Origin: Allorhodopirellula heiligendammensis
GTDB lineage: Bacteria > Planctomycetota > Planctomycetia > Pirellulales > Pirellulaceae
Direction: 5' to 3'
Assembly (NCBI RefSeq): GCF_007860105.1
Contig: NZ_SJPU01000001.1
Coordinates: forward strand, 310,001 to 374,000
Length of the DNA: 64,000 nt
A model generated the notes under the pieces. It searched no databases. It saw only the letters and a program-made list of their open reading frames with translations, and was not told where the DNA came from. The translations under genes were made by a program, and so were the position numbers. This document shows, piece by piece, positions 1 to 64,000 of this stretch (positions are counted from its first letter, which is position 1; every line of letters starts with the position of its first letter).

Positions 1-2
1 TC

Positions 3-653
3 AAACTCACTTATGCTGAGCAGCCCCGGCCCGAAGGCCTCGCCCAGGCATTCATCATCGGGGCTGATTTTGTTGATGGTGAGCGAGTCGCTCTGGTACT
101 CGGTGACAACATTTTCTACGGCCAGGGGTTCCGAAAAATTCTAGCCAATGCCTCGACAAGAAACTCGGGCGCGACGGTATTCGGATACCGTGTGTCCGAT
201 CCCGAAAGATATGGTGTTGTGGATTTCGATGGGCAAGGGAAGGCTGTTTCGATTGAGGAGAAACCAGCTCAACCGAAGTCGAACTACGCCGTTCCTGGGC
301 TGTACTTCTACGACAATGATGTGATCCAGATTGCTGCGAATCTCAAACCATCGCCACGCGGTGAATTGGAGATCACCGATATCAATCGCCACTACATGGA
401 ACGTGGTGAACTGATCGTCGAGCTATTCTCCCGCGGCTTCGCTTGGCTGGACACGGGTACCAAGGACTCGCTGCTCGATGCATGCAACTTCGTCGCGGCA
501 GTAGAAAAACGCCAAGGCCTTAAAATTGCTTGCCTCGAAGAAATTGCTTTTGAGCAAGGGTTCATCACTGGCAGTCAGCTGCGCACTCTCGCCGCCAGTT
601 ATAAAAATGACTACGGCGACTACTTGATGCGATTGGCGGGCGCCGCTCCTTAG
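3..653 (+). CDS. rfbA: Glucose-1-phosphate thymidylyltransferase, 5'-truncated by window edge
   Basis: This is the C-terminal part of RmlA/RfbA, which makes dTDP-glucose from dTTP and glucose-1-phosphate as the first step of dTDP-L-rhamnose synthesis in the cytosol. The frame is open from base 3, so the start lies outside the window. Visible hallmarks are [13 protein letters not shown], the metal/sugar-nucleotide motif [10 protein letters not shown], the substrate motif YGVVDFD, the catalytic-pocket motif [20 protein letters not shown] and [10 protein letters not shown], followed by the family's [13 protein letters not shown] tail. The end at 653 matches the normal C-terminus of the long RmlA type. 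The next gene is convergent, so the rest of the rhamnose or polysaccharide genes must lie upstream of the window. The family assignment is certain; only the partner genes are inferred. Confidence 0.95.
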
Positions 654-690
654 GACGCGAGGCCGCTTCGAACCCGTCAGTGGCCTTTAC

Positions 691-1191
691 TCAAACCAAA
701 TCTTGTTTGCGTTTGGTGCGACGGCTGCCGGCACAGTCGCGGCAGATGCCGTGGACGATTAGACGGTGGCCGGTGACGCGGAAGCCGTGCTCGGCGGCGA
801 CATTATCCCGGATGTCCATGAGCGATTCGCTACGGAACTCAATAAGTTTGCGGCAACGAGTGCAGTACAAATGGTCGTGCTCGGGGTAGCCGTAGTCCAG
901 TTCGTAGACCGTGCGGCCGTCGAGCTGGAAACTATTGAGCAGGCCAGCATCGACAAATTCACGCAGGGATCGATACACCGTGGCCGGACTGACGTAATCC
1001 GAATTGCCTTTTCGGGGCAGCTTTTCGATCAGCTCATCGGCATCGAAATGGGCGTGCTGAGCAAAAATTGTCTCGACGAGAAACTTCCGTGGTTTCGTTT
1101 GACGCTGCCCTCGGCTCTGCAGGTATTCCTCAAACCGCTGCTGTGGGGTGAGGGCAACTTCGAGGCGTTCGAGAGATTCGGCGCTAGACAT
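691..1191 (-). CDS. Fur-family metal-responsive transcriptional regulator
   Basis: A 166-residue Fur superfamily repressor with an N-terminal winged helix, about residues 20-90. It includes the recognition-helix-like run VSPATVYRSLREFVDAGL. The C-terminal dimerisation and metal domain carries HDHLYC (H105, H107, C110), C113 and a second CxxC (C150, C153), which is the usual structural-zinc arrangement. H46 and H48 in QHAHFD match the hinge metal site. A long N-terminal extension and a basic tail (SRRTKRKQD) are present. The metal specificity (Fe, Zn, Mn or peroxide sensing) cannot be told from the motifs. It stands alone, convergent with rfbA and downstream of a strong terminator of the BON-domain gene, so it probably has its own promoter at about 1192-1242. 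Confidence 0.93.
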   Translation of the reverse strand: MSSAESLERLEVALTPQQRFEEYLQSRGQRQTKPRKFLVETIFAQHAHFDADELIEKLPRKGNSDYVSPATVYRSLREFVDAGLLNSFQLDGRTVYELDYGYPEHDHLYCTRCRKLIEFRSESLMDIRDNVAAEHGFRVTGHRLIVHGICRDCAGSRRTKRKQDLV

Positions 1192-1242
1192 AGGGAAACG
1201 TTACAGCAGATGCAGAAAAGATTGGTCACAGCGTAGGATAGC

Positions 1243-1284
1243 AAAAAAAAGGCCCGATGCCTCCGGGAAAGAAGCATCGAGCCT
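1243..1284 (-). terminator. Rho-independent terminator of the BON-domain gene
   Basis: On the minus strand an 11-bp stem (AGGCTCGATGC with GCATCGGGCCT, one mismatch) closes a 13-nt loop and is followed directly by eight T residues. It starts 40 nt after the stop codon of the BON-domain gene. This is the most textbook terminator in the window and it separates that gene from the Fur-family gene. Confidence 0.9.
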
Positions 1285-1323
1285 AATTTGCATTCGTTTT
1301 TCGTGAATTTCCTCAGCAGACGT

Positions 1324-2718
1324 TTATTTGTCTGTGAAGTCGAGGAACCACCAACCGTCGTCCCATTCCAAGCTTACCTTACGCCATCCCAAGGGGACTT
1401 GCGGGTAGGGGTAGAATGGGCCAATGAATGGGAAAGCAGACGGGCTGTATTGTTGCGGATACGAAACTGCTGCGTAATTGCCGTTGGCGGCGTAACCCGG
1501 CCATGCGTAGTTGGGGAGGTTGGGCGAATCGTAGCGAGGAGCACCCGCCGGAGCGGCAGGAGCCATTGGCACCGGTTGCCCCATCATCGGAGCTCCGCTG
1601 GCATACTGTCCGCCCGCCGCACCTGGGTAGGTGTCCCCCGTAGGCCCGTGGTTGACGATGCTTCCAGGAACGACCCGTTCGCCGTTGATCACCTGGGGAC
1701 TACCGTAGCTGCCATAGGATGCTTGCTGAGCAGGCACGCCACGCTGCTGCATTTGAGCATGCATGGCTTGCATTTGCATTTGCTGTTGCCGCTGCATTTG
1801 AGCATGCATGGGCTGCGGTTGCATCGCATTGGCTGGCGGAAGTGGTTGCAATCCGCCGCTCGAAGCTGTCATCTGCGGCGAGTTGGTACGGTGCGTGGCT
1901 GTCATGGCCGGTGTCGTCCCACCAGCTGCATTACCAGAGGCTGTCACTTCGATGCGGTTCAGCACCCCACGCGCTCCCGGAGCATGCTCAGCGACCTTTT
2001 CAAGAAACTCGCGTTGCTCTTGCGAGGCAGCATGTCCTTCCAGGTCGATCATGCCATTGGAGACATTGACATCGACACCGAAATTCTTGACGTAGCCTTC
2101 CGCCTGAGCTCGTCCGATCGCTCGCACGACGGCTTGGGTGATCTGTTCATCATTCGCTCCGCTGCCTTCGCCGACCTGCTCGGCCATCACTTCCGATGCG
2201 GGCACTGGAGAATTGAGTTCAGCCCCCTCGTAAGCCGCAGTTGGACGCACGATTCCAGGCATAACCTCTTGCTTTGCGAGGCCGACTTTCTGCCCTGGTT
2301 CCGCCAACGCTTGAGCGAAGCTGAAGTCACTTTGGTCCTGCTTGGCTGAGGCAACCTCAGGGGCAGGGGCGGCGGTTTTGATCGCAGCGTTTGTTTTGTA
2401 AATTTTCGCGGGTTTTGAGCTGGCGACTTCCAACGCCGTCACTTCGAGCTCATCGACGACGTCGCGGATCCCGGCGATGCCTTCGGAAGCATCCAGAACG
2501 AGTTGGCGCTGTTCGTCACCGATAACCTTGCCGCGGAACAGGACGACGCCTTCGTCAACCTTCATGTCCAGCGAAAAGTCCTTCAGGTCACCGGTGTCAC
2601 GACTCAGTTTGAGTCGTTCCATAATCGACTGCGCGATCTCTTTGTCGCCACCATACACCTGAGCAGGGCCCAGGGTGGCAACGGCAGCCATCGCCAGTCC
2701 AAAATATTTGCGTCGCAT
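1324..2718 (-). CDS. Exported protein with two BON domains and a Q/M/P-rich linker
   Basis: A 464-residue protein with an N-terminal signal peptide (MRRKYFGLAMAAVATLGPAQVYG). Two BON domains follow, at roughly residues 26-93 and 190-258. Both show the pattern of an amphipathic helix, then a strand with 'G.V.L.G.V...EQR', then a 'G...V.N.I.V' ending. BON domains are thought to bind phospholipid or periplasmic surfaces, as in OsmY. After the second domain comes a low-complexity stretch rich in Gln, Met and His (MQPQPMHAQMQRQQQ and similar). A Pro/Ala/Tyr-rich region follows, and then a compact C-terminus with Trp pairs (WDDGWWFLDF). I infer a periplasmic or envelope-surface role. The gene is monocistronic: a terminator follows and about 500 bp of non-coding DNA precede it. 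Confidence 0.85.
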   Translation of the reverse strand: MRRKYFGLAMAAVATLGPAQVYGGDKEIAQSIMERLKLSRDTGDLKDFSLDMKVDEGVVLFRGKVIGDEQRQLVLDASEGIAGIRDVVDELEVTALEVASSKPAKIYKTNAAIKTAAPAPEVASAKQDQSDFSFAQALAEPGQKVGLAKQEVMPGIVRPTAAYEGAELNSPVPASEVMAEQVGEGSGANDEQITQAVVRAIGRAQAEGYVKNFGVDVNVSNGMIDLEGHAASQEQREFLEKVAEHAPGARGVLNRIEVTASGNAAGGTTPAMTATHRTNSPQMTASSGGLQPLPPANAMQPQPMHAQMQRQQQMQMQAMHAQMQQRGVPAQQASYGSYGSPQVINGERVVPGSIVNHGPTGDTYPGAAGGQYASGAPMMGQPVPMAPAAPAGAPRYDSPNLPNYAWPGYAANGNYAAVSYPQQYSPSAFPFIGPFYPYPQVPLGWRKVSLEWDDGWWFLDFTDK

Positions 2719-3222
2719 TGAAATGCCTCCCTACGGCCCTAATTGTTATTTTCCGCACCGGCTTGGCCCCATCAGGTTTGTCGATCGACGTCAAATCCTA
2801 ATGCAGCGATTTCTAAAACCGCCGTCCGGTCCAACCGGTGCTACAGACTGTTTCGGTTGTAACGGGCCATGACCGGCAGGTTTTTTCGGATTTTGTCGGT
2901 AAATCGAACTTGACGTATCTGGAGTTGCTGTTTTAGGCAAACTTTGCGACTTCAACTGCTGTGATCCACAGAAAAGCACGAACCGCACCCTAAGAGTCGG
3001 CATGCGGGCGCTACCTGCCGTGATTCCCATACCTTGCCCCAGCGGCCGCCACTCCCACGCCTCGCCACTCCCACGCCCCGCCACTCCAAGGCCTCGCCAG
3101 TTCGGCCGCCTCGTCCCGGGCCTCAGTCTGCTGCGGTGACGTGGTGACCCGATCGAATTACAAGACGTTGCTTTCCGCCAGATAGGGCTGGCCGGGGTGA
3201 GCGAAGCAATGAGCTTGGCAAA
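2719..3222. other. Non-coding gap upstream of the BON gene
   Basis: No convincing gene is present; the short open frames here have no family signal and run through repeats. It should hold the promoter of the BON-domain gene near 2719-2900. At 3047-3098 it also holds a short tandem array, listed separately. Confidence 0.6.
3047..3098. repeat. Tandem array, 16-bp unit, three copies plus a partial
   Basis: Units at 3047-3062, 3063-3078 and 3079-3094 follow the consensus CGCCACTCCCACGCCT, then a decayed fourth copy begins. The array is intergenic, C-rich on the plus strand and of no known function. Confidence 0.85.
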
Positions 3223-3822
3223 TCAATCGTCCTCGCCGTCCTCCTGCCCACTCGATCGCATCTCTTCGAGTGTGATCCGCAATTGTTTGCGAGCCCGGTT
3301 GAGGCGACTGCGGACGGTGCCAATGGAAAGGTCGAGGATCTCCGCGATCTCTTCGTACGACGCCTCATTCATTTCCCGCAGGACCAAAATCCCGCGGTGC
3401 TGCTCGCTGAGTCCATCAAGAGCGGCTTGGACCAGATTAACTTGATCCTGGCGGATCATGTTGGCATCCACTGCGTCGCCGCGATCGATCACGTCGCTTC
3501 CGAGTTCTTCGCGTTGGGCGTCGAGTGAAATCTTGACACGCTTGCGGCGTTTTCGCGAGAGCGCGATATTGAACGCGACCCGGTACAACCACGTAAAAAA
3601 CTGACTGTTCTGTTGAAAAGTATCGAGTTTCAAGAACGCTCGGACGAAGGCTTCCTGTGTTACTTCTTCGGCGTCGTGGACTGAACCGGTCACCTGCGTC
3701 ATCGCGCGAAAGAGCCGGTCCTGGTGTTCGAGAACGAGCAATTCGAATGCCTGCTCTTCGCCCGCCAAGGCTCGGCGAATCAGTTCGATCTCCTCACTCT
3801 CGGTCAATTCGCTGCTCAACAC
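3223..3822 (-). CDS. RNA polymerase sigma factor, ECF/RpoE type
   Basis: A 199-residue extracytoplasmic-function sigma factor. Region 2 spans about residues 25-95, with EHQDRLFRAM, DAEEVTQEAFVRAF and the -10-reading helix FTWLYRVAFNIALSRKRRK. Region 4 spans about residues 130-185, with GLSEQHRGILVLREMNEASYEEIAEIL and the HTH motif GTVRSRLNRARKQLR. The acidic tail (GQEDGEDD) is unusual but short. Its start overlaps the 3' end of the prepilin peptidase gene by 29 bp on the same strand, so the two are probably cotranscribed and translationally linked. No anti-sigma factor gene follows. The stimulus is unknown. Confidence 0.95.
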   Translation of the reverse strand: MLSSELTESEEIELIRRALAGEEQAFELLVLEHQDRLFRAMTQVTGSVHDAEEVTQEAFVRAFLKLDTFQQNSQFFTWLYRVAFNIALSRKRRKRVKISLDAQREELGSDVIDRGDAVDANMIRQDQVNLVQAALDGLSEQHRGILVLREMNEASYEEIAEILDLSIGTVRSRLNRARKQLRITLEEMRSSGQEDGEDD

Positions 3823-5110
3823 CTGGCGGATTTTCGTGTTTTGGTAGGACGCGGCCCCATCTTAACGGGTCCCGCAACCACAATGGAATCAGAAGCGTCA
3901 CCAAACCATACGTCATCAGTACGTGCGGGGTTGCCTGTTCGGCCGGCCACCACCCGGAATCTGAGAGCGGGCGCCAACACGCAACCTGCACAGTCAGTAC
4001 GACCGGCAGACAAATGGCAAAACGGCTCAATGCGTCACGATGCCCCACTGGCTCGGGTCCCCGCAGCTGTGCCCGCCCGCATAACCACGCCAGCACGGAT
4101 GCGACAATCAGCACACCACTGGTTGCCTGCCAACCAACCATCAAACTGACTATTGCGATCAATAGCGTCAAATCGATCAGCCGCCCGGTTTGCTCACCCA
4201 ACGGATCGAGTTTCAAATCAGCCCGCGGACAACACGATTTGGCGAGCACCCGTGCAAAGAAACCGGCCGCGGCCAGCGCCGTCAGGACGCGTAAAATTGC
4301 CTCGACCTGCATTGTGGCGTCGAGCACGCGCTCACCCGAAACTAGCCAATCTGCCGGTGGCCAGCCCGATGGCACCGTCAGCTGCCACGGAACAATCGCT
4401 AAAGAGGGAGAGATGACGAGCCCGCCCACCAACCACAGGGCGGCGAAGATTACCAGCGGCCTGGGGATGCGATTGCCATCGTAGCGAATCAGCCCCATTG
4501 CCCATGCAATTGACAGACCGACCAAATGAAATATCGCAGTCACGATCTGGGCGCCGCTAATCAGAGGCGAATCCATCGACCAGCGAAACGATGACGATCG
4601 AAACGGCAGATTGAAGCCATACAGTTCGACCGTGCCAATGAGGGCAAATGTGACCGCAACGCTCGCTTCGACAAGGGGGTAACGCGCTGAAATCGGCAAC
4701 CGGCAGTCGCGGCATCGCCCCCCCAACCAGAGCCATCCCCAGACCGGGACATTGTCTCGAGCACGCAGCATATTGCGACAGCGTGGGCAAAAGGAATGAC
4801 CGCCCACGCCCAGTCCTTGCGGCAGCCGCCACACGACCACGTTTAAAAAACTGCCTACGCTCGCCCCGCAGATAGCGAAAAACGTGAAGATGACCACCTC
4901 GTTGATCCGTGGCAAAATCGCGTCGTGAAAACTCCCGTGCCAATGCCCCGCCGAGGGCAGGTACCCTGCCGAGACCGCCCACGCCGCCACCACCACATAT
5001 GCAACCCCTACGGTGCTATACGCGGCTAAGAGCAGGAAGGCGAGATATCGGTACGGATAGCGGCGGAAAAACAAACGGTGGGTGTTCCGGAAAACAAACA
5101 AGACGGGCAT
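3794..5110 (-). CDS. A24-type prepilin peptidase (PilD-like), divergent active site
   Basis: A polytopic 438-residue membrane protein. The N-terminal half has the prepilin peptidase cytoplasmic domain: GASVGSFLNVVVWRLP, then paired cysteines CPRC (108-111) and CRDC (133-136), which bind zinc in this family. The catalytic half retains an Asp in RYDGNRIP (D211) and another in ADLKLDPLG (D298). The canonical GxGD motif before the second Asp is replaced by CPRAD, with both glycines lost. The protein would cleave, and perhaps N-methylate, type IV pilin or pseudopilin leaders such as the DUF1559 proteins in this window. The N- and C-termini are longer than usual. It overlaps the downstream ECF sigma gene by 29 bp. 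Whether it is still active is uncertain. Confidence 0.82.
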   Translation of the reverse strand: MPVLFVFRNTHRLFFRRYPYRYLAFLLLAAYSTVGVAYVVVAAWAVSAGYLPSAGHWHGSFHDAILPRINEVVIFTFFAICGASVGSFLNVVVWRLPQGLGVGGHSFCPRCRNMLRARDNVPVWGWLWLGGRCRDCRLPISARYPLVEASVAVTFALIGTVELYGFNLPFRSSSFRWSMDSPLISGAQIVTAIFHLVGLSIAWAMGLIRYDGNRIPRPLVIFAALWLVGGLVISPSLAIVPWQLTVPSGWPPADWLVSGERVLDATMQVEAILRVLTALAAAGFFARVLAKSCCPRADLKLDPLGEQTGRLIDLTLLIAIVSLMVGWQATSGVLIVASVLAWLCGRAQLRGPEPVGHRDALSRFAICLPVVLTVQVACWRPLSDSGWWPAEQATPHVLMTYGLVTLLIPLWLRDPLRWGRVLPKHENPPGVEQRIDRE

Positions 5111-5288
5111 TGCGGCGAATCAATCGCAGATCTGTACGTGGGCATAATCGTGACGCTCAAGGAGAGCTTTGTCGAGGGACGCTCGTGACCAGACGTGTCC
5201 ACCCCGAGTGCGATAGTACTGTTGTCCCGGCGAGTCACTTGCCGCCGACTAACTACCCGATCGTTTACGCTCTCGAAGGAATATTCTC

Positions 5289-5666
5289 ATGGCTAAGTTC
5301 TACGTTCAATCCGGCACATTTCGTCGCGTCGTCGCTGCTGAATCGGGCATCAAAGCCGCCTTGTGGGCCGTCCATGAAGTGATGCAGCAAATCCTGCCGA
5401 ACGAAGAGGAACGCGGCGCCCCGTCAACCGAATCGGTCACGATGCTGTCGGCTCGGGTACGCGTCGACGAACGCGGATTCGACCGCCATGATGCTCAGGA
5501 GTTGTCCACGATGGAAGTCATGGGGCAGTGGACCGAAATGGTCATGACGCTCGATCGATTGCAGCAGATGCTCGACGGAAATCCGCCGGCCACCCCCGCC
5601 GCCCGGGGCCGATTCAGTAATACCAATTTCTCCGATGGCCCCATTTCAGACGACTTGGCCGCCTGA
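5289..5666 (+). CDS. Small conserved protein of planctomycete type, function unknown
   Basis: A 125-residue soluble protein with no signal peptide or membrane segment. An AAGGA ribosome-binding site lies just upstream of the ATG at 5289, which supports the start. The N-terminal 45 residues (MAKFYVQSG...VVAAES..KAALWAVHEVMQQILP) look like a compact alpha/beta fold. The pattern resembles small proteins I associate with Pirellulaceae genomes, but I cannot name a function. The C-terminal 30 residues are low-complexity and probably disordered. It is flanked by divergent and convergent minus-strand genes, so it has its own transcript. Confidence 0.8.
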   Translation: MAKFYVQSGTFRRVVAAESGIKAALWAVHEVMQQILPNEEERGAPSTESVTMLSARVRVDERGFDRHDAQELSTMEVMGQWTEMVMTLDRLQQMLDGNPPATPAARGRFSNTNFSDGPISDDLAA

Positions 5667-5721
5667 GTGACCTATCCCCCGCAACCGATAAACGCAGAGA
5701 GTATGAGTCGCCTCGTCCAAT

Positions 5722-7458
5722 TTATTGAAGTGTCATCAGCCACGCGCCACAGACAGCCGCTAGGATGCACGCGAGAACAGCTGAAACTCGTTTCCAATAC
5801 GTGGCGGGATCACGAATCAGCAAAGGCTGGCCTTCTTTGATGAACTCTTTGCGGGGATGATAGAGGTCGTATACGAATTCGGCTGGCTCTTCGTAGCGAA
5901 GATTAGCATTTAGGTGTAGCGCTTTAGCCAGTGTACCATCGATCCACCCTGGCAGATCACTATGGGGCGTGATCGCTGTGGCATACCTCAGCTTGCTTTG
6001 CGCAGCGCGGGTCCGCGTACGTGCGAGATGGGGACCGTATGGCAATCGTCCCGTCAGCATTTGATAGGTGATCACCGCGAGCGAAAACACTTCCGACCGC
6101 GGCGTCCCGGCTTCGCCCCGCAGAACCTCGGGTGCCATGTACTGAACCGTGCCGAGCAGATTACTGGGCGCCAATTGCGACGTCGATTCGGCCAATCCAG
6201 CCACCCATGTCGATCCAAAATCGATGATTTTCACCGTACCCTCGCGGTCAATCAGAATGTTCTCAGGCCGTATATCCTGATGAAGCATTTCTTGACGGTG
6301 AAACGCTTGCAGCCCTTTGCCGATCTGCTGCACGATGCCGCGTACAACATCCAAAGGCGGCAGCGGATTGTCCCTCATCCACTGTGTCAGTGTTTGTCCG
6401 TCAATATATTCGGTGATCGTATAAAGATACTTTCGTTTCCGCGACGGCAGATATGCCTTCAGCACATTAACGTTATTCAGCCGCCGCGCCACCCACTCCT
6501 CACTGAAGAACCGATTGAGATGGCCTGGGTCTTGCTGCTGTTCCGTGGAGAGCGTTTTCATGACAACAAGATCACCGGTTTCCAAATCGGAAACCAAATA
6601 CACATGGCTCCGACTGCTGGCATGAAGCTCACGAACAATTCGGAATCCGTCAAACTCGTCTCGCGGCGATAGTTGCGGAGGGAATGGCAGATCGATCAGG
6701 TCCGCGTGTACCTCGATGGAATTTGTTGCAGGGACCGATACGACGCGAACGATCTGAGCGGTTAGATTATCGTCACTCTTCTGCAGGACAGCCGTGTCGA
6801 CAAGCATCTTGGCCGCAGCATCAAGATCGTTACAGCTTTCATCGATAATTCTGCAGATAGAATCGTCGTCAACGAAATCATAGACACCGTCACTGAGCAG
6901 AATGAACACGTCTCCGGGCTCCAGCACAAGCGATCGATAGTCAATTTCCAACTCGGTATGAAACCCGATGGCCCTCGTCAGGTAGCTCGTTCGTGAGGTC
7001 ACACGCAGCTGATGGTCTTCGGTTAACAGGTCAAGTTGGCTGCCTCGCAAGCGATAAACACGGGTGTCACCGATATGAAACAAATGCGCCGTCGCAGACT
7101 TGAAAACTAAGCCGCTGAACGTGCAAACATACCCCTTGTCCTGATCTTCCAAATACCGGCTCTGACGAGACATCGAGTGCAACCAATAATTGGTTGCCGC
7201 CAGCACTTTGAATACGGAGTGCTTTACTGTCCAAGCTTCCGAGGTGCAGAAGTAATCATTCAGGAATGCCTTGACCACCGTCTCGGCGGCGACCTGGCTG
7301 ACATCGCTGGAGCTGATTCCGTCGGCCAGCCCAACCGGGATTCCCTTCGTTGTGCGAAGCGGTTCGCTGGGAAGACAAAAGCCGTGAAAATCCTGATTGG
7401 ACGGCTTGATGCCCGGGCTGGAATGCTGGCCGATGATGAGGTCGAGCTGCGTTGGCAT
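5722..7458 (-). CDS. PP2C phosphatase / Ser-Thr kinase fusion, membrane-anchored
   Basis: A 578-residue bifunctional signalling protein. The PP2C phosphatase domain covers about residues 1-245 and keeps the metal-binding motifs NQDF, GLADGIS, SDGVYDF and SDDN. The kinase domain covers about residues 270-530 and has the ATP lysine in VVMKTL, DFG in KIIDFGST and MAPEVL. The glycine-rich loop is replaced by HASSRS, and the catalytic loop reads HQDIRPEN, with Gln for Arg and Arg for Lys, so activity is likely altered. A single C-terminal transmembrane helix ends the protein. The ATG overlaps the TAA of the upstream nirC gene by one base (TAATG), implying translational coupling. Its likely role is control of nitrite uptake or nitrogen assimilation by phosphorylation; this is inference from context. 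Confidence 0.92.
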   Translation of the reverse strand: MPTQLDLIIGQHSSPGIKPSNQDFHGFCLPSEPLRTTKGIPVGLADGISSSDVSQVAAETVVKAFLNDYFCTSEAWTVKHSVFKVLAATNYWLHSMSRQSRYLEDQDKGYVCTFSGLVFKSATAHLFHIGDTRVYRLRGSQLDLLTEDHQLRVTSRTSYLTRAIGFHTELEIDYRSLVLEPGDVFILLSDGVYDFVDDDSICRIIDESCNDLDAAAKMLVDTAVLQKSDDNLTAQIVRVVSVPATNSIEVHADLIDLPFPPQLSPRDEFDGFRIVRELHASSRSHVYLVSDLETGDLVVMKTLSTEQQQDPGHLNRFFSEEWVARRLNNVNVLKAYLPSRKRKYLYTITEYIDGQTLTQWMRDNPLPPLDVVRGIVQQIGKGLQAFHRQEMLHQDIRPENILIDREGTVKIIDFGSTWVAGLAESTSQLAPSNLLGTVQYMAPEVLRGEAGTPRSEVFSLAVITYQMLTGRLPYGPHLARTRTRAAQSKLRYATAITPHSDLPGWIDGTLAKALHLNANLRYEEPAEFVYDLYHPRKEFIKEGQPLLIRDPATYWKRVSAVLACILAAVCGAWLMTLQ

Positions 7459-8285
7459 TACGCCGCTTTAGCGTCAACAACGACACGTTTCGGCGCGGTT
7501 CGAACATGCGTCGTGTACAGCGTCAGTCCGGTCAGAGCGATCCCGCCAACCATATTACCCAGCACCACCGGAATCTCGTTCCAAACCAAGTAGTCCGCGA
7601 CCGAGAACTGACCTCCCATAATCAATGCCGACGGAAACAGAAACATATTCACGACAGAATGCTCAAAGGTCATATAAAAGAACAGCATGATCGGCATCCA
7701 CATGGCAATCACCTTGCCACTGACGTGCGTGGAAATCATCGCCCCGACGACGCCCATGGATACCATCCAATTGCAGAGCATACCCCGAATGAAAAGAGTG
7801 AGCATCCCGCCGGCACCGTGTGACTTGTAACCGAGCGTTCTGGCCTCGCCGATGCCCGCGATAACTGTCCCCACCTCGTTCGGTTCATCAGTGTATCCGA
7901 AGGTGAAGATGATCGAGAACATGACTGCGACCATCAATGCGCCAGCGAAGTTCCCCACAAACACTAATCCCCAATTTCGCAGCACCCCGCCGAGCGTGAC
8001 ACCTGGGCGTTTGTCGAGCAATGCCAGCGGAGACAGTGTGAAGACGCCCGTGAGCAAGTCAAATCCCATCAGGTACAGCATCACGAAGCCAACTGGAAAC
8101 AGGATGGCACCGAGTAGCGGTTGCCCAGTCTGCACATTGATGGTGATTGCAAATACAGCCGCCAAGGCGAGGGTGGCACCGGCCATGAAGGCGCGAATAA
8201 CCGTGTCCCGCGTGGACATAAAAATTTTGGATTCACCAGCATCGACCATCTTGGTCGTGAATTCAGCAGGGGCGAGATAAGACAT
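7458..8285 (-). CDS. nirC: Formate/nitrite channel of the FNT family, NirC-like
   Basis: A 275-residue inner-membrane protein with six hydrophobic segments and FNT-family landmarks: AFMAGATLALAAVFAI at the first helix, GFDLLTGVFTL, a central NW.LV..GN..GAL block, RGMLCNWMVSMGV and FEHSVVNMF. These place it with nitrite channels of the NirC type. I chose the ATG at 8285 over an upstream frame extension because an AAGAGA ribosome-binding site precedes it and the upstream residues look non-coding. It lies between the nirBD-derived chimera and the phosphatase/kinase gene, both on the same strand. The role is passive or proton-coupled nitrite transfer across the membrane. Confidence 0.93.
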   Translation of the reverse strand: MSYLAPAEFTTKMVDAGESKIFMSTRDTVIRAFMAGATLALAAVFAITINVQTGQPLLGAILFPVGFVMLYLMGFDLLTGVFTLSPLALLDKRPGVTLGGVLRNWGLVFVGNFAGALMVAVMFSIIFTFGYTDEPNEVGTVIAGIGEARTLGYKSHGAGGMLTLFIRGMLCNWMVSMGVVGAMISTHVSGKVIAMWMPIMLFFYMTFEHSVVNMFLFPSALIMGGQFSVADYLVWNEIPVVLGNMVGGIALTGLTLYTTHVRTAPKRVVVDAKAA

Positions 8286-8489
8286 CGAATTCTCTTTCTT
8301 AAGACGTTCAGTGGGAGGAGGAGTGAAATGCCTCTGCCTTCGCAATCATTGAGTATTGGGGCAGATTTAAATGGATATGCAAATAATAGATTTTGTGGGT
8401 GCTACTGGCCGTTTCGGCGAAAGCAATCGCAGTGGCTTCTTCTAAAACCTGGACGATTGCCGCCGGCATGCGGAGATGAGACTGTCACT

Positions 8490-9008
8490 CTAGACACAGG
8501 CCGCACAGGCTGAGGACATGTCGCATACAGACTGTTTGGTCAGCGAGTGGAGATCGGTGGCCAATAGTGCATCAAGTTGCGATTCAGGTGGAAGTTTCAG
8601 GTAAACTTCACCGTCATCAACCCGCACCGGGAACACTTTTACCGATAGCGGCTCACCTGAGAGTCCTTGCCCGGTCTTCAATGAGAATGTTTTCTTGTGC
8701 AGCGGGCACGCGACCTTCGGTTCTTCACCACGACTGCCCACGATGCCGCGGGAGAGGACGAAGGCGTTCATGTGCGGGCACATATTCTGGCAGGCATACC
8801 ATTCGCGGCGCGCAATCATCAGCTTCTCGGCATCCCGATGCGCAAAGAATGATGTCAATCCGACCCTGTCGTACGCGGCACGCGACTCTTCACAGAACGT
8901 CGTCACTTGGCAAGATCGATCTTTGTCGAACCCAATCAGCTTTTCAATGAAGCGATGTCCGACCATGCCGTTGCCGATCACAACGATCTTTCGTTTCTGT
9001 ATTGTCAC
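8490..9008 (-). pseudogene. nirB'-'nirD in-frame chimera (nitrite reductase remnant)
   Basis: The first ~65 residues from the GTG at 9008 match the N-terminus of NADH-nitrite reductase large subunit NirB: KIVVIGNGMVGHRFIEKL, TFCEE, AYDRVGLTSFF. At ARREWYA (8793-8813) the protein switches without a frameshift to the small-subunit NirD Rieske-like fold. That part has CPH and CPLHKKTFSL as the 2Fe-2S ligands, then FPVRVDDGEVYLKLP and a Cys-rich end (C.....AC.AC). Nearly all of NirB, including its NADH, 2Fe-2S and siroheme regions, and the first third of NirD are missing. The frame also has an ATG at 9098, but residues before the GTG look non-coding. I read it as a deletion between short similar sites encoding REWYA. 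It could instead be a functional small ferredoxin-like protein or an assembly error. Confidence 0.8.
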
Positions 9009-9098
9009 GCCGAAGTACCAATGTCTGGATATGCCTGTCGTGCGCGCAGCGATAGCACTACGCCTGAGGACCAGCTGTAAACGCATCCCCCGTGCCAA

Positions 9099-9424
9099 TC
9101 AGATTATTTTGTCCTCAAACACCGTTAATCGCGGCATTTCGCGCATCGAACGGCTGTGAGGTCTTTCCCAGACGCCAAAACTTTCAGCAGCGGGAGCTAA
9201 ATAGATGGGCAGCCTCCTGTGCTCCCCTCTTGCCTGCACGGCGCGGGACGAATCGAGCGGACTCTCCGTGGAGATAAGAACGCCGGTATGCGACTCAGCG
9301 AAGATTGCGTCCCAGGGCAGGTCGCCGGGTGGGGGTCGATGGAATCAACAGCCCATTGACCAGTTCCCATACGCGATCACCAAATTAAGGAGCGGCGGAA
9401 TTGGTTTCGGTTGTGAAGTCGAAC
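9099..9424. other. Non-coding gap between the nir remnant and the phosphatase-GH13 gene
   Basis: No family-like reading frame on either strand. It should contain the upstream control region of the nir genes near 9099-9200. I see no clear hairpin or recognisable operator. Confidence 0.5.
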
Positions 9425-12298
9425 TCAGGCGAGCGAAAGGTTCTCGTACAATACGATGGCTTGATTTGGGTGCAGACAAATCGATTCCGCCGAGTTCCCG
9501 CTGATCGCAGCTTGACTGTCCAGGATCGGAGGCGGGAAGCCCTCACTCAATTGCAAGAACTCTGCAAGCTCGGCTTGCGACATTGCATCGTCGTTGGGAC
9601 GCAACTCCGGCGTGGAATCTGCCAGGCGGCACACCACGAAGAGCTGTTCATCGCCACGCCGAAACTGCAATGCGTAGCAGCCGCGATCGACATCTGTTCT
9701 CACAACCAGATGCTCACCTGCGAGTAAACCTGAGCGGACGAATCGATGACGCACGGCAATCAGATCGCGGTACCAGGAATGCATAGCAATACTGCCAGCA
9801 CTGACCTCACCGATGCGCGCCGACTCAAATGCAACCGCGTCGGTCGGCAGCACGCCGCCGGACCAATCATGTTGCGGGTACTCACGCCGGCGCCCCTCGA
9901 CGACTGCTTTACGCAGCGACTCGTCGCCAAAGTCAACGAAGAACGCGAACGGATTTTCGCAAGCGAACTCCTCGCCCATGAATAGCATTGGGATCGCCGG
10001 AGAAAGCACTAGTAGCGTCGCCGCAGCAGCCTGGGTTTCCGAAGCGGTAATCTGATGAAAGCGTTGCCCGAGCGGATGGTTGCCAATGAAATCATGATTT
10101 TGGATGCAGTAAACCACACTCGATGTATCTACCCGCAGGGCCGTCGCGTTTCCAATTTCTTCACGACCACGGTCGCCACGGACGTCACCCCGAAAGACGA
10201 ACCCACGATGGAGCGCGCGAGCTAAGTCTTGGTGCGGTTCATAGGTACGGACAGTCAAACGATCTCGAGAACGCACGCACGCTAACAAAGCGTGTGCGAA
10301 GTCGTCACCCCACTGAGCATCGAACCCGCAGCCATGTTCGCTCAGCGGCGCGGTCATGGAACCGTCGTACACATTCGTTTCGGCGATCAACCAGATCCGT
10401 CGCCCAACACGTTCCGACCACTCTCGAACTTCGCGGCCAAACTGACGCGTGATGTGCTCGTCGCTGTGATCGCGCATGCAATGAATGGCGTCGACTCGCA
10501 GGCCGTCGAAGTGAAACTCGTCGAGCCAATAAATTGCGTTGTCGATCACCAGCCTCCGGATCGCTTTCGCTGCGGATCCATCGTCAAAGTTGGGCGATGC
10601 GCCCCAAGGCGTGTTGTGACGGCTAGAGAAATATTCCCCCAGCGTCGACCAATAATTCCCTTCGGGGCCGAAGTGGTTATAAACCACATCGAGAAACACA
10701 TTGAGCCCACGGGCGTGGGCGGCGTCGACGAAATGCCTAAGATCGTCGGGAGTCCCCATCGCGTTCATGGGTGCAAACCAATGCGTCGCGTCATATCCCC
10801 AATTCCACCTGCCGGGACACTGCGCAATTGGCATCAACTCTATCGCGGTGATCCCCAAATCAACGAGTTCATCAAGCCGCTCGATCGCACTGAGAAACGT
10901 GCCCTCGGACGTGAACGCACCTATATGAAGCTCGTAAATGACCAAGTCTTCCCGCCGAGTGGGGCGCGTGTGGTCGTCGTGCTGCCAAGGAAACTGACGA
11001 GAGACCACGCGGGAAAATCCATGCACACCTTCGGGCTGGTAACGCGACGCTGGGTCTGGGATCGCAGATGCCTCTCCATCCGCATCGATAGCCTTTGAGC
11101 CCAGCCGCAGGCGATAGTCAGTGCCGACCGGACAGTCATCCACCGACGCGCTGAAGAAACCGTCTTGACTTCGTTCCAGCTCGATCAATCTCGTTGCCGC
11201 CGATGCCGCCTCCGGTCGCCTGAACTCCAGTGAAAGCGTTTGATGCGCTGGAGCAAAAACGGAGAACTGCGTGCGGCGATGCCCCACGGGAACAGCACCC
11301 CACGGTCGGGGAATCGTCTGATCGACCGTGATTGAACTTTCGCCCCTCGCTGGAAGACCGCATCCAGCTCGCCAACCGAACCAGCGTAGACCTTCGAGCA
11401 CCCCAGCCGTGCTGGATTTTGACGCCAACAACAGGCGGTCGGTCCACCCCCGTTGAGCATGAGCTTGAAACACGCGTGCAGCGAGTCGCCGATCGGCATT
11501 CGCGACAACAACGGCACGGTATCCCGCGACGAGCGCCGCATAGTCGTTACCGGAATCACCGCAAAAAACGACCTCGTCGTTGCGATACCCTTGGTCACGG
11601 CACCACCAATCCAGTGCAAAGGCTTTCGAGACATCTTGAGGCAGCACGTCAACGAGACCATCGCCGTTAAACGGATCGACACTACTGATCACGCTGTAGG
11701 GCAGCGAGTTGCTCAAAAGATAGCTCTCGACGGCGTGGTGGCACTCCTCGACGGACTCCGCAGCGACGTAGTAACTGAGCTTGTGCCGTTTCTGCTTAAA
11801 CGATTCCTGCATGCGAAATCCGGGTAGAGCACCAACTTCGTTGCGAACTCGTTCAATATCCAACTCGCCAACAATCTCGTCGAGGCATTTGGCGAAGCTG
11901 TCGCTCAGGCGATACTCCGACGCGAGCGTCTGCGCCGTCGTCACGCCGCCCGACTCGCCCTGCGAGGGCGTCTGGCAAACGCCCTGGTAGGATTCAGCGC
12001 CCTGGTTCGGTGCGGCACCTGGTATACGTTCGTAAAGACTAGTGCCCACGTCACATAGAATCCAATCGGGCTGAGGCAGTCCATCGGCAACGATCGCCTC
12101 GAAGACAAAATCCAGATGGCGGCCGGTAACGAAGAGCAGCGGAAATTTCTCGTCGGCCAATTGGCCTCGTATTTGCACCAGTGCCTGATCAGCCTCTGGA
12201 TCGTTGCCCAAGGGAATGAATGTGCCATCCAAATCGGTGGCGAGTGCGCGTGGGCCGGGGGTGATTTTCATTTGCATAGAGACCGAGTTGATTTGCAT
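9425..12298 (-). CDS. HAD sucrose-phosphatase-like / GH13 trehalohydrolase-like fusion
   Basis: A 957-residue two-domain enzyme. Residues 15-300 are a HAD-IIB phosphatase of the sucrose-6-phosphate phosphatase type: DLDGT (D22, D24), the conserved Lys region and CGDSGND (D248, D252). Residues 330-957 resemble malto-oligosyltrehalose trehalohydrolase (TreZ, GH13). They comprise an N-terminal beta domain (FSVFAPAHQTLSLEF), then DVVYNHFGPEGNYW, nucleophile D603 in GLRVDAIH, acid/base E640 in WLIAETNVYD and the QNHDFIGNHPLGQR block. A TreZ partner, TreY, is absent here, so the true substrate is open. It is divergent from the fructokinase gene and next to sucrose synthesis genes. An alternative start at codon 8 or 10 is possible. 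Confidence 0.9.
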   Translation of the reverse strand: MQINSVSMQMKITPGPRALATDLDGTFIPLGNDPEADQALVQIRGQLADEKFPLLFVTGRHLDFVFEAIVADGLPQPDWILCDVGTSLYERIPGAAPNQGAESYQGVCQTPSQGESGGVTTAQTLASEYRLSDSFAKCLDEIVGELDIERVRNEVGALPGFRMQESFKQKRHKLSYYVAAESVEECHHAVESYLLSNSLPYSVISSVDPFNGDGLVDVLPQDVSKAFALDWWCRDQGYRNDEVVFCGDSGNDYAALVAGYRAVVVANADRRLAARVFQAHAQRGWTDRLLLASKSSTAGVLEGLRWFGWRAGCGLPARGESSITVDQTIPRPWGAVPVGHRRTQFSVFAPAHQTLSLEFRRPEAASAATRLIELERSQDGFFSASVDDCPVGTDYRLRLGSKAIDADGEASAIPDPASRYQPEGVHGFSRVVSRQFPWQHDDHTRPTRREDLVIYELHIGAFTSEGTFLSAIERLDELVDLGITAIELMPIAQCPGRWNWGYDATHWFAPMNAMGTPDDLRHFVDAAHARGLNVFLDVVYNHFGPEGNYWSTLGEYFSSRHNTPWGASPNFDDGSAAKAIRRLVIDNAIYWLDEFHFDGLRVDAIHCMRDHSDEHITRQFGREVREWSERVGRRIWLIAETNVYDGSMTAPLSEHGCGFDAQWGDDFAHALLACVRSRDRLTVRTYEPHQDLARALHRGFVFRGDVRGDRGREEIGNATALRVDTSSVVYCIQNHDFIGNHPLGQRFHQITASETQAAAATLLVLSPAIPMLFMGEEFACENPFAFFVDFGDESLRKAVVEGRRREYPQHDWSGGVLPTDAVAFESARIGEVSAGSIAMHSWYRDLIAVRHRFVRSGLLAGEHLVVRTDVDRGCYALQFRRGDEQLFVVCRLADSTPELRPNDDAMSQAELAEFLQLSEGFPPPILDSQAAISGNSAESICLHPNQAIVLYENLSLA

Positions 12299-12458
12299 GA
12301 TCTGACACTAACAGGTTGTTTCGCGCGCAGATCGGCGTATGTTATGAGGGACATTGGCACCCCCGCGACTGTGGATTTTGTGCCCTCATGCATCGGCACC
12401 GCGAGGATTGATTGAGTTACTACCACTGAAATATTCCCTGGAAGGATACCCTCACGAC

Positions 12459-13424
12459 ATGTCTAACAAACCCGCCGCCATCATCGTAGGGGAAGTATTG
12501 TGGGATTGTTTTTCGGAGCGGGACGGTGGTCGACGCATCCTCGGCGGCGCGCCACTGAATGTGGCGTGGAATCTTGCCGGACTGGGACTCGATCCCCTGT
12601 TTATAAGTGCCGTTGGCGATGATGAACTCGGGCACGAGATTCTCGCGAGGATGAAGGCCTTTGGGATGTCGACGACCGGGATCGCAGTCGTGCCGGGTGT
12701 GCCTACCGGAACCGTGCAGGTCACAATGATCGATGGCGAACCCCATTACGAAATTGTCAAAGATGTTGCTTGGGATCAGATCCCCCGCCCAGATGCGTCA
12801 CTTTCCGAAGCGATCAGCGAGCGTCTGGCGGCTTCTCATCGCACAGGTAATCCAGCATTGTTTTACCACGGCTCGTTAGCTTGTCGTGACGAGCGCTCAC
12901 GCAGCACGATTGTCGGCCTTCGCGATCTTGTGTTGAACGATCCCATTGATACCCATGTGTTCTTCGATGTCAACTTGCGGGCCCCGCATTACGAGCGTTC
13001 AACCCTCGACCTGCTCCGGAAGTCGGCCGCCTACATTAAACTCAATTTAGATGAGTTGGCCGAGTTAAGCGATGGTATTCGCGGTGACGCAGTTGAACAA
13101 ACAATGGCTGCGGGTAGATCGTTTGAGCAAGACCCTGATCAAGTGCCGTTGTCAGGCCTGTTGGTCACACGAGGGTCGGACGGCGCCCTGTGCTACACAC
13201 CGGGTTGCAGCGAGCCACTGCAGGTTCACTCACCCGCACCAGAAGAAATGATCGATCCTGTCGGTGCCGGCGATGCCTTTGCGGCAGTCGTGATGCACGG
13301 CATCCTGGCGGGCCGGCCGTTTACCAATTCACTGCATGACGCTGTTGCGTTTGCATCGAAAGTCTGTGGGCTCGCAGGTGCGACCTGTGACATTGTTGAT
13401 TTTTACAAGCTACCCTCCTGTTAA
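12459..13424 (+). CDS. PfkB-family sugar kinase, probable fructokinase
   Basis: A 321-residue ribokinase/PfkB-fold kinase expected to phosphorylate fructose with ATP. The N-terminal signature is GEVLWDCF...RRILGGAPLNVAWNLAGLG. The C-terminal signature DPVGAGDAFAAVV contains the catalytic Asp and anion hole. VTRGSDGAL and NLRAPHY are typical of fructokinases. I chose the ATG at 12459 because a GGAAGGA ribosome-binding site precedes it and the family begins here. The open frame extends 35 codons upstream without family similarity. Its stop is immediately followed by the sucrose-phosphate synthase gene. It would recycle fructose released by amylosucrase or supply fructose-6-phosphate to sucrose synthesis. 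Confidence 0.93.
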   Translation: MSNKPAAIIVGEVLWDCFSERDGGRRILGGAPLNVAWNLAGLGLDPLFISAVGDDELGHEILARMKAFGMSTTGIAVVPGVPTGTVQVTMIDGEPHYEIVKDVAWDQIPRPDASLSEAISERLAASHRTGNPALFYHGSLACRDERSRSTIVGLRDLVLNDPIDTHVFFDVNLRAPHYERSTLDLLRKSAAYIKLNLDELAELSDGIRGDAVEQTMAAGRSFEQDPDQVPLSGLLVTRGSDGALCYTPGCSEPLQVHSPAPEEMIDPVGAGDAFAAVVMHGILAGRPFTNSLHDAVAFASKVCGLAGATCDIVDFYKLPSC

Positions 13425-13439
13425 GTGTTGAATCTCGAT

Positions 13440-15692
13440 ATGAAATCGCCTGACGACGACGGGCTCCGAATCACCTTGCTCAGTCTCCACGGGTTGATCC
13501 GTGGCCACGATTGCGAACTCGGCCGTGACGCCGACACCGGCGGGCAGATCAAGTACGTGCTTGAGCTCGCGCAGGAACTCTCCACGCGTGATAACGTCGC
13601 ATCCGTTGAGCTCGTTACTCGACAACTGTTTGACGATCGAGTTGGCCCAGACTACGCGCAGGTTGAAGAGCCTCTGAGCGATAAAGCCAAGATCATCCGC
13701 ATTCCGTTTGGACCTCGACGTTACCTGCGAAAAGAGGCTCTATGGCCCTATCTCGAAACCTTCATTGATCAAATGCTCGGCCACTACCGCCGCACCGGTC
13801 TACCGGATTTGATTCATGGTCACTACGCCGATGCGGGGTACGCTGGCGCCCAGCTCGCCCGGCTGTTGCACGTTCCCTACGTGTTCACCGGACACTCGCT
13901 CGGCCGAGTCAAACGAGAGCGCATGCTTGCCTCGATCGCAAAATCCAAGAGCAAGAAGACACCTGAGGATCTCGAAAAGAAATTCAAGTTCAAGTTTCGC
14001 GAAGAGGCCGAAGAGACGGCGTTAGAAACCGCGGCGATGGTGATCACAAGCACCGGCCAGGAAGTCGAACAGCAATACTCGGTATACCATCACTACCAGC
14101 CTGACCGCATGGAGGTGATCCCACCGGGGGTCGATCTGACGAACTTCTATCCTGACGATCCCAACGACCCGCTGCCGCCAATCTACGATCAACTGCTACC
14201 TTTCTTGCGCGAGCCTGATAAGCCGATGATTGTGGCCATGGCCCGGCCCGACGAACGCAAAAACCTTGAGATGCTCGTTCGCGTCTACGGGGAAAACCCA
14301 AAGATGCAGGATCAAGCCAATCTTGTGCTCGTGATGGGCGGGCGGGACGATCTACGAGATTTGCCGCCGTCGCAGCGAAAGGTCATCACCAATGTGCTGC
14401 AGCTCATCGACGTCTATGACCTCTATGGGAAGGTGGCTTACCCGAAATCACATCGACCTGCGGACGTCCCCGATCTCTACCGCCTCACCGCCCGTCGCCA
14501 GGGTGTTTTTGTTAATCCCGCGATGACCGAGCCGTTTGGTTTGACATTGCTCGAGGCAGCCGCCAGCGGCGTACCGATCGTGGCCACCAACGACGGGGGC
14601 CCGCGTGACATTATTGCGAATTGTCAGAACGGCTTGCTAATCGATCCGTTTGATCGTGAGTCAATCGATCATGCCATCATGCGGTGCTTGAGCGAGCCGG
14701 AGCAGTGGCAAGAATGGTCCCAGGCTGGGATTACCGGTACGCGGGAGCATTACAGTTGGAAAAATCACGTCGATCGATATCTGCGAGATGTCTCCGAGAT
14801 TATCGGCACATCCGCACCCCCAGTCCTGTCGCAGTCACCGTCGCGAACCAACAAGCGACTGCCCGAATTTGACCGGATCATCATGACCGATCTCGATAAT
14901 ACGATGACCGGTGACGAGGATGCGCTGCGTGATTTCATCGATCTGATGAAAAATGCTGGCAAAGATGTTGGGTTTGGTATCGACACCGGGCGTTCACTCG
15001 CCGAAGCGATGCACCTAATCGACGAACTGGGGCTTCCCCGCCCCGATGTGCTATCTGCGGCCGTGGGTACAGAACTCTACTATGGTAGTGGTTTGACGCA
15101 GGACCAATCGTGGCACCAACAAATCTCGCACCATTGGGATGGCCAGCGCGTGCACGAGGTTCTCGATGGAATCCCTGGGCTGTATCTGCAAAAAGACAAG
15201 GACCAGACCGAATTCAAGATCAGCTATCGGATCGACCCCGAGGTCATATCTTCGGTCGACGACGTGCGTAGACAGATGCGGGAGGCTGGCCTGAAAGTGA
15301 AGGCGATCCTGTCACTCGGTTCGTTCCTCGATATCATTCCCATTCGTGGCGGCAGTGAGTTGTCGCTCCGGCACCTCGCCTACCGATGGGGATTTGAGCC
15401 CGAACACATGCTCGTAGCGGGTGACTGTGGTAACGATGAGGGTATGCTCAAGGGGGCGACGCTTGGCGTCGTCGTCGGTAACTACAGTCCCGAACTGGAA
15501 CACTTGCGAGGACTGCCGCGGATCTATTTTGCGCAAGGGCATCATGCCAGAGGCGTTTTAGAAGGCATTGAGTACTATGATTTTCTCAATCATATACGCA
15601 TTCCAAATGATCGCGCCGAAGCTGAATCCTCCAAAGAGGACACCAACGAATCGCGAGACTCCCAACATAGCGATGCTTCAGCGACGCACTGA
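13440..15692 (+). CDS. spsA: Bidomain sucrose-phosphate synthase (GT4 + HAD phosphatase)
   Basis: A 750-residue protein predicted to make sucrose-6-phosphate from UDP-glucose and fructose-6-phosphate. The N-terminal GT4 domain shows [22 protein letters not shown], the [11 protein letters not shown] segment and the C-terminal GT-B motif [15 protein letters not shown]. From about residue 475 there is a sucrose-phosphate phosphatase-type HAD domain with DLDNT, GIDTGR and GDCGNDEGM, so all HAD motifs look intact and it may dephosphorylate its own product. The frame also opens at a GTG at 13425, directly after the fructokinase stop; I prefer the ATG at 13440. With the phosphatase fused to the GH13 enzyme at 9425-12298, the cluster encodes two sucrose-phosphatase-type domains. 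Confidence 0.94.
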
Positions 15693-16044
15693 TCAGACTT
15701 CAATTCACTTCGTTGGCAGTTTCTGCATTCGCTGAACCCGTCATGGTCAGCGGTGGGATCGAAGCGGGATGACGTTGCGATCAACCGACCCTACCGCAAT
15801 TTTACGTGACAAACTCACTTCTGTGACGTATATCCCCTCATAGAGCGTCAGCGCATAGCGTAGGGGTTTCATTCATGCCGGGTGTCGTCGAGACTTTGGG
15901 AGGTTTCCGATGACGGACCACCACTAGCATTGAGATCCACGCTTGCCAGCATGATGTGCTGACGAGCATTTTCACGAGCCGTTGTGGCGTGAGCCACGGT
16001 TGATACCCTGCCTTCCCGAGACTTCTCGCCGCTTTTGCGAAAAT
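15693..16044. other. Gap between sucrose-phosphate synthase and amylosucrase genes
   Basis: No gene is supported. It contains a small hairpin (GTGGC-GTGA-GCCAC) near 15985-15998 and an AT-richer patch around 15800-15830. These could be a promoter or leader for the amylosucrase gene, but I cannot assign either. Confidence 0.4.
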
Positions 16045-18036
16045 ATGATTGCCCTGAAACTGAATCCACGATCCCGCGACCGCCATGGCGTTGCCGAAAG
16101 CCGCAATGACAAGCGAGCGAGAATCGCGTTGGAGCGACTCTTGCCATCGCTTGAGTCATTCTGGGAATCCGAAGACGTTGATCAGGATGAAATCGACGAA
16201 GTCATGGACCGTCTTCAACGACACTGGCCACGCTTATTTGGGCTGCTGGTGGGGCTGTACGGTGAGCAGTGGGATTTCTTCTATCATCTCGAGCAGATCG
16301 TGATGACGATGGTTCGCGGGTGGCGGTTGCGTGACGAGTCCCTGCGCCAATCCGATCGTCAACGGATTAATAATCCCGGATGGTACACGTCTGAGAAAAT
16401 TGTTGGCGGGGCACTCTACGTCGATTTATTTAGCGAAAACCTCGGAAAACTGCGTGACCAGATCCCTTATTTTCAAAAACTTGGCCTGACCTACCTCCAC
16501 CTCATGCCGCTGTTCGCCGTCCGCCCTGGCAACAATGATGGTGGCTATGCGATTAGCAACTACCGCAGCGTCGATCCTCGCGTGGGAACGCTCGACGACC
16601 TCAAAGAACTCGCCGCGTCGTTACGCGAAGCCGGCATCCTGCTGGTGCTCGACTTCGTCTTCAATCACACCGCCGACGATCATTACTGGGCACAGCAGGC
16701 TCAGTCCGGCAACGAGGAGTTTGAAGACTATTACTTCCTGTTCGATGACCGCATCGTGCCGGATCAATATGAAAGGACGCTGAGAGAGATCTTCCCAACC
16801 GTGCGGCGAGGCAGTTTTACTTGGCACGATGGCATGCAACGTTGGGTTTGGACAACGTTCAATAGCTTTCAGTGGGACCTCAACTATCGTAACCCTGAAG
16901 TCTTTCGAGCGATGCTCGCCGAGATGCTGTTCATCGCCAATACCGGTGTGGACTTGCTCCGGCTCGATGCGGTCGCCTTCATTTGGAAACAGATGGGAAC
17001 GATGTGCGAGAATTTGCCCGAGGCGCACGAGATCATCCAGGCCTTCAATGCGTGCGCCCGCATCGCTGCTCCCGGATTAATTTTCAAAAGTGAAGCCATC
17101 GTCCACCCTGATGAAGTCGTGCGGTATATCAGTGAAGAGGAGTGTCAGACTTCGTACAATCCCACGTTGATGGCACTGTTGTGGGAATCGTTAGCAACCC
17201 GAGACACCAAACTGCTGCAGCGTTCGCTAGCACGTCGACACAAGCTGCCCGCGCAAACCACATGGGTGAATTACCTTCGCTGTCACGATGACATTGGCTG
17301 GACATTCGACGATGACGACGCAGCTGCCGTGGGGATCAATGCCTATCACCATCGGCATTTCCTCAATGCATTTTACACAGGTCAGTTCGAAGGCTCGTTC
17401 GCCCGCGGCGTCCCCTTCCAACACAATGTCGACACCGGTGACATGCGCATCAGCGGTACATTGGCCTCACTCGCAGGTTTGGAGCAGGCCATCGAGCAAG
17501 ACCGCGCTGATCTGAAGGAATTGGCCATTCGACGCATCCTGCTGCTAAATGCCTCCATGCTCAGTGCAGGGGGTATACCGTTGATGTATTTGGGTGAAGA
17601 GTGGGGCACCCTGAACGATTATGACTTTGTCAAAGATCCAGCGAAGGCTGGCGATACGCGTTGGGTTCACCGCCCCAAGATGCAGTGGGACTATCTCGAC
17701 GAACTAGGCGACGACGGTTCAATCCGGGGACGGATCTTTAAGTCTCTGCAGAAGCTCATTGAAATTCGCAAACAAACACCGGCCTTCTCGGGGCTGGACA
17801 TGGAGCTGATGGCGACTCAGTCGCCGCAGTTGCTCGCCTACGTTCGGGCCAGTGCAGGCAATCGCGTCATCGTCGTATCGAATTTCAGCGAGCACCCGCA
17901 AACGATTGACAGTAATCGGCTGCGCACCGCTGGGATGGGACGTTTTTTCGAAGACCTGTATACTGGGGAAACCATCACCACGGCAGAAGACGTGCATTTA
18001 GAACCCTACCAATTCCTATGGCTGCATCGCGTGTGA
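16045..18036 (+). CDS. Amylosucrase (GH13_4)
   Basis: A 663-residue GH13 enzyme that transfers glucose from sucrose to an alpha-1,4-glucan and releases fructose. The family-specific helical N-terminus ([16 protein letters not shown]) is present. It is followed by [41 protein letters not shown], the nucleophile in [13 protein letters not shown], the acid/base in [12 protein letters not shown] and [11 protein letters not shown]. All three catalytic carboxylates are therefore visible. I chose the ATG at 16045; the frame opens 21 codons earlier without similarity. It sits downstream of the sucrose synthesis genes on the same strand, so the cluster can both make sucrose and convert it to glucan storage. 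It carries no signal peptide and is presumably cytosolic. Confidence 0.95.
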
Positions 18037-18066
18037 TCGGCTGGTGGATCTGAGCATTCGTATCCG

Positions 18067-18579
18067 ATGACATCCTCATTTTTTCCGGAAGCCGCTCAGC
18101 TTGTCGACCGTTTACGCAAGGCATCCTTGCGCATCGCGTTGGCGGAGAGCTGCACGTGCGGAATGGCGGCAGCTCTCTTGGGAGGCGTGGCCGGGGCCAG
18201 TGAAGTGTTTTGCGGGAGTGCGGTCACGTACCGCGAATCCGTCAAATCGGACTGGCTCGGCGTCGCCCCTGACACCCTGCGTGTATTCACAGCAGAAAGT
18301 CAGCAGACGACCGACGAGATGGCTCGCTGCCTCATTCAACGCACCCGCGAAGCGGATTGGGGCGCCGCGATCACCGGACACCTCGGTCCACATGCACCCG
18401 CAGCGATCGACGGACGTATTTTTGTCTCCCTCGCCCGCCGCCAAACCAGCTCCGCAAGCAATCCCGTTCTATCCCGCAGTGAGTTTGTACTGTCCACGGC
18501 ATCGCGATTGGACCGGCAACGCGAAGCAGCGCAGATTTTCATCTGCTGGATCCTCAGCCAAGAATCGATGGCAGGGTGA
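18067..18579 (+). CDS. pncC: CinA C-terminal-domain protein / NMN amidohydrolase
   Basis: A 170-residue stand-alone CinA-C domain, the family that deamidates nicotinamide mononucleotide in NAD recycling. The core motif ALAESCTCGMAAALLGGVAGASEVFCGSAVTY contains the active-site Ser/Cys region. SVKSDWLGV and the GHLGP loop near position 108 follow. In many homologues that loop reads GIAGPGGG; here it is shortened to GHLGPHAPAA. It begins 30 bp after the amylosucrase stop, so it may share that transcript, though a metabolic link is not obvious. Confidence 0.88.
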   Translation: MTSSFFPEAAQLVDRLRKASLRIALAESCTCGMAAALLGGVAGASEVFCGSAVTYRESVKSDWLGVAPDTLRVFTAESQQTTDEMARCLIQRTREADWGAAITGHLGPHAPAAIDGRIFVSLARRQTSSASNPVLSRSEFVLSTASRLDRQREAAQIFICWILSQESMAG

Positions 18580-18720
18580 AATAGGTCGTTATACGACAGA
18601 TGCCCGTGCTCGCGGACACCTCACCGGCTCACCTCAGCGTCGATGCGCTGAGCATGTTAGAATCTCGCCACAGGCTCCGTGTCGCCTTGTTTTCCCTATC
18701 TCCTCCTCTGGCCGCTGCTC

Positions 18721-20055
18721 ATGCTCGTTCACCATGGTGCACACGATGGCGTTACCGGTTCATGTCATCAATTGTTCTGGAACGACAAGAAATCGAGCCT
18801 GCTGGTCGACTGCGGAATCTTCCAAGGTAGCGATGCCAAGAAACACCCCAATCCCGAGGTTAAGTTCCCGCTCCGAGGTATCGAATGCCTCTTGCTGACG
18901 CATGTGCACATCGACCACGTTGGACGCTTGCCCTACCTGATGGCGGCTGGGTTTGACCAACCAATTTTCTGTAGCGTGCCGACGGCAAAGCTATTGCCGA
19001 TGGTCATGGAGGATGCGCTGCGAATCGGATTCACGCGGTCCAAACGCTTGATCGAGAAGTTCACCCGTCAGATTGGTCGACTGCTCAAGCCAATACCCTA
19101 TCACCAGTGGCATGATCTTCCCGGTCGTGCCAAGGTGCGTCTGCTGCCTGCAGGCCATGTCTTGGGTTCAGCCATCTTTGAAGTGGAACTTCCCGACGGC
19201 AAGCGGGTCGTCTTCAGCGGCGACCTCGGTGCTGGCACCAATCCTCTACTGAATCCTCCTGAGAGTCCTGAACGAGCAGATCTGCTCGTCCTCGAGAGCA
19301 CCTACGGCGATCGGCTGCACCCAGCTAAGAATGATCGCCAAGAGGAGCTGGAACAGATCATTCGGCATACGCTTGCAGATGGCGGAGTGACGATCATTCC
19401 CGCATTCTCACTCGGCCGGACGCAAGCTCTTCTATACGAGCTCAATGGGATATTCGAACGCGTCCAGAAAACCGAACATCACACGCTGATGAAACGAGTT
19501 GATGTGATCGTTGATTCACCTTTAGCCTCGCGGTTCACGGCGATCTACAAAGACATGCAAGACCATTGGGGAGAGGAGGCCCAAGTTGTGCTGCAGACCG
19601 ATGATCAACCGCTCGTCTTTGAGAATCTCACGACCGTCGGGAGCCATACCGAACACAGACAGGTCCTGGATATGGTTGAGGAGCGCGACCTTCCGGCAGT
19701 TGTAATCGCGGGCAGTGGAATGTGCACCGGAGGCCGCGTCGTGAACTACCTCAAACGTTTCATTGGCGATGGACGCACCGACATCGTCTTTGCCGGGTAC
19801 CAAGCGGGCGGCACTCCCGGTCACTACATCTCTCGCGGCAGCGACTGGGTACGGTTGGACGGCCGCAAATTTGATATCGCTGCCAAGGTCCATCAATTAT
19901 CCGGATATTCGGCCCACGGGGACCAAGCCGACTTGATTCGATTCGTCGACGACATGGAAACACCACCCGGAGAGATTCGCTTGGTTCACGGGGAGTACGG
20001 CCCTAAACGGACATTGGCCGCTGAGCTGACCAAACGGGGTTACTCGGTTGTCTGA
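18721..20055 (+). CDS. MBL-fold beta-CASP ribonuclease-like protein
   Basis: A 444-residue metallo-beta-lactamase-fold protein of the beta-CASP (CPSF-73/YSH1-like) group. The zinc-binding HxHxDH reads HVHIDHVG. Further family motifs are VFSGDLGAG, LESTYGDRLH, AFSLGRTQALLYEL, VIVDSPLAS, the beta-CASP segment GSGMCTGGRVVNYL, and the terminal His motifs YSAHGDQ and VHGEYGP. These predict an RNA endo- or exonuclease acting in the cytosol. The open frame begins 14 codons upstream, but the family N-terminus (HHGAHDGVTGSCH) starts at the ATG at 18721. There is no clear partner gene; the upstream gap contains no strong signal. Confidence 0.92.
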   Translation: MLVHHGAHDGVTGSCHQLFWNDKKSSLLVDCGIFQGSDAKKHPNPEVKFPLRGIECLLLTHVHIDHVGRLPYLMAAGFDQPIFCSVPTAKLLPMVMEDALRIGFTRSKRLIEKFTRQIGRLLKPIPYHQWHDLPGRAKVRLLPAGHVLGSAIFEVELPDGKRVVFSGDLGAGTNPLLNPPESPERADLLVLESTYGDRLHPAKNDRQEELEQIIRHTLADGGVTIIPAFSLGRTQALLYELNGIFERVQKTEHHTLMKRVDVIVDSPLASRFTAIYKDMQDHWGEEAQVVLQTDDQPLVFENLTTVGSHTEHRQVLDMVEERDLPAVVIAGSGMCTGGRVVNYLKRFIGDGRTDIVFAGYQAGGTPGHYISRGSDWVRLDGRKFDIAAKVHQLSGYSAHGDQADLIRFVDDMETPPGEIRLVHGEYGPKRTLAAELTKRGYSVV

Positions 20056-20136
20056 ATGATGTTTGTGCCAATCAGGCGACGCGGGTGAACCGGGACGCAA
20101 CTGATGACGATGTCCGGTTTCACCACCCGGTGCCCA

Positions 20137-20198
20137 TGTACCCAGCAACTAGCACCCCGGGCCCGATACCCAAGCACCCCTGACCCAAGCACCCGGGC
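20137..20198. repeat. Short degenerate direct repeats, about 15-bp unit
   Basis: The motif ACCCAAGCACCC recurs twice at 15-bp spacing, with a decayed upstream copy (TACCCAGCAACTAGCACCCC). It lies between the convergent beta-CASP and metF genes. This is the weakest of the short tandem repeats in the window. Confidence 0.5.
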
Positions 20199-20238
20199 CT
20201 CACTGGTAAACAGCCGGCTTCGTGGTCCCGCTAAGTCC

Positions 20239-21111
20239 CTAAGTCCCCGCCATCTGCAACCCGTCGAGTAATTCTGCGGCAGCAGCGGAACGGTTGAGCA
20301 CATAGTAGTGGATCCCTGGGACTCCATTGTCCATCAAGTCAATGGTTTGTTGGCGGGCATGTTCAACGCCCACACGAAATTGATGCTCGGCCGAATCGTT
20401 CTTCATCATCGCCTCAGCGAGCTGGTTAGGAATCGCCGCCTTGCACATTCCCGCAATCTTCTGGGCCTGTTTAAAATTGGTCACAGGGAGAATGCCGGGC
20501 ACGATCGGCACGTTGATCCCAGCACGGGAGCAGTCGTCGCGGAAGCGGTAGAAGTCGGAGTTCTCGTAAAACAACTGTGTGATAACAATATCTGCGCCCG
20601 CATCAACCTTACGCTTCAAATTGCCTAGGTCGGTCTGGGCGTCGATCGCTTCCTGATGCACCTCCGGGTAGCCCGCCACCGCGACCCCCAGGTTTGGAAA
20701 GTTCTGGCGGATTAAATCGACCAGTTCATTGGCGTACCGCAGACCGCCCTCGGTCACCGAGAACTCAGTGGTTCCTTTAGGCGGGTCGCCTCGCAACGCG
20801 ACGATGTAATCGATACCCATCTCCGTCGCTTGGCGCAGATACTCGCAGAGCTGTTGCGTACTGGATCCGACACACGTCAAGTGCGATGCCACGGGCAGGT
20901 TCGTGAGCTGCTTGACCCGCTGCAATACTTCCAGCGTGGTTCCTTGGCTCGATCCCCCTGCACCGTACGTGCAGGTGAAAAAACGTGGTTGAAACTGCAT
21001 CAATCGCTCGACGTTTTCACACAGCGAATCGATGCCATCGGAGGTCTTGGGAGGGAATAATTCGAATGAAATGGCACAGCCATCGGAGCGGTATTGGTCG
21101 GCCAGAGTCAT
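20239..21111 (-). CDS. metF: 5,10-Methylenetetrahydrofolate reductase
   Basis: A 290-residue MetF-type flavoprotein that reduces methylene-THF to methyl-THF for methionine synthesis. Motifs include FELFPPKT with the catalytic Glu, FTCTYGAGGSS, ALRGDPPKG, VAGYPEVH, ITQLFYENSDFYRF and PGILPVTNF. All are in the expected order along the TIM barrel, and the length matches bacterial MetF. The frame opens with a TTG 18 codons upstream, but the ATG at 21111 gives the family N-terminus. It is convergent with the beta-CASP gene. About 285 bp separate it from the next upstream gene, and I see no riboswitch-like structure there. Confidence 0.96.
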   Translation of the reverse strand: MTLADQYRSDGCAISFELFPPKTSDGIDSLCENVERLMQFQPRFFTCTYGAGGSSQGTTLEVLQRVKQLTNLPVASHLTCVGSSTQQLCEYLRQATEMGIDYIVALRGDPPKGTTEFSVTEGGLRYANELVDLIRQNFPNLGVAVAGYPEVHQEAIDAQTDLGNLKRKVDAGADIVITQLFYENSDFYRFRDDCSRAGINVPIVPGILPVTNFKQAQKIAGMCKAAIPNQLAEAMMKNDSAEHQFRVGVEHARQQTIDLMDNGVPGIHYYVLNRSAAAAELLDGLQMAGT

Positions 21112-21396
21112 GTCGTATTTCGGTAATTGGGGGATACGTAATTGTCGCTCGACTCTCCGAGCCAAACGGTTCCGCTGGAAATCCTATCGGCTCATTGGGC
21201 TGAGCGACAGTGGTTTTTCGGAGGGTCACTATCGAACGTCCCCCTCCACTTTACCTGCCCCGGCGAAGTTGGAGGAGATCGACCAGAGACGATCTGATGA
21301 ATCCGCTGGGGTCAACGCCTCATTTTGAGCAGCCCCCCATTATAAGCGGTTCCTACGCGATGCCAATTGGGAACGCGGGGAATCGACAAACGTCCA

Positions 21397-22506
21397 TTAT
21401 CGCTGGTAGATGGGTAGGTAGTGATAGCGAACGCCGAGGCTGAGGATCGCCAGCGATGTTGCGTAGGCGATACCAAAATTGCGTTCTTCGCCATCGCCAC
21501 TCACCCAGTGACCCGACCGCGTCTGTACCCGTAGCAGCAATTCCTGCGTCAGCCGCGTCGCAGTCTCCGCTGCCTCGCCACCGACCTGATGCATCCCCTG
21601 GGCGTAGTAGTACATCCCATAAAAGAAAAAGCGATCGTTGGTGCGAGGCGGATGTTCAAGCAACCAGGCGGCCGCCCCACTGACTAAGGGCGAGTCGTAT
21701 CGACCACAGGTTTGCATCGCGAGCAGGCCAGCCGCCGTCATCGTGAATGTTGGCGAAAACGTCCCCGGCATGTAGGCAAATCCATTGACTCGTTCGCGCG
21801 GGGTGCCCGCCTCGTCGAGAGATGATGTGAATGAGTTCTCCAGATAGGAAACGGCGTTATCGATCGCGGCCGCAGGGACGTCGAGCCCATCATTCTTGGC
21901 CGAACGCAGGGCCATCACCTGCCAGACCGAAACGGAGAGATCCGAGTCTCGCGCATCGGGCGTGTATCGCCAACCGCCCTGCATGTTCTTGGGCTTGCTG
22001 ACTGCTTGCGATTTCAAAATAACTTTAATCGCCGCGTCGAGAGCATCGTGGATGCGTTCGTTCTGGTCGATCGACGATCCCATTCCCAGCGTCTCGGTCA
22101 GCATCAACGTGGTGATGCCGTGACCGTACATCCGTGACCCATCTTGACGACCAAAATAGCCGTCCGTTTGATTGCGAGGCTGCAATACATATTCGATCGC
22201 TTGATTCAATGCACGACCACGTGGTGAATCGTCACCCGCGACAGTACCCACGCAAGCCAACGCCATGATCGCTAGCGAAGTCATTGCGGTAGCATTGGCA
22301 CGATCAGCGATCGATCCGTCGTTTGCCTGTTGTCGCAGCAGCGCATCAATGCCTCGGTCCACCGCGAGATCGAGCGAGTCGGGGACGTAGAGATCGGTCA
22401 AGTCATCAGCCCGCGAAATCGTCCCGAGCCATGGGCTCCCCGCTGCCGCTACTCCTCCTGCGGTCCACTGCGATAGTAACTGCCGACGTGTGATTGACTT
22501 GGTCAT
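21397..22506 (-). CDS. Tat-exported terpenoid-cyclase-fold repeat protein
   Basis: A 369-residue protein with a twin-arginine leader (SITRRQLLSQWTAGG) ending near SRA. An alpha/alpha-toroid of the prenyltransferase/squalene-cyclase repeat type follows. Repeats of the form 'A...L...Q..DG....' occur at DRGIDALLRQQANDGS, QNERIHDALDAAIKVILKSQ, VSYLENSF and VSGAAAWLLEHP. The DxDD motif of true squalene-hopene cyclases is absent, so it is unlikely to be a cyclase; binding or scaffold roles are more plausible. It is the last gene of the VWA operon, and its ATG overlaps the upstream stop by 4 bp (ATGA). Such proteins recur downstream of VWA clusters in planctomycetes, but their function is unknown. 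Confidence 0.85.
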   Translation of the reverse strand: MTKSITRRQLLSQWTAGGVAAAGSPWLGTISRADDLTDLYVPDSLDLAVDRGIDALLRQQANDGSIADRANATAMTSLAIMALACVGTVAGDDSPRGRALNQAIEYVLQPRNQTDGYFGRQDGSRMYGHGITTLMLTETLGMGSSIDQNERIHDALDAAIKVILKSQAVSKPKNMQGGWRYTPDARDSDLSVSVWQVMALRSAKNDGLDVPAAAIDNAVSYLENSFTSSLDEAGTPRERVNGFAYMPGTFSPTFTMTAAGLLAMQTCGRYDSPLVSGAAAWLLEHPPRTNDRFFFYGMYYYAQGMHQVGGEAAETATRLTQELLLRVQTRSGHWVSGDGEERNFGIAYATSLAILSLGVRYHYLPIYQR

Positions 22507-25500
22507 TTCGTTTCCTCCCCGGCGTGATCAAGCGACTCGGGAGCGCCGCTGCGTGCCCGTGCCGCTTCGCCTGCAATGGTTTGGAAATAAGCTTCGATCG
22601 CACCTCGATAGGGCAACGGTACACTCGCTTTGCGATCTTGGATCATGTCGTCACTGGTCTTCTCACGCAGCGCTCCCCACTGCCCATCGGTACGAAGTCC
22701 ACCATCCATGTCGAGCAATCCGCCAGCCGGCATCTCGAACAGGCCGCCTGACTGTGATCCTGGATTATCGGCTTGGTTCTGTGACTGCTGCCCCTGGTCG
22801 GAGCCAGGTTCTCCAGCGGACGCGATCTGATTGAGTCGTTGTTGGCGTTCGGCAGCTAACCGGCGGGCGGCCTGCTGGGCAGCGGCTGCCAGGCTAGGTG
22901 ATGCCTCGCTCGCCGTGGCAGGGGATTGGACGGGCTGGCCCGCTGCGGGCGGATTCTCGCCCGCCGCGGTCTGCCCAGTGCCGCCCGTCGATTTGCCAGC
23001 ACTGGAGTCGCCAGCACTGGGATCGCCAGCAGTCGATTTGCTGGCATTGGAGGCGTCTGTCACTGTCGTCCGGTCTGCTGAAGAACCAAACAGGGCTCGA
23101 TCGAGTTCATCGAGAGCCCGAGCGAGCTTTTCCGGGCGATCGGCTTCGGCCAAGGTCCCAGTGCTCGTGGGATTGTTTGCCGCTGGCGGCATCGTCTCAG
23201 ACGCTCCCGTCGGCAATTCAGCGGCTGTCGCAGACTTGGCCATGGCTGACAGGGTATCGGCCTGAGCCGCCAACTGCTCGGCAGCCCTACCGAGACTTTG
23301 ATGTGCAGACGCAGTGGAATCGTCGCCAGAGTCAGTGGGGTCGCTATCGGCAGCTTGTTGCAAACCTCGCTCGGCTTTCTGCAGGGAAGACTCGGCGGTT
23401 TTATGCAGTTCGTTGGCCGCAGCTTCGAGCTGATTGGCGGCACCGGCATTCCCCAGACGATCTTCGTGGCGGGCCGCCCGGCTTAGGTCATCTGCCGCCT
23501 GACGGGTAGCTTGGCGAGTCTCCGCCTGGGATTTCGCCATCCACTGGGCGGAGGAACGACGTGGCTTGGAAACCTCGTCAGGAGCAGATTCTTGAATGAG
23601 TTGGTCTAAACTCGCGGCAAGTCGTGTCATTTCACGCTGAGAAATCTCACTGGTTTGCGCGAGTAATCCAGCGGTGGGGTTGTTCATCTCAAGCTTGCTC
23701 ATCGACTGTTTCTTGGTCTGATCGTTGAACGCCACCGCTCGCTGTTCCGCTTGACCAGCCGCCTCCTGTGTGGCCTCCGCCGCGGCGGTCGCTCGCGATG
23801 CTTCCTCGACTCGTTGGCGAGTCTCGCGCACTTTCTCTTGCAAGCCTGGTTGGTCGGGCTGATCGCGGAGTTGTGTTTCAGCTTGGCTGAGTTGCTTCTC
23901 CGCATCTCGCTTCTGCTGCTCCGCCTGCTGGACACGCCGGCCGGCTTCCTCGCGTCGTTGACGCCACCAAGGAACTTGGCGTCCGAGAGATTTGATCCAG
24001 TCGTTTTGAGTACGGCGTTGTTCAGCCTCGAGTTGCGAGGCACGCTGATCTCGAGACTTTTTGCTGGGATGGATTGCGTCTGCCGTATCTCGCATGGCTG
24101 CTTGCTCCAGTTCATGTAATTTCTCTGCCGCGTGTTGGAGAGTTTCTTGCAGCTGCCGTGATGCTGACTGGATTTCTTCGAGTAGAGATTCTTGGCGCTG
24201 CACGCGATCGGCTTGGTCTACCGACGAACGAAGTTCCTCCCGCAGCTCACGCACGGTTTTGAGCGCGGCTTCGTCCTCAACCCGGCTACTAGCCCGCTCG
24301 ACCGCCGCGAGCCATTGATCATTGACAGCGCGGGACTGATCAGTGAGCGACCTCAATTGATTCCGGAGCCGTCGCTTCTGCCCGTCGAGTTGCGGATCTG
24401 CTTTTTCGAGTTCTCGCTGAAGACGATCTTCCTGTTCGGCAGCCGCTCGGACAGCCTTCCCGACATCGGCCACCGTTCGCTGAGAAATCTCAGACAGGTT
24501 CGCCTGCATCGGCAGATCCCGTTGGAGTTGCCGTTCAAGCTGCTTAAGCAATTCTTCTGGGCTGGTCTGCGCCAGGTCGCTGGTCGCCGACGCGTCCTGA
24601 AGTGAGTCTTCGAGTGAGCTGGGCTGCATGTCCTCTCGCAGCTCCTGACGGGTTTGCGACAGTTCTTCGCCTGTCTGGGCCGCCGCGAAATGGGCAGCTG
24701 TCGTCTGGAGTGTCTCGGCGAGTTTTTCGAGATTCTGAGTTGCTTGGGCAGGCGAAGCTGCATTCTCCGGCTGCTTCATTGCCGCGGCAACCGCATTCAT
24801 CTGCCGTTGGATCTTCTGCAAAGCCGCATCGGCATCACGAGCGAGCTCTCGCTCGTCGACATCATTCAGATTGGCTTCGTTTGCACGATCAACTAAGTCA
24901 TCGGCCAGGCGATTGACCCGTTCCTGCAATTCATCGATTGACCGCTCGGACTCCTCAGTCTCGGAAGACGGTTCGCCTTGACTGGACTGAGGGGGGCTGT
25001 TTGTCTGCTGCTTCTTTGCCTCCGCTGCTGCTGCCTCGGCAAGCTCACTAGTTGTCGGCACAAACGCGCGCAACGTTGCCCGTGCGTCCACCATGGCCGC
25101 GTCAATGGCCGGCATTGCATCTCGATATCGCGTTGCCAGTGATTGCACGGGAGCAGCCGCGGAAACGGTCGGCTGAGAATCATAACGTCGTTTGGTGATC
25201 CAATCGCGAGCCTGATTGAATTCCGATCCCCAACGCGTGGCTTGTAAGTCATCAATCAGCTGATGATCGAGTTCGGCCGAGCGAAGCTGCTGCAGAGGCG
25301 TTTCGGAAAACACCTGATAGTGTTCCAGGCGGATGCCCTGGTCGATCGCTTGGTCGGCTGAGTCGTCTCCAAAACGTTCCCGATCAGCGATGTCTTGCAA
25401 CTGCGCCGCTAACCGCGTCAACTGCCCACCTGCTTCCAATACGGTAGCAGCCCTCGCGACCCGATCGAACACGACGTTGGGTCGTTCATCGGCGATGGGA

Positions 25501-28478
25501 GCGAATCCCGCTTCCGTGATGATCTCCATCACCTGACGGATCAGCTTAAAATCGCTCGCAACGGAAACTTGCATGTCCGGCCTGATCCGCTCACGGGCCT
25601 CGGCTCGTTGATACTGTTTAACCAAGCCGTCTCGCTGGGCTGTGAACGCATCATGTCGGAGCTGCTCATGGGCGACGCTCGGTGCGATCTTCACGCTGTC
25701 CTGCTGCTCTTGTGCACGGTGCAATCGCTCGATCGATGCCTGCCATTCCCGGCCATCGCGTCCGAGAGTGTCGATGGCCGCGTGGGATTGCAGATCGGCG
25801 CGGCTGAGTTCTCGAACGGCACCGGCAATTTTATTAAACGTGTTGCCATGAACAACGGATCCAGTTTGGTGTTGCTGCATATCAAGCAATAACTGCGCAA
25901 GCGAGTCTCGAAAGTTTCTCTCGACATCCGGATTGCGATCTAACTGCAGTTTTTCATTCGCCTGTTCAATACGAAAAATTGACTCACCTAGAAAGCTGCG
26001 TAGATTCTGCAGGTGTCGCTGTGTTTCATCGGGCAGATCGTCCTCCAGCGATCCAATCAATACGTCCACCAGCCGGATCCGTTCCGACAACAAATTCGCT
26101 TGACCGGGCAGTCGTTCCATCGGTATGGCAGAATCTCTGTTGACAGATTCTTCGCTTACAGTGCCTTCGTCGACCAACAACGCCGTTTGTGCACGAATCG
26201 ACTCCAAGTCATCTATAAGGGCTTTCGCCAACTTGCTGGCGAGCAACTGCTTGGGGAGCTCGCTAGTTTGCTTGATTCGCCCTTGGATCTGCCGAACCGT
26301 CGCAGCGACTTCGTCGACGACGCGTTTGCGGCCCTGTCGATCCATAGCGTCGCCCAGTTCAGCAGCATGCTGCCAGGATGCGAGGGATCCGTGCAGTCTC
26401 ATGAGGGCCGTCATCGCGAAACGATCAAGCAGAGATTGCTGATCCGTCGAAACGGAGTCAGTGCTCCTCAACATCATTTCGGAAAGCGAGCGAGGCTCGA
26501 GCACGACCTCATCGGAGTCGCGGTCCTTCGCCAGTTCCCTCAACACGTCAGGATCCATGTCGCCAGCAATTTCATGCCATCGCTCGCTCAATGCACCGAG
26601 CGCCGCATTCAACTCTCTGTCGGGAACGAACCCGTCGCCATCTAGATCCTCTTTCGCTTGCTCGGTGGACTTCTTGATGCTTTCGAGCACACCTTGCAAA
26701 TCCATCAACCAGGTGCTCATCTCCCCGGCGAGAGTTTGCCAAGCATAGAGGGCTGCGTGGCGATTGGGAGCAAATTGTTCACCGGCGATAAAAATGTACC
26801 GCCAGTCAGACTCGCCTCGCTTTCCCTGCCGATCCAAAGCAACCAAACGCACTCTCAACAGCGTGCCAGCGGGCAATGCCTCGCTCTGAGTGCCGGTGCC
26901 ACTGAGATCCATCAGGTCGGCATCCCACAGGATGTCTTGCTGAGTGTCGACGGGATCAAGTTGCACCACCCGCTCGCGGATCGGTCCCGCGTCAACAATG
27001 GACTCAATCACATAGTGGTCCATCGGCAAATCATCTTCAATCCGTCCGGGGAAACTCAACATGGCAGCCGACGAGGCCAGCTGGCGTGTCGGTACCGTCC
27101 CTGACCACATCGATGTTGGTGATTGATCGACGACGGGATCAATCAAGCAGCGTGGGAGAAACGGGTTATCGAGCTCGCTCTGCATACTGATCGCGTCCAC
27201 GCGGTAGCTGCCGGGTGTTTGAATCGCTACATCAAAACGAAACCGTGTGGGATCTCCCTCCACGCTGTGCATCGGCACAGCGACGTCATTGCCATAGTCA
27301 CCAAACCAAACCTGCGGCGAGACAACGGGCTGGTCAAATGTCACAGTGACTTCAGCTGTCGTTCCGACTAACGCTTCGACATCACCGTGCTCGTCGCGCG
27401 ACTCGGCATCGGGCAGCTTGGCATAGGATGGGAAACGATATCGTTTTGCGAATTCAACAACGCGCGGCCGGGGCATGGGTGTCAATGTGTGCCATCGCGA
27501 CTCTGCATCACCGGCGAGTACCCGGTAGTGCACCGCGCTGCGGTCGACCTGGAGATTAACCGCGTACGGCTCAGCGGCTTCTGATTGGGAGACGTTCACA
27601 TCGCCGGTTGCCTCGTTGGTGGCACCCGCAGTGGACAGCACTCCTCGCGGCGACATACTTAATTCACCTACACGTCCATCCTCACTTTGCCATTGCAGAT
27701 GAACGTCACCGCTTCCCAACTTCTCTACCGCCGCCACGATGGCAATGAGGTCGCCGTGGGCAACGGATTTGGATGGGGGTTGTGGCGCGATAATGCGCAA
27801 CTGAGTGATCGAGGCTCGTTCGATGGGTGCGAGGGGCACCAATGCGCGAGCTAGTCGCCGGGGTAGCTGAAGTGAAGGGATTAGACTCAACAACGCCACA
27901 GTCAAACCAGCGAGGATCGCTGTGACGAGCGCCGTTCGGACCAGTCGCCATGGCAACATGTGCCGAATATCGATCGATGAAAGTTCGCCGGCAACGCCGG
28001 ACTGCAACGACGAGCGAAATTCAATGGACCCATTGGCGCTGCGTGGATCTTCGAGCTCCACCGCCGCGAGCAATCGCTCGCGCAGCGGTGGCGTCGCCGC
28101 TTCCATGCTTCGCGCGATCGCGGTCCAATCCCGCCTCCGGGATTGACGCACACCACACCACCACGCCGTCATCAACGCTGCCATATCAACCAGCAGCGTG
28201 CCGATGGTGCGCAGCAATGTCGACATTGACCAAAAATAATCGATCGCCACAAGCAGCAGCATGCCCACAATCAAGCAAAAGATGCCAACGGCGATCCCTC
28301 GGCAAAGCTGCAGACGGGCGCGGCGACTGGCAAACCGCTCAATCGCGGAGCGCGTCGGCGGCAGCAATTCGCTGGCAACCGGTGGAAGAGGGGACGCATT
28401 GACGTCCTCCAGACCGGCTGACGGCGACGGCAAAAGCATGCTGCCCGCACTCGATCGCGATGACTTACTCGAACTCAT
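22503..28478 (-). CDS. Giant DUF4175-like membrane-anchored coiled-coil protein
   Basis: A 1991-residue protein. Transmembrane helices lie near residues 58-80, 85-110 and 175-200, followed by beta-rich domains to about residue 550. The remaining two thirds is mostly heptad-like coiled coil rich in Gln, Glu, Ala and Arg. It includes a DUF4175-like pattern and the low-complexity linker PSAGDSSAGKSTGGTG near the end. A canonical EF-hand loop, DLDGDGFVPDRE, occupies residues 611-622. The C-terminal segment (ALREKTSDDMIQDRKASVPLPYRGAIEAYFQ) looks folded and conserved. I infer a structural or mechanical envelope protein working with the three VWA-type proteins encoded upstream. Both ends overlap neighbours by 4 bp (ATGA), so the protein is made from the same transcript. 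Confidence 0.85.
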   Translation of the reverse strand: MSSSKSSRSSAGSMLLPSPSAGLEDVNASPLPPVASELLPPTRSAIERFASRRARLQLCRGIAVGIFCLIVGMLLLVAIDYFWSMSTLLRTIGTLLVDMAALMTAWWCGVRQSRRRDWTAIARSMEAATPPLRERLLAAVELEDPRSANGSIEFRSSLQSGVAGELSSIDIRHMLPWRLVRTALVTAILAGLTVALLSLIPSLQLPRRLARALVPLAPIERASITQLRIIAPQPPSKSVAHGDLIAIVAAVEKLGSGDVHLQWQSEDGRVGELSMSPRGVLSTAGATNEATGDVNVSQSEAAEPYAVNLQVDRSAVHYRVLAGDAESRWHTLTPMPRPRVVEFAKRYRFPSYAKLPDAESRDEHGDVEALVGTTAEVTVTFDQPVVSPQVWFGDYGNDVAVPMHSVEGDPTRFRFDVAIQTPGSYRVDAISMQSELDNPFLPRCLIDPVVDQSPTSMWSGTVPTRQLASSAAMLSFPGRIEDDLPMDHYVIESIVDAGPIRERVVQLDPVDTQQDILWDADLMDLSGTGTQSEALPAGTLLRVRLVALDRQGKRGESDWRYIFIAGEQFAPNRHAALYAWQTLAGEMSTWLMDLQGVLESIKKSTEQAKEDLDGDGFVPDRELNAALGALSERWHEIAGDMDPDVLRELAKDRDSDEVVLEPRSLSEMMLRSTDSVSTDQQSLLDRFAMTALMRLHGSLASWQHAAELGDAMDRQGRKRVVDEVAATVRQIQGRIKQTSELPKQLLASKLAKALIDDLESIRAQTALLVDEGTVSEESVNRDSAIPMERLPGQANLLSERIRLVDVLIGSLEDDLPDETQRHLQNLRSFLGESIFRIEQANEKLQLDRNPDVERNFRDSLAQLLLDMQQHQTGSVVHGNTFNKIAGAVRELSRADLQSHAAIDTLGRDGREWQASIERLHRAQEQQDSVKIAPSVAHEQLRHDAFTAQRDGLVKQYQRAEARERIRPDMQVSVASDFKLIRQVMEIITEAGFAPIADERPNVVFDRVARAATVLEAGGQLTRLAAQLQDIADRERFGDDSADQAIDQGIRLEHYQVFSETPLQQLRSAELDHQLIDDLQATRWGSEFNQARDWITKRRYDSQPTVSAAAPVQSLATRYRDAMPAIDAAMVDARATLRAFVPTTSELAEAAAAEAKKQQTNSPPQSSQGEPSSETEESERSIDELQERVNRLADDLVDRANEANLNDVDERELARDADAALQKIQRQMNAVAAAMKQPENAASPAQATQNLEKLAETLQTTAAHFAAAQTGEELSQTRQELREDMQPSSLEDSLQDASATSDLAQTSPEELLKQLERQLQRDLPMQANLSEISQRTVADVGKAVRAAAEQEDRLQRELEKADPQLDGQKRRLRNQLRSLTDQSRAVNDQWLAAVERASSRVEDEAALKTVRELREELRSSVDQADRVQRQESLLEEIQSASRQLQETLQHAAEKLHELEQAAMRDTADAIHPSKKSRDQRASQLEAEQRRTQNDWIKSLGRQVPWWRQRREEAGRRVQQAEQQKRDAEKQLSQAETQLRDQPDQPGLQEKVRETRQRVEEASRATAAAEATQEAAGQAEQRAVAFNDQTKKQSMSKLEMNNPTAGLLAQTSEISQREMTRLAASLDQLIQESAPDEVSKPRRSSAQWMAKSQAETRQATRQAADDLSRAARHEDRLGNAGAANQLEAAANELHKTAESSLQKAERGLQQAADSDPTDSGDDSTASAHQSLGRAAEQLAAQADTLSAMAKSATAAELPTGASETMPPAANNPTSTGTLAEADRPEKLARALDELDRALFGSSADRTTVTDASNASKSTAGDPSAGDSSAGKSTGGTGQTAAGENPPAAGQPVQSPATASEASPSLAAAAQQAARRLAAERQQRLNQIASAGEPGSDQGQQSQNQADNPGSQSGGLFEMPAGGLLDMDGGLRTDGQWGALREKTSDDMIQDRKASVPLPYRGAIEAYFQTIAGEAARARSGAPESLDHAGEETK

Positions 28479-30943
28479 AGCAACCCCACTTTCTTACGAA
28501 ACCACCACTCCACCGCCAGCAGTGCCACCATGATCGCGAACATCCACCAGGACTGCCACAGCAGCGTATCAGACTCGACGATCCGCCCCCCGGAAAGCGC
28601 ATCGAGCGAGTTCAAAACTTCGTTCGCGGACGATTCGTGGACCGCGACACCGCCCCCCGACGTAGCGATTCGCTGCAGTGCAGCTTCGTCAACCGACACG
28701 CGATCAAGTTCGGTGGAACGTGGCGATACCACCCAAAACGGCATCGATGCTTGGAGCGCCGCTGCATCGTAACCGCTGGCCCGCACTCGCACGCGATATT
28801 CGCCGGCCGGCAAGGGAGCGGTTTCACCGAGGTAGGTCCGTCGTCCTGCATCGTCCAAACTGAGCGGCACCGTTGCAATCGGCTGATCATCGCGAAGCAG
28901 CACCGCATCGACAGTCGCCGCAGGCACTGACTCACCTTCATGGCGGTCGGCGTTCAGCAGTCTTACCCGAATCGTCGCGGCCTGTCCCACTCGGTAGTCA
29001 ATTTTATCCGTCCCAATTGCAACGAACGCATCGCGGACGGCATAGGGCGGCTGCATCGCCGCGGTCATCAACTGGTTCCAAAATCGCCCCTGCAGTTGAT
29101 TCTCAACTCGGTATCGCCATCGCCATGTTTGGTCCGATGCGAGATAAAAAACGCGTCCGGCTCCATACATCCGAGTGACCAACCATGGAACCTGCTTGCC
29201 TTGCGTATCGATCGCTGCGGCCCATACCTCCGCATCGGCGAGTGGCGTGACGACATCGACTACCGTCGGCGCCGGCAGGTGAGACCAAATTTCGTTGACT
29301 TTTCCTGGCAATTGCTCGTTTCTCACATCCAACAACATCACGGGATGTGATTGTCCTGCAGCGGTCGGCTCAATCGCACGAATGTTTCGTAGCGGTGCGG
29401 CGGTGGAATCAAATTGAACTGGGATCATGCCCGCCATGATGGATTGCTCGGCCAGAACTGCGAGGCGGCGGTACGAACCATCAACGACAATCAACCCGCC
29501 ACCGCCAGCGACAAACTCCGATAGCTGCTCAGCATCCTGTTCGGTCCATTGATCCGGCGGGATCTCACCGAGAATAACTGCGTCGTATCGCGACCAAGCT
29601 CGGACGGATTCCGGCAGCTCCCCAGGGTCTTCACCGCGGCGGACCTGCGGCATATCGGTACCGCGACCAAACAAGACGGTATCTACCTCCCAGGCAGGAT
29701 CTCTCGAAAACAGGTTTCTCAAGTAGCGGGTTTCCCATCGTGCTGAGCCATCGAGAATCAACAGTCGCCGATCACGGCTAGCCGCCGCAATGCGAAACTC
29801 CATGGAATCGTTGGACGCGGTTCCGTCTGCACTGATCATCGCAGACGGCTGGTTCTCCTGATTCGAAATAACCTGATCCCGTTCGCTTACCATTGACACC
29901 TGAGCTGACAATGCCAACGCCACCGTATCGCGATCAACGCCACGGAGTTCGTCCTGGTTCGCCTGCTGCATCAATGGTTCCACCGGAAAATTAAAATCAA
30001 CGGGCGAACTCCCGTCCCCAGAAACGACTACGGTGTCCGACCAAACCGTCTGCTGACCGCTCTGAATCGCAACCCGCACACTTTTGCCTTCGTACCCAAA
30101 GTGTTTGACCCATACTCGTCCGGCGACGTGTCCGTCATCAGCGACCCGCTGAGGTACATCAACGTCGACGATGCCAATGTCCGCGGGCTCGTCCACACTT
30201 CCAATCCCGATGGTGTGAACCGTCCAGCCGACATCAGCGAGGCGCGCGGCAACTTCCCCCGCGTCCGCTCGCCCAGCCGAGTCGCGCCCATCGGTGAACA
30301 GCACGACCGCTCGCGATGCTTCCTCATCATGGCGATCACTTGCAATTTCCCGGCCTACACCCTCTGCGATTGCACGGAGTGGCGAACTCAAGTCGGTACC
30401 GCCCCCATTGGCATTCTCCAGCAACGCCCGCGTGTGGTCGTCCATTTGTCGTGTCAGGTCCCGCAGATCACCCGAATGAAGGGTTGGCATCTCATCGGTC
30501 GACGACGAACTCCACGCCAAGTTCGCGGAGTCATCGAACACAACAACATCCATCAGGTGAGTGTCTCGCAGTTGTTCGATCCAGCCTTCATGTCCTGGTT
30601 GGCCGAACAACAGATCGGTTGCCCGCCGCAGCCGATCCGGCGAAACCTGCGTTTGAGAATCCTGTTCGCTCATGCTTTGCGATCGATCGACCGCCCACAC
30701 CACGCGTGCTGGATTGCCGATCACGTGACGGTGATGCCAAACAGGCCCCGCCAATAAAAAACAGGCAAGCACAACAGCGGTACCGCGCATCGCCGGCAGC
30801 AACCAAGACCAAGGTGGATCGATTTTCGCCGTTTCGCGAAGGTAGAGCAGCATCACGATCATTCCTGCGGACAATGCCCCCAGTAAGATCAGCCAAGTCG
30901 GCAGCTCAGAGGAGAATCGCAGGTTCGCAACCACGTCACTCAT
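28475..30943 (-). CDS. Membrane VWA / glutamine-amidotransferase-like protein
   Basis: An 822-residue protein with two N-terminal transmembrane helices (LPTWLILLGALSAGMIVML; AVVLACFLLAGPVW) and one at the C-terminus. In between is a von Willebrand A domain with an intact MIDAS: DRSQSMS, GGGTDLSS and FTDGRDS. Later, a class-I-amidotransferase-like Rossmann domain (RRLLILDGSARWETRYLRNLF...GGGGLIVVDG) lacks an obvious catalytic Cys. A beta-sandwich precedes the last helix. I chose the ATG at 30943, which overlaps the upstream stop as ATGA. Homologous proteins occur in planctomycete MoxR/VWA operons; I infer metal-dependent protein interaction at the membrane. Confidence 0.9.
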   Translation of the reverse strand: MSDVVANLRFSSELPTWLILLGALSAGMIVMLLYLRETAKIDPPWSWLLPAMRGTAVVLACFLLAGPVWHHRHVIGNPARVVWAVDRSQSMSEQDSQTQVSPDRLRRATDLLFGQPGHEGWIEQLRDTHLMDVVVFDDSANLAWSSSSTDEMPTLHSGDLRDLTRQMDDHTRALLENANGGGTDLSSPLRAIAEGVGREIASDRHDEEASRAVVLFTDGRDSAGRADAGEVAARLADVGWTVHTIGIGSVDEPADIGIVDVDVPQRVADDGHVAGRVWVKHFGYEGKSVRVAIQSGQQTVWSDTVVVSGDGSSPVDFNFPVEPLMQQANQDELRGVDRDTVALALSAQVSMVSERDQVISNQENQPSAMISADGTASNDSMEFRIAAASRDRRLLILDGSARWETRYLRNLFSRDPAWEVDTVLFGRGTDMPQVRRGEDPGELPESVRAWSRYDAVILGEIPPDQWTEQDAEQLSEFVAGGGGLIVVDGSYRRLAVLAEQSIMAGMIPVQFDSTAAPLRNIRAIEPTAAGQSHPVMLLDVRNEQLPGKVNEIWSHLPAPTVVDVVTPLADAEVWAAAIDTQGKQVPWLVTRMYGAGRVFYLASDQTWRWRYRVENQLQGRFWNQLMTAAMQPPYAVRDAFVAIGTDKIDYRVGQAATIRVRLLNADRHEGESVPAATVDAVLLRDDQPIATVPLSLDDAGRRTYLGETAPLPAGEYRVRVRASGYDAAALQASMPFWVVSPRSTELDRVSVDEAALQRIATSGGGVAVHESSANEVLNSLDALSGGRIVESDTLLWQSWWMFAIMVALLAVEWWFRKKVGLL

Positions 30944-33393
30944 GTCGTTGCCTGGGCGTGAGAACGTGAAAAACGATTGGCCGATCGAGTCACCCCGAAC
31001 TGCTGCCACATCACCTCAACAATCATCACCACCAACAGCAACCACAGCAGCGGTCGCCAAACCTCGACGCCAAACCGATCCCGCGTCGTGGCGGCAACAA
31101 GAGAATCTGCATCACTGAAAAGATTCGCCCCCATCCGCTCAGTGCACTCCGTAAGCAACTCCGGTGCAACGCTGCGCAGTGTCGACTCCTCCGCCGGAAC
31201 CTCAACTACTCGAACCTGCGGCATGACCAACGGATCTGCTGCTCGATGGATCGGAACAGACGCCTCCACGGTGTCCTTACCGGAGTCGTTACTGGAGTTC
31301 TCCATATCGCCGACGCGGACATGCTCAAATCGATAGGCACCGACTTGCTGCGTGTCTGTGAATACGAGTGGAGCTCGAGCAGCGACCGATAGCGTTTGAG
31401 TACTTTTCCCGGGCATGGAAACTTCCCACACTCTCGCATCCGACTCATCGAAACGGCCAACGGGAACAATCACCATCGCGGTGCCAGGCAGCACGTCGCC
31501 TGGACAATCCGAGCCGACCATCTCCATCACGAGTTCCTGCATCATCGGGAGGAATACCGGTCGCAGTGGCAAGTTGGACCACGCCGTGTCGCAAGGGATG
31601 GCAAACTGCACCACCCGCCCGCTGGTTGATACTCGATCCGGTCCAGCCTCATCCCAGTCCGTTCCAGGCGCAATGGTTTTCGCAACGACCAGGGGCGCCC
31701 CCACATCGGTGTGAAGCCAAATCGACACTGATTTGTCGTGCGGCGTAATCGTGCGCAGTCGTTTGACGTCCACCGAATCGAATAGAGAATCCTCGGCATC
31801 GCCGAGCGATCGCCAAACCGCCAGCTTCGCTCCCGGTGGTTCGATTCGATAAAGCCTCTCCCCGGCACTTGTGACTTGCTGCGGTGAGGCAGGTAACCAC
31901 GGGCACTCTGACCACGCCGAGGAGTCAACCTGATCTCCATCGAAAAACAGCACCCGTCCGCCAGCTGCGAGATAGTGATCGAGCAGATCCGTTCCATTGG
32001 GTAGGGAAGGTGGGCGTTTAACGTTGGCCAGCACGATCAGATCCGGGAATCCTTCTCCCGTCTCGTCAGCGATCGGTGACTCCGCTGCAATCATGGGCTC
32101 AAGAGTCTTCACCAAGGTCCTCTCTGACATCACCTGGGTTGAAACGAGATCCTGTTGGGCGATCGCGAGATGACGTGGCCCCCGAGTGCTCGAGCCTGGC
32201 CCCCGAGTGCTCGAGCTTGGCTCCCGAAAGCTCGAGCCTGCACGGCGAACAGCAGATTGAAACGCGAAGGGACTGAGTGCGACCTTGAGAAAATCTGTTT
32301 CACTGTGCAGTGGCTGCCGCGATGGTTGACCATCGACCAACCAAACACGGACGGGGCTCGACACCTCGATCGCCCACTCACGCCGATTGTCGGCGGCAAT
32401 TGCGTCGGCGTGCTCAATCGACAATCCCACACTCGCCCCTCCTGGCTTCTCGAACGTGGTTTGCCAATTTAACTTTGTCGTGCCGTGAGGCTCGATCGAA
32501 ACCGTCTGGGTGTGGAGCACACGCCCGTCCACCATCCAACCCGCCCGCAGATGAGTGACAGGCAATTCCGAGTCATTGCGGATCGATGCTGTCAGCAATA
32601 CCGATTGACCAACAAGAATTGCGGCGGCGTCAGTGGATACCGACTCGACGAGCACATTTGCGAGCGTACTGGAATCCGCATCTGTTTCGGTGACATCTAA
32701 AAAATCAACTTGCGGCCGTGGCTCAAACCCGGCCAATCGCTCGTCGAGATGATCGATTACCTCCAACACCAGCGAGTGATTATCGACGCTGGATCCTGCG
32801 AACGTGTTCTCCTGAAAATCGGACACTAGCACGATGCGACGGTAGGGGTGCGCCGCATCGCGACACGCGTCGACGGCGGCCTGCAATGCTACAGATAGAC
32901 TCATCGGTGGGCCATCAAAGCGGAGGTCGCGAATCATCTCGCGAGCGTCGCGGGGCGATCCACGCCTGGGTGCTGACACCAATTGGCTGCTCGACATGAG
33001 GATGACTTCGTCGCGCCGGGACATCGAATCAAGTAACGCGTTTGCAGACTCCACGGCCCGCACCGAGCGGCTTGTGGCCGACATGGACCGGCTATCGTCA
33101 ATCATCAAGATCAATGACACCGGCGCCTGCCCCGCCAGCGAACGGCCGCCGATCGATGAGAGCAGCGGCCGTGCCATCGCGAGTGCCAACAAAATCGGAA
33201 TAGCACAACGCAGTGCCAACAGGATCCATTGGTGCCACTGCATCCTTCGACGATTGGCATTGACAACGTCTTGCAACAGAAACATCGCCCCCCAATCGAG
33301 CGTGCGGAAGCGACTGCGAAACAATAAATGTATGGCCAGCGGCACGACAAACGCCGCCGCGCCTAATGCCATCGCTGCATTGATAAAGCTCAT
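30940..33393 (-). CDS. BatA/VWA-domain membrane protein with in-frame 7-residue repeats
   Basis: An 817-residue protein that begins with the BatA N-terminal hairpin (MSFINAAMALGAAAFVVPLAIHLL...F.TLDWGAMFLL). A second helix (LALRCAIPILLALAMARPL) and a VWA domain with MIDAS DDSRSMS follow. A large periplasmic region comes next, and a last helix (LLWLLLVVMIVEVMW) sits near the C-terminus. Residues 386-406 are three tandem 7-residue units (GSS[FT]R.P), encoded by a 21-bp DNA repeat. The ATG at 33393 overlaps the upstream DUF58 stop by 4 bp; 32 codons upstream are open but non-homologous. BatA proteins act with MoxR ATPases and other VWA proteins. Confidence 0.9.
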   Translation of the reverse strand: MSFINAAMALGAAAFVVPLAIHLLFRSRFRTLDWGAMFLLQDVVNANRRRMQWHQWILLALRCAIPILLALAMARPLLSSIGGRSLAGQAPVSLILMIDDSRSMSATSRSVRAVESANALLDSMSRRDEVILMSSSQLVSAPRRGSPRDAREMIRDLRFDGPPMSLSVALQAAVDACRDAAHPYRRIVLVSDFQENTFAGSSVDNHSLVLEVIDHLDERLAGFEPRPQVDFLDVTETDADSSTLANVLVESVSTDAAAILVGQSVLLTASIRNDSELPVTHLRAGWMVDGRVLHTQTVSIEPHGTTKLNWQTTFEKPGGASVGLSIEHADAIAADNRREWAIEVSSPVRVWLVDGQPSRQPLHSETDFLKVALSPFAFQSAVRRAGSSFREPSSSTRGPGSSTRGPRHLAIAQQDLVSTQVMSERTLVKTLEPMIAAESPIADETGEGFPDLIVLANVKRPPSLPNGTDLLDHYLAAGGRVLFFDGDQVDSSAWSECPWLPASPQQVTSAGERLYRIEPPGAKLAVWRSLGDAEDSLFDSVDVKRLRTITPHDKSVSIWLHTDVGAPLVVAKTIAPGTDWDEAGPDRVSTSGRVVQFAIPCDTAWSNLPLRPVFLPMMQELVMEMVGSDCPGDVLPGTAMVIVPVGRFDESDARVWEVSMPGKSTQTLSVAARAPLVFTDTQQVGAYRFEHVRVGDMENSSNDSGKDTVEASVPIHRAADPLVMPQVRVVEVPAEESTLRSVAPELLTECTERMGANLFSDADSLVAATTRDRFGVEVWRPLLWLLLVVMIVEVMWQQFGVTRSANRFSRSHAQATT
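32176..32238. repeat. In-frame tandem array, 21-bp unit, three copies, inside the BatA gene
   Basis: Units at 32176-32196, 32197-32217 and 32218-32238; the first two differ by a single base and the third is diverged. Each unit contains a CTCGAG palindrome. Being a multiple of three, the array keeps the reading frame and encodes repeats of about GSSTRGP. Confidence 0.9.
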
Positions 33394-34415
33394 GGCATGT
33401 CCTCCAGAACCGTGCGGCGATGAATCACATCGCCTGCCGCTCCGGAGACCGGGCCTGCCATACGAAGTGTGATGAACCGTGACAGACAATCCACCAGCGG
33501 CAGGTCCGTGCTGATCAACAGGTGGTCGACATGATTGCGGCGACAGGCAGCAGCGATCATGTCATTGTGGCGATGCAACGACTCCAGATATCGTGTGCGA
33601 ATTTGGCGAGCATCAATCACCTCATGTCGCTCGTCCCGTTCAAGATCACGAAAGTCAATCCGTTCGTCAAAGGGAAAATCTAACTCGTCGGGATCGACTA
33701 CCTGCAGGAACACGACGTCCTGCCGCCCACCCCTGAGCAGCGTCAGCGACCGGCCGAGCGATTCGACGTCACCAAAGCCGTCGGAAATTAAAACGACCAA
33801 CCCCCGCCGCGGCAACTTGACCGATGCTTGCCGCAACACCGTGCCTAAATCCGTCTCACCGCCCCGCTGTGACTGTGCCAGTGAGTTCAAAATCACGTTC
33901 AGGTGTGAGGGCAACATGCGCGGCGGTACATAGTCGCGGACTTTGGCGTCAAAGGTCATCACCCCAACAGAATCTTGATTGGAAAGCATCAAGTACGCAA
34001 ACGCCGCGGCTAGACCTGTCGCATACTCTTGCTTCGTACCATCCCACCACGAGGGCGGTGGCGGGGACGTGGTACTCGACGCGTTTTCCTGCGCGTTGTG
34101 ACTGACTGATCGTGCACGCTCGCCCCCGTAGGCCATGCTACCGCTCTGATCGACCAATAGCATGCAACGTAGATTCGTTTCCTCCTCAAACTCACGAATA
34201 TACAATCGGTCACTTTTACCGAAGGCTTTCCAATCGATATTTTTCAGTTCGTCGCCCGGCACGTAGGGCCGATGCTCTTTGAACTCCACGCTAGAGCCTT
34301 TATGCGGAGATCGATGCCGTCCCACCGCTAGCCCCTCAACCGCTTGGCGGGCAACCAAACGCAATGATTCGATGCGTGAGACATCGCGGGCGCGAAACAA
34401 ATCAGCAAGTCGCAT
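33390..34415 (-). CDS. DUF58 / VWA-like protein
   Basis: A 341-residue cytosolic protein of the DUF58 family. The DUF58 core reads GRHRSPHKGSSVEFKEHRPYVPGDELKNIDWKAFGK...LYIREFEEE. It is followed by a VWA-type strand and metal site, LLVDQSGSMAYGG (DxSxS). A run of Ser, Pro and Thr (about residues 110-125) looks like a loop insertion. DUF58 proteins partner with MoxR AAA+ ATPases, but here no MoxR gene precedes it; the next gene upstream is on the opposite strand. It is therefore probably the first gene of the operon, with its promoter between 34416 and 34695. It overlaps the BatA gene by 4 bp. Confidence 0.93.
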   Translation of the reverse strand: MRLADLFRARDVSRIESLRLVARQAVEGLAVGRHRSPHKGSSVEFKEHRPYVPGDELKNIDWKAFGKSDRLYIREFEEETNLRCMLLVDQSGSMAYGGERARSVSHNAQENASSTTSPPPPSWWDGTKQEYATGLAAAFAYLMLSNQDSVGVMTFDAKVRDYVPPRMLPSHLNVILNSLAQSQRGGETDLGTVLRQASVKLPRRGLVVLISDGFGDVESLGRSLTLLRGGRQDVVFLQVVDPDELDFPFDERIDFRDLERDERHEVIDARQIRTRYLESLHRHNDMIAAACRRNHVDHLLISTDLPLVDCLSRFITLRMAGPVSGAAGDVIHRRTVLEDMP

Positions 34416-34695
34416 GGAGGTAGGATCCGAGACGGGAGAGCAAAAGCTGGCAACCGCCTAGTCTAGCCCACCCGATCACCGCAGTCACGCGTTCGCGTAT
34501 GTGGCGACCGCCCCCCGCTCGTTGAAATGCGACGGTTTCCGACTGTCCCCCTGCCAATGCGTCCCCCTGCCAATGCAGGATAGAGCGTTTACAGTAAGTA
34601 GTCGATCGAACCAGCCTTGCGGCGTCTTTCCCCCTAACATCGATCGGTGGTTTCTTGTGCCCCTCTCCACTTGTGCCCCTCTCCATTTGAGTTCG
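34416..34695. other. Divergent promoter region with two 16-bp duplications
   Basis: This stretch separates the VWA operon from the endonuclease gene. It contains two exact or near-exact tandem duplications of 16 bp: GTCCCCCTGCCAATGC at 34545-34560 and 34561-34576, and TTGTGCCCCTCTCCAC at 34654-34669, repeated at 34670-34685 with one change. No gene is supported. Confidence 0.75.
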
Positions 34696-35478
34696 ATGAT
34701 GAAAATTGCTTTGCTCACCCTCTCCGTCCTATTCGCCACAGCAAGTACTTACGCCGCTGAACCGATCTCCCTGCGTGTACTCAGCTACAACATTCATCAT
34801 GGTGAAGGTGTCGATGGTTCGCTCGACCTACCAAGGATTGCCAGCGTAATTCGCTCTGTCGAGCCTGACTTAGTGGCTCTCCAGGAGGTCGATCAGAAAG
34901 TGAATCGATCCGGTGACGTCGACCAACCTGCCGAGCTAGCAAGATTGACTGACATGCATGTGGTGTTTGGCGGCAACATCGAACTGCAAGGCGGTCACTA
35001 CGGCAACGCGATTCTTTCGAGATTCCCCATCACAAAATTCAGCAATCATCCCCTGCCGAACGTAGACGAGGGTGAGCCGCGAGGTGTGATGATGGCGACG
35101 ATCTCGGCACCCAAACTCGACTCATCGCTGCGCCTCTTGGCGACTCATCTAGACCATCGGCGTAGTGATGTCGCCCGCGTGCAATCTGCCAAGTTTATCA
35201 ATGGTTTGGTCAAGTCGGATTCATCCCCGGCGGTCTTGATGGGAGACATGAATGACGTCATTGGCAGCGCCACAATCTCTCGCTTCGATCAAGTTTGGAA
35301 ACGAACGAACGAGAAACCAATGCCGACGATTCCAGTGGGGCAACCAACCCGGCAAATTGATTTCATTTTGTTTCATCCTGCAGAACGTTGGCAGGTGGTG
35401 GAAACCCAGGTGCTCGACGAAGCCGTCGCGTCCGACCACCGAGCCATTTTCAGCGTACTCGAACTCCGCAGCGAATGA
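34696..35478 (+). CDS. Secreted endonuclease/exonuclease/phosphatase-family protein
   Basis: A 260-residue protein with a signal peptide (MKIALLTLSVLFATASTYA) followed by the EEP fold shared by DNase I, AP endonuclease and inositol phosphatases. Conserved elements are LSYNIHHGEG, LVALQEVD with the metal Glu, GNAILSRFPI, LLATHLDH, VLMGDMND and the terminal SDHRAIF. All catalytic residues appear intact. The substrate cannot be told; secreted planctomycete members may be nucleases or phosphodiesterases. Two ATGs occur in a row (34696 and 34699); either gives a good signal peptide. The long upstream open frame does not look like protein of this family. Confidence 0.9.
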   Translation: MMKIALLTLSVLFATASTYAAEPISLRVLSYNIHHGEGVDGSLDLPRIASVIRSVEPDLVALQEVDQKVNRSGDVDQPAELARLTDMHVVFGGNIELQGGHYGNAILSRFPITKFSNHPLPNVDEGEPRGVMMATISAPKLDSSLRLLATHLDHRRSDVARVQSAKFINGLVKSDSSPAVLMGDMNDVIGSATISRFDQVWKRTNEKPMPTIPVGQPTRQIDFILFHPAERWQVVETQVLDEAVASDHRAIFSVLELRSE

Positions 35479-35571
35479 AGGCAGCGAGCAAACGACGGCA
35501 TGCTCCCCCGAAACGCGTTGCTTGGACTACCGACTCCATTGTCCTGGGAAATCCAGTACCGGTGACAGGAT

Positions 35572-35690
35572 CTCTTGCCCAGCAGGGCCTCTTGTACAAC
35601 AAGGCCTCGCGACCAGCAGGACCTCGCGACCAGCAGGACCTCGCGACCAGCAGGTCCTCGTGACCAGCAGGTCCTCGCGCCTAGCTGGCA
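35572..35690. repeat. Tandem array, 17-bp unit, about seven copies
   Basis: Units start at 35572, 35589, 35606, 35623, 35640, 35657 and 35674. The central consensus is CTCGCGACCAGCAGGAC or ...GGTC. Outer copies have diverged but keep the 17-bp period. Several variants keep a short inverted repeat within the unit: GCCC-AGCA-GGGC in copy 1, CTTG-TACAA-CAAG in copy 2 and GACC-AGCA-GGTC in copies 5 and 6. Confidence 0.9.
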
Positions 35691-35863
35691 TTCTTGGCAG
35701 AGCGGTCAATGGGTGCGGATGCAACGAGCATGCGTTCCGAGTGCGGACCGCGGGGGCGATGGCAGACACGGGCACTCAGATCCTTCCGTGAGCGCATGAT
35801 ACGAATGTAGAAATGCCCGCCGAGACACTCATCAGGTGGCCCATGAATCGAGCCCCTCAACGA

Positions 35864-35888
35864 AAACGGCAGCCCAGGGCTGCCGTTT
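35864..35888. terminator. Perfect hairpin between convergent genes, probable bidirectional terminator
   Basis: A 12-bp perfect inverted repeat (AAACGGCAGCCC with its complement, centred on one A) lies between the endonuclease and lipoprotein genes, whose 3' ends face each other. The stem ends in A and T triplets on either side, fitting a bidirectional terminator. Confidence 0.6.
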
Positions 35889-36030
35889 CGACCTCAAACT
35901 TGTTCGGTGCGTGATATGGAGTTCATCCTCTTTCGTTCTACCGCCCCGCCGCTCGTCGTTGACACTGACAACCGGAAGACGGCGACGACTCGTTAAACCG
36001 TTCGGATACACTCCCTTCCACGGCCGGTCA

Positions 36031-36522
36031 TTATAACTTGGGCAACTGCTTTTTCACCGCTGCACCAACATCAACAATTTTGACCGAATCGTCTTCGGCG
36101 GTGACAGAGATGGTACTTGGAGTCTTTTGCTGAGACTGATAGGCCAGGTCGACCAATTGAAACGTTTTCCCTTCGACAGCACCGGATGGATCGTCGCTGG
36201 CGGTGGCCGGAGTATCGGATTGCAACTTGCTGACGGTAACCCTGTACTCGCCCAGCGGTGCTCCGCTGTATTTCCCATTGGTTTGAATGGCAGCCTCACC
36301 GTTGTCGTCAGTGGTACCACCTAGGGCCCAAGGATTCGTGGCGTCGTTCGGTATCAAGCGGACACTGGCGCCGGCCAACGGGCTTCCGGACTGCAACACT
36401 TTGACGACCAAGGGCTGCAGGTCGGGCAACCCTTCAGGACGGTCGTCTGTCGAACAGCCAGACGTTATGCATAGGAGCAGGGTGAGGTAAGAGAATAAAC
36501 GAAACGAGACGGACATGTTCAT
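36031..36522 (-). CDS. Lipoprotein with carboxypeptidase-regulatory/transthyretin-like domain
   Basis: A 163-residue lipoprotein: the signal peptide ends in the lipobox LCITSGC, so Cys is the likely acylation site. One small beta-sandwich follows (VVKVLQSGSPLAGASVRLIPN...GGTTDDNGEAAIQTNG...PLGEYRVTVSK), the typical prealbumin-like carboxypeptidase regulatory fold. This gene type often follows DUF1559 genes in planctomycetes, as here: the DUF1559 gene lies about 100 bp upstream on the same strand. A role in surface attachment or as a pseudopilin partner is inference. Confidence 0.88.
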   Translation of the reverse strand: MNMSVSFRLFSYLTLLLCITSGCSTDDRPEGLPDLQPLVVKVLQSGSPLAGASVRLIPNDATNPWALGGTTDDNGEAAIQTNGKYSGAPLGEYRVTVSKLQSDTPATASDDPSGAVEGKTFQLVDLAYQSQQKTPSTISVTAEDDSVKIVDVGAAVKKQLPKL

Positions 36523-36621
36523 GGATGTTAGGAGGATGTATTGAGAGTTTGAGTTTTAAGATGAGAGGCTTGATCGCGTTGGTCCAACCAACGCGACCAA
36601 GCCGAGCGACTGGCCGCAGGT

Positions 36622-37713
36622 CTACAAAGAAGACGTCGTCTCGCTGCCTTGCGGCGAGCCCATCGCGCCCCAAATACCATATGGGCTTGTACCCGATCTT
36701 ACTTGAGCGGCATTCGCGTTCCCCGCGTCAATTGAATCAGTAATGAACTGCACAGACCCGTCGAGCATGAGAGCTTGAACACCGCCCTGATGGTAGCTCG
36801 TGGGGGCAAAAGTTCCCCAGGCATAATTGCTGTCAGAGTAGGCACACGACGGCGAGTTGGGTGAGAGTGTCGTTGTAAACCGATTATTAACGGCTCGTCC
36901 ATCGCCAAGAATCAGCCCGCGCCAACAATCAATTCCAGTCTGGTACTGGATGCGGTCTTCGGTAAGTGCAACAGTGAGACATGCTGCCGGGATCGCGGTT
37001 GAACCGTTATAGAGCGCACTCGCACGACCAACATCACCCTTCACAAGTGCTTGTTCGCGGGGGGCCCCGGTAACCTCGCTCATCGCAATCGTATTGCTCA
37101 GACCGTCGGTACAATCCCGGAAGGCTCGCCGACTACTACGCATCGAGGCCTCCAATGCATTGACAAACATGCTGCGTGAGTCAATTTTTGAAGTCGAACC
37201 ACCTTCCTGAGCGTCGGTGCGGTTGTTGTGCCACATTGCATCCCCAGTCGAGAATACATAGAGACATTTTGAAACGGTGCTGTACTCGCTGTTGGTAGCG
37301 TTGGGCGCCGAAGGACAGAGGAATGCACCCTGGGGGCCGGCATTTTGAAGGGTCGGTGAACTCCAGATCGACGATCCTGGCGCGGCATTCTTCGCATCCC
37401 GTTCAATCCCTTGATAGAGATTGCCCATTTCGAGGAAAGGCAGCAGGAAGATTGCAGCGCTGACATGCGGGTAGTCCGGGTAAGGACCACTGTAGCCTTG
37501 AAAATGAGTGGCCCCTACGGGCAATTGATCATAGGCGCTGTGGTAGTTGTGGATTGCCAGTCCGAGCTGCTTCATATTGTTGGAGCACTGCATCCGGCGT
37601 GCAGCCTCTCGCGCTGCCTGGACCGCGGGCAGCAGCAATCCCACCAACACACCGATAATGGCAATAACGACCAACAACTCAACTAAAGTGAAACCGGATC
37701 GAAAGTTCTTCAT
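36622..37713 (-). CDS. DUF1559 pseudopilin-like protein
   Basis: A 363-residue protein with a type IV prepilin-like N-terminus (FRSGFTLVELLVVIAIIGVL). Cleavage before Phe by a prepilin peptidase is expected. The planctomycete DUF1559 signature PAVQAAREAARRMQCSNNMKQLGLA follows directly after the helix. The C-terminal motif GGVQALMLDGSVQFITDSID is the characteristic 'H..G....DGSV.F' ending, with the preceding SYHQGG. These proteins are numerous in planctomycetes and are thought to form surface or periplasmic fibres. The lipoprotein gene lies downstream on the same strand, and the prepilin peptidase at 3794-5110 is a possible processing enzyme. Confidence 0.96.
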   Translation of the reverse strand: MKNFRSGFTLVELLVVIAIIGVLVGLLLPAVQAAREAARRMQCSNNMKQLGLAIHNYHSAYDQLPVGATHFQGYSGPYPDYPHVSAAIFLLPFLEMGNLYQGIERDAKNAAPGSSIWSSPTLQNAGPQGAFLCPSAPNATNSEYSTVSKCLYVFSTGDAMWHNNRTDAQEGGSTSKIDSRSMFVNALEASMRSSRRAFRDCTDGLSNTIAMSEVTGAPREQALVKGDVGRASALYNGSTAIPAACLTVALTEDRIQYQTGIDCWRGLILGDGRAVNNRFTTTLSPNSPSCAYSDSNYAWGTFAPTSYHQGGVQALMLDGSVQFITDSIDAGNANAAQVRSGTSPYGIWGAMGSPQGSETTSSL

Positions 37714-37777
37714 TGATAACTCTTACAGGATGTAAACGACTTGAAGTGAAGTGAAACGAGGTAAAACGAGGTGAGAA

Positions 37778-38626
37778 CTAAGCGTTAGCTAACGCCCATT
37801 CCCTAAAATTGTGAATTGTGTCGTCGTCACGGTTGCCAACGGGAAGGCTACTCTGCACAAAACTATTGATATCGCAAAGTTCGGCAACCGATTCGACAAT
37901 CACATCGGGACCATAGGCAAACTGCTCGAGATCTTCGCGGCGGGTCCCGCCCGTCAGGGTCAGCACCGTGCGATATCCCATTTGCACCCCGCCGAGGATA
38001 TCGGTGTCCATGGTGTCGCCGATCATGACGGTTTGCGACGTAGCCAGATTCAATTCCTTTCTCGCCGCTCGCATCATGATTGGACTCGGTTTCCCAACGC
38101 TAAACGCTTTGCGGCCGGTGACGGCTTCGAGATAGGCGACCGTTGCCCCGCAGCCCGGACGGGTTCCCGATTGAGTAGGGCAACTTGGGTCCATATTGGT
38201 CGCGATCAGTTTGGCTCCACCCAGAATCATATTGACGGCCGATTCGAGTGCGTCCAGAGTGACTGTCCGCCCTTCTCCGACCACGACGAAATCGGGCGCA
38301 TGATCGACGATCGAGAAACCGTTCTGATGCATTGCCTGTAGCAGGCCGCCCTCACCAATGATGTAAGCTGTGCCGTTGGGCTTCAGTTTGGCGAGGTAGC
38401 GAGCGGTGGCGATGGCGCAGGTGAATACGTGCGACTCCTCGACATGTATGCCCATCCGTTGCAGTTTTGTCTGAACATCCCGACGGGTGCGTTGGCTGTT
38501 GTTTGTCAAGAACAGAAACGGGATGTCGTTGCGGAGTAAGACGTCGATGAAGTGATCTGCTCCTGGGATCAATTGGCTGCCACGGTAGATCACACCGTCC
38601 ATGTCGATCAGAAATCCGGTTCTCAT
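37778..38626 (-). CDS. HAD-IIA family phosphatase (NagD/PGP-like)
   Basis: A 282-residue cytosolic phosphatase. Motif I is FLIDMDGVIYRG with the nucleophile Asp, motif II is FLTNNSQRTR, the cap region is ATNMDPSCPTQSG and motif IV is MIGDTMDTDILGG. The Lys of motif III is in SVGKPSP. This matches the NagD/4-nitrophenylphosphatase group (phosphoglycolate, nucleotide monophosphate or pyridoxal phosphate); the substrate cannot be chosen. The last codons form a 14-bp palindrome (GCGTTAGCTAACGC at 37782-37795), which may or may not fold in the mRNA. It is upstream of, and on the same strand as, the DUF1559 gene, but the two roles appear unrelated. Confidence 0.93.
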   Translation of the reverse strand: MRTGFLIDMDGVIYRGSQLIPGADHFIDVLLRNDIPFLFLTNNSQRTRRDVQTKLQRMGIHVEESHVFTCAIATARYLAKLKPNGTAYIIGEGGLLQAMHQNGFSIVDHAPDFVVVGEGRTVTLDALESAVNMILGGAKLIATNMDPSCPTQSGTRPGCGATVAYLEAVTGRKAFSVGKPSPIMMRAARKELNLATSQTVMIGDTMDTDILGGVQMGYRTVLTLTGGTRREDLEQFAYGPDVIVESVAELCDINSFVQSSLPVGNRDDDTIHNFREWALANA

Positions 38627-39163
38627 TAATATTGCTCAAGTGTGGGTGACGATCGCCGTCTGTCTTATTGGACGCGCGAAAAAGTCTGATGGCATTGAGC
38701 AGAATGCACGTCCCATGCCGATTCTAAGAAGGGGACACGCGATGCCGTTACAGCAACCCAGTGTTCAGTCGCCAAATCTGGCGGGGGTCACGCTATCAAT
38801 TTGCGCAGCGGCTCGCTGAGAAGCGCGGCAACGCTGCATGGGTTTTGCGCACCGGGATCGATCCCCCCGAACTGGCTCAACCAGCGGGGGCTCCTCATGC
38901 GCATCAACATCGTGCACTGGAGAAAATGGGTCATACACGCCCAACAGAAACAGCATCAATGACGCAATGTCATCGTGCCGCTCGGGACATTCGTGATCGC
39001 CACGAGTTGTGTTGATTCGTCCGTTCAGTCGAGTCCACATCCGCTCATCCCTTTGAGTGAGTTGCTAATTTTCATTTCCTGCGATGCGGAAAAGATTAGA
39101 GCGACTGCGCGTGGGATTCGCGTTTGCGGATTGTGAAGAATGCTTGAAGATGGATTAGGTGAC
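38627..39163. other. Gap between HAD phosphatase and threonine synthase genes
   Basis: Mostly without a supported gene, apart from the weak open frame at 38765-39040 listed separately. No hairpin with a T-run was seen after the threonine synthase stop. Confidence 0.45.
38765..39040 (-). CDS. Possible small hypothetical protein
   Basis: A 91-residue open frame downstream of thrC on the same strand. Its codons look ordinary for the genome, and an AAGGGA ribosome-binding-site-like motif sits 7-8 nt before the ATG. It contains a short hydrophobic stretch (SLMLFLLGVYDPF) and an acidic region (HDVDAHEEPP). I do not recognise it, and no overlapping gene competes for the space. It could equally be a chance frame. 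Confidence 0.3.
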   Translation of the reverse strand: MWTRLNGRINTTRGDHECPERHDDIASLMLFLLGVYDPFSPVHDVDAHEEPPLVEPVRGDRSRCAKPMQRCRASQRAAAQIDSVTPARFGD

Positions 39164-40591
39164 TCAGCCGTGCTGCTGAATCGCTTCAATGATGGCGTGG
39201 AGGTCGTTAGCGACCGGTACGGCGCGGTTCGCAAATCCGGCTTCGGTAACACCACGGCTACCCAAAGTTTTGTCAAAGAGCTCTTTGTCAGAAGTATGAT
39301 ACGCGACCGTCGCGGTCGGATCTTTGAGCTCATGGCCCGTCAAGATGCAAACCACCCGGTCGCTCGGCGCGATGACACCTTCACTGCGAAGCAGCTTCGT
39401 GCCCGCGACGCTAGCCGCAGACGCCGGCTCACAGCCGAACCCCCCGGCACCAACCTGGGCTTTTGCGTCGAGTATCTGCTGGTCGTCGACTTCGCGAACG
39501 ACCCCGTCCATGACTTCGAGAGCTCGCAAACATTTATTTAGGTTCACGGGTCGATTGATCTCGATAGCGCTCGCGATCGTATCAGCCCGCTTGCCATCGC
39601 GGTCCATGGCATCGTTGTACTGCGTAATCGATGTCATGCTCACATCGCCGCCGTTCCAGCGAACACCGTGGTTCTGCACGAGTTCATACAGCGTGTTGGC
39701 ACCGCGGGCGTTGATCACAGCCAGTCGTGGGATGCGATCGATCAGTCCGTGCTGATACAGCTCACTGAACGCCTTTCCAAATGCGCTGCTGTTGCCCAGG
39801 TTTCCGCCCGGCACAACAATCCAGTCAGGAACTTCCCAGCGGAGGGCCTCGAGCACCCGGAACATGATGGTTTTTTGGCCTTCCAAACGAAATGGATTGA
39901 CGCTGTTGACCAAGTAGATACCGAGCTCCTTGGCGATTTCTTTGACGCGGATCATGGCATCGTCAAAGTCGCCAGCGATCTGGATTGTCAAGGCGCCGTA
40001 GTCCAACGCTTGGCTGAGTTTACCGTAGCTGATTTTACCACTGCCGATGAAGATGACTGCCTTCATGGCACGGGTGGCGCTGCAGTAGAGTGCCAACGAT
40101 GCGCTCGTGTTTCCAGTGCTCGCGCAGGCTGCACGCTTCGCTTCCATCATCCCTGCGTGCGTAACGGCAGCGCACATCCCATTGTCCTTAAAACTGCCCG
40201 AGGGGTTCATGCCTTCGTACTGCAGATGCAATTGGCCCGGGTTCACGCCGACGTATTTTGCCACTTCATCAGCCTGCTGCAGGAGTGTTTGTCCCTCCCC
40301 AACTGTCACGATCTTGTCGTGGGGGGCGAAGGGCAGCAATTCATGAAACCGCCACACCCCTGAAAAACGCATGGGAACGTTGCGTTGACTCCACATCGCT
40401 TCAAAGTCGCTTAAACGAGTGGGCACGCCTGCGCGGTCCCAATCGTAAGCGATATCCAGCAAATCGCCGCAGCGGTCGCACGACGTGCGAATGCTCATCG
40501 TCTCGTAGGTGGCGGCGCAGCTCGGATTGATGCAGCGCTGAAAGGCAATGTCAGTTTGAGCAGCGTTATGCTTGGCGGCAGTCGAGAGCAT
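39164..40591 (-). CDS. thrC: Threonine synthase
   Basis: A 475-residue PLP enzyme converting O-phosphohomoserine to threonine. An N-terminal zinc-ribbon-like segment (CINPSC...CDRCGD) is followed by the fold-II PLP core. The PLP lysine is in [11 protein letters not shown], and the phosphate-binding and ring loops are at GNTSAS and [15 protein letters not shown]. The C-terminal domain has [11 protein letters not shown] and LTGHELKDP. This is the larger threonine synthase subtype common in planctomycetes and archaea. The ATG at 40591 is followed by a short unstructured lead. It is divergent from the Cys-rich protein gene, with a 65-bp gap. Confidence 0.95.
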
Positions 40592-40656
40592 TCGTCAGCG
40601 GTCACAGAGGGGATGAAGGGTAGCTGGGTTCGTCGCCATCATACCCGTCCGGGCGG

Positions 40657-41424
40657 ATGGAGGCGAGGACGTTAGCACCCTGCGAGAGAGTGGACTCAAG
40701 TCTCAACCTCGCTATCCTGCGACACGGCGGCACGGCGACACTGTGCCCCTTTATGGGCCCCGAGACTTGGAGTAGTGTAGGTAGGGTGAGGAGCGGACCT
40801 GTTGCGAGTGTTCGTCATTGTTTGGGTTCTCGATTGTTCGGTTTCAATCCATTGAGCCAATTCGCCAGCTCGGTTTGGCGACGCCTGATCTGTAGCGTCT
40901 TGCTACTGGTGTTGCTGCTTGGATTGACCGGAGTTCCGCTCACCCGCAAGGTACCCGCCAAGGAGGGGCGATTCCCCTGCGAGAATTGCCCCTGTGGCTG
41001 TGTGGATGCCGATTTCTGCTGGGATCGCTGCTGTTGCCACTCCGATGCCGATAAACTGCAGTGGGCCAGCGAAAACGATGTCACACCGCCCGCGTTTCTC
41101 GTCGCGAGAGTGACTCAGTCGGCGCGACTTGCCGGAACGCCATCATCTCGTCGGAGTAGTTGCTGCAGTCACTGCACGACTGCCACGCCGAGTCCAGCGA
41201 GTAAATCTCCTGCTGAGACCCCGCAAGTTCATCGCCTCGTGATTCTTGAGAGTGCAGCCAAGTGCCGAGGCATTGAGCTGGTTTGGTCACTGCTGTCGTG
41301 CGTGATCATCAACGCACGCCCCCCGATGCTAACCCGACCAGATCCCCCCTTCTTGTATCAGTTACCGATTATCAATGACCGGTCGCCATCGGTCTCGACC
41401 AGTCTCGATCCGCCGGTGCCCTAG
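40657..41424 (+). CDS. Cys-rich single-pass protein of planctomycete type
   Basis: Up to 255 residues, start uncertain; an ATG at 40753 or an even later start is possible because the first ~60 residues look poorly coding. A transmembrane helix (ICSVLLLVLLLGLTGVPL) is followed by a dense cysteine motif: CENCPCGC...CWDRCCCHSDADKLQWA. This pattern (CPCGC, CW..CCCH, K..WA, V.PP) resembles small proteins I associate with Pirellulaceae. The clustered Cys and His suggest metal binding just outside the membrane. The remaining C-terminus is Ser/Pro-rich, with a second Cys pair (CCSHC). It is divergent from thrC, with the DUF1559 gene downstream. Confidence 0.6.
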   Translation: MEARTLAPCERVDSSLNLAILRHGGTATLCPFMGPETWSSVGRVRSGPVASVRHCLGSRLFGFNPLSQFASSVWRRLICSVLLLVLLLGLTGVPLTRKVPAKEGRFPCENCPCGCVDADFCWDRCCCHSDADKLQWASENDVTPPAFLVARVTQSARLAGTPSSRRSSCCSHCTTATPSPASKSPAETPQVHRLVILESAAKCRGIELVWSLLSCVIINARPPMLTRPDPPFLYQLPIINDRSPSVSTSLDPPVP

Positions 41425-41748
41425 TCAGGCCGATTGACTCCTCTGCTGGTTCTTCACTGGCCGTACCTGGTCACTTGGCGACGACTGCGCGCGCTCAATT
41501 ATTCGCGGCCGCCCGCCAAGATTGAATTCTGCAACCAGCATCGAAACAGGTCAACGATCGGGCGTTGGAGCCCCATCCTGCCGCGCGAGGCTGCACGGAC
41601 GGACGGGGAAACGCTGCGTGCTGATCTTACCGCTCCCCGTCTATATTCCGAGGTTCGCCCGTCACACCAGCGTGGTCTGCCGCGATCGGCACGGGTGTTT
41701 CCCTCGATAGCTACCATTCACTCATTCAAACCACCCAAACATACTCCC

Positions 41749-42786
41749 ATGATCATTCACCGTTATGTCGCCCATGCTGTGCGGAATCGCTCCGCCTGGG
41801 GGCGGAATGGATTTACACTTGTCGAGCTGCTTGTCGTGATAGCCATTATCGGCGTTCTAGTAGGCTTGCTCTTGCCGGCCGTGCAAGCGGCCCGCGAAGC
41901 CGCACGGCGGATGTCGTGTAGCAATAATCTGAAACAGCTTGGCCTCGGGCTGCATATGCATCACGACGCACTTAACCATTTCCCATCACAACGACTACAA
42001 GCAATCGCACCTGTCCCAGCATCGCAACAATCGTTCTACCGCTGGGGGCCGCTGGCACTGCTCACCCCGTATCTTGAACAATCGGCGATCTATGGGGCCA
42101 TTGACCTTCAGAAACCACTCTTCATTTTTTCGATGGGGCCACCCCCCGCAGTGGTGACGCATCCAGATCTCGGTGGCGCCGTCGCCACGCAGGTGCCCAC
42201 GTTCCTGTGTCCAAGTGATGTCAATCAACGCGTCAGCGAAGAATGGGGCGCATGCAATTATCACGCGAACAACGGCACCGCGCAGGATGGTGGGGTTTAC
42301 GAGAATTGCGATGGGTTGTTCTATATTGACTCCCGCAAGCGATTTCGAGACATCCTCGATGGCAGTTCCAATACTGCTGCATTCTGCGAAACGCTCGTGG
42401 GATCAGGCCTGCCCGACAGCACGCGTGGCGTCGCCAACTCAGGTGCCGAACGGGTAACAGCCTCGGTGTGGGACGCGGCGGCTCCAACTATCGAAGACTC
42501 CTGGTGTTTGAACGATGCCAGCCCAGTGATCTTTAGCCGTGGAGAAAAATGGGCAGATGGCTCAGTCAATGATTCAGCGTACCACCATCACCGCGGCCCC
42601 AACGCTCTTGAGAACGATTGCTACTCGCGCTACGCAGCGATCATGAGCGGTCGCAGTCGTCACGTGGGTGGCGTGATGGTAGTATTCGCGGATGGTTCAG
42701 TCCATTTCATCACCGATTCAATTGACCTGAAACCCTGGCGTTTGCTCGGTTCGATTGCCGACCAGGAAGTGATTCCAGCGTACTGA
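41749..42786 (+). CDS. DUF1559 pseudopilin-like protein
   Basis: A 345-residue prepilin-like protein. The leader ends in GRNGFTLVELLVVIAIIGVL, then comes the shared DUF1559 motif PAVQAAREAARRMSCSNNLKQLGLG. The C-terminal part ends in GGVMVVFADGSVHFITDSID, with the preceding RHVGG. It is more compact than the copy at 36622-37713 but of the same family. The long open frame before the ATG at 41749 has no family features and its residues look random. The next gene, a PQQ-type propeller protein, is only 44 bp downstream, so the two are probably cotranscribed. Confidence 0.95.
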   Translation: MIIHRYVAHAVRNRSAWGRNGFTLVELLVVIAIIGVLVGLLLPAVQAAREAARRMSCSNNLKQLGLGLHMHHDALNHFPSQRLQAIAPVPASQQSFYRWGPLALLTPYLEQSAIYGAIDLQKPLFIFSMGPPPAVVTHPDLGGAVATQVPTFLCPSDVNQRVSEEWGACNYHANNGTAQDGGVYENCDGLFYIDSRKRFRDILDGSSNTAAFCETLVGSGLPDSTRGVANSGAERVTASVWDAAAPTIEDSWCLNDASPVIFSRGEKWADGSVNDSAYHHHRGPNALENDCYSRYAAIMSGRSRHVGGVMVVFADGSVHFITDSIDLKPWRLLGSIADQEVIPAY

Positions 42787-42830
42787 CTCAAGCCCCTACT
42801 TTCATTCATTTTCAACATTGAGACATCAAG

Positions 42831-44162
42831 ATGACTTCGATTTTCATGCTGTTCCTTGCAGCGATGACCAGCAATGGCAGCGTCTGGCCAGCCTTTCTAG
42901 GCGCCGGAGCAAAACATAAGTCCGCGCAGTCCGTGCCGCTGAACTGGTCGCCGACTGAGAATGTGGCGTGGCAGGTTGAGCTGCCAGGGTACGGTCAATC
43001 CAGCCCGGTGATCTGGGACAGTCACATCTTCGCCACCAGCGTGGAGGGGCCGAACAAGGACACTTATCACACCGTCTGCATAGACTCAGCAAGCGGCAAA
43101 GAAAAATGGCGGAAGAGCATTGCAAACTCGTTCCCGGTGAAAAACTCACACTACGTCAGCCGCGCCGCACCGACGCCGGTTGTCGATGCGAATCGCGTGG
43201 TTTCGTTCTTCGAGAGCGGCGACTGCATCGCATACTCTCACGATGGCGACGAACTATGGCGGCGAAACCTGGGCAAAGATGACGGCCCTTTGACAGCGGA
43301 ATTTGGCCTGGGCGCCTCACCATGTCAAACAGAGTCACACGTATATGTCTTGCTTGAACACGATGGCCCGAGCTGCTTGCTGGCGATCGACAAGGCGACC
43401 GGCGCGACTAATTGGAAGGCTGAGCGAACACCTCGCCGTAGCTGGAGCTCGCCAGCGGTAATGGAGATTGATGGCACCACGCAAATCGTCGTCAGCTCAG
43501 CGGGCAGTGTCGATGGTTATGACGCCGCATCCGGTGATCTGCTGTGGACGTTCACGGACATTGGTGGCAATACGGGAACAACTCCGATCGAATCTGGAAA
43601 TGGGCGTTTCTTGATTGGTGCCTCGGCAGGTCGCAACGGTGAGGACGCTGGCTCAGCGGCGGATTCCAACTGCCTGCTGCAAGTATCCCGAGAAAATGAT
43701 GAATGGACAGTCAAACGCGAATGGATTGCTGAAAAAGCATCCCCGAGCTGGGCGTCGCCGATCATTCACGAGGGACTCGCTTATTGGATCAACCGGGCGG
43801 GGGTCGTGTATTGCTTCGACGCCGAAAGCGGCGAGCAAGTTTACGCCAACCGCATCAAACAATCTTCTTGGGCGACGCCTCTTGCTGTCGGAGGTCGAAT
43901 TTATTTCTTTGGCCAGCAAGGGCTCGTAACGGTGCTCGCGGCAGGCCGCGATTTCGAGATTTTGGCCGAGAATGAATCCTGGACGGAAGACACACTCCCG
44001 GCCCAAACACCTCTTGCCGAAGAGACCACGGAGGAACGTCGCAGCGCCGCAGCGATGTTCAGCAAACCCACGCTCTACGGGGTGGCCGTCGCCGACGGAT
44101 CATTGATCCTCCGTGTCGGGAACTGCTTAATCGCCATCGGCGAACCGTCGTCGGACAAATAG
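42831..44162 (+). CDS. Exported PQQ-type beta-propeller protein
   Basis: A 443-residue protein with a short hydrophobic N-terminus (MTSIFMLFLAAMTSNGSVWP) followed by WPAFLGAG, the usual start of planctomycete PQQ-like propellers. Blades carry repeats such as 'CIDSASGKEKWRKS', 'AIDKATGATNWKAE', 'GYDAASGDLLWTF' and 'CFDAESGEQVYANR'. The propeller lacks the catalytic Asp/Glu of a quinoprotein dehydrogenase that I could identify, so it is more likely a binding protein. It lies 44 bp behind the DUF1559 gene and convergent with the WD40 kinase gene. Confidence 0.9.
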   Translation: MTSIFMLFLAAMTSNGSVWPAFLGAGAKHKSAQSVPLNWSPTENVAWQVELPGYGQSSPVIWDSHIFATSVEGPNKDTYHTVCIDSASGKEKWRKSIANSFPVKNSHYVSRAAPTPVVDANRVVSFFESGDCIAYSHDGDELWRRNLGKDDGPLTAEFGLGASPCQTESHVYVLLEHDGPSCLLAIDKATGATNWKAERTPRRSWSSPAVMEIDGTTQIVVSSAGSVDGYDAASGDLLWTFTDIGGNTGTTPIESGNGRFLIGASAGRNGEDAGSAADSNCLLQVSRENDEWTVKREWIAEKASPSWASPIIHEGLAYWINRAGVVYCFDAESGEQVYANRIKQSSWATPLAVGGRIYFFGQQGLVTVLAAGRDFEILAENESWTEDTLPAQTPLAEETTEERRSAAAMFSKPTLYGVAVADGSLILRVGNCLIAIGEPSSDK

Positions 44163-44195
44163 CTGTCGAGGCGATTTAACCGCCCGGCATCCGCG

Positions 44196-46445
44196 TTACT
44201 TTGGCACCACGCAGCTCATGTCCCACACACGGACAGTCCCGTCGCGACTGCTGGTGGCGATGCGGTGGGCGGTCGGGTCGAGGGAAACATTGTGGACAGC
44301 CGAGGCGTGGCCGCGGAGCGTTGTGATCGCGTCACCGTTGGAGAGATCCCAGACGCGAGCGGCGCCTCCCTGTTCACCGGTGACAAGATGCGTGCCGTCG
44401 CCGCAGAAGGAGACCCCCCAGATGTCTCCTTCACTGCCGACGAGATTCATCACTTCGGCGCCAGTCTCGGTATTCCAAACACGAACGTTCTTGTTCCATC
44501 CTACGGATGCCAATAGCGGGCCATCGGGAGCAAACTTGACGCTATAAATCGGGCCGTCGTGGCCCGCGAGCGTATTGCGCTCGTCGAGCGTCTCAGCATC
44601 GAACACTCTCACCACTTTATCGCTGCCGACACTCGCGATGAGTTTGCCATCACTGGAGTAATCGATACCAAGAATGGAGCCCGGTTGGTTTTTGCGGGCG
44701 AGCTGTTCGCCAGTATCGATGTCATACACATGGATGGTGCCTTCGACATCACCAGCGACGACACGATGGCCGTCCGGTGAGAATGCAACGCTACGGACCG
44801 CATTGTCTGCTTTCCATTCACTGACCAATTCGTAGTGATCGGAGTCCCATAGTTTGATCGATGAGTCATCCCCGCTGGTCATCAAGAGCGGGCGGGTAGG
44901 ATGATAGGCAACCATCCACACAATCCCCCGGTGGGCGTTAAAACTCTTTAATAACTGTTGATTGCCAATATCCCAAATTCGGACGCTGCCATCTTCGATC
45001 GCCGCCGCCAACCGCTCTCCGTCAGGTGCGAAGTCGACCGACCAAACGGTACCGGGGTTATCGGGCAAGATGACCGAGGGGAAATCATCGCCAGTGTCGG
45101 TACGCGACATTACGAATCCGGCCGTTAGCAGGCAAACCAAGCCGAATGCAGCGGCCCCCCATGCCGCCATCACCCAGCGACGCTCCAAACGCCGGTAACT
45201 TCCCGAGAGTTTTTTAACTTCCTTCGCGGCGACGCTGGGTACTTGAAGAGGCGAAATCGGGCCGTATCCATTGACGATCGATGCCAAGGCCGTGGCCACC
45301 GCGCTAGCAGACTCAGGCCGGTCCTCGGGTTTCTTCGCTAGCAGCGACAGGATCAGATCGGAAAGCGGACGTGGGATTGCCGCATTTAACTTGTGAGGTG
45401 CTTCGGGCGTCAGATGCATGATGTTTTGCATTACTCCGAGCGCCGAGGGAGCTTGAAACGGAGCCACGCCGGTCGCCATCTCATACATCACCGCCCCCAG
45501 CGAAAAGAGATCGCTCTGTTCATTGGCCGTCTCGCCCAGTGTTTGCTCGGGCGACATGTACAGGGGCGTGCCGGTGACCATGCCGGTTTTGGTGAGCTTG
45601 ACATCATCGGTGGCTCGAGCGAGCCCAAAGTCGGTTAGCTTGACTCGACCGGTCTCCGCTTCGATCATGATGTTCGCCGGTTTGATATCACGGTGAACCA
45701 TTTCTCGCTTGTGCGCCGCCGACAGCCCCGCGGCAATTTGCATACTGATCCGCGCGACGTCATTGGGTGGCAACGGACTGCGATCACTTAATCGGCGTTC
45801 GAGCGTATCGCCCTCAATCAGTTGCATCACCAGATAAGCAACTTCACCCTCATGCGCCTTGGCCACGTGGTACATCGGCACGACATGCTCGTGCGAGATC
45901 GCCGCGGCAGCGCGACCTTCACGACAGAATCGTTGGCGGGCAACATCGTTGGCTTGATACTGCGGATTGAGCACCTTGATCGCCACGCTACGATGCAAAT
46001 GAGGATCAAAAGCCTCCACGACAATCCCCATGCCGCCACGTCCGATCACGCGGGCGATCTGGAAGTGGTGCAACTTGCCGAGGTAGGCTGGGTCGTCCGA
46101 CGGATCCAGGAAATCCAGCTCGCCGGCGGGATCCTTCGTTTGCGCCAACTCGCCATTGGCGCTAGGATCCGTGGTGCGGTTCTCATGAATGCCACTGGGA
46201 TGTTCCTGCTCGATGCGAGCCATTGCATGCCAATAGTTCGATTCTTTGCCCGGATTCCATTTCTTCACACCCGACACAAGATCGTCAATCGGCAGTTCAC
46301 CGGTCGCGTCAGCCTGCAGAGCTCCTTGACAGGTTACGCACGTTTCAATGTGGTCAGTGAAACGAATATTGTCGTCAACGGACAAGGAACCTCGAATCAG
46401 ACCACTGAGTTGTTCAGGCGTCGGGCATGCGGATGTAACATTCAT
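44196..46445 (-). CDS. Ser/Thr kinase with anti-sigma-type zinc finger and WD40 propeller
   Basis: A 749-residue membrane kinase. The first ~50 residues hold an anti-sigma-type zinc finger with HIETCVTC (HxxxCxxC). The kinase domain (about residues 126-390) has GRGGMGIV, VAIKVL, MVHRDIKPANIM, DFGLA and GTPLYMSPEQ, all intact. A transmembrane helix (about 425-448) is followed by roughly seven WD40 repeats on the outer side (for example 'IWDIGNQQLLKSF', 'LWDSDHYELVSEW'). The ECF sigma gene lies directly upstream, 9 bp away. This arrangement fits the planctomycete ECF/Ser-Thr-kinase groups: the kinase would bind or phosphorylate the sigma factor in response to an external signal. Confidence 0.95.
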   Translation of the reverse strand: MNVTSACPTPEQLSGLIRGSLSVDDNIRFTDHIETCVTCQGALQADATGELPIDDLVSGVKKWNPGKESNYWHAMARIEQEHPSGIHENRTTDPSANGELAQTKDPAGELDFLDPSDDPAYLGKLHHFQIARVIGRGGMGIVVEAFDPHLHRSVAIKVLNPQYQANDVARQRFCREGRAAAAISHEHVVPMYHVAKAHEGEVAYLVMQLIEGDTLERRLSDRSPLPPNDVARISMQIAAGLSAAHKREMVHRDIKPANIMIEAETGRVKLTDFGLARATDDVKLTKTGMVTGTPLYMSPEQTLGETANEQSDLFSLGAVMYEMATGVAPFQAPSALGVMQNIMHLTPEAPHKLNAAIPRPLSDLILSLLAKKPEDRPESASAVATALASIVNGYGPISPLQVPSVAAKEVKKLSGSYRRLERRWVMAAWGAAAFGLVCLLTAGFVMSRTDTGDDFPSVILPDNPGTVWSVDFAPDGERLAAAIEDGSVRIWDIGNQQLLKSFNAHRGIVWMVAYHPTRPLLMTSGDDSSIKLWDSDHYELVSEWKADNAVRSVAFSPDGHRVVAGDVEGTIHVYDIDTGEQLARKNQPGSILGIDYSSDGKLIASVGSDKVVRVFDAETLDERNTLAGHDGPIYSVKFAPDGPLLASVGWNKNVRVWNTETGAEVMNLVGSEGDIWGVSFCGDGTHLVTGEQGGAARVWDLSNGDAITTLRGHASAVHNVSLDPTAHRIATSSRDGTVRVWDMSCVVPK

Positions 46446-46454
46446 AATTCGTTG

Positions 46455-47060
46455 TTAAGCCTTTTCTTCGGCGAGCAGTCGTTCAATCTCAATCCGCAGC
46501 TTCGCCGTCACTCGACTCCGGGCGACGTAGACGGCGCCCTTCGACATTCCAATCTGGTCGCCAGCCTCCTCTGCAGATAGCCCCTTCATCGCAGTAAGTT
46601 CAAAGGCCATCCATGTCTTTGTTTCCGTTTTTAGCTTCACCGACTCCATGGCGATTGCCGCGAGTTGCCGTTGAAACTCAAGCTCCCACTGCTGCTCGAG
46701 ATCACCGTCGTCGCCGCTCACTTGTCCGAGCAATTTGTACTGACCGGAATCATTACCGATCGGCCCGAGCCGATTGCGTTTCTCAAAATAGGTCGAGAGC
46801 TTATTTCGAGTGATGGTGAACAACCACGCCCGAAATCCACCCTTCTCTTTTTCGTATTCAAGTCGGTTGATCGCCATCGCAACACTTCGCATCACGTCCT
46901 GAACCAAATCGGAGGCGTCGGCGTCTTGCAAGCCACGACGACGCACGAAGCGATAGATCATGGGCCCATAGTCACGCAGAAACTCTCGCCAGGCATCGCC
47001 ATCACCATGATTTCGCAACCGCAGCAATAACGTTGCTCGTGTTGGCGGCGATTCGGACAT
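46455..47060 (-). CDS. ECF sigma factor of the kinase-linked type
   Basis: A 201-residue sigma factor. Region 2 is WREFLRDYGPMIYRFVRRRGLQDADASDLVQDVM...FRAWLFTITRNKLSTYFEKR. Region 4 is AFELTAMKGLSAEEAGDQIGMSKGAVYVARSRVTAKLR. I chose the ATG at 47060 (MSESPPTRATLLLRL); the open frame continues 26 codons further, into the SDR gene's end, without similarity. It is 9 bp before the kinase gene. In planctomycetes, kinase-linked ECF factors are thought to be activated by phosphorylation rather than released from a separate anti-sigma factor; here the anti-sigma-type finger is on the kinase itself. Confidence 0.93.
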   Translation of the reverse strand: MSESPPTRATLLLRLRNHGDGDAWREFLRDYGPMIYRFVRRRGLQDADASDLVQDVMRSVAMAINRLEYEKEKGGFRAWLFTITRNKLSTYFEKRNRLGPIGNDSGQYKLLGQVSGDDGDLEQQWELEFQRQLAAIAMESVKLKTETKTWMAFELTAMKGLSAEEAGDQIGMSKGAVYVARSRVTAKLRIEIERLLAEEKA

Positions 47061-47134
47061 GCGGCGTCTCCAGCAGGGCGACAATGGTTTCAATTCATTG
47101 TATCGCCCGGTAGTTGCTGGAGAAGACGACGCGA

Positions 47135-47884
47135 TCACGCTGGACTCTCCTCCATGTCCGCGTCGACGACATTCTCAGCAAAACTTTGATAGGCGGCACC
47201 GATCTGCTTCGCCATCGAATCGGGCCAAACGTGAAACCGGCCCTCCGCAAGGGCATCAAAGATTGCCATCGCGACCACCGACGGTGGCTCGGCATTCTCC
47301 TCCAGCCCAGCCGCTGTTGCCATATCGGTTTGAATCGGGCCGGGATGAACGCTAACCACCTGCGTGTTCTGATCTCGGAGCGAATCACGCAGCCCCTGCG
47401 TAATCGCATAACTGGCCGCTTTGGATGCTGAGTAGGTGGCCACATCTGCAAACGTCTTGACCGAAACAACACTGTTGAGCTGCACCAAGGCACCGCCACC
47501 ACTGGACTTAAGCACAGGTGCGAACGCTTGGGCAACACGCATCAGCCCGTAAACATTCACGTTCATCTCATACTGAAGCGAATCAATCGCGTTGGGGTCT
47601 ATCGCGCTAGCGGATTTCAAGACACCAGCGTTATTGACGACAACTTCGGTGTCCGCTGCTAATTTCGCCGCAGCAACAATTGACGCGGGATCCTCCAAAT
47701 CAAATGCTATGGCAACCACTCGATCACCATGTTCGGCGATCAAGGGGCTCGCCGAGTCAACATCACGCACCGCGGCGTAGACTTTCGTCGCACCGCGCTG
47801 CAACGCTTCCTCGAGGATTGCTTTTCCGATACCGCGGTTCGCACCGGTCACCAATACGGTCTTATTCTTGACGTCGAATGCCAT
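47135..47884 (-). CDS. Short-chain dehydrogenase/reductase
   Basis: A 249-residue Rossmann-fold oxidoreductase. The cofactor motif is TGANRGIGKAI (TGxxxGIG), NNAGV marks the classical SDR type, and the active site is S...YSASKAA (Ser at about 145, Tyr-x3-Lys). An Arg in the first beta-alpha turn (AAVRDVD) favours NADP(H). The substrate is unknown. It lies upstream of the ECF sigma gene on the same strand, separated by 74 bp, so it may be independent. The upstream gap (47885-48193) shows no strong promoter-like signal to the eye. Confidence 0.92.
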   Translation of the reverse strand: MAFDVKNKTVLVTGANRGIGKAILEEALQRGATKVYAAVRDVDSASPLIAEHGDRVVAIAFDLEDPASIVAAAKLAADTEVVVNNAGVLKSASAIDPNAIDSLQYEMNVNVYGLMRVAQAFAPVLKSSGGGALVQLNSVVSVKTFADVATYSASKAASYAITQGLRDSLRDQNTQVVSVHPGPIQTDMATAAGLEENAEPPSVVAMAIFDALAEGRFHVWPDSMAKQIGAAYQSFAENVVDADMEESPA

Positions 47885-48193
47885 TTAATCACCCTTCAGT
47901 TGGACATGGTTCCGTGCACCACAATCGTGGCTCACAAGAGTGTCTACCGTTGGAATCGGGTGGCCTTACAGCAATTGCAAAATTTTTTTCCGACCTCCCG
48001 GAAGGAAGGCGGACTTTCTCCTCCTCCGCTCCGGAAGTTTTCCACCATCGAGAACACGAGCGAAACACTGAGCGAACATCCGCTGAGCGAACATCGCAAG
48101 CGTCGCACTGAGCCGATTTTTCTCGGCCCAAGTGACTGCATCAGGCGGGATTGCCGCGCTCCGCGAGTCGTACTCAACAGTCGAGACAGATTT
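47885..48193. other. Non-coding gap, with a 13-bp direct repeat
   Basis: No gene is supported. CTGAGCGAACATC occurs at 48068-48080 and again at 48083-48095. A T-run with a small hairpin sits near 47984-48004, but in the wrong order to terminate either neighbour. Confidence 0.5.
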
Positions 48194-48529
48194 TCAGCGA
48201 GCGTTGAGCTGCTGAGCGCGAGCCATCGCGTCTTCTGCTTTGCGAATGTACTCTTGATTCTGTGTACCGGCCCAGGCCCGCTGATAGGTGACACTCATTG
48301 CCGTGAAGTTGAATGCGTCCTCAGGTTCGAGCTCACAAACGCGTTCACCATGCTGAATCGCTAGGTCGTGCTGGTCGGTCTTCGTGTATGCCCGCGAGAG
48401 GGCGAGATGAGCCAATACGAAGGTGTCGTCTTCGGCCACGATTGCCTCCAGCGCAGGAATTGCTTCGTCGTACTTGTCTTCGTCGATCAGCTTTTCGACT
48501 TCGTTGTACTTAGCGTGAATATCGGACAT
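48194..48529 (-). CDS. Small TPR protein
   Basis: A 111-residue protein made of about two and a half tetratricopeptide repeats (YDEAIPALEAIVAEDDTFVLAHLALSRAYTKT; HDLAIQHGERVCELEPEDAFNFTAMSVTYQRA). No signal peptide or membrane segment. The ATG at 48529 gives MSDIHAKYNEV; the open frame extends 23 codons further but runs into a hairpin-rich region with poor coding signal. It follows ppdK on the same strand beyond a terminator-like hairpin. Its role is probably protein-protein interaction; the partner is unknown. Confidence 0.85.
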   Translation of the reverse strand: MSDIHAKYNEVEKLIDEDKYDEAIPALEAIVAEDDTFVLAHLALSRAYTKTDQHDLAIQHGERVCELEPEDAFNFTAMSVTYQRAWAGTQNQEYIRKAEDAMARAQQLNAR

Positions 48530-48634
48530 GGTTCGGGGCTTTGAAAGTGGTTCGGGCAAGTATCCGTAGCTTGGGACCATTGTCCCGAGCGAGCACATCG
48601 ATCTCGAGCGGGACCAGAGGTCCCATCCTACGAA

Positions 48635-48664
48635 CGAAGCCTGGGGCTCACACCCCAGGCTTCG
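48635..48664 (-). terminator. 12-bp hairpin just downstream of ppdK
   Basis: A 12-bp perfect inverted repeat (CGAAGCCTGGGG with its complement, 6-nt loop) lies about 20 nt after the ppdK stop codon. There is no T-run, so it is either a factor-assisted terminator, a 3'-end stabiliser or a dispersed REP-like element. The adjacent GGGACC-AGA-GGTCCC hairpin at 48610-48624 supports the last idea. Confidence 0.6.
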
Positions 48665-48683
48665 ATCTATTGTCGGTTAGCGA

Positions 48684-51374
48684 CTATTTCTGTTGCTCTA
48701 GAGCAGCTTGGGCTGCAGCCAGACGGGCGATTGGCACGCGGAATGGGCTGCACGAAACGTAGTCGAGACCGACCTTGTTGCAGAATCCAATCGAGGCCGG
48801 ATCGCCACCGTGTTCGCCACAGATACCAATCTTCAGCTTGGTTTTCTCGCTGCGGCCCTTCGTGACACCCATCTCCACCAATTGCCCCACACCCGCTTGA
48901 TCGAGCGATTGGAACGGGTCAACGGGCAGAATCTTTGAATCAAGATAATCGGGCAAGAATCCGCCGATATCATCGCGGCTGTAGCCGAATGTCATCTGAG
49001 TCAAGTCATTCGTACCAAAGCTGAAGAAGTCAGCGTACTGAGCAACTTCGTCGGCCGTCAAACATGCTCGTGGGATTTCGATCATGGTTCCGATCAGAAT
49101 ATGCAACTCGCCTTCGAACTTCTTGGCGGTCTTGGTTTTTTCGATCGTCGCCTCGACTTGTTCACGCAAGATGCGCAGCTCGGCAGCGGTGCCCACCAAC
49201 GGGATCATAATTTCTGCAATCGCGTCGATATTCTTCTTGGAGCAATTGATCGCGGCTTCCACGATTGCTTGCACCTGCATCTCGAGAATTTCGGGATAGG
49301 TGATGCTGAGTCGGCAACCACGGTGGCCGAGCATCGGGTTGGCTTCGTGCAACGCTTCGCCACGTTTCTTGATGTCGGCTGGCTTGACGCCCAACTCGTC
49401 AGCCATTTGCTTTTGGCTGGCAGCATCGTGAGGCAGGAATTCGTGCAGTGGTGGATCGAGCAAGCGAACGGTGACGGGCAATCCGGCCATTGCTTTGAAA
49501 ATGCCTTCGAAATCTTTCCGTTGGAACGGCAGCAACTTCTTCAACGCAGCCCGACGATCGTCGTCGGTATCAGCGAGAATCATGGCCCGCATGTGGATAA
49601 TGCGATCGGCTTCAAAGAACATGTGCTCGGTGCGGCACAGCCCGATGCCTTCAGCACCGAAGTCACGAGCGCGTTTGCTATCCGCTGGAGAATCGGCATT
49701 GGTGCGAATCTTCAGTGTGCGATACTTGTCGGCCCATTCCATCAATTGTGCAAAGTCGCCCGAAAGCTTCGGTTCTTGCGTTTCGACTTCGCCGGCCATG
49801 ACATCACCGGTCGCCCCGTCGAGGCTGATGGTGTCCTTAGCACCGAAGGTACGAGTTTGGCCTTCGGCGTTCACAACTGTGATCTTCTTGGCCTTCTCGT
49901 TGATCGTGACGTCGCTAGCACCAGCGACACAGCACTTGCCCCAACCGCGAGCAACCACCGCGGCGTGACTGGTCGCACCACCCGTGCTGGTCAAGATCCC
50001 GTCGGCAGCAGACATGCCTTCGACGTCTTCTGGACTGGTTTCGCGACGGACAAGGATGACCTTTTCGCCCGCTTCGTGGCGTTCACGAGCTTCTTGAGCG
50101 GTGAAGGCGAGCTTACCAACGGCGGCCCCTGGCGAGGCGTTGAGACCGCGGCAGAGCAAATCGGCGGCGTTGCGAGCAGTTGGCTTAAACGACGGCAACA
50201 GGCAGTGGGTCAAGTCCGAGGCGGGCACCCGCATGACGGCTTCCTTCTCAGTGATCAAGCCTTCCTTGACCATGTCACAAGCGATCTTGACGGCTGCGAT
50301 GCCGTTTCGCTTGCCGGTCCGAGTCTGCAGCATGAACAGCTTGCCCTTCTCGATCGTGAACTCGATATCCTGCATTTCCGAGTAGTGATCTTCGAGCTTC
50401 TTCTTGATCTCCATCAATTCCTTGTGAGCCGCTTTATCCCACTTGCCCATTTCGGCAACCGGCTGTGGGGTACGGATACCAGCGACAACGTCTTCGCCTT
50501 GAGCGTTGATCAAGAACTCACCGTAGAACTTATTTTGTCCGGTGTTCGGGTCGCGAGTAAAACCAACACCCGTGCCGGAATCGTCGCCCATATTGCCGTA
50601 TACCATCGCTTGTACGTTGACGGCCGTTCCGATCAGATTGGCGATCAGCGAGTTACCCTTGGCAGCTTCGATGCGGCGATAGGAGATCGCGCGGTCTGCG
50701 TTCCACGATCCGAACACGGCCTCGATGGCGAGCTGGAGCTGCTTGATGGGATCCTGCGGAAAATCTTCGCCTGCTTGTTTCTTGTAAACCGCTTTGTATG
50801 CGTCACAGAGTTCACGCAAGCCTTCGGCGGGGACATCGGTGTCCTCGGTGACCTTGTATTTCTTTTTGACCTTATCAAAGGCTTCTTCGAAGCTGTGGTG
50901 GGACAAACCCATCACAACGTCGCCGTACATATTGATCAAACGACGGTAGGCATCGTAAGCGAATCGTTCGTTCTTAGTGGACTTGGCAAGTCCCTCGGTG
51001 GCCGTGTCGTTGAGGCCGAGATTGAGGATGGTATTCATCATGCCCGGCATGGAGACGGCCGCACCGCTGCGGACGCTGACAAGCAGCGGGTTATCATTGT
51101 CGCCGAACTTCTTGCCGAGCTCATCTTCGAGTTCGCTGACCGCTTCATTGACTTCGTCCATCAACCCGGCGGGCAATTGCTTGCCGTGAGTGTAATAATC
51201 TCCGCAGACTTCCGTAGTAATGGTGAAGCCGGGAGGCACGGGCAACCCGATGGAGGTCATTTCAGCGAGATTGAGTCCTTTGCCGCCCAGGAGGGCTTTG
51301 GGGTGACCCTTGCCTTCGGTTTTCTTTTTGCCGAAGTAGTAAACCATTTTGGCTGCGTCAGATTTCTTTGCCAT
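48684..51374 (-). CDS. ppdK: Pyruvate, phosphate dikinase
   Basis: An 896-residue enzyme interconverting pyruvate and phosphoenolpyruvate with ATP and Pi. The N-terminal ATP-grasp domain starts with KMVYYFGKKKTEGKG and LGGKGLNLAEMTSIGLPVPPGFTI. The swivelling phosphohistidine domain has TSTGGATSHAAVVARGWGKCCV, and the C-terminal PEP-binding TIM barrel ends with FFSFGTNDLTQMTFGYSRDD and ICGEHGGDP, with its catalytic Cys. Domain order and length match the family. It is monocistronic, with a hairpin 20 nt after the stop. The divergent upstream region to the histidine kinase carries a 24-bp palindrome that may be its operator. Confidence 0.97.
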   Translation of the reverse strand: MAKKSDAAKMVYYFGKKKTEGKGHPKALLGGKGLNLAEMTSIGLPVPPGFTITTEVCGDYYTHGKQLPAGLMDEVNEAVSELEDELGKKFGDNDNPLLVSVRSGAAVSMPGMMNTILNLGLNDTATEGLAKSTKNERFAYDAYRRLINMYGDVVMGLSHHSFEEAFDKVKKKYKVTEDTDVPAEGLRELCDAYKAVYKKQAGEDFPQDPIKQLQLAIEAVFGSWNADRAISYRRIEAAKGNSLIANLIGTAVNVQAMVYGNMGDDSGTGVGFTRDPNTGQNKFYGEFLINAQGEDVVAGIRTPQPVAEMGKWDKAAHKELMEIKKKLEDHYSEMQDIEFTIEKGKLFMLQTRTGKRNGIAAVKIACDMVKEGLITEKEAVMRVPASDLTHCLLPSFKPTARNAADLLCRGLNASPGAAVGKLAFTAQEARERHEAGEKVILVRRETSPEDVEGMSAADGILTSTGGATSHAAVVARGWGKCCVAGASDVTINEKAKKITVVNAEGQTRTFGAKDTISLDGATGDVMAGEVETQEPKLSGDFAQLMEWADKYRTLKIRTNADSPADSKRARDFGAEGIGLCRTEHMFFEADRIIHMRAMILADTDDDRRAALKKLLPFQRKDFEGIFKAMAGLPVTVRLLDPPLHEFLPHDAASQKQMADELGVKPADIKKRGEALHEANPMLGHRGCRLSITYPEILEMQVQAIVEAAINCSKKNIDAIAEIMIPLVGTAAELRILREQVEATIEKTKTAKKFEGELHILIGTMIEIPRACLTADEVAQYADFFSFGTNDLTQMTFGYSRDDIGGFLPDYLDSKILPVDPFQSLDQAGVGQLVEMGVTKGRSEKTKLKIGICGEHGGDPASIGFCNKVGLDYVSCSPFRVPIARLAAAQAALEQQK

Positions 51375-51697
51375 CGTCGCTAACTGTCCCTATGGGGGTT
51401 TTTGGATCCAAACCGGCCCAAACCATCAGATCAGAAGCATCTGGCCGCCTCATGGCGCGCGAATCGCGATTGGTTTAGTACCGTCAATGAGCGGGAAAGC
51501 GTATTTGCAGGATGGCATTTGGTCAATCGTGTGGCGGGGGTTTCAGCGTTAAAATGCGTGCATTTTAACGATTCTCACTCATACACCCGTGCCTTTTTGC
51601 CGCCATTTCGATCTTGATATCGCACCCGCTCCCCGATACGCTCGTCGAGCCGTTACATGGATGTTTCACGCGAGTCATGGGCCTGGGAGGCCGACCG
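51375..51697. other. Divergent intergenic region between ppdK and the histidine kinase
   Basis: No gene is supported. It carries both promoters and the palindrome at 51547-51570. The ribosome-binding site GGGAGG at 51685-51690 belongs to the histidine kinase gene. Confidence 0.65.
51547..51570. promoter_or_regulatory. 24-bp AT-rich palindrome, candidate operator
   Basis: Perfect 11-bp arms CGTTAAAATGC and GCATTTTAACG around GT. It lies 173 bp from the ppdK start and 128 bp from the histidine kinase start. Symmetry at this length suggests a dimeric regulator site; a hairpin role is also possible. Confidence 0.6.
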
Positions 51698-53749
51698 ATG
51701 CGCAATTCCCAAAGTTTTTGGCGTTTTCTGGAACGCCTGCTGTTCACAGACAACTCCAGGAAAGCCGCCCGAGCATCTCGATTTCGGCGTTCCCATACCA
51801 GTTCGGATAAGCAAGTAGCGGAAACGAATCTGGCCGTCGCGGGGGCAGACGCAGACTCGATGACGTCGCACGCGTCGCGAGAGAGCGAATGGGACTCGTT
51901 CGAAAACAGTACGGTCGACCTCGATTGCACCGACGGCCCAGCGGCCTCTGATTCCGGGATCTGGAAGCGAGGGACTCCAGTCACCGGGTTACTGCAACGC
52001 CACTCAATTCGCACCAAACTGCTCTTTGGCGTCATTACGCTGACGCTCACCATTGTGTCATTGACGATCGTTGGGCTGATTGGCTTCTATCGGTATCGGG
52101 CACTTGCCGATGCCATCAGCACGCGAGCTAGAGAACTGCCGATGGCGACCGACTTGAGCGAGCGGGCGACGGCCGCCCGCGACAGCAATACGCGAATTTG
52201 CCTGATGAAGTCGCATGAGGGAATGATCGATTCGTTCGGGTCGTCAGAGTCCTCCTTGTTCGCACAAAATGACCTGCAATTTGAGCGTGGCAATTTCAAT
52301 CAAGTGATGTTCGACTTGACGATGGCGCTGGATCTATACGCCAATGCGATCGGGGTCGAGTGTCCGTCAGATGAGTGCGAGGTCTGCGATCAATCGCCGC
52401 CCGTCGAGGAGGGAGACTTGGCCGCCACCCTGATCGACACTCAAGAGCAGCGTGCATCGGTCAAGGCAATCGCCAGACGGATTCAAGAAATCGATCGCAT
52501 GCGACAAGACCCTCGCTCGCTCGTGGTTTATTCTCAGAAAGGATGCAACGACCTCTCGGGAAAACTCGCCGCATTGGTTACCGAAACGCACGACCACCTC
52601 GCGTTGATCCACAGCCAAATGGCGAGTTTCAGCAACCATGTCAAAATGCAACATCGCGCGGGGATTGCGATTGCCTGGATCGCACTGGGGTGCGCCGCTC
52701 TGATCACGATGGCCATGGTATGGTTCTTTCAAATGATGGTCATCGGACCATTCAGCAACCTTGTGATGGGTGCCCGCTTAGTCGCGCGCGGCGAGTATCG
52801 CCACCGCATCGAAATGGGGAGCGATGACGAGATTGGCGAGCTCGGCGAAATCCTCAACGAAGTCACCGATCGCTTTCAAAAGAGCCTCCTGCACATCCAA
52901 AGCATCTGCCACGACAAAGATGAAGAAGTGAAAATCCGATCTCGCGAAGTGATCCGCAACGAACAACTCGCCGGCATCGGATTTCTCGCGGCGGGCTTCG
53001 CTCACGAAATCAACAACCCCATGGCCGCGATTGCCTGGAGTGCTGAATCCCTCGAGTCGCGGGTCAACGACCTCATCATGCTCCCCGAAGAAGACCGTTT
53101 GGTGGACGAAGAGTTGATGGAAACGCTCCAGGAGAACCTGCAGCGAATTCAAGGCGAAGCCTATCGCTGCAAGTCAATTACCGAACGGATGCTGAGCTTT
53201 AGCCGCGTCGGACACGTCGAACGTGAACACGTCGACGTCAGCCCGTTGGTCAATGATGTCGTCGAGATGATCGGCACACTCGGCCAGTACAAATGCAAGC
53301 ACATTCATGTCGACGTCGTCGAACCGGTCGCCGCCTATGCCAACTCACAGGAAATTCGCCAAGTCATCCTGAACCTCGTTACCAACGCGATGGAAAGTGT
53401 TGATAGTGACGGCCGCGTCGATATCATCCTGCGCAACGAAGGCGACTTTGCCAGCATCCGAGTTCGCGATAGTGGATGCGGGATGACCGCAGAGGTGATG
53501 CAGCACCTATTTGAGCCATTTTACACACGTCGCCGTGACGGCAATGGCACAGGACTGGGACTGAGCATCTCGTATCGCATCGTGTCCCAACACGGTGGGC
53601 AGTTGATTCCTCGCAGCGAAGGTGAGGGATTCGGCTCGGAATTCGAATTACGGTTGCCCATTGATAAAGTCGCCAGTCGCAGCAATTCCTCCAAACCGCA
53701 CCTCCATGCGGCGAGACATTGGCAGAATGCCGAACCTCAAGCCGCGTAA
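51698..53749 (+). CDS. Membrane sensor histidine kinase
   Basis: A 683-residue kinase. A long cytosolic N-tail (1-105) is followed by TM1 (107-130), a periplasmic sensor with C222, C227 and C230 (ECPSDECEVC), TM2 (321-346) and a HAMP domain. The H-box is GFAHEINNPMAAIAWSAE (H436), and the HATPase domain follows with N-box ILNLVTNAMESV, DSGCGM and GTGLGLSISY. The class resembles NtrB-type kinases and pairs with the sigma-54 response regulator 141 bp downstream. I chose the ATG at 51698 because of the strong GGGAGG ribosome-binding site 7 nt before it; the open frame starts earlier. The signal may be redox- or metal-linked because of the cysteines, but this is inference. Confidence 0.94.
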   Translation: MRNSQSFWRFLERLLFTDNSRKAARASRFRRSHTSSDKQVAETNLAVAGADADSMTSHASRESEWDSFENSTVDLDCTDGPAASDSGIWKRGTPVTGLLQRHSIRTKLLFGVITLTLTIVSLTIVGLIGFYRYRALADAISTRARELPMATDLSERATAARDSNTRICLMKSHEGMIDSFGSSESSLFAQNDLQFERGNFNQVMFDLTMALDLYANAIGVECPSDECEVCDQSPPVEEGDLAATLIDTQEQRASVKAIARRIQEIDRMRQDPRSLVVYSQKGCNDLSGKLAALVTETHDHLALIHSQMASFSNHVKMQHRAGIAIAWIALGCAALITMAMVWFFQMMVIGPFSNLVMGARLVARGEYRHRIEMGSDDEIGELGEILNEVTDRFQKSLLHIQSICHDKDEEVKIRSREVIRNEQLAGIGFLAAGFAHEINNPMAAIAWSAESLESRVNDLIMLPEEDRLVDEELMETLQENLQRIQGEAYRCKSITERMLSFSRVGHVEREHVDVSPLVNDVVEMIGTLGQYKCKHIHVDVVEPVAAYANSQEIRQVILNLVTNAMESVDSDGRVDIILRNEGDFASIRVRDSGCGMTAEVMQHLFEPFYTRRRDGNGTGLGLSISYRIVSQHGGQLIPRSEGEGFGSEFELRLPIDKVASRSNSSKPHLHAARHWQNAEPQAA

Positions 53750-53890
53750 ACCGTCGCTTGGGACTGGGTCTCAACCGAACCCTCGGGAGCAGGCTCACCA
53801 AATGGACGCCTCCGACGGGACGGTGCCGGTCTCCTGTCGCACTCGCCTCTTCAACATTCCCCTCGTTTCATCACCTCCTCCGATCAAACC

Positions 53891-55303
53891 ATGACTGACA
53901 AGCGAAAAACGACCGCCAAAGCAAGCGCCGCTGCCGCTGAGAACGCTCAGTCAAGCATGCATATTTTGTTCGCCGACGATGAGAAACCACTTCAAGAATT
54001 AATGCGGAAGGAGCTTCCGCGGATGGGTTACCGCGTGACGGTTTGCCCGGATGGGGTGACGGCGGTGGAAACGATTAAGCGTGAACGCATCGACTGCTTA
54101 CTGGTCGACCTCAACATGCCGGGTTTCAATGGCATCGAAGTGATTGCTCAGGCACGCGAGATTCGACCTGAGATCGAGGCGATCATCATGACAGCGAATC
54201 CGTCGACCGAGACGGCGATCGACGCGATCAAGCACGGCACGTTCGACTACCTCACCAAACCGACGCGCCTGGCGGATATCGCCACCTTGCTTGGCCGAGT
54301 CAGTGAACGGCGTGAAGGTAAACGCTTGCTTTCGGCTCTCATGCATCGGCTCCAACGCGCCGAGGGCCACAGCGACCTGATCGGCGGCCATGCGTCGATG
54401 GAAGCTGTCCGCAAATTAATTGGACGGGTCGCGCCCACTGACTCTACGGTATTGATCCGGGGAGAGACCGGCTGCGGGAAAGAACTGGTAGCTCGCGCGA
54501 TCCACAGCCAAAGCCTACGTGCTGAAAAACCATTTGTCGCCGTCAACTGCGGTGCGCTGCCAGAGAACCTTATCGAGAGTGAACTCTTTGGGCACACAAA
54601 AGGCTCCTTCACCGGCGCCGATACGTCACGAGTTGGACTGTTTGAGGTCGCCAATGGCGGCACCCTGTTTCTCGATGAGATTGGAGAGCTACCGCTCGCG
54701 GTGCAAGCCAAGCTGTTGCGGGTGCTAGAGACCGGCGACATCCGTCGGCTCGGCGACAACGAGAGTCTGCATGTCGACGTGCGAATTGTCTGCGCCACAC
54801 ACCGCGACCTGGAGAAAATGGTGGGGGAACAGACATTCCGCGAAGACTTGATGTTCCGCATCAATACGTTCGAACTTCGCGTACCCCCACTGCGTGAGCG
54901 GATCGAAGATCTCGTTACGCTCGCGTCGCATCTACTGCGTCGCCATCGCCGGGATGGCGCTGACGATCAGCTCTTCACTCCCGAGGCGATCGCTGAACTT
55001 CAGGGTCACCAGTGGCCAGGCAACGTGCGTGAACTCGCCAATGTGATCGAGCACGCATCCGTCCTCTGTGATGCATTGCCGATCGGAGTAGAACACCTAC
55101 CGGCTCATTTTTCGCAGCGAAAATTGCGGGATGATCTCGTCGGCACCGCTCCAATGTCCCTCAAAGAGCTGGAGCAACTTGCGATCGACCGCAGCATGAA
55201 GCGGCACGACGGAAACAAAAAGGCGGTGGCTGAGGAACTCGGCGTCAGCTTAAAAACACTCTACAATCGCCTCAACGTAACTGCGGAAGCGGAAGCCGCT
55301 TAA
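53891..55303 (+). CDS. NtrC-family sigma-54-dependent response regulator
   Basis: A 470-residue three-domain regulator. The receiver domain has D73 in LLVDLNMPG. The AAA+ central domain has Walker A GETGCGKE, the sigma-54 contact loop GSFTGA, Walker B GGTLFLDEIGEL and the sensor segment WPGNVRELANV. The C-terminal Fis-type helix-turn-helix is NKKAVAEELGVSLKTLYNRL. Together with the histidine kinase upstream it forms a two-component pair. GSFTGA is close to the canonical GAFTGA, so activation of sigma-54 promoters is expected. No sigma-54 promoter (TGGCAC-N5-TTGC) was obvious to me in the neighbouring gaps, so its targets lie elsewhere. Confidence 0.96.
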   Translation: MTDKRKTTAKASAAAAENAQSSMHILFADDEKPLQELMRKELPRMGYRVTVCPDGVTAVETIKRERIDCLLVDLNMPGFNGIEVIAQAREIRPEIEAIIMTANPSTETAIDAIKHGTFDYLTKPTRLADIATLLGRVSERREGKRLLSALMHRLQRAEGHSDLIGGHASMEAVRKLIGRVAPTDSTVLIRGETGCGKELVARAIHSQSLRAEKPFVAVNCGALPENLIESELFGHTKGSFTGADTSRVGLFEVANGGTLFLDEIGELPLAVQAKLLRVLETGDIRRLGDNESLHVDVRIVCATHRDLEKMVGEQTFREDLMFRINTFELRVPPLRERIEDLVTLASHLLRRHRRDGADDQLFTPEAIAELQGHQWPGNVRELANVIEHASVLCDALPIGVEHLPAHFSQRKLRDDLVGTAPMSLKELEQLAIDRSMKRHDGNKKAVAEELGVSLKTLYNRLNVTAEAEAA

Positions 55304-55510
55304 GTAACCGTTGGCGATCCGTAGCATCTTCCGATGTTTCGCTAACAATCCACCTGGAACGTGAGCATCCGAAGCATCATCGAGCGAACCTTCTGCTGGA
55401 GAGGCAAGTTTTAATAAATCTTGCGTGGGCGAGCTTCGCGATCACACTCCGAGCGATCACATTCCAAGCTACGGACGCTGCCCCCCTTCCCTCCGTGTCA
55501 ACACCATCAA

Positions 55511-55538
55511 GCAACATCGCCCCGCGAGGCGATGTTGC
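55511..55538 (+). promoter_or_regulatory. Hairpin in the ribD leader
   Basis: Perfect 11-bp arms GCAACATCGCC and GGCGATGTTGC with a 6-nt loop, ending 12 nt before the ribD ATG. It could hide the ribosome-binding site or terminate upstream readthrough. It is not an FMN-riboswitch sequence. Confidence 0.6.
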
Positions 55539-55550
55539 GTTCCTCACCCA

Positions 55551-56711
55551 ATGGACGCCATGGTTGATCCTGCCGTTGACGAAACGCACATGGCCGCGGC
55601 TGTCGAATTGGCGTGGGCTGGCCTCGGGTCAGTTGAGCCCAACCCCATGGTCGGCTGCGTGATCGTCCGCGCTGGCCAAGTGATCGGGCGTGGGTGCCAC
55701 GAACGATTCGGCGAGGCGCATGCCGAAGTTAACGCGTTGCATGACTGTTTACAAAATGGGCATGACGCGAAGGGCGCGACCGCCTACGTCACTCTCGAAC
55801 CGTGCTGCCACCACGGTAAGACCCCACCCTGCGCCGATGCCCTGATCGCTGCCGGGCTTGCCCGCGTCGTGATCGCGGTCGTCGACCCCTTTGAGCAAGT
55901 CTCCGGGGGCGGTGTCGCGAGATTGAAAGACGCCGGGATCGAAGTCGACACGGGGGTCGCAGTTGAACTCGCCACCAACCAACTCGCTGCATATCTGAAA
56001 CGAGTGCGGACGGGTCGTCCGTGGGTGATTGCCAAATGGGCGATGAGCATGGACGGGCGGATTGCGACGGCCACCGGGCAAAGCCAGTGGATCACAGGCG
56101 AATCGGCCCGCCGCGAGGTACATGCCTTACGCGGCCGGATCGATGGGATCGCTGTCGGCATGGGCACCGTCCTGGCGGACGACCCGCTCCTGACCGCCCG
56201 GCCAAGTGGGCCCCGCACTCTCAATCGCACTCTCAATCGCATCGTCTTCGCACAAACGCGAGTGCCTCCTCTGGATCGTCAACTTGTAAAAACTGCAACT
56301 AAAACGCCGCTGTGGCTGATCGCTGGGCCGCTGGTTCGAGACGCAGATTTGGCCGCGCTGAGCGGCCATGGCGCCAGGGTGATCCGCTGTCAAAATCCAG
56401 ATCCTATCGCCATGATTGATGAGGCGCTGCTGCGACTTGGCGGGCGTGATAATCCCGGCGGCACCCCCCTCACAAACCTGATGGTTGAAGGCGGCGGGCG
56501 GCTGCTGGGCAGCTTCGCTGCAGCTGAGCAAATTGACGAAGCGCATGTTTACATTGGCAGCAAATTGATCGGTGGCCAGGCGGCTCCCGGTCCGGTGGGC
56601 GATCCAGGAATTTCCCAGCTCAATCGATCCATCTCACTCCGCGTTGGCTCGGTCGACCGATTCGACGATGACGTGCGGATCATTTATCGAAAAGCCTCCC
56701 AGCACCGTTGA
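55551..56711 (+). CDS. ribD: Bifunctional riboflavin deaminase/reductase
   Basis: A 386-residue RibD that deaminates and then reduces the pyrimidine intermediate in riboflavin synthesis. The deaminase zinc site is HAEVNAL plus PCCHHGKTPPC. The reductase domain (about residue 150 on) has KWAMSMDGRIATATGQSQWITG, MGTVLADDPLLTAR and VEGGGRLLGSF. Two ATGs 9 bp apart (55551 and 55560) are possible starts; the open frame continues upstream without similarity. No other rib genes are nearby. The leader contains a strong hairpin (55511-55538), which may regulate translation. Confidence 0.95.
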   Translation: MDAMVDPAVDETHMAAAVELAWAGLGSVEPNPMVGCVIVRAGQVIGRGCHERFGEAHAEVNALHDCLQNGHDAKGATAYVTLEPCCHHGKTPPCADALIAAGLARVVIAVVDPFEQVSGGGVARLKDAGIEVDTGVAVELATNQLAAYLKRVRTGRPWVIAKWAMSMDGRIATATGQSQWITGESARREVHALRGRIDGIAVGMGTVLADDPLLTARPSGPRTLNRTLNRIVFAQTRVPPLDRQLVKTATKTPLWLIAGPLVRDADLAALSGHGARVIRCQNPDPIAMIDEALLRLGGRDNPGGTPLTNLMVEGGGRLLGSFAAAEQIDEAHVYIGSKLIGGQAAPGPVGDPGISQLNRSISLRVGSVDRFDDDVRIIYRKASQHR

Positions 56712-56790
56712 GCAGCTATAATAAGCGACAACCAAGTGCTTTCCAACTTCGGCAAACCGCTCGCACTCTCTCTCACTTTTGCTGCTCACC

Positions 56791-57657
56791 ATGACTCGAA
56801 ATCGTCTGCTTGCCTGCATCATTTTGATCGCATCGGCCTCGCTCCTAATGCTGACACCAACCATTGGCGAAGAAACAACTAATACTCAGGATATGTTCAA
56901 AAAAGAAACCTACGTCAGCTCAGGTGGCGGCGAACTGAAGTATCGCATCCACATTCCGCAATCCGCCAGCACCGATGCCAAACTACCGTTGGTATTGTTT
57001 CTGCACGGTGCGGGCGAGCGTGGCAACGATAACGAAGCGCAGCTCAAGCATGGCGCGACCGAGTTCCTCAAAAACGGGCGTGACGAGCAATTCCCGGCGA
57101 TTATCGTTGCCCCGCAATGCCCTCGCGACATGAAATGGGTTGATGCCGATTGGTCTCAATCCGAGGGCGAGGGTACGTTCATGTCCACCCCCTCACCAAC
57201 GATGAACCTCGTCTTTCAACTACTCGACGAGGTCATTGCCCAAGGCAACGTGGACACCTCGCGATTGTACGTCACCGGTCTCTCCATGGGCGGCTATGGA
57301 AGCTGGTACGCGGCAGCGGAGTACCGCACCATGGCGAGCCACGAGGTTGCCGACGCAGCAAGGGACTCAGGCCGTGCCGCGACCAGTGGCTTCGCCGCCA
57401 TGATCGCTGTCTGCGGCGGTGGCGATTCCAGCTGGGCCGATCGCTACGACCCTGTTAGCGTTTGGGCCGTTCACGGCGACGCTGACACTGCTGTGCCCGT
57501 CATTCGCAGTCGTGCCATGATCGCCGCCTTGGTCAACGGAGGCCATCCAGGGGAAATTCGCTATACCGAACGCGCCGGTGTCGACCATGACAGTTGGACC
57601 CAGACGTACGCCGATGATGAAACCTACGATTGGCTATTCTCGCAATCGCGCCAGTAA
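56791..57657 (+). CDS. Exported alpha/beta-hydrolase, esterase/depolymerase-like
   Basis: A 288-residue serine hydrolase with an N-terminal signal peptide (NRLLACIILIASASLLML...TIG). The fold is set by LVLFLHGAGERG (oxyanion loop), the nucleophile Ser in TGLSMGGYGSW, Asp in HGDADTAVPV and His in VDHDSW. This is the prolyl-oligopeptidase/phospholipase-carboxylesterase group often labelled 'dienelactone hydrolase' or PHB depolymerase-like. Extracytoplasmic ester or peptide bonds are the likely substrate. The ATG at 56791 is preferred over an in-frame TTG 12 bp before it. It stands alone between ribD and a convergent gene. Confidence 0.9.
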   Translation: MTRNRLLACIILIASASLLMLTPTIGEETTNTQDMFKKETYVSSGGGELKYRIHIPQSASTDAKLPLVLFLHGAGERGNDNEAQLKHGATEFLKNGRDEQFPAIIVAPQCPRDMKWVDADWSQSEGEGTFMSTPSPTMNLVFQLLDEVIAQGNVDTSRLYVTGLSMGGYGSWYAAAEYRTMASHEVADAARDSGRAATSGFAAMIAVCGGGDSSWADRYDPVSVWAVHGDADTAVPVIRSRAMIAALVNGGHPGEIRYTERAGVDHDSWTQTYADDETYDWLFSQSRQ

Positions 57658-57674
57658 AGCTGCGGGATTAACGT

Positions 57675-58550
57675 TTATCTGTCATCGGCGATAACCGACC
57701 ATGGGATGTTAAAGTAAACCCCGTTGGGATCGCTGATCTTGGGGCCTTGAAAGGGTGGCGCGATCGACGGAGCGTCCCACACCCTGTCGTCGCCGCGAGA
57801 GAGCTGCAAGCGGCGGTGATTCTGTCGTACAGGCGCGCAATACCAAGACCGCCTCTCGCCTTCGACGCGTGCTTCCACCATCAGCAGTAGTTCTGGATCG
57901 GTGCCATCGACAAAAGCAAAAAGGGCTCCGTTTTCGACATGGTTCGGCTCGCTCTGATACTGATACAAAGGGGCTGTTAGCAATCGCAGTTCACGGAACC
58001 TATCTTCGTGAGCAACCTCCTGAATTCGACCGCGGAACTGCCGAGCGAGACGTAATATCTCCAGGCGTCGCACCGAGTTTTTTTGACTTGGCGACGGAAC
58101 ATCCGCCAGCTTAAAAAACTGAATGCCAGGCTCAGTCGGATGCCATACCGCCACATTGTTCAGAGTTGCAGTGAGCGGATCGGACGACAGCGATTGAAAG
58201 GTGAGCCGACGGGCAGCGACAGGTCCATCCACTCTGGCGTAGATACTCAGAAAGGCGGCCGGGCGCTCATGATCCGTCCACAGGTACGAGTCGCCGTATA
58301 CGCTTCCGTCGATCGCGTTGGACCAGCGCAGCAACGAGTTTTCTTTCCGGGTCAGTTCTCGGCTGGACGCATCGTTGCTGATTTTTAGATCCCGAACGAC
58401 ACTCGCGGCCCACCCACTAATCTGTGCACTCACCGATGACTCGGCGGCGGGCGTGGGCTCCTGACCGCGAGCCTGATGCAGGCTAAATGAGAGGGGCAGA
58501 ATGGCGGTCAAGCCCAGGAGGCTTACGCGCCAGAAAAACGATTGTGCCAT
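57675..58550 (-). CDS. Exported protein of unknown function
   Basis: A 291-residue protein with a signal peptide (FFWRVSLLGLTAILPLSFSLHQARG). The rest is a single soluble region with alternating strands and no catalytic motif that I recognise. Trp/Tyr-rich spots (SYLWTDHERPAAFLS; RRSWYCAPVRQ) and a conserved-looking end (PNGVYFNIPWSVI) suggest a folded binding domain. The ATG at 58550 follows the usual signal-peptide start; an earlier in-frame ATG exists at 58619. It lies downstream of the cytochrome-like gene on the same strand, across a short gap with a 24-bp repeat, so the two may be functionally linked. Confidence 0.7.
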   Translation of the reverse strand: MAQSFFWRVSLLGLTAILPLSFSLHQARGQEPTPAAESSVSAQISGWAASVVRDLKISNDASSRELTRKENSLLRWSNAIDGSVYGDSYLWTDHERPAAFLSIYARVDGPVAARRLTFQSLSSDPLTATLNNVAVWHPTEPGIQFFKLADVPSPSQKNSVRRLEILRLARQFRGRIQEVAHEDRFRELRLLTAPLYQYQSEPNHVENGALFAFVDGTDPELLLMVEARVEGERRSWYCAPVRQNHRRLQLSRGDDRVWDAPSIAPPFQGPKISDPNGVYFNIPWSVIADDR

Positions 58551-58587
58551 GATTTGTCGTCGCCACGAAGTGAATGTGCTCGATCTT

Positions 58588-58635
58588 CGCAGTATATCCT
58601 CGTGCGACGGTCGCAGCATATCCTCGTGCGACGGT
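58588..58635. repeat. Tandem duplication, 24-bp unit, two copies
   Basis: Units 58588-58611 and 58612-58635 differ at one position (CGCAG[TC]ATATCCTCGTGCGA...). The array lies between the unknown exported gene and the cytochrome-like gene. Confidence 0.9.
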
Positions 58636-58688
58636 CGCTGCCCTAACGCTTATGATTCACCCTCGTTGTTTTTTGGCAACCCACCCGG

Positions 58689-59966
58689 TCATTCTGCCGT
58701 GTCAGCGGTGAAATCTGGGTGCGTCTCAGATAGGATACCGAGCACATTGGCGCGATCGGTTGCGGACAGGTGATCATGGCCGGTGCTAGGGTGATCCCCC
58801 GCGAGCACCGCTTTGATCTGGCGAACGATCTCGGCTTTTAAACTCGGTTCCAAAGTTGTGAATGCGTCGGAGTAAATGAGATAGCTACACGGATATTGGA
58901 ACAAACGTGTTCGGAGATCGAAATCTCGTAACGAGCGGCCCTGAGAATCATGAGGGCCGCGCGACTGAAAGTCCTCGGCGAATACCACAGACCCCCTAAT
59001 GTGCGCAGTTAACTTCGCCTCGTCACGAAACAGCATCCGATCGACAACTTCCTTCGCAATCATCCCCAGTTGTACTTGCATCTCGGCTTCATCGACTTGA
59101 CCCACGTCAAGTGTGTCAGCATCGTAGCGGATTTGGCGGGTAAAAAAGTTCGCCCGTGACATCGCGTTGTGCATTTGCGTTTGATGCTCAAGCACCATCA
59201 AAGCTGTGATATCGCTATACGGCGACAGATAGTTTGAGGTGTCGAACTCATCACGCAAATTCATCCGATTGCCCGTACCGTTGGTGTCGAGCTGGCCACC
59301 TCGAATGAAAGCGTTGCCCATGTGCTGCATGTCACCATGGATTCCCGTGACGTACCAACCACCCCAACGTTGGGAAAGCGGGCTCGTGTCACTTGTGATG
59401 AACGATTCCAACTGCGGGTCCAGGCTGCCGTCGTAGGCTGGCATCACACTGCGAACGGTATGGCCGGGCATTCCTTGGGTCAACGACGTCGCATGGCAAG
59501 CTAAGCAGTCATAGTTTTGGCGTTCCACTTTCGCTCGCCACGGCGCCATGTCAACGGTATAGAACGCGGCGCCGAGCAGCGGATCTGCCGTTGAGATCCC
59601 GACCAATGAACTGCCATTTACCCACGCGAGATAGGTGTCGTCGTTGAAGTACACTGCGCGCGGATTGCGACGCGAGATGTAGCGGACCTGCATGCTCGTT
59701 TTCGAAAACACGAGGGTTTGCGAGGATGCGGGTATCTCCAGGGCTGCGAGCAGCGACTCCAGATAGCCCCGCTCACGAGTGTACTGAAGTTCGATCTCTT
59801 TGTTCTTGAGCCGGTTGAGCAACCGAGTCACACGATTCTCGCCAGCCGTCTCGCTGTACAAAAAGGGTGCCTCCTCGATGTCGATTTCAGCCGTGAACTG
59901 ACCAGCGACAGGCGTCGTCGTGAAAGCGAAAAGCAGCAGCGACGCAAGAAATACGGGGCATTTCAT
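58689..59966 (-). CDS. Exported mono-haem c-type protein
   Basis: A 425-residue exported protein. The signal peptide (KCPVFLASLLLFAFTTTPVAG) is followed by a region of Arg/Glu-rich helices and one haem c motif, DCLACH (C154, C157, H158). A Met- and His-rich stretch after it (GMPGH, GIHGDMQHMGNAF) could give the sixth ligand. The rest is not a standard cytochrome c fold, and no second CxxCH is seen. The family is unknown to me but looks like a planctomycete-enriched cytochrome. A redox role in the periplasm is inferred. It is divergent from the GH76 gene, with a short palindrome in between. Confidence 0.8.
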   Translation of the reverse strand: MKCPVFLASLLLFAFTTTPVAGQFTAEIDIEEAPFLYSETAGENRVTRLLNRLKNKEIELQYTRERGYLESLLAALEIPASSQTLVFSKTSMQVRYISRRNPRAVYFNDDTYLAWVNGSSLVGISTADPLLGAAFYTVDMAPWRAKVERQNYDCLACHATSLTQGMPGHTVRSVMPAYDGSLDPQLESFITSDTSPLSQRWGGWYVTGIHGDMQHMGNAFIRGGQLDTNGTGNRMNLRDEFDTSNYLSPYSDITALMVLEHQTQMHNAMSRANFFTRQIRYDADTLDVGQVDEAEMQVQLGMIAKEVVDRMLFRDEAKLTAHIRGSVVFAEDFQSRGPHDSQGRSLRDFDLRTRLFQYPCSYLIYSDAFTTLEPSLKAEIVRQIKAVLAGDHPSTGHDHLSATDRANVLGILSETHPDFTADTAE

Positions 59967-60347
59967 GACGGAAACTCGGCGAATGTTAATACCAAACCAA
60001 ATCTCGCGAGGAAGCGAGACATTTGTTGATTGGTGGGGTTAGACAGGCGGGGGATTCCGTAGAGGGGTCTTCGACTGGGTGTGAACGCGCCTCTACATCT
60101 CGCCTGAACCGCAATATATACACCTGAGTGTATAGCTTCGCGGTGAGGATGTCAATGTGTAGCGGGATCGCCGCTCGCAAGTCGCTCCCACGATCAAAAC
60201 ACGCGTCGTTGCAGGTGGTGTGCGTCCCCGCACCTGCCAGTTTTCCTCCATTGATAATCATTCTGCCGTCCCCGGGTTCCTGCGTTCGTGAACTACCGAA
60301 CGCAGAAGCTCCTTCGCCGTGTGCCTTTCCTCGTGCCTGCCTCACTC
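59967..60347. other. Divergent gap between cytochrome-like and GH76 genes
   Basis: It holds both promoters and the palindrome at 60117-60134. A GTG at 60288 opens the GH76 frame, but the preferred GH76 start is the ATG at 60348. Confidence 0.55.
60117..60134. promoter_or_regulatory. 18-bp palindrome, candidate operator
   Basis: Inverted repeat TATACAC-CTGA-GTGTATA in the middle of the divergent gap. A site of this size could bind a dimeric repressor; spacing does not match the BlaI/CopY consensus. Confidence 0.45.
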
Positions 60348-61532
60348 ATGAAATTGCTGAATGCATCGCGACGCTTTCGTTTCTGCACCATGCTAGTTTG
60401 CTGGGTCGTCTTGGCCGAGACATGCCACTCAGACACGTTCACTCCAGTCGCTACTACGGCGGAGACCGGCGAGGCTTGCTTTGATCAATGGGGAACTGAA
60501 ACCCTCCGCCTGATTCGGGATCGATTTTGGTCGCAAAAATACGGCTTATACACCGAACACGCCTTGATGCCAGACGGTCGCCATTGGCGAGGCAGTCATC
60601 CATCGTTCATGTGGGGCGTAGGGGTGCAGTTAAGTGCCTTGAATGCCGCTGCACGCGTTGATCCTAAGCGGTATGTGAACCAAGCGATGGCGTATGCCGA
60701 CGCGATTGAGGTGTACTGGCTGGACGCAAACGGCGTGGCTGGCTTTGATGTGCAGCCAGGCCCCAAGGAGGCCGATCGCTACTACGACGACAACGCATGG
60801 TTGGTATTGGCCCTGTTAGAGCTGTTCGAAATCAGCCATGAGCGGAAATACCTTGATCGTGCCGTCGCCACCTTTGATTTCGTGATGAGTGGTAAGGATG
60901 ACAAACTCGGTGGTGGGTTATATTGGCGTGAACAGGAAAAAAAAACCAAGAACACATGCACCAACGCGCCGGCGATCGTGTCAGCCTTACGTCTGCATCA
61001 GCTCACCCATGAGAAAAGCTATCTCGATACAGCCAAGCAGCTCTACTTGTGGACGGGTCAGCACCTGCAGGACACCGACGGTCTCTTCTGGGACAACATC
61101 GACCTTGAGGGAAAGATTGACCGCCGCAAATACAGCTACAATTCCGCGTTAATGATCCGCGCCAATTTGCTGTTCCACGAACTCAGCGGTGCCGACAACT
61201 ATCTCACTGAAGCCGAGCGAATCGCCAACTCGGCGCGGGCGGCATGGATCCGTGACGAGGGGGCGGTCGACGACAGCGGTCGCTTTGCTCACTTGCTACT
61301 CGAGGCGTTTTTAGCGCTCGACGAGCATCACCAAGACGGAAGTTGGGGACAAGTCGTCGTGCGAAGTGTGATCTACCTGCACGATCAAGTCCGCGATGCG
61401 GATGGGATCTATGGCAGTCACTGGATCGCGTCTCAGCGTCGGTCTCCCAGGAAAATTTCGCTCCTCGACCAGGCCAGCGCGGCGCGCATCTATTGGCTGG
61501 CGGCGGCACATTTCAGCTCGGAAGCTCCATGA
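60348..61532 (+). CDS. GH76-family glycoside hydrolase
   Basis: A 394-residue (alpha/alpha)6 toroid of GH76, the family of endo-alpha-1,6-mannanases. The tandem catalytic aspartates are visible in DRYYDDNAWLVLAL. Repeated motifs such as GGGLYWREQ and TCTNAPAI follow the family. A signal peptide (FCTMLVCWVVLAETCHS) precedes the domain. I chose the ATG at 60348; a GTG 20 codons earlier also opens the frame. The stop codon overlaps the ATG of the NtrC-type regulator gene (ATGA), so the two are translationally linked. A secreted or periplasmic mannan hydrolase is the simplest role. Confidence 0.9.
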   Translation: MKLLNASRRFRFCTMLVCWVVLAETCHSDTFTPVATTAETGEACFDQWGTETLRLIRDRFWSQKYGLYTEHALMPDGRHWRGSHPSFMWGVGVQLSALNAAARVDPKRYVNQAMAYADAIEVYWLDANGVAGFDVQPGPKEADRYYDDNAWLVLALLELFEISHERKYLDRAVATFDFVMSGKDDKLGGGLYWREQEKKTKNTCTNAPAIVSALRLHQLTHEKSYLDTAKQLYLWTGQHLQDTDGLFWDNIDLEGKIDRRKYSYNSALMIRANLLFHELSGADNYLTEAERIANSARAAWIRDEGAVDDSGRFAHLLLEAFLALDEHHQDGSWGQVVVRSVIYLHDQVRDADGIYGSHWIASQRRSPRKISLLDQASAARIYWLAAAHFSSEAP

Positions 61533-62893
61533 CCACCCCATCGTCTACTCGCCAGATCATGATCGTCGATGACGAACGCAATATGTGCGAGCTCATCGAA
61601 ACCGACTTGCGGCTGCGCGGCATTGCCAGCCGCTGGTACACATCGGCGACAGAAGCCCTCGCAGCAATTCACAAACACGATTTCGACGTTGTTTTGACCG
61701 ATGTGCGGATGCCAGGTACGACCGGACTGCAGCTCTGTCAGCAGTTATCGCGAACACGACCTGATATTCCAGTCGTAGTGATGACCGCATTTGGAACGCT
61801 CGAAACTGCAATCAGTGCCATGCGGTCAGGGGCTTACGACTTCATCACCAAGCCGATCGAGATGGATTTGCTTTCGATCACGCTGCAACGCGCAATTGAA
61901 CACCGCCGGCTGACCGCACAGGTCAGTTTGCTCGAATCGACCTATGACGCAGCGATCCCATTCGGAGAACTTCTAGGCCAGAGTCCCACAATGCGAAATC
62001 TGTACGAACATCTGAAACAAGTTGCCGCATCCGACGCGGCAGTGCTCATCACCGGCGAGAGCGGTACCGGAAAGGAGCTTGTCGCTCGCTCGATTCACTC
62101 AGGCAGCCGGCGTGCGAACGCGCCATTCGTTGCTGTGAACTGCGCCGCCCTGACAGAAACCCTGTTAGAGAGCGAGCTTTTTGGTCACGTCAAAGGCGCT
62201 TTCACCGACGCGCGAGGAGAACGCAAAGGATTGTTCCTCGAAGCGAATGGTGGCACCCTGCTACTCGACGAGATGGGCGAGATGCCCATGTCAATGCAAG
62301 TTCGACTGCTACGTGCGCTCGAGGAACGTCGTGTCCGGCCGGTCGGCAGCGACAAAGAGTATTCGTTTGATGTGCGCGTATTAACCGCAACCAATCGAGA
62401 CCTGGAAACTGCCGTTGCGGAAGGCCGTTTCCGCGAAGATCTCTATTACCGGATTAACGTCATCGGAATTGAACTGCCGCCCCTGCGGGCACGCGGTACC
62501 GACATTCTTCGACTCGCAGAGCATTTCCAAGAACAATTCGCCGCGAGCGAAGGCAAATCGGTATCGGGATTCGGTGAGGGCGTTGCCGAAAGATTGCTCA
62601 GTTATGCATGGCCTGGCAACGTCCGCGAACTGCGAAACGTGATGGAACGTGCTGTCGCACTGACGCGATACGACACTATCACCCTAGAAGACCTGCCTGA
62701 CAAAATTCGCAGCTTCCATGAAGGAGAAATGTTCATCGGCGGTCTCGACCCGAGCGAATTGGTGCCGATGGAAGAGATCGAACGACGCTACATTCACCAC
62801 GTTTTGGACGCTGTCGGTGGCAATCAGAGCCAAGCTGCACGCATCCTCGGTCTCGACCGCAAGACGATCTACCGCAAACTGAAATCCGTGTAG
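61529..62893 (+). CDS. NtrC-type response regulator with GAFTDA loop
   Basis: A 454-residue regulator. The receiver domain has D58 in VVLTDVRMPG. The AAA+ domain has Walker A GESGTGKE, Walker B GGTLLLDEMGEM and WPGNVRELRNV; the C-terminal Fis-type HTH is NQSQAARILGLDRKTIYRKL. The sigma-54 contact loop reads GAFTDA instead of GAFTGA, which in some family members weakens or changes sigma-54 interaction. The start at 61529 overlaps the GH76 stop by 4 bp; the open frame starts 62 codons earlier inside GH76. No histidine kinase gene adjoins it, so it is an orphan. Confidence 0.94.
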   Translation: MTTPSSTRQIMIVDDERNMCELIETDLRLRGIASRWYTSATEALAAIHKHDFDVVLTDVRMPGTTGLQLCQQLSRTRPDIPVVVMTAFGTLETAISAMRSGAYDFITKPIEMDLLSITLQRAIEHRRLTAQVSLLESTYDAAIPFGELLGQSPTMRNLYEHLKQVAASDAAVLITGESGTGKELVARSIHSGSRRANAPFVAVNCAALTETLLESELFGHVKGAFTDARGERKGLFLEANGGTLLLDEMGEMPMSMQVRLLRALEERRVRPVGSDKEYSFDVRVLTATNRDLETAVAEGRFREDLYYRINVIGIELPPLRARGTDILRLAEHFQEQFAASEGKSVSGFGEGVAERLLSYAWPGNVRELRNVMERAVALTRYDTITLEDLPDKIRSFHEGEMFIGGLDPSELVPMEEIERRYIHHVLDAVGGNQSQAARILGLDRKTIYRKLKSV

Positions 62894-63330
62894 CGGATTT
62901 CAAATCTGGACGGTGCACCGATTCAATGGGCGACTATTTCTCGCACGGTACGGCATCCATCATCCCGCACAGTGCCGCTACCGACCGTACTGCTCTCACG
63001 TTGCTTGGAGCGTGGTAGGTGGCTCCCGTATCTCTGCCTCCATTCACAGCGTGCATGCGTAAAACACCAGCACATCCTGTTGAAACCCGCGACTCTCCCG
63101 CGACGAGTGCGGACGACACCCCCGCTGGCAACTGCACCGCCTAGGAGGCAATGCGCACCGCAACACAGCCGGTAAGACGCCTTATTCCTCGCGGCTCCCC
63201 ACAACAGGTTCCCATCGCTGAATTGGCGCACTGAATGCAACGCTCTGACAAGCGTTACTCATTTCTAGCAGCGTTTGCCCATCGTTTGTGCACCGCCAAG
63301 CTAGTTTCGCTCAGTAAAGGCGTTGTTTCT
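62894..63330. other. Gap upstream of the NrtA-like gene
   Basis: No gene is supported. It contains a small hairpin (AACGCT-CTGACA-AGCGTT at 63239-63256) about 75 nt before the start of the next gene. This may be part of its leader or an operator. Confidence 0.5.
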
Positions 63331-64000
63331 GTGTCGAATCGTGTTCCCCCGGGGCGTTCTCAAAGCGTAGGTCGCTTTGCCGCGTGGTGGTTACTGCTGT
63401 TAGTGCCCATGGGCTTGATCGGTTGTTCGTCCGGCAAAGTGACGCTGGCGGATCTACAGGCTGCCGCTGCCAAGATTGATATTTCCGACATCGTCATTGA
63501 CGAAACCGACGTCGCTCCAGCGGCAATGTTGAATTTGGAGTCAAGCGATCTCAAATTTGGTTTCATCAAACTCACAGACTGCGCCCCGCTGGTGATCGCT
63601 AAAGAAAAAGGCTTCTTTGACGACGAGGGTCTGAATGTCACACTCGAGCCTCAATCGAACTGGAAAATCCTGCTCGACAATGTGATCAATGGACAACTCG
63701 ATGGTGCGCATATGTTGGCTGGGCAGCCCATTGGCGCGACCATTGGGATTGGCACACAGTCACCGATCGTGACCGCCTATAGCATGGACTACAACGGCAA
63801 TGCGATCACGGTTAGCAACGACGTCTGGGCGCAGATGCAAGAGCATGAGCCTTCGCTCAAGAGTCCCACGCCACCGCACCCCATTTCTGCAGACAGTCTC
63901 AAACCGGTCGTACTCGAATACTTAGCCGATCAAGGCCAACCCTTCCCAATGGGCATGGTATTTCCTGTCAGCACACATAACTATGAAATTCGCTACTGGC
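63331..64000 (+). CDS. NrtA-like lipoprotein, ABC transporter substrate-binding, 3'-truncated
   Basis: The N-terminal part of a nitrate/bicarbonate-type ABC binding protein (NrtA/CmpA family), cut by the window edge. The frame opens with GTG at 63331 (AAGG 10 nt upstream) and gives a lipoprotein signal ending in LIGC (C32). The mature part has [23 protein letters not shown], which is the family start, then [47 protein letters not shown] and [15 protein letters not shown]. The family places nitrate, bicarbonate or similar anions as the ligand. With the nirC and nirBD-derived genes at 7-9 kb it suggests a nitrate assimilation background. Confidence 0.9.

Follow-up and report, generated by a model that had tools for sequence, protein, structure and literature searches.

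A probable in-frame deletion remnant of a fused nirBD nitrite reductase gene in Allorhodopirellula heiligendammensis

The 64,000-nucleotide stretch of Allorhodopirellula heiligendammensis DNA analysed here (the window; contig NZ_SJPU01000001.1, positions 310,001 to 374,000) contains one short open frame that begins as NirB and ends as NirD. We wanted to establish how such a frame could have arisen and whether its product is likely to serve the cell as a protein in its own right.

Composition of the chimeric frame

The frame and its parts, in window coordinates, are the following.

8490..9008, minus strand: in-frame nirB'-'nirD chimera of 172 codons and a stop, probably starting at GTG
8808..9008, minus strand: NirB-derived part, residues 1-67, the start of the NirB N-terminal domain including the GNGMVG motif
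8793..8807, minus strand: junction zone coding R-E-W-Y-A (CGCGAATGGTATGCC), where W-Y is common to the NirB and NirD homologs
8493..8792, minus strand: NirD-derived part, residues 73-172, retaining the C-terminal tail and the two Rieske ligand motifs

The likely start is the GTG at 9006-9008 and the stop lies at 8490-8492; upstream of the GTG, the chimera frame stays open to a TTG at 9098. Approximately 67 residues of the NirB N terminus are followed by NirD from about its residue 32, with the join within R-E-W-Y-A. Positions 2-73 of the NirB profile NF011565 aligned with chimera residues 5-76 (E 1.8e-20), and a second NirB model, TIGR02374, was matched at positions 1-70 only (E 8e-18), scoring 64 bits where the cut-off is 578; judged by this cut-off and by the siroheme/[4Fe-4S] cysteine motifs, the chimera is not a full-length NirB. 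Nor is it a fused nirBD gene, having 172 codons compared with the ~1,000 of a complete frame, of which 67 intact examples were found in relatives. The NirD model TIGR02378 aligned from its position 32 to its end at 105 with chimera residues 67-140 (E 1.4e-25; 89.4 bits, cut-off 74.65), and the cluster ligand motifs CPH (residues 77-79) and CPLH (residues 101-104) are both intact, their Cys and His ligands being invariant in a 58-row alignment. By score and motifs the chimera is thus a NirD, but it does not hold a complete Rieske fold, because the profile match begins at NirD position 32 and strands 1-3 are absent; the Pfam Rieske_2 match similarly begins at profile position 29 (E 2.9e-22). The original prediction, which described a NirB N terminus joined to a NirD Rieske domain at ARREWYA with no frameshift, with CPH and CPLH intact and the rest of NirB missing, is borne out in these respects.

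Compared with the NirD small subunit (Rieske_2 family; PDB 3c0d, 2jo6, 2jza, and 4aiv), the chimera matches through residues 67-140 and keeps CPH and CPLH, motifs that planctomycete fused NirBD proteins also bear, but it lacks NirD positions 1-31 (strands 1-3) and has the NirB fragment in their place.

A probable fused parent gene and the missing ~2.5 kb

Fused NirBD proteins have been described in fungi and in Klebsiella (NasB), among others (PMC4013037); our literature search returned this account of fused NirBD in general and nothing on the present nirB'-'nirD chimera. In the nearest planctomycete relatives (Pirellulaceae and others), nirB and nirD form one fused open frame, typically of ~1,030 codons. 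Both ends of the chimera align with fused NirBD of the NasB type in the same N-to-C order, and in comparison with the fused NirBD at locus L063 the NirB half is 75% and the NirD half 65% identical. Relative to such a protein, the chimera is without ~2.5 kb of coding sequence, which takes in the NADH and siroheme/[4Fe-4S] parts, the bulk of the FAD part, and the initial third of NirD. Both of its ends therefore fit a single parent gene from which internal sequence is missing, the pattern that marks a deletion remnant. Further, in trees built separately for each half, the NirB and NirD parts both fell inside the same planctomycete NirBD clade, with modest support, the pieces being short. These comparisons make it almost certain that a single fused nirBD gene was the parent. 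We considered, and rejected, an origin from separate nirB and nirD genes, as the two are fused in the nearest relatives and both parts of the chimera belong to the same planctomycete clade.

Alignment to planctomycete relatives revealed W-Y at both the NirB and the NirD site. Among the relatives' nirBD genes listed, the two W-Y sites are spaced 2,478-2,616 nt apart and lie in the same frame of one gene, so that the product of a single internal deletion between them stays in frame. In-register identity at the two sites spans 4-10 bp in 44 fused genes, mostly within or around TGGTA, these lengths being those of the relatives' genes rather than of the chimera's own parent. We propose that a fused gene for an NAD(P)H-type assimilatory nitrite reductase of ~1,030 residues would have undergone a single internal deletion of ~2.5 kb, probably mediated by the short repeat, which brought the W-Y codons that follow the NirB N terminus up against those just before the NirD Rieske ligands. 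The suggestion that recombination occurred between REWY-coding sites stands as far as the joined E/D-W-Y-coding sites are concerned, but not in taking nirB and nirD as separate parents.

A clean internal loss of this length would also be expected if the organism's nirBD were intact and the assembly had dropped the ~2.5 kb between the W-Y sites. We regard such a collapse as very unlikely, since the repeat at the join is merely 4-10 bp in relatives, far under normal assembly overlaps, and since a search of the 35 contigs did not recover the remaining nirBD sequence; the separate loss of nirBD at the corresponding position in a sister genome (below) argues against it as well. A full-length NirB elsewhere in the genome, for which the original prediction had recommended a search, was likewise not detected on the 35 contigs, all remaining matches falling under the family cut-off.

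Neighbouring genes, the sister locus, and nitrite assimilation

The chimera is flanked as follows.

9009..9101, minus strand: 5' flank, still aligning with the locus of the sister genome G006
7458..8285, minus strand: formate/nitrite transporter family gene, downstream of the chimera, 92% identical in G006
5722..7458, minus strand: PP2C phosphatase-Ser/Thr kinase fusion gene, next after the transporter, 80% identical in G006

The pair formed by the transporter and the PP2C-kinase fusion (5722-8285) is rare in planctomycetes and is retained in G006 and G241; the transporter was found in 5 of 241 family genomes and in 2 of the 392 of a phylum sample. No intact nirBD was detected beside the pair in G006 or G241, nor did the family and phylum searches return one adjoining it anywhere; with no such relative found, the parent gene is one that we infer. 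Distantly related kinases in G051 and G053 adjoin genes that resemble, by eye, ammonium transporters and amino-acid permeases, not nirBD. In comparison with G006, the transporter is under strong purifying selection (dN 0.055, dS 1.75, the latter near saturation), and the PP2C-kinase fusion is also under purifying selection (dN 0.13, dS 3.4, near saturation; dN/dS ~0.04). On the other side of the locus, the window holds at 9425-12298 (minus strand) the gene for a 957-residue protein that combines a sucrose-phosphatase-like HAD domain with an alpha-amylase-family domain and adjoins genes for a PfkB kinase and a sucrose-phosphate synthase/phosphatase-like protein.

G006 is the sister of A. heiligendammensis in the NirA tree (NirA 91% identical) and the only one of 12 congeners to carry this transporter, and likewise the kinase. 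Its orthologous transporter-kinase locus contains, in the slot before the transporter, a different nirBD remnant.

L152:7670-7984: nirBD remnant of G006, NirB residues 1 to ~40 running in frame into the siroheme segment
L155, ~7729-8178, minus strand: cut nirB of G085, the rest of nirBD not found within the 14-kb region

The two sister loci share their position, the 5' flank, the downstream transporter and kinase, and an in-frame internal deletion; the 5' flank and N-terminal DNA (window 8927-9101) are 71% identical to the G006 locus over 177 nt. The G006 remnant differs in its endpoints, which run from the NirB N terminus to the siroheme segment, in the loss of NirD, in an in-frame stop, and in its conserved residues, 5 of 13 conserved columns in the retained part being altered. 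Because G006 retains a segment that the chimera has lost and is without segments that the chimera keeps, the two deletions are independent. Further, in G085, from another genus of Pirellulaceae, nirB ends after ~145 residues on a 1.77-Mb contig. Independent remnants in both sisters, together with this cut nirB, indicate that nirBD erosion has recurred in the family. Two other loci were left out of this count as possible sequencing errors: L065:5672-8438, from a MAG, holds a nirBD without the NirB N terminus and with several broken frames (decay or sequencing error), and the nirBD of L091 is split.

The genome also carries one intact cluster (C1:55.2-63.1 kb) encoding an Fe-S/membrane protein, a NasA-like molybdopterin enzyme, a NirA family protein (NF007126, 886 bits versus a cut-off of 523), and a CysJ-like flavoprotein; the NasA-like enzyme scored below the NasA cut-offs and is named from its operon context and its similarity to planctomycete nas genes. 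Each of the 13 genomes of the genus encodes members of both Pfam families, the siroheme and the molybdopterin enzymes. A loss of assimilatory nitrite reduction, offered in the original prediction as one outcome of the recombination, is not supported, and we reject it on the gene content, as the NasA-like/NirA cluster appears intact. Loss of nirBD would have been tolerated because the NasA-like and NirA proteins presumably cover the same step.

Remnant or retained protein

With the NADH, [4Fe-4S]/siroheme, and most of the FAD-binding parts gone, the chimera is expected to be without nitrite reductase activity. Its product might instead have been retained in a new role, either as a small soluble Rieske-type [2Fe-2S] protein or as a translated leader that preserves translation or expression of the transporter. 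The frame is open, all ligand motifs are intact, strong purifying selection acts on its operon partners, and the retained core resembles NirD structures (1.5-1.9 Å over ~70 columns; TM-scores, normalised to the target, reach 0.60). The chimera also displays no change at any of the 62 columns that are conserved in 90% or more of the 67 intact homologs. Either the deletion therefore happened recently or the product is under constraint. If neutral, zero changes in 62 codons, at an assumed ~2.3 nonsynonymous sites per codon, would limit divergence since the deletion to ~0.02 substitutions per site or less (95%; a rough estimate), far below the near-saturated synonymous divergence from G006. The conservation fits youth and selection equally well, and one sequence cannot separate the two. 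The terminal branch of the NirB half is long (0.32, compared with a median of 0.07 and a 90th percentile of 0.28), which weakly hints at relaxation.

The missing NirD residues make up three strands of the Rieske fold. AlphaFold2 returned a pLDDT of 72.9 and a pTM of 0.51 for the chimera, below the values for the intact NirD domain from L063 (90.1 and 0.80, first three strands present), a comparison that is imperfectly matched, as the chimera model includes the NirB fragment in addition and was built from a different alignment. We therefore consider it doubtful, on these models, that the chimera would form a stable Rieske protein. Further, the chimera was not found in the rest of the 241 family genomes searched or among the 80 loci kept from a GTDB scan, and the remnant in the same slot of G006 has decayed. 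Taken with the youth that accounts equally well for the conservation, these observations make a retained new protein or leader unlikely. The specific proposal that a gene-internal deletion produced a small Rieske protein, or a translational leader, that selection maintains and in which a NirB flavin-domain fragment replaces strands 1-3 appears quite unlikely. The birth of a new small Rieske protein, as originally suggested, is thus compatible with the conservation, but its missing strands, its absence from every other genome searched, and the broken sister remnant speak against it.

Overall, we favour, with a probability of roughly 0.8, the reading that the chimera is what a recent in-frame deletion left of a fused nirBD gene that was redundant, and that it is most likely non-functional; the deletion allele would be young, and the downstream transporter and kinase would be kept for their own sake. 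For annotators, the locus is a warning that a NirD model match above the cut-off does not amount to a functional NirBD. Should the cell prove to make and use the product, the chimera would be an instance of a new small redox protein arising by one deletion. As we read it, a redundant nitrite reductase gene is eroding independently in two sister species, while the transporter and the kinase/phosphatase gene beside it stay.
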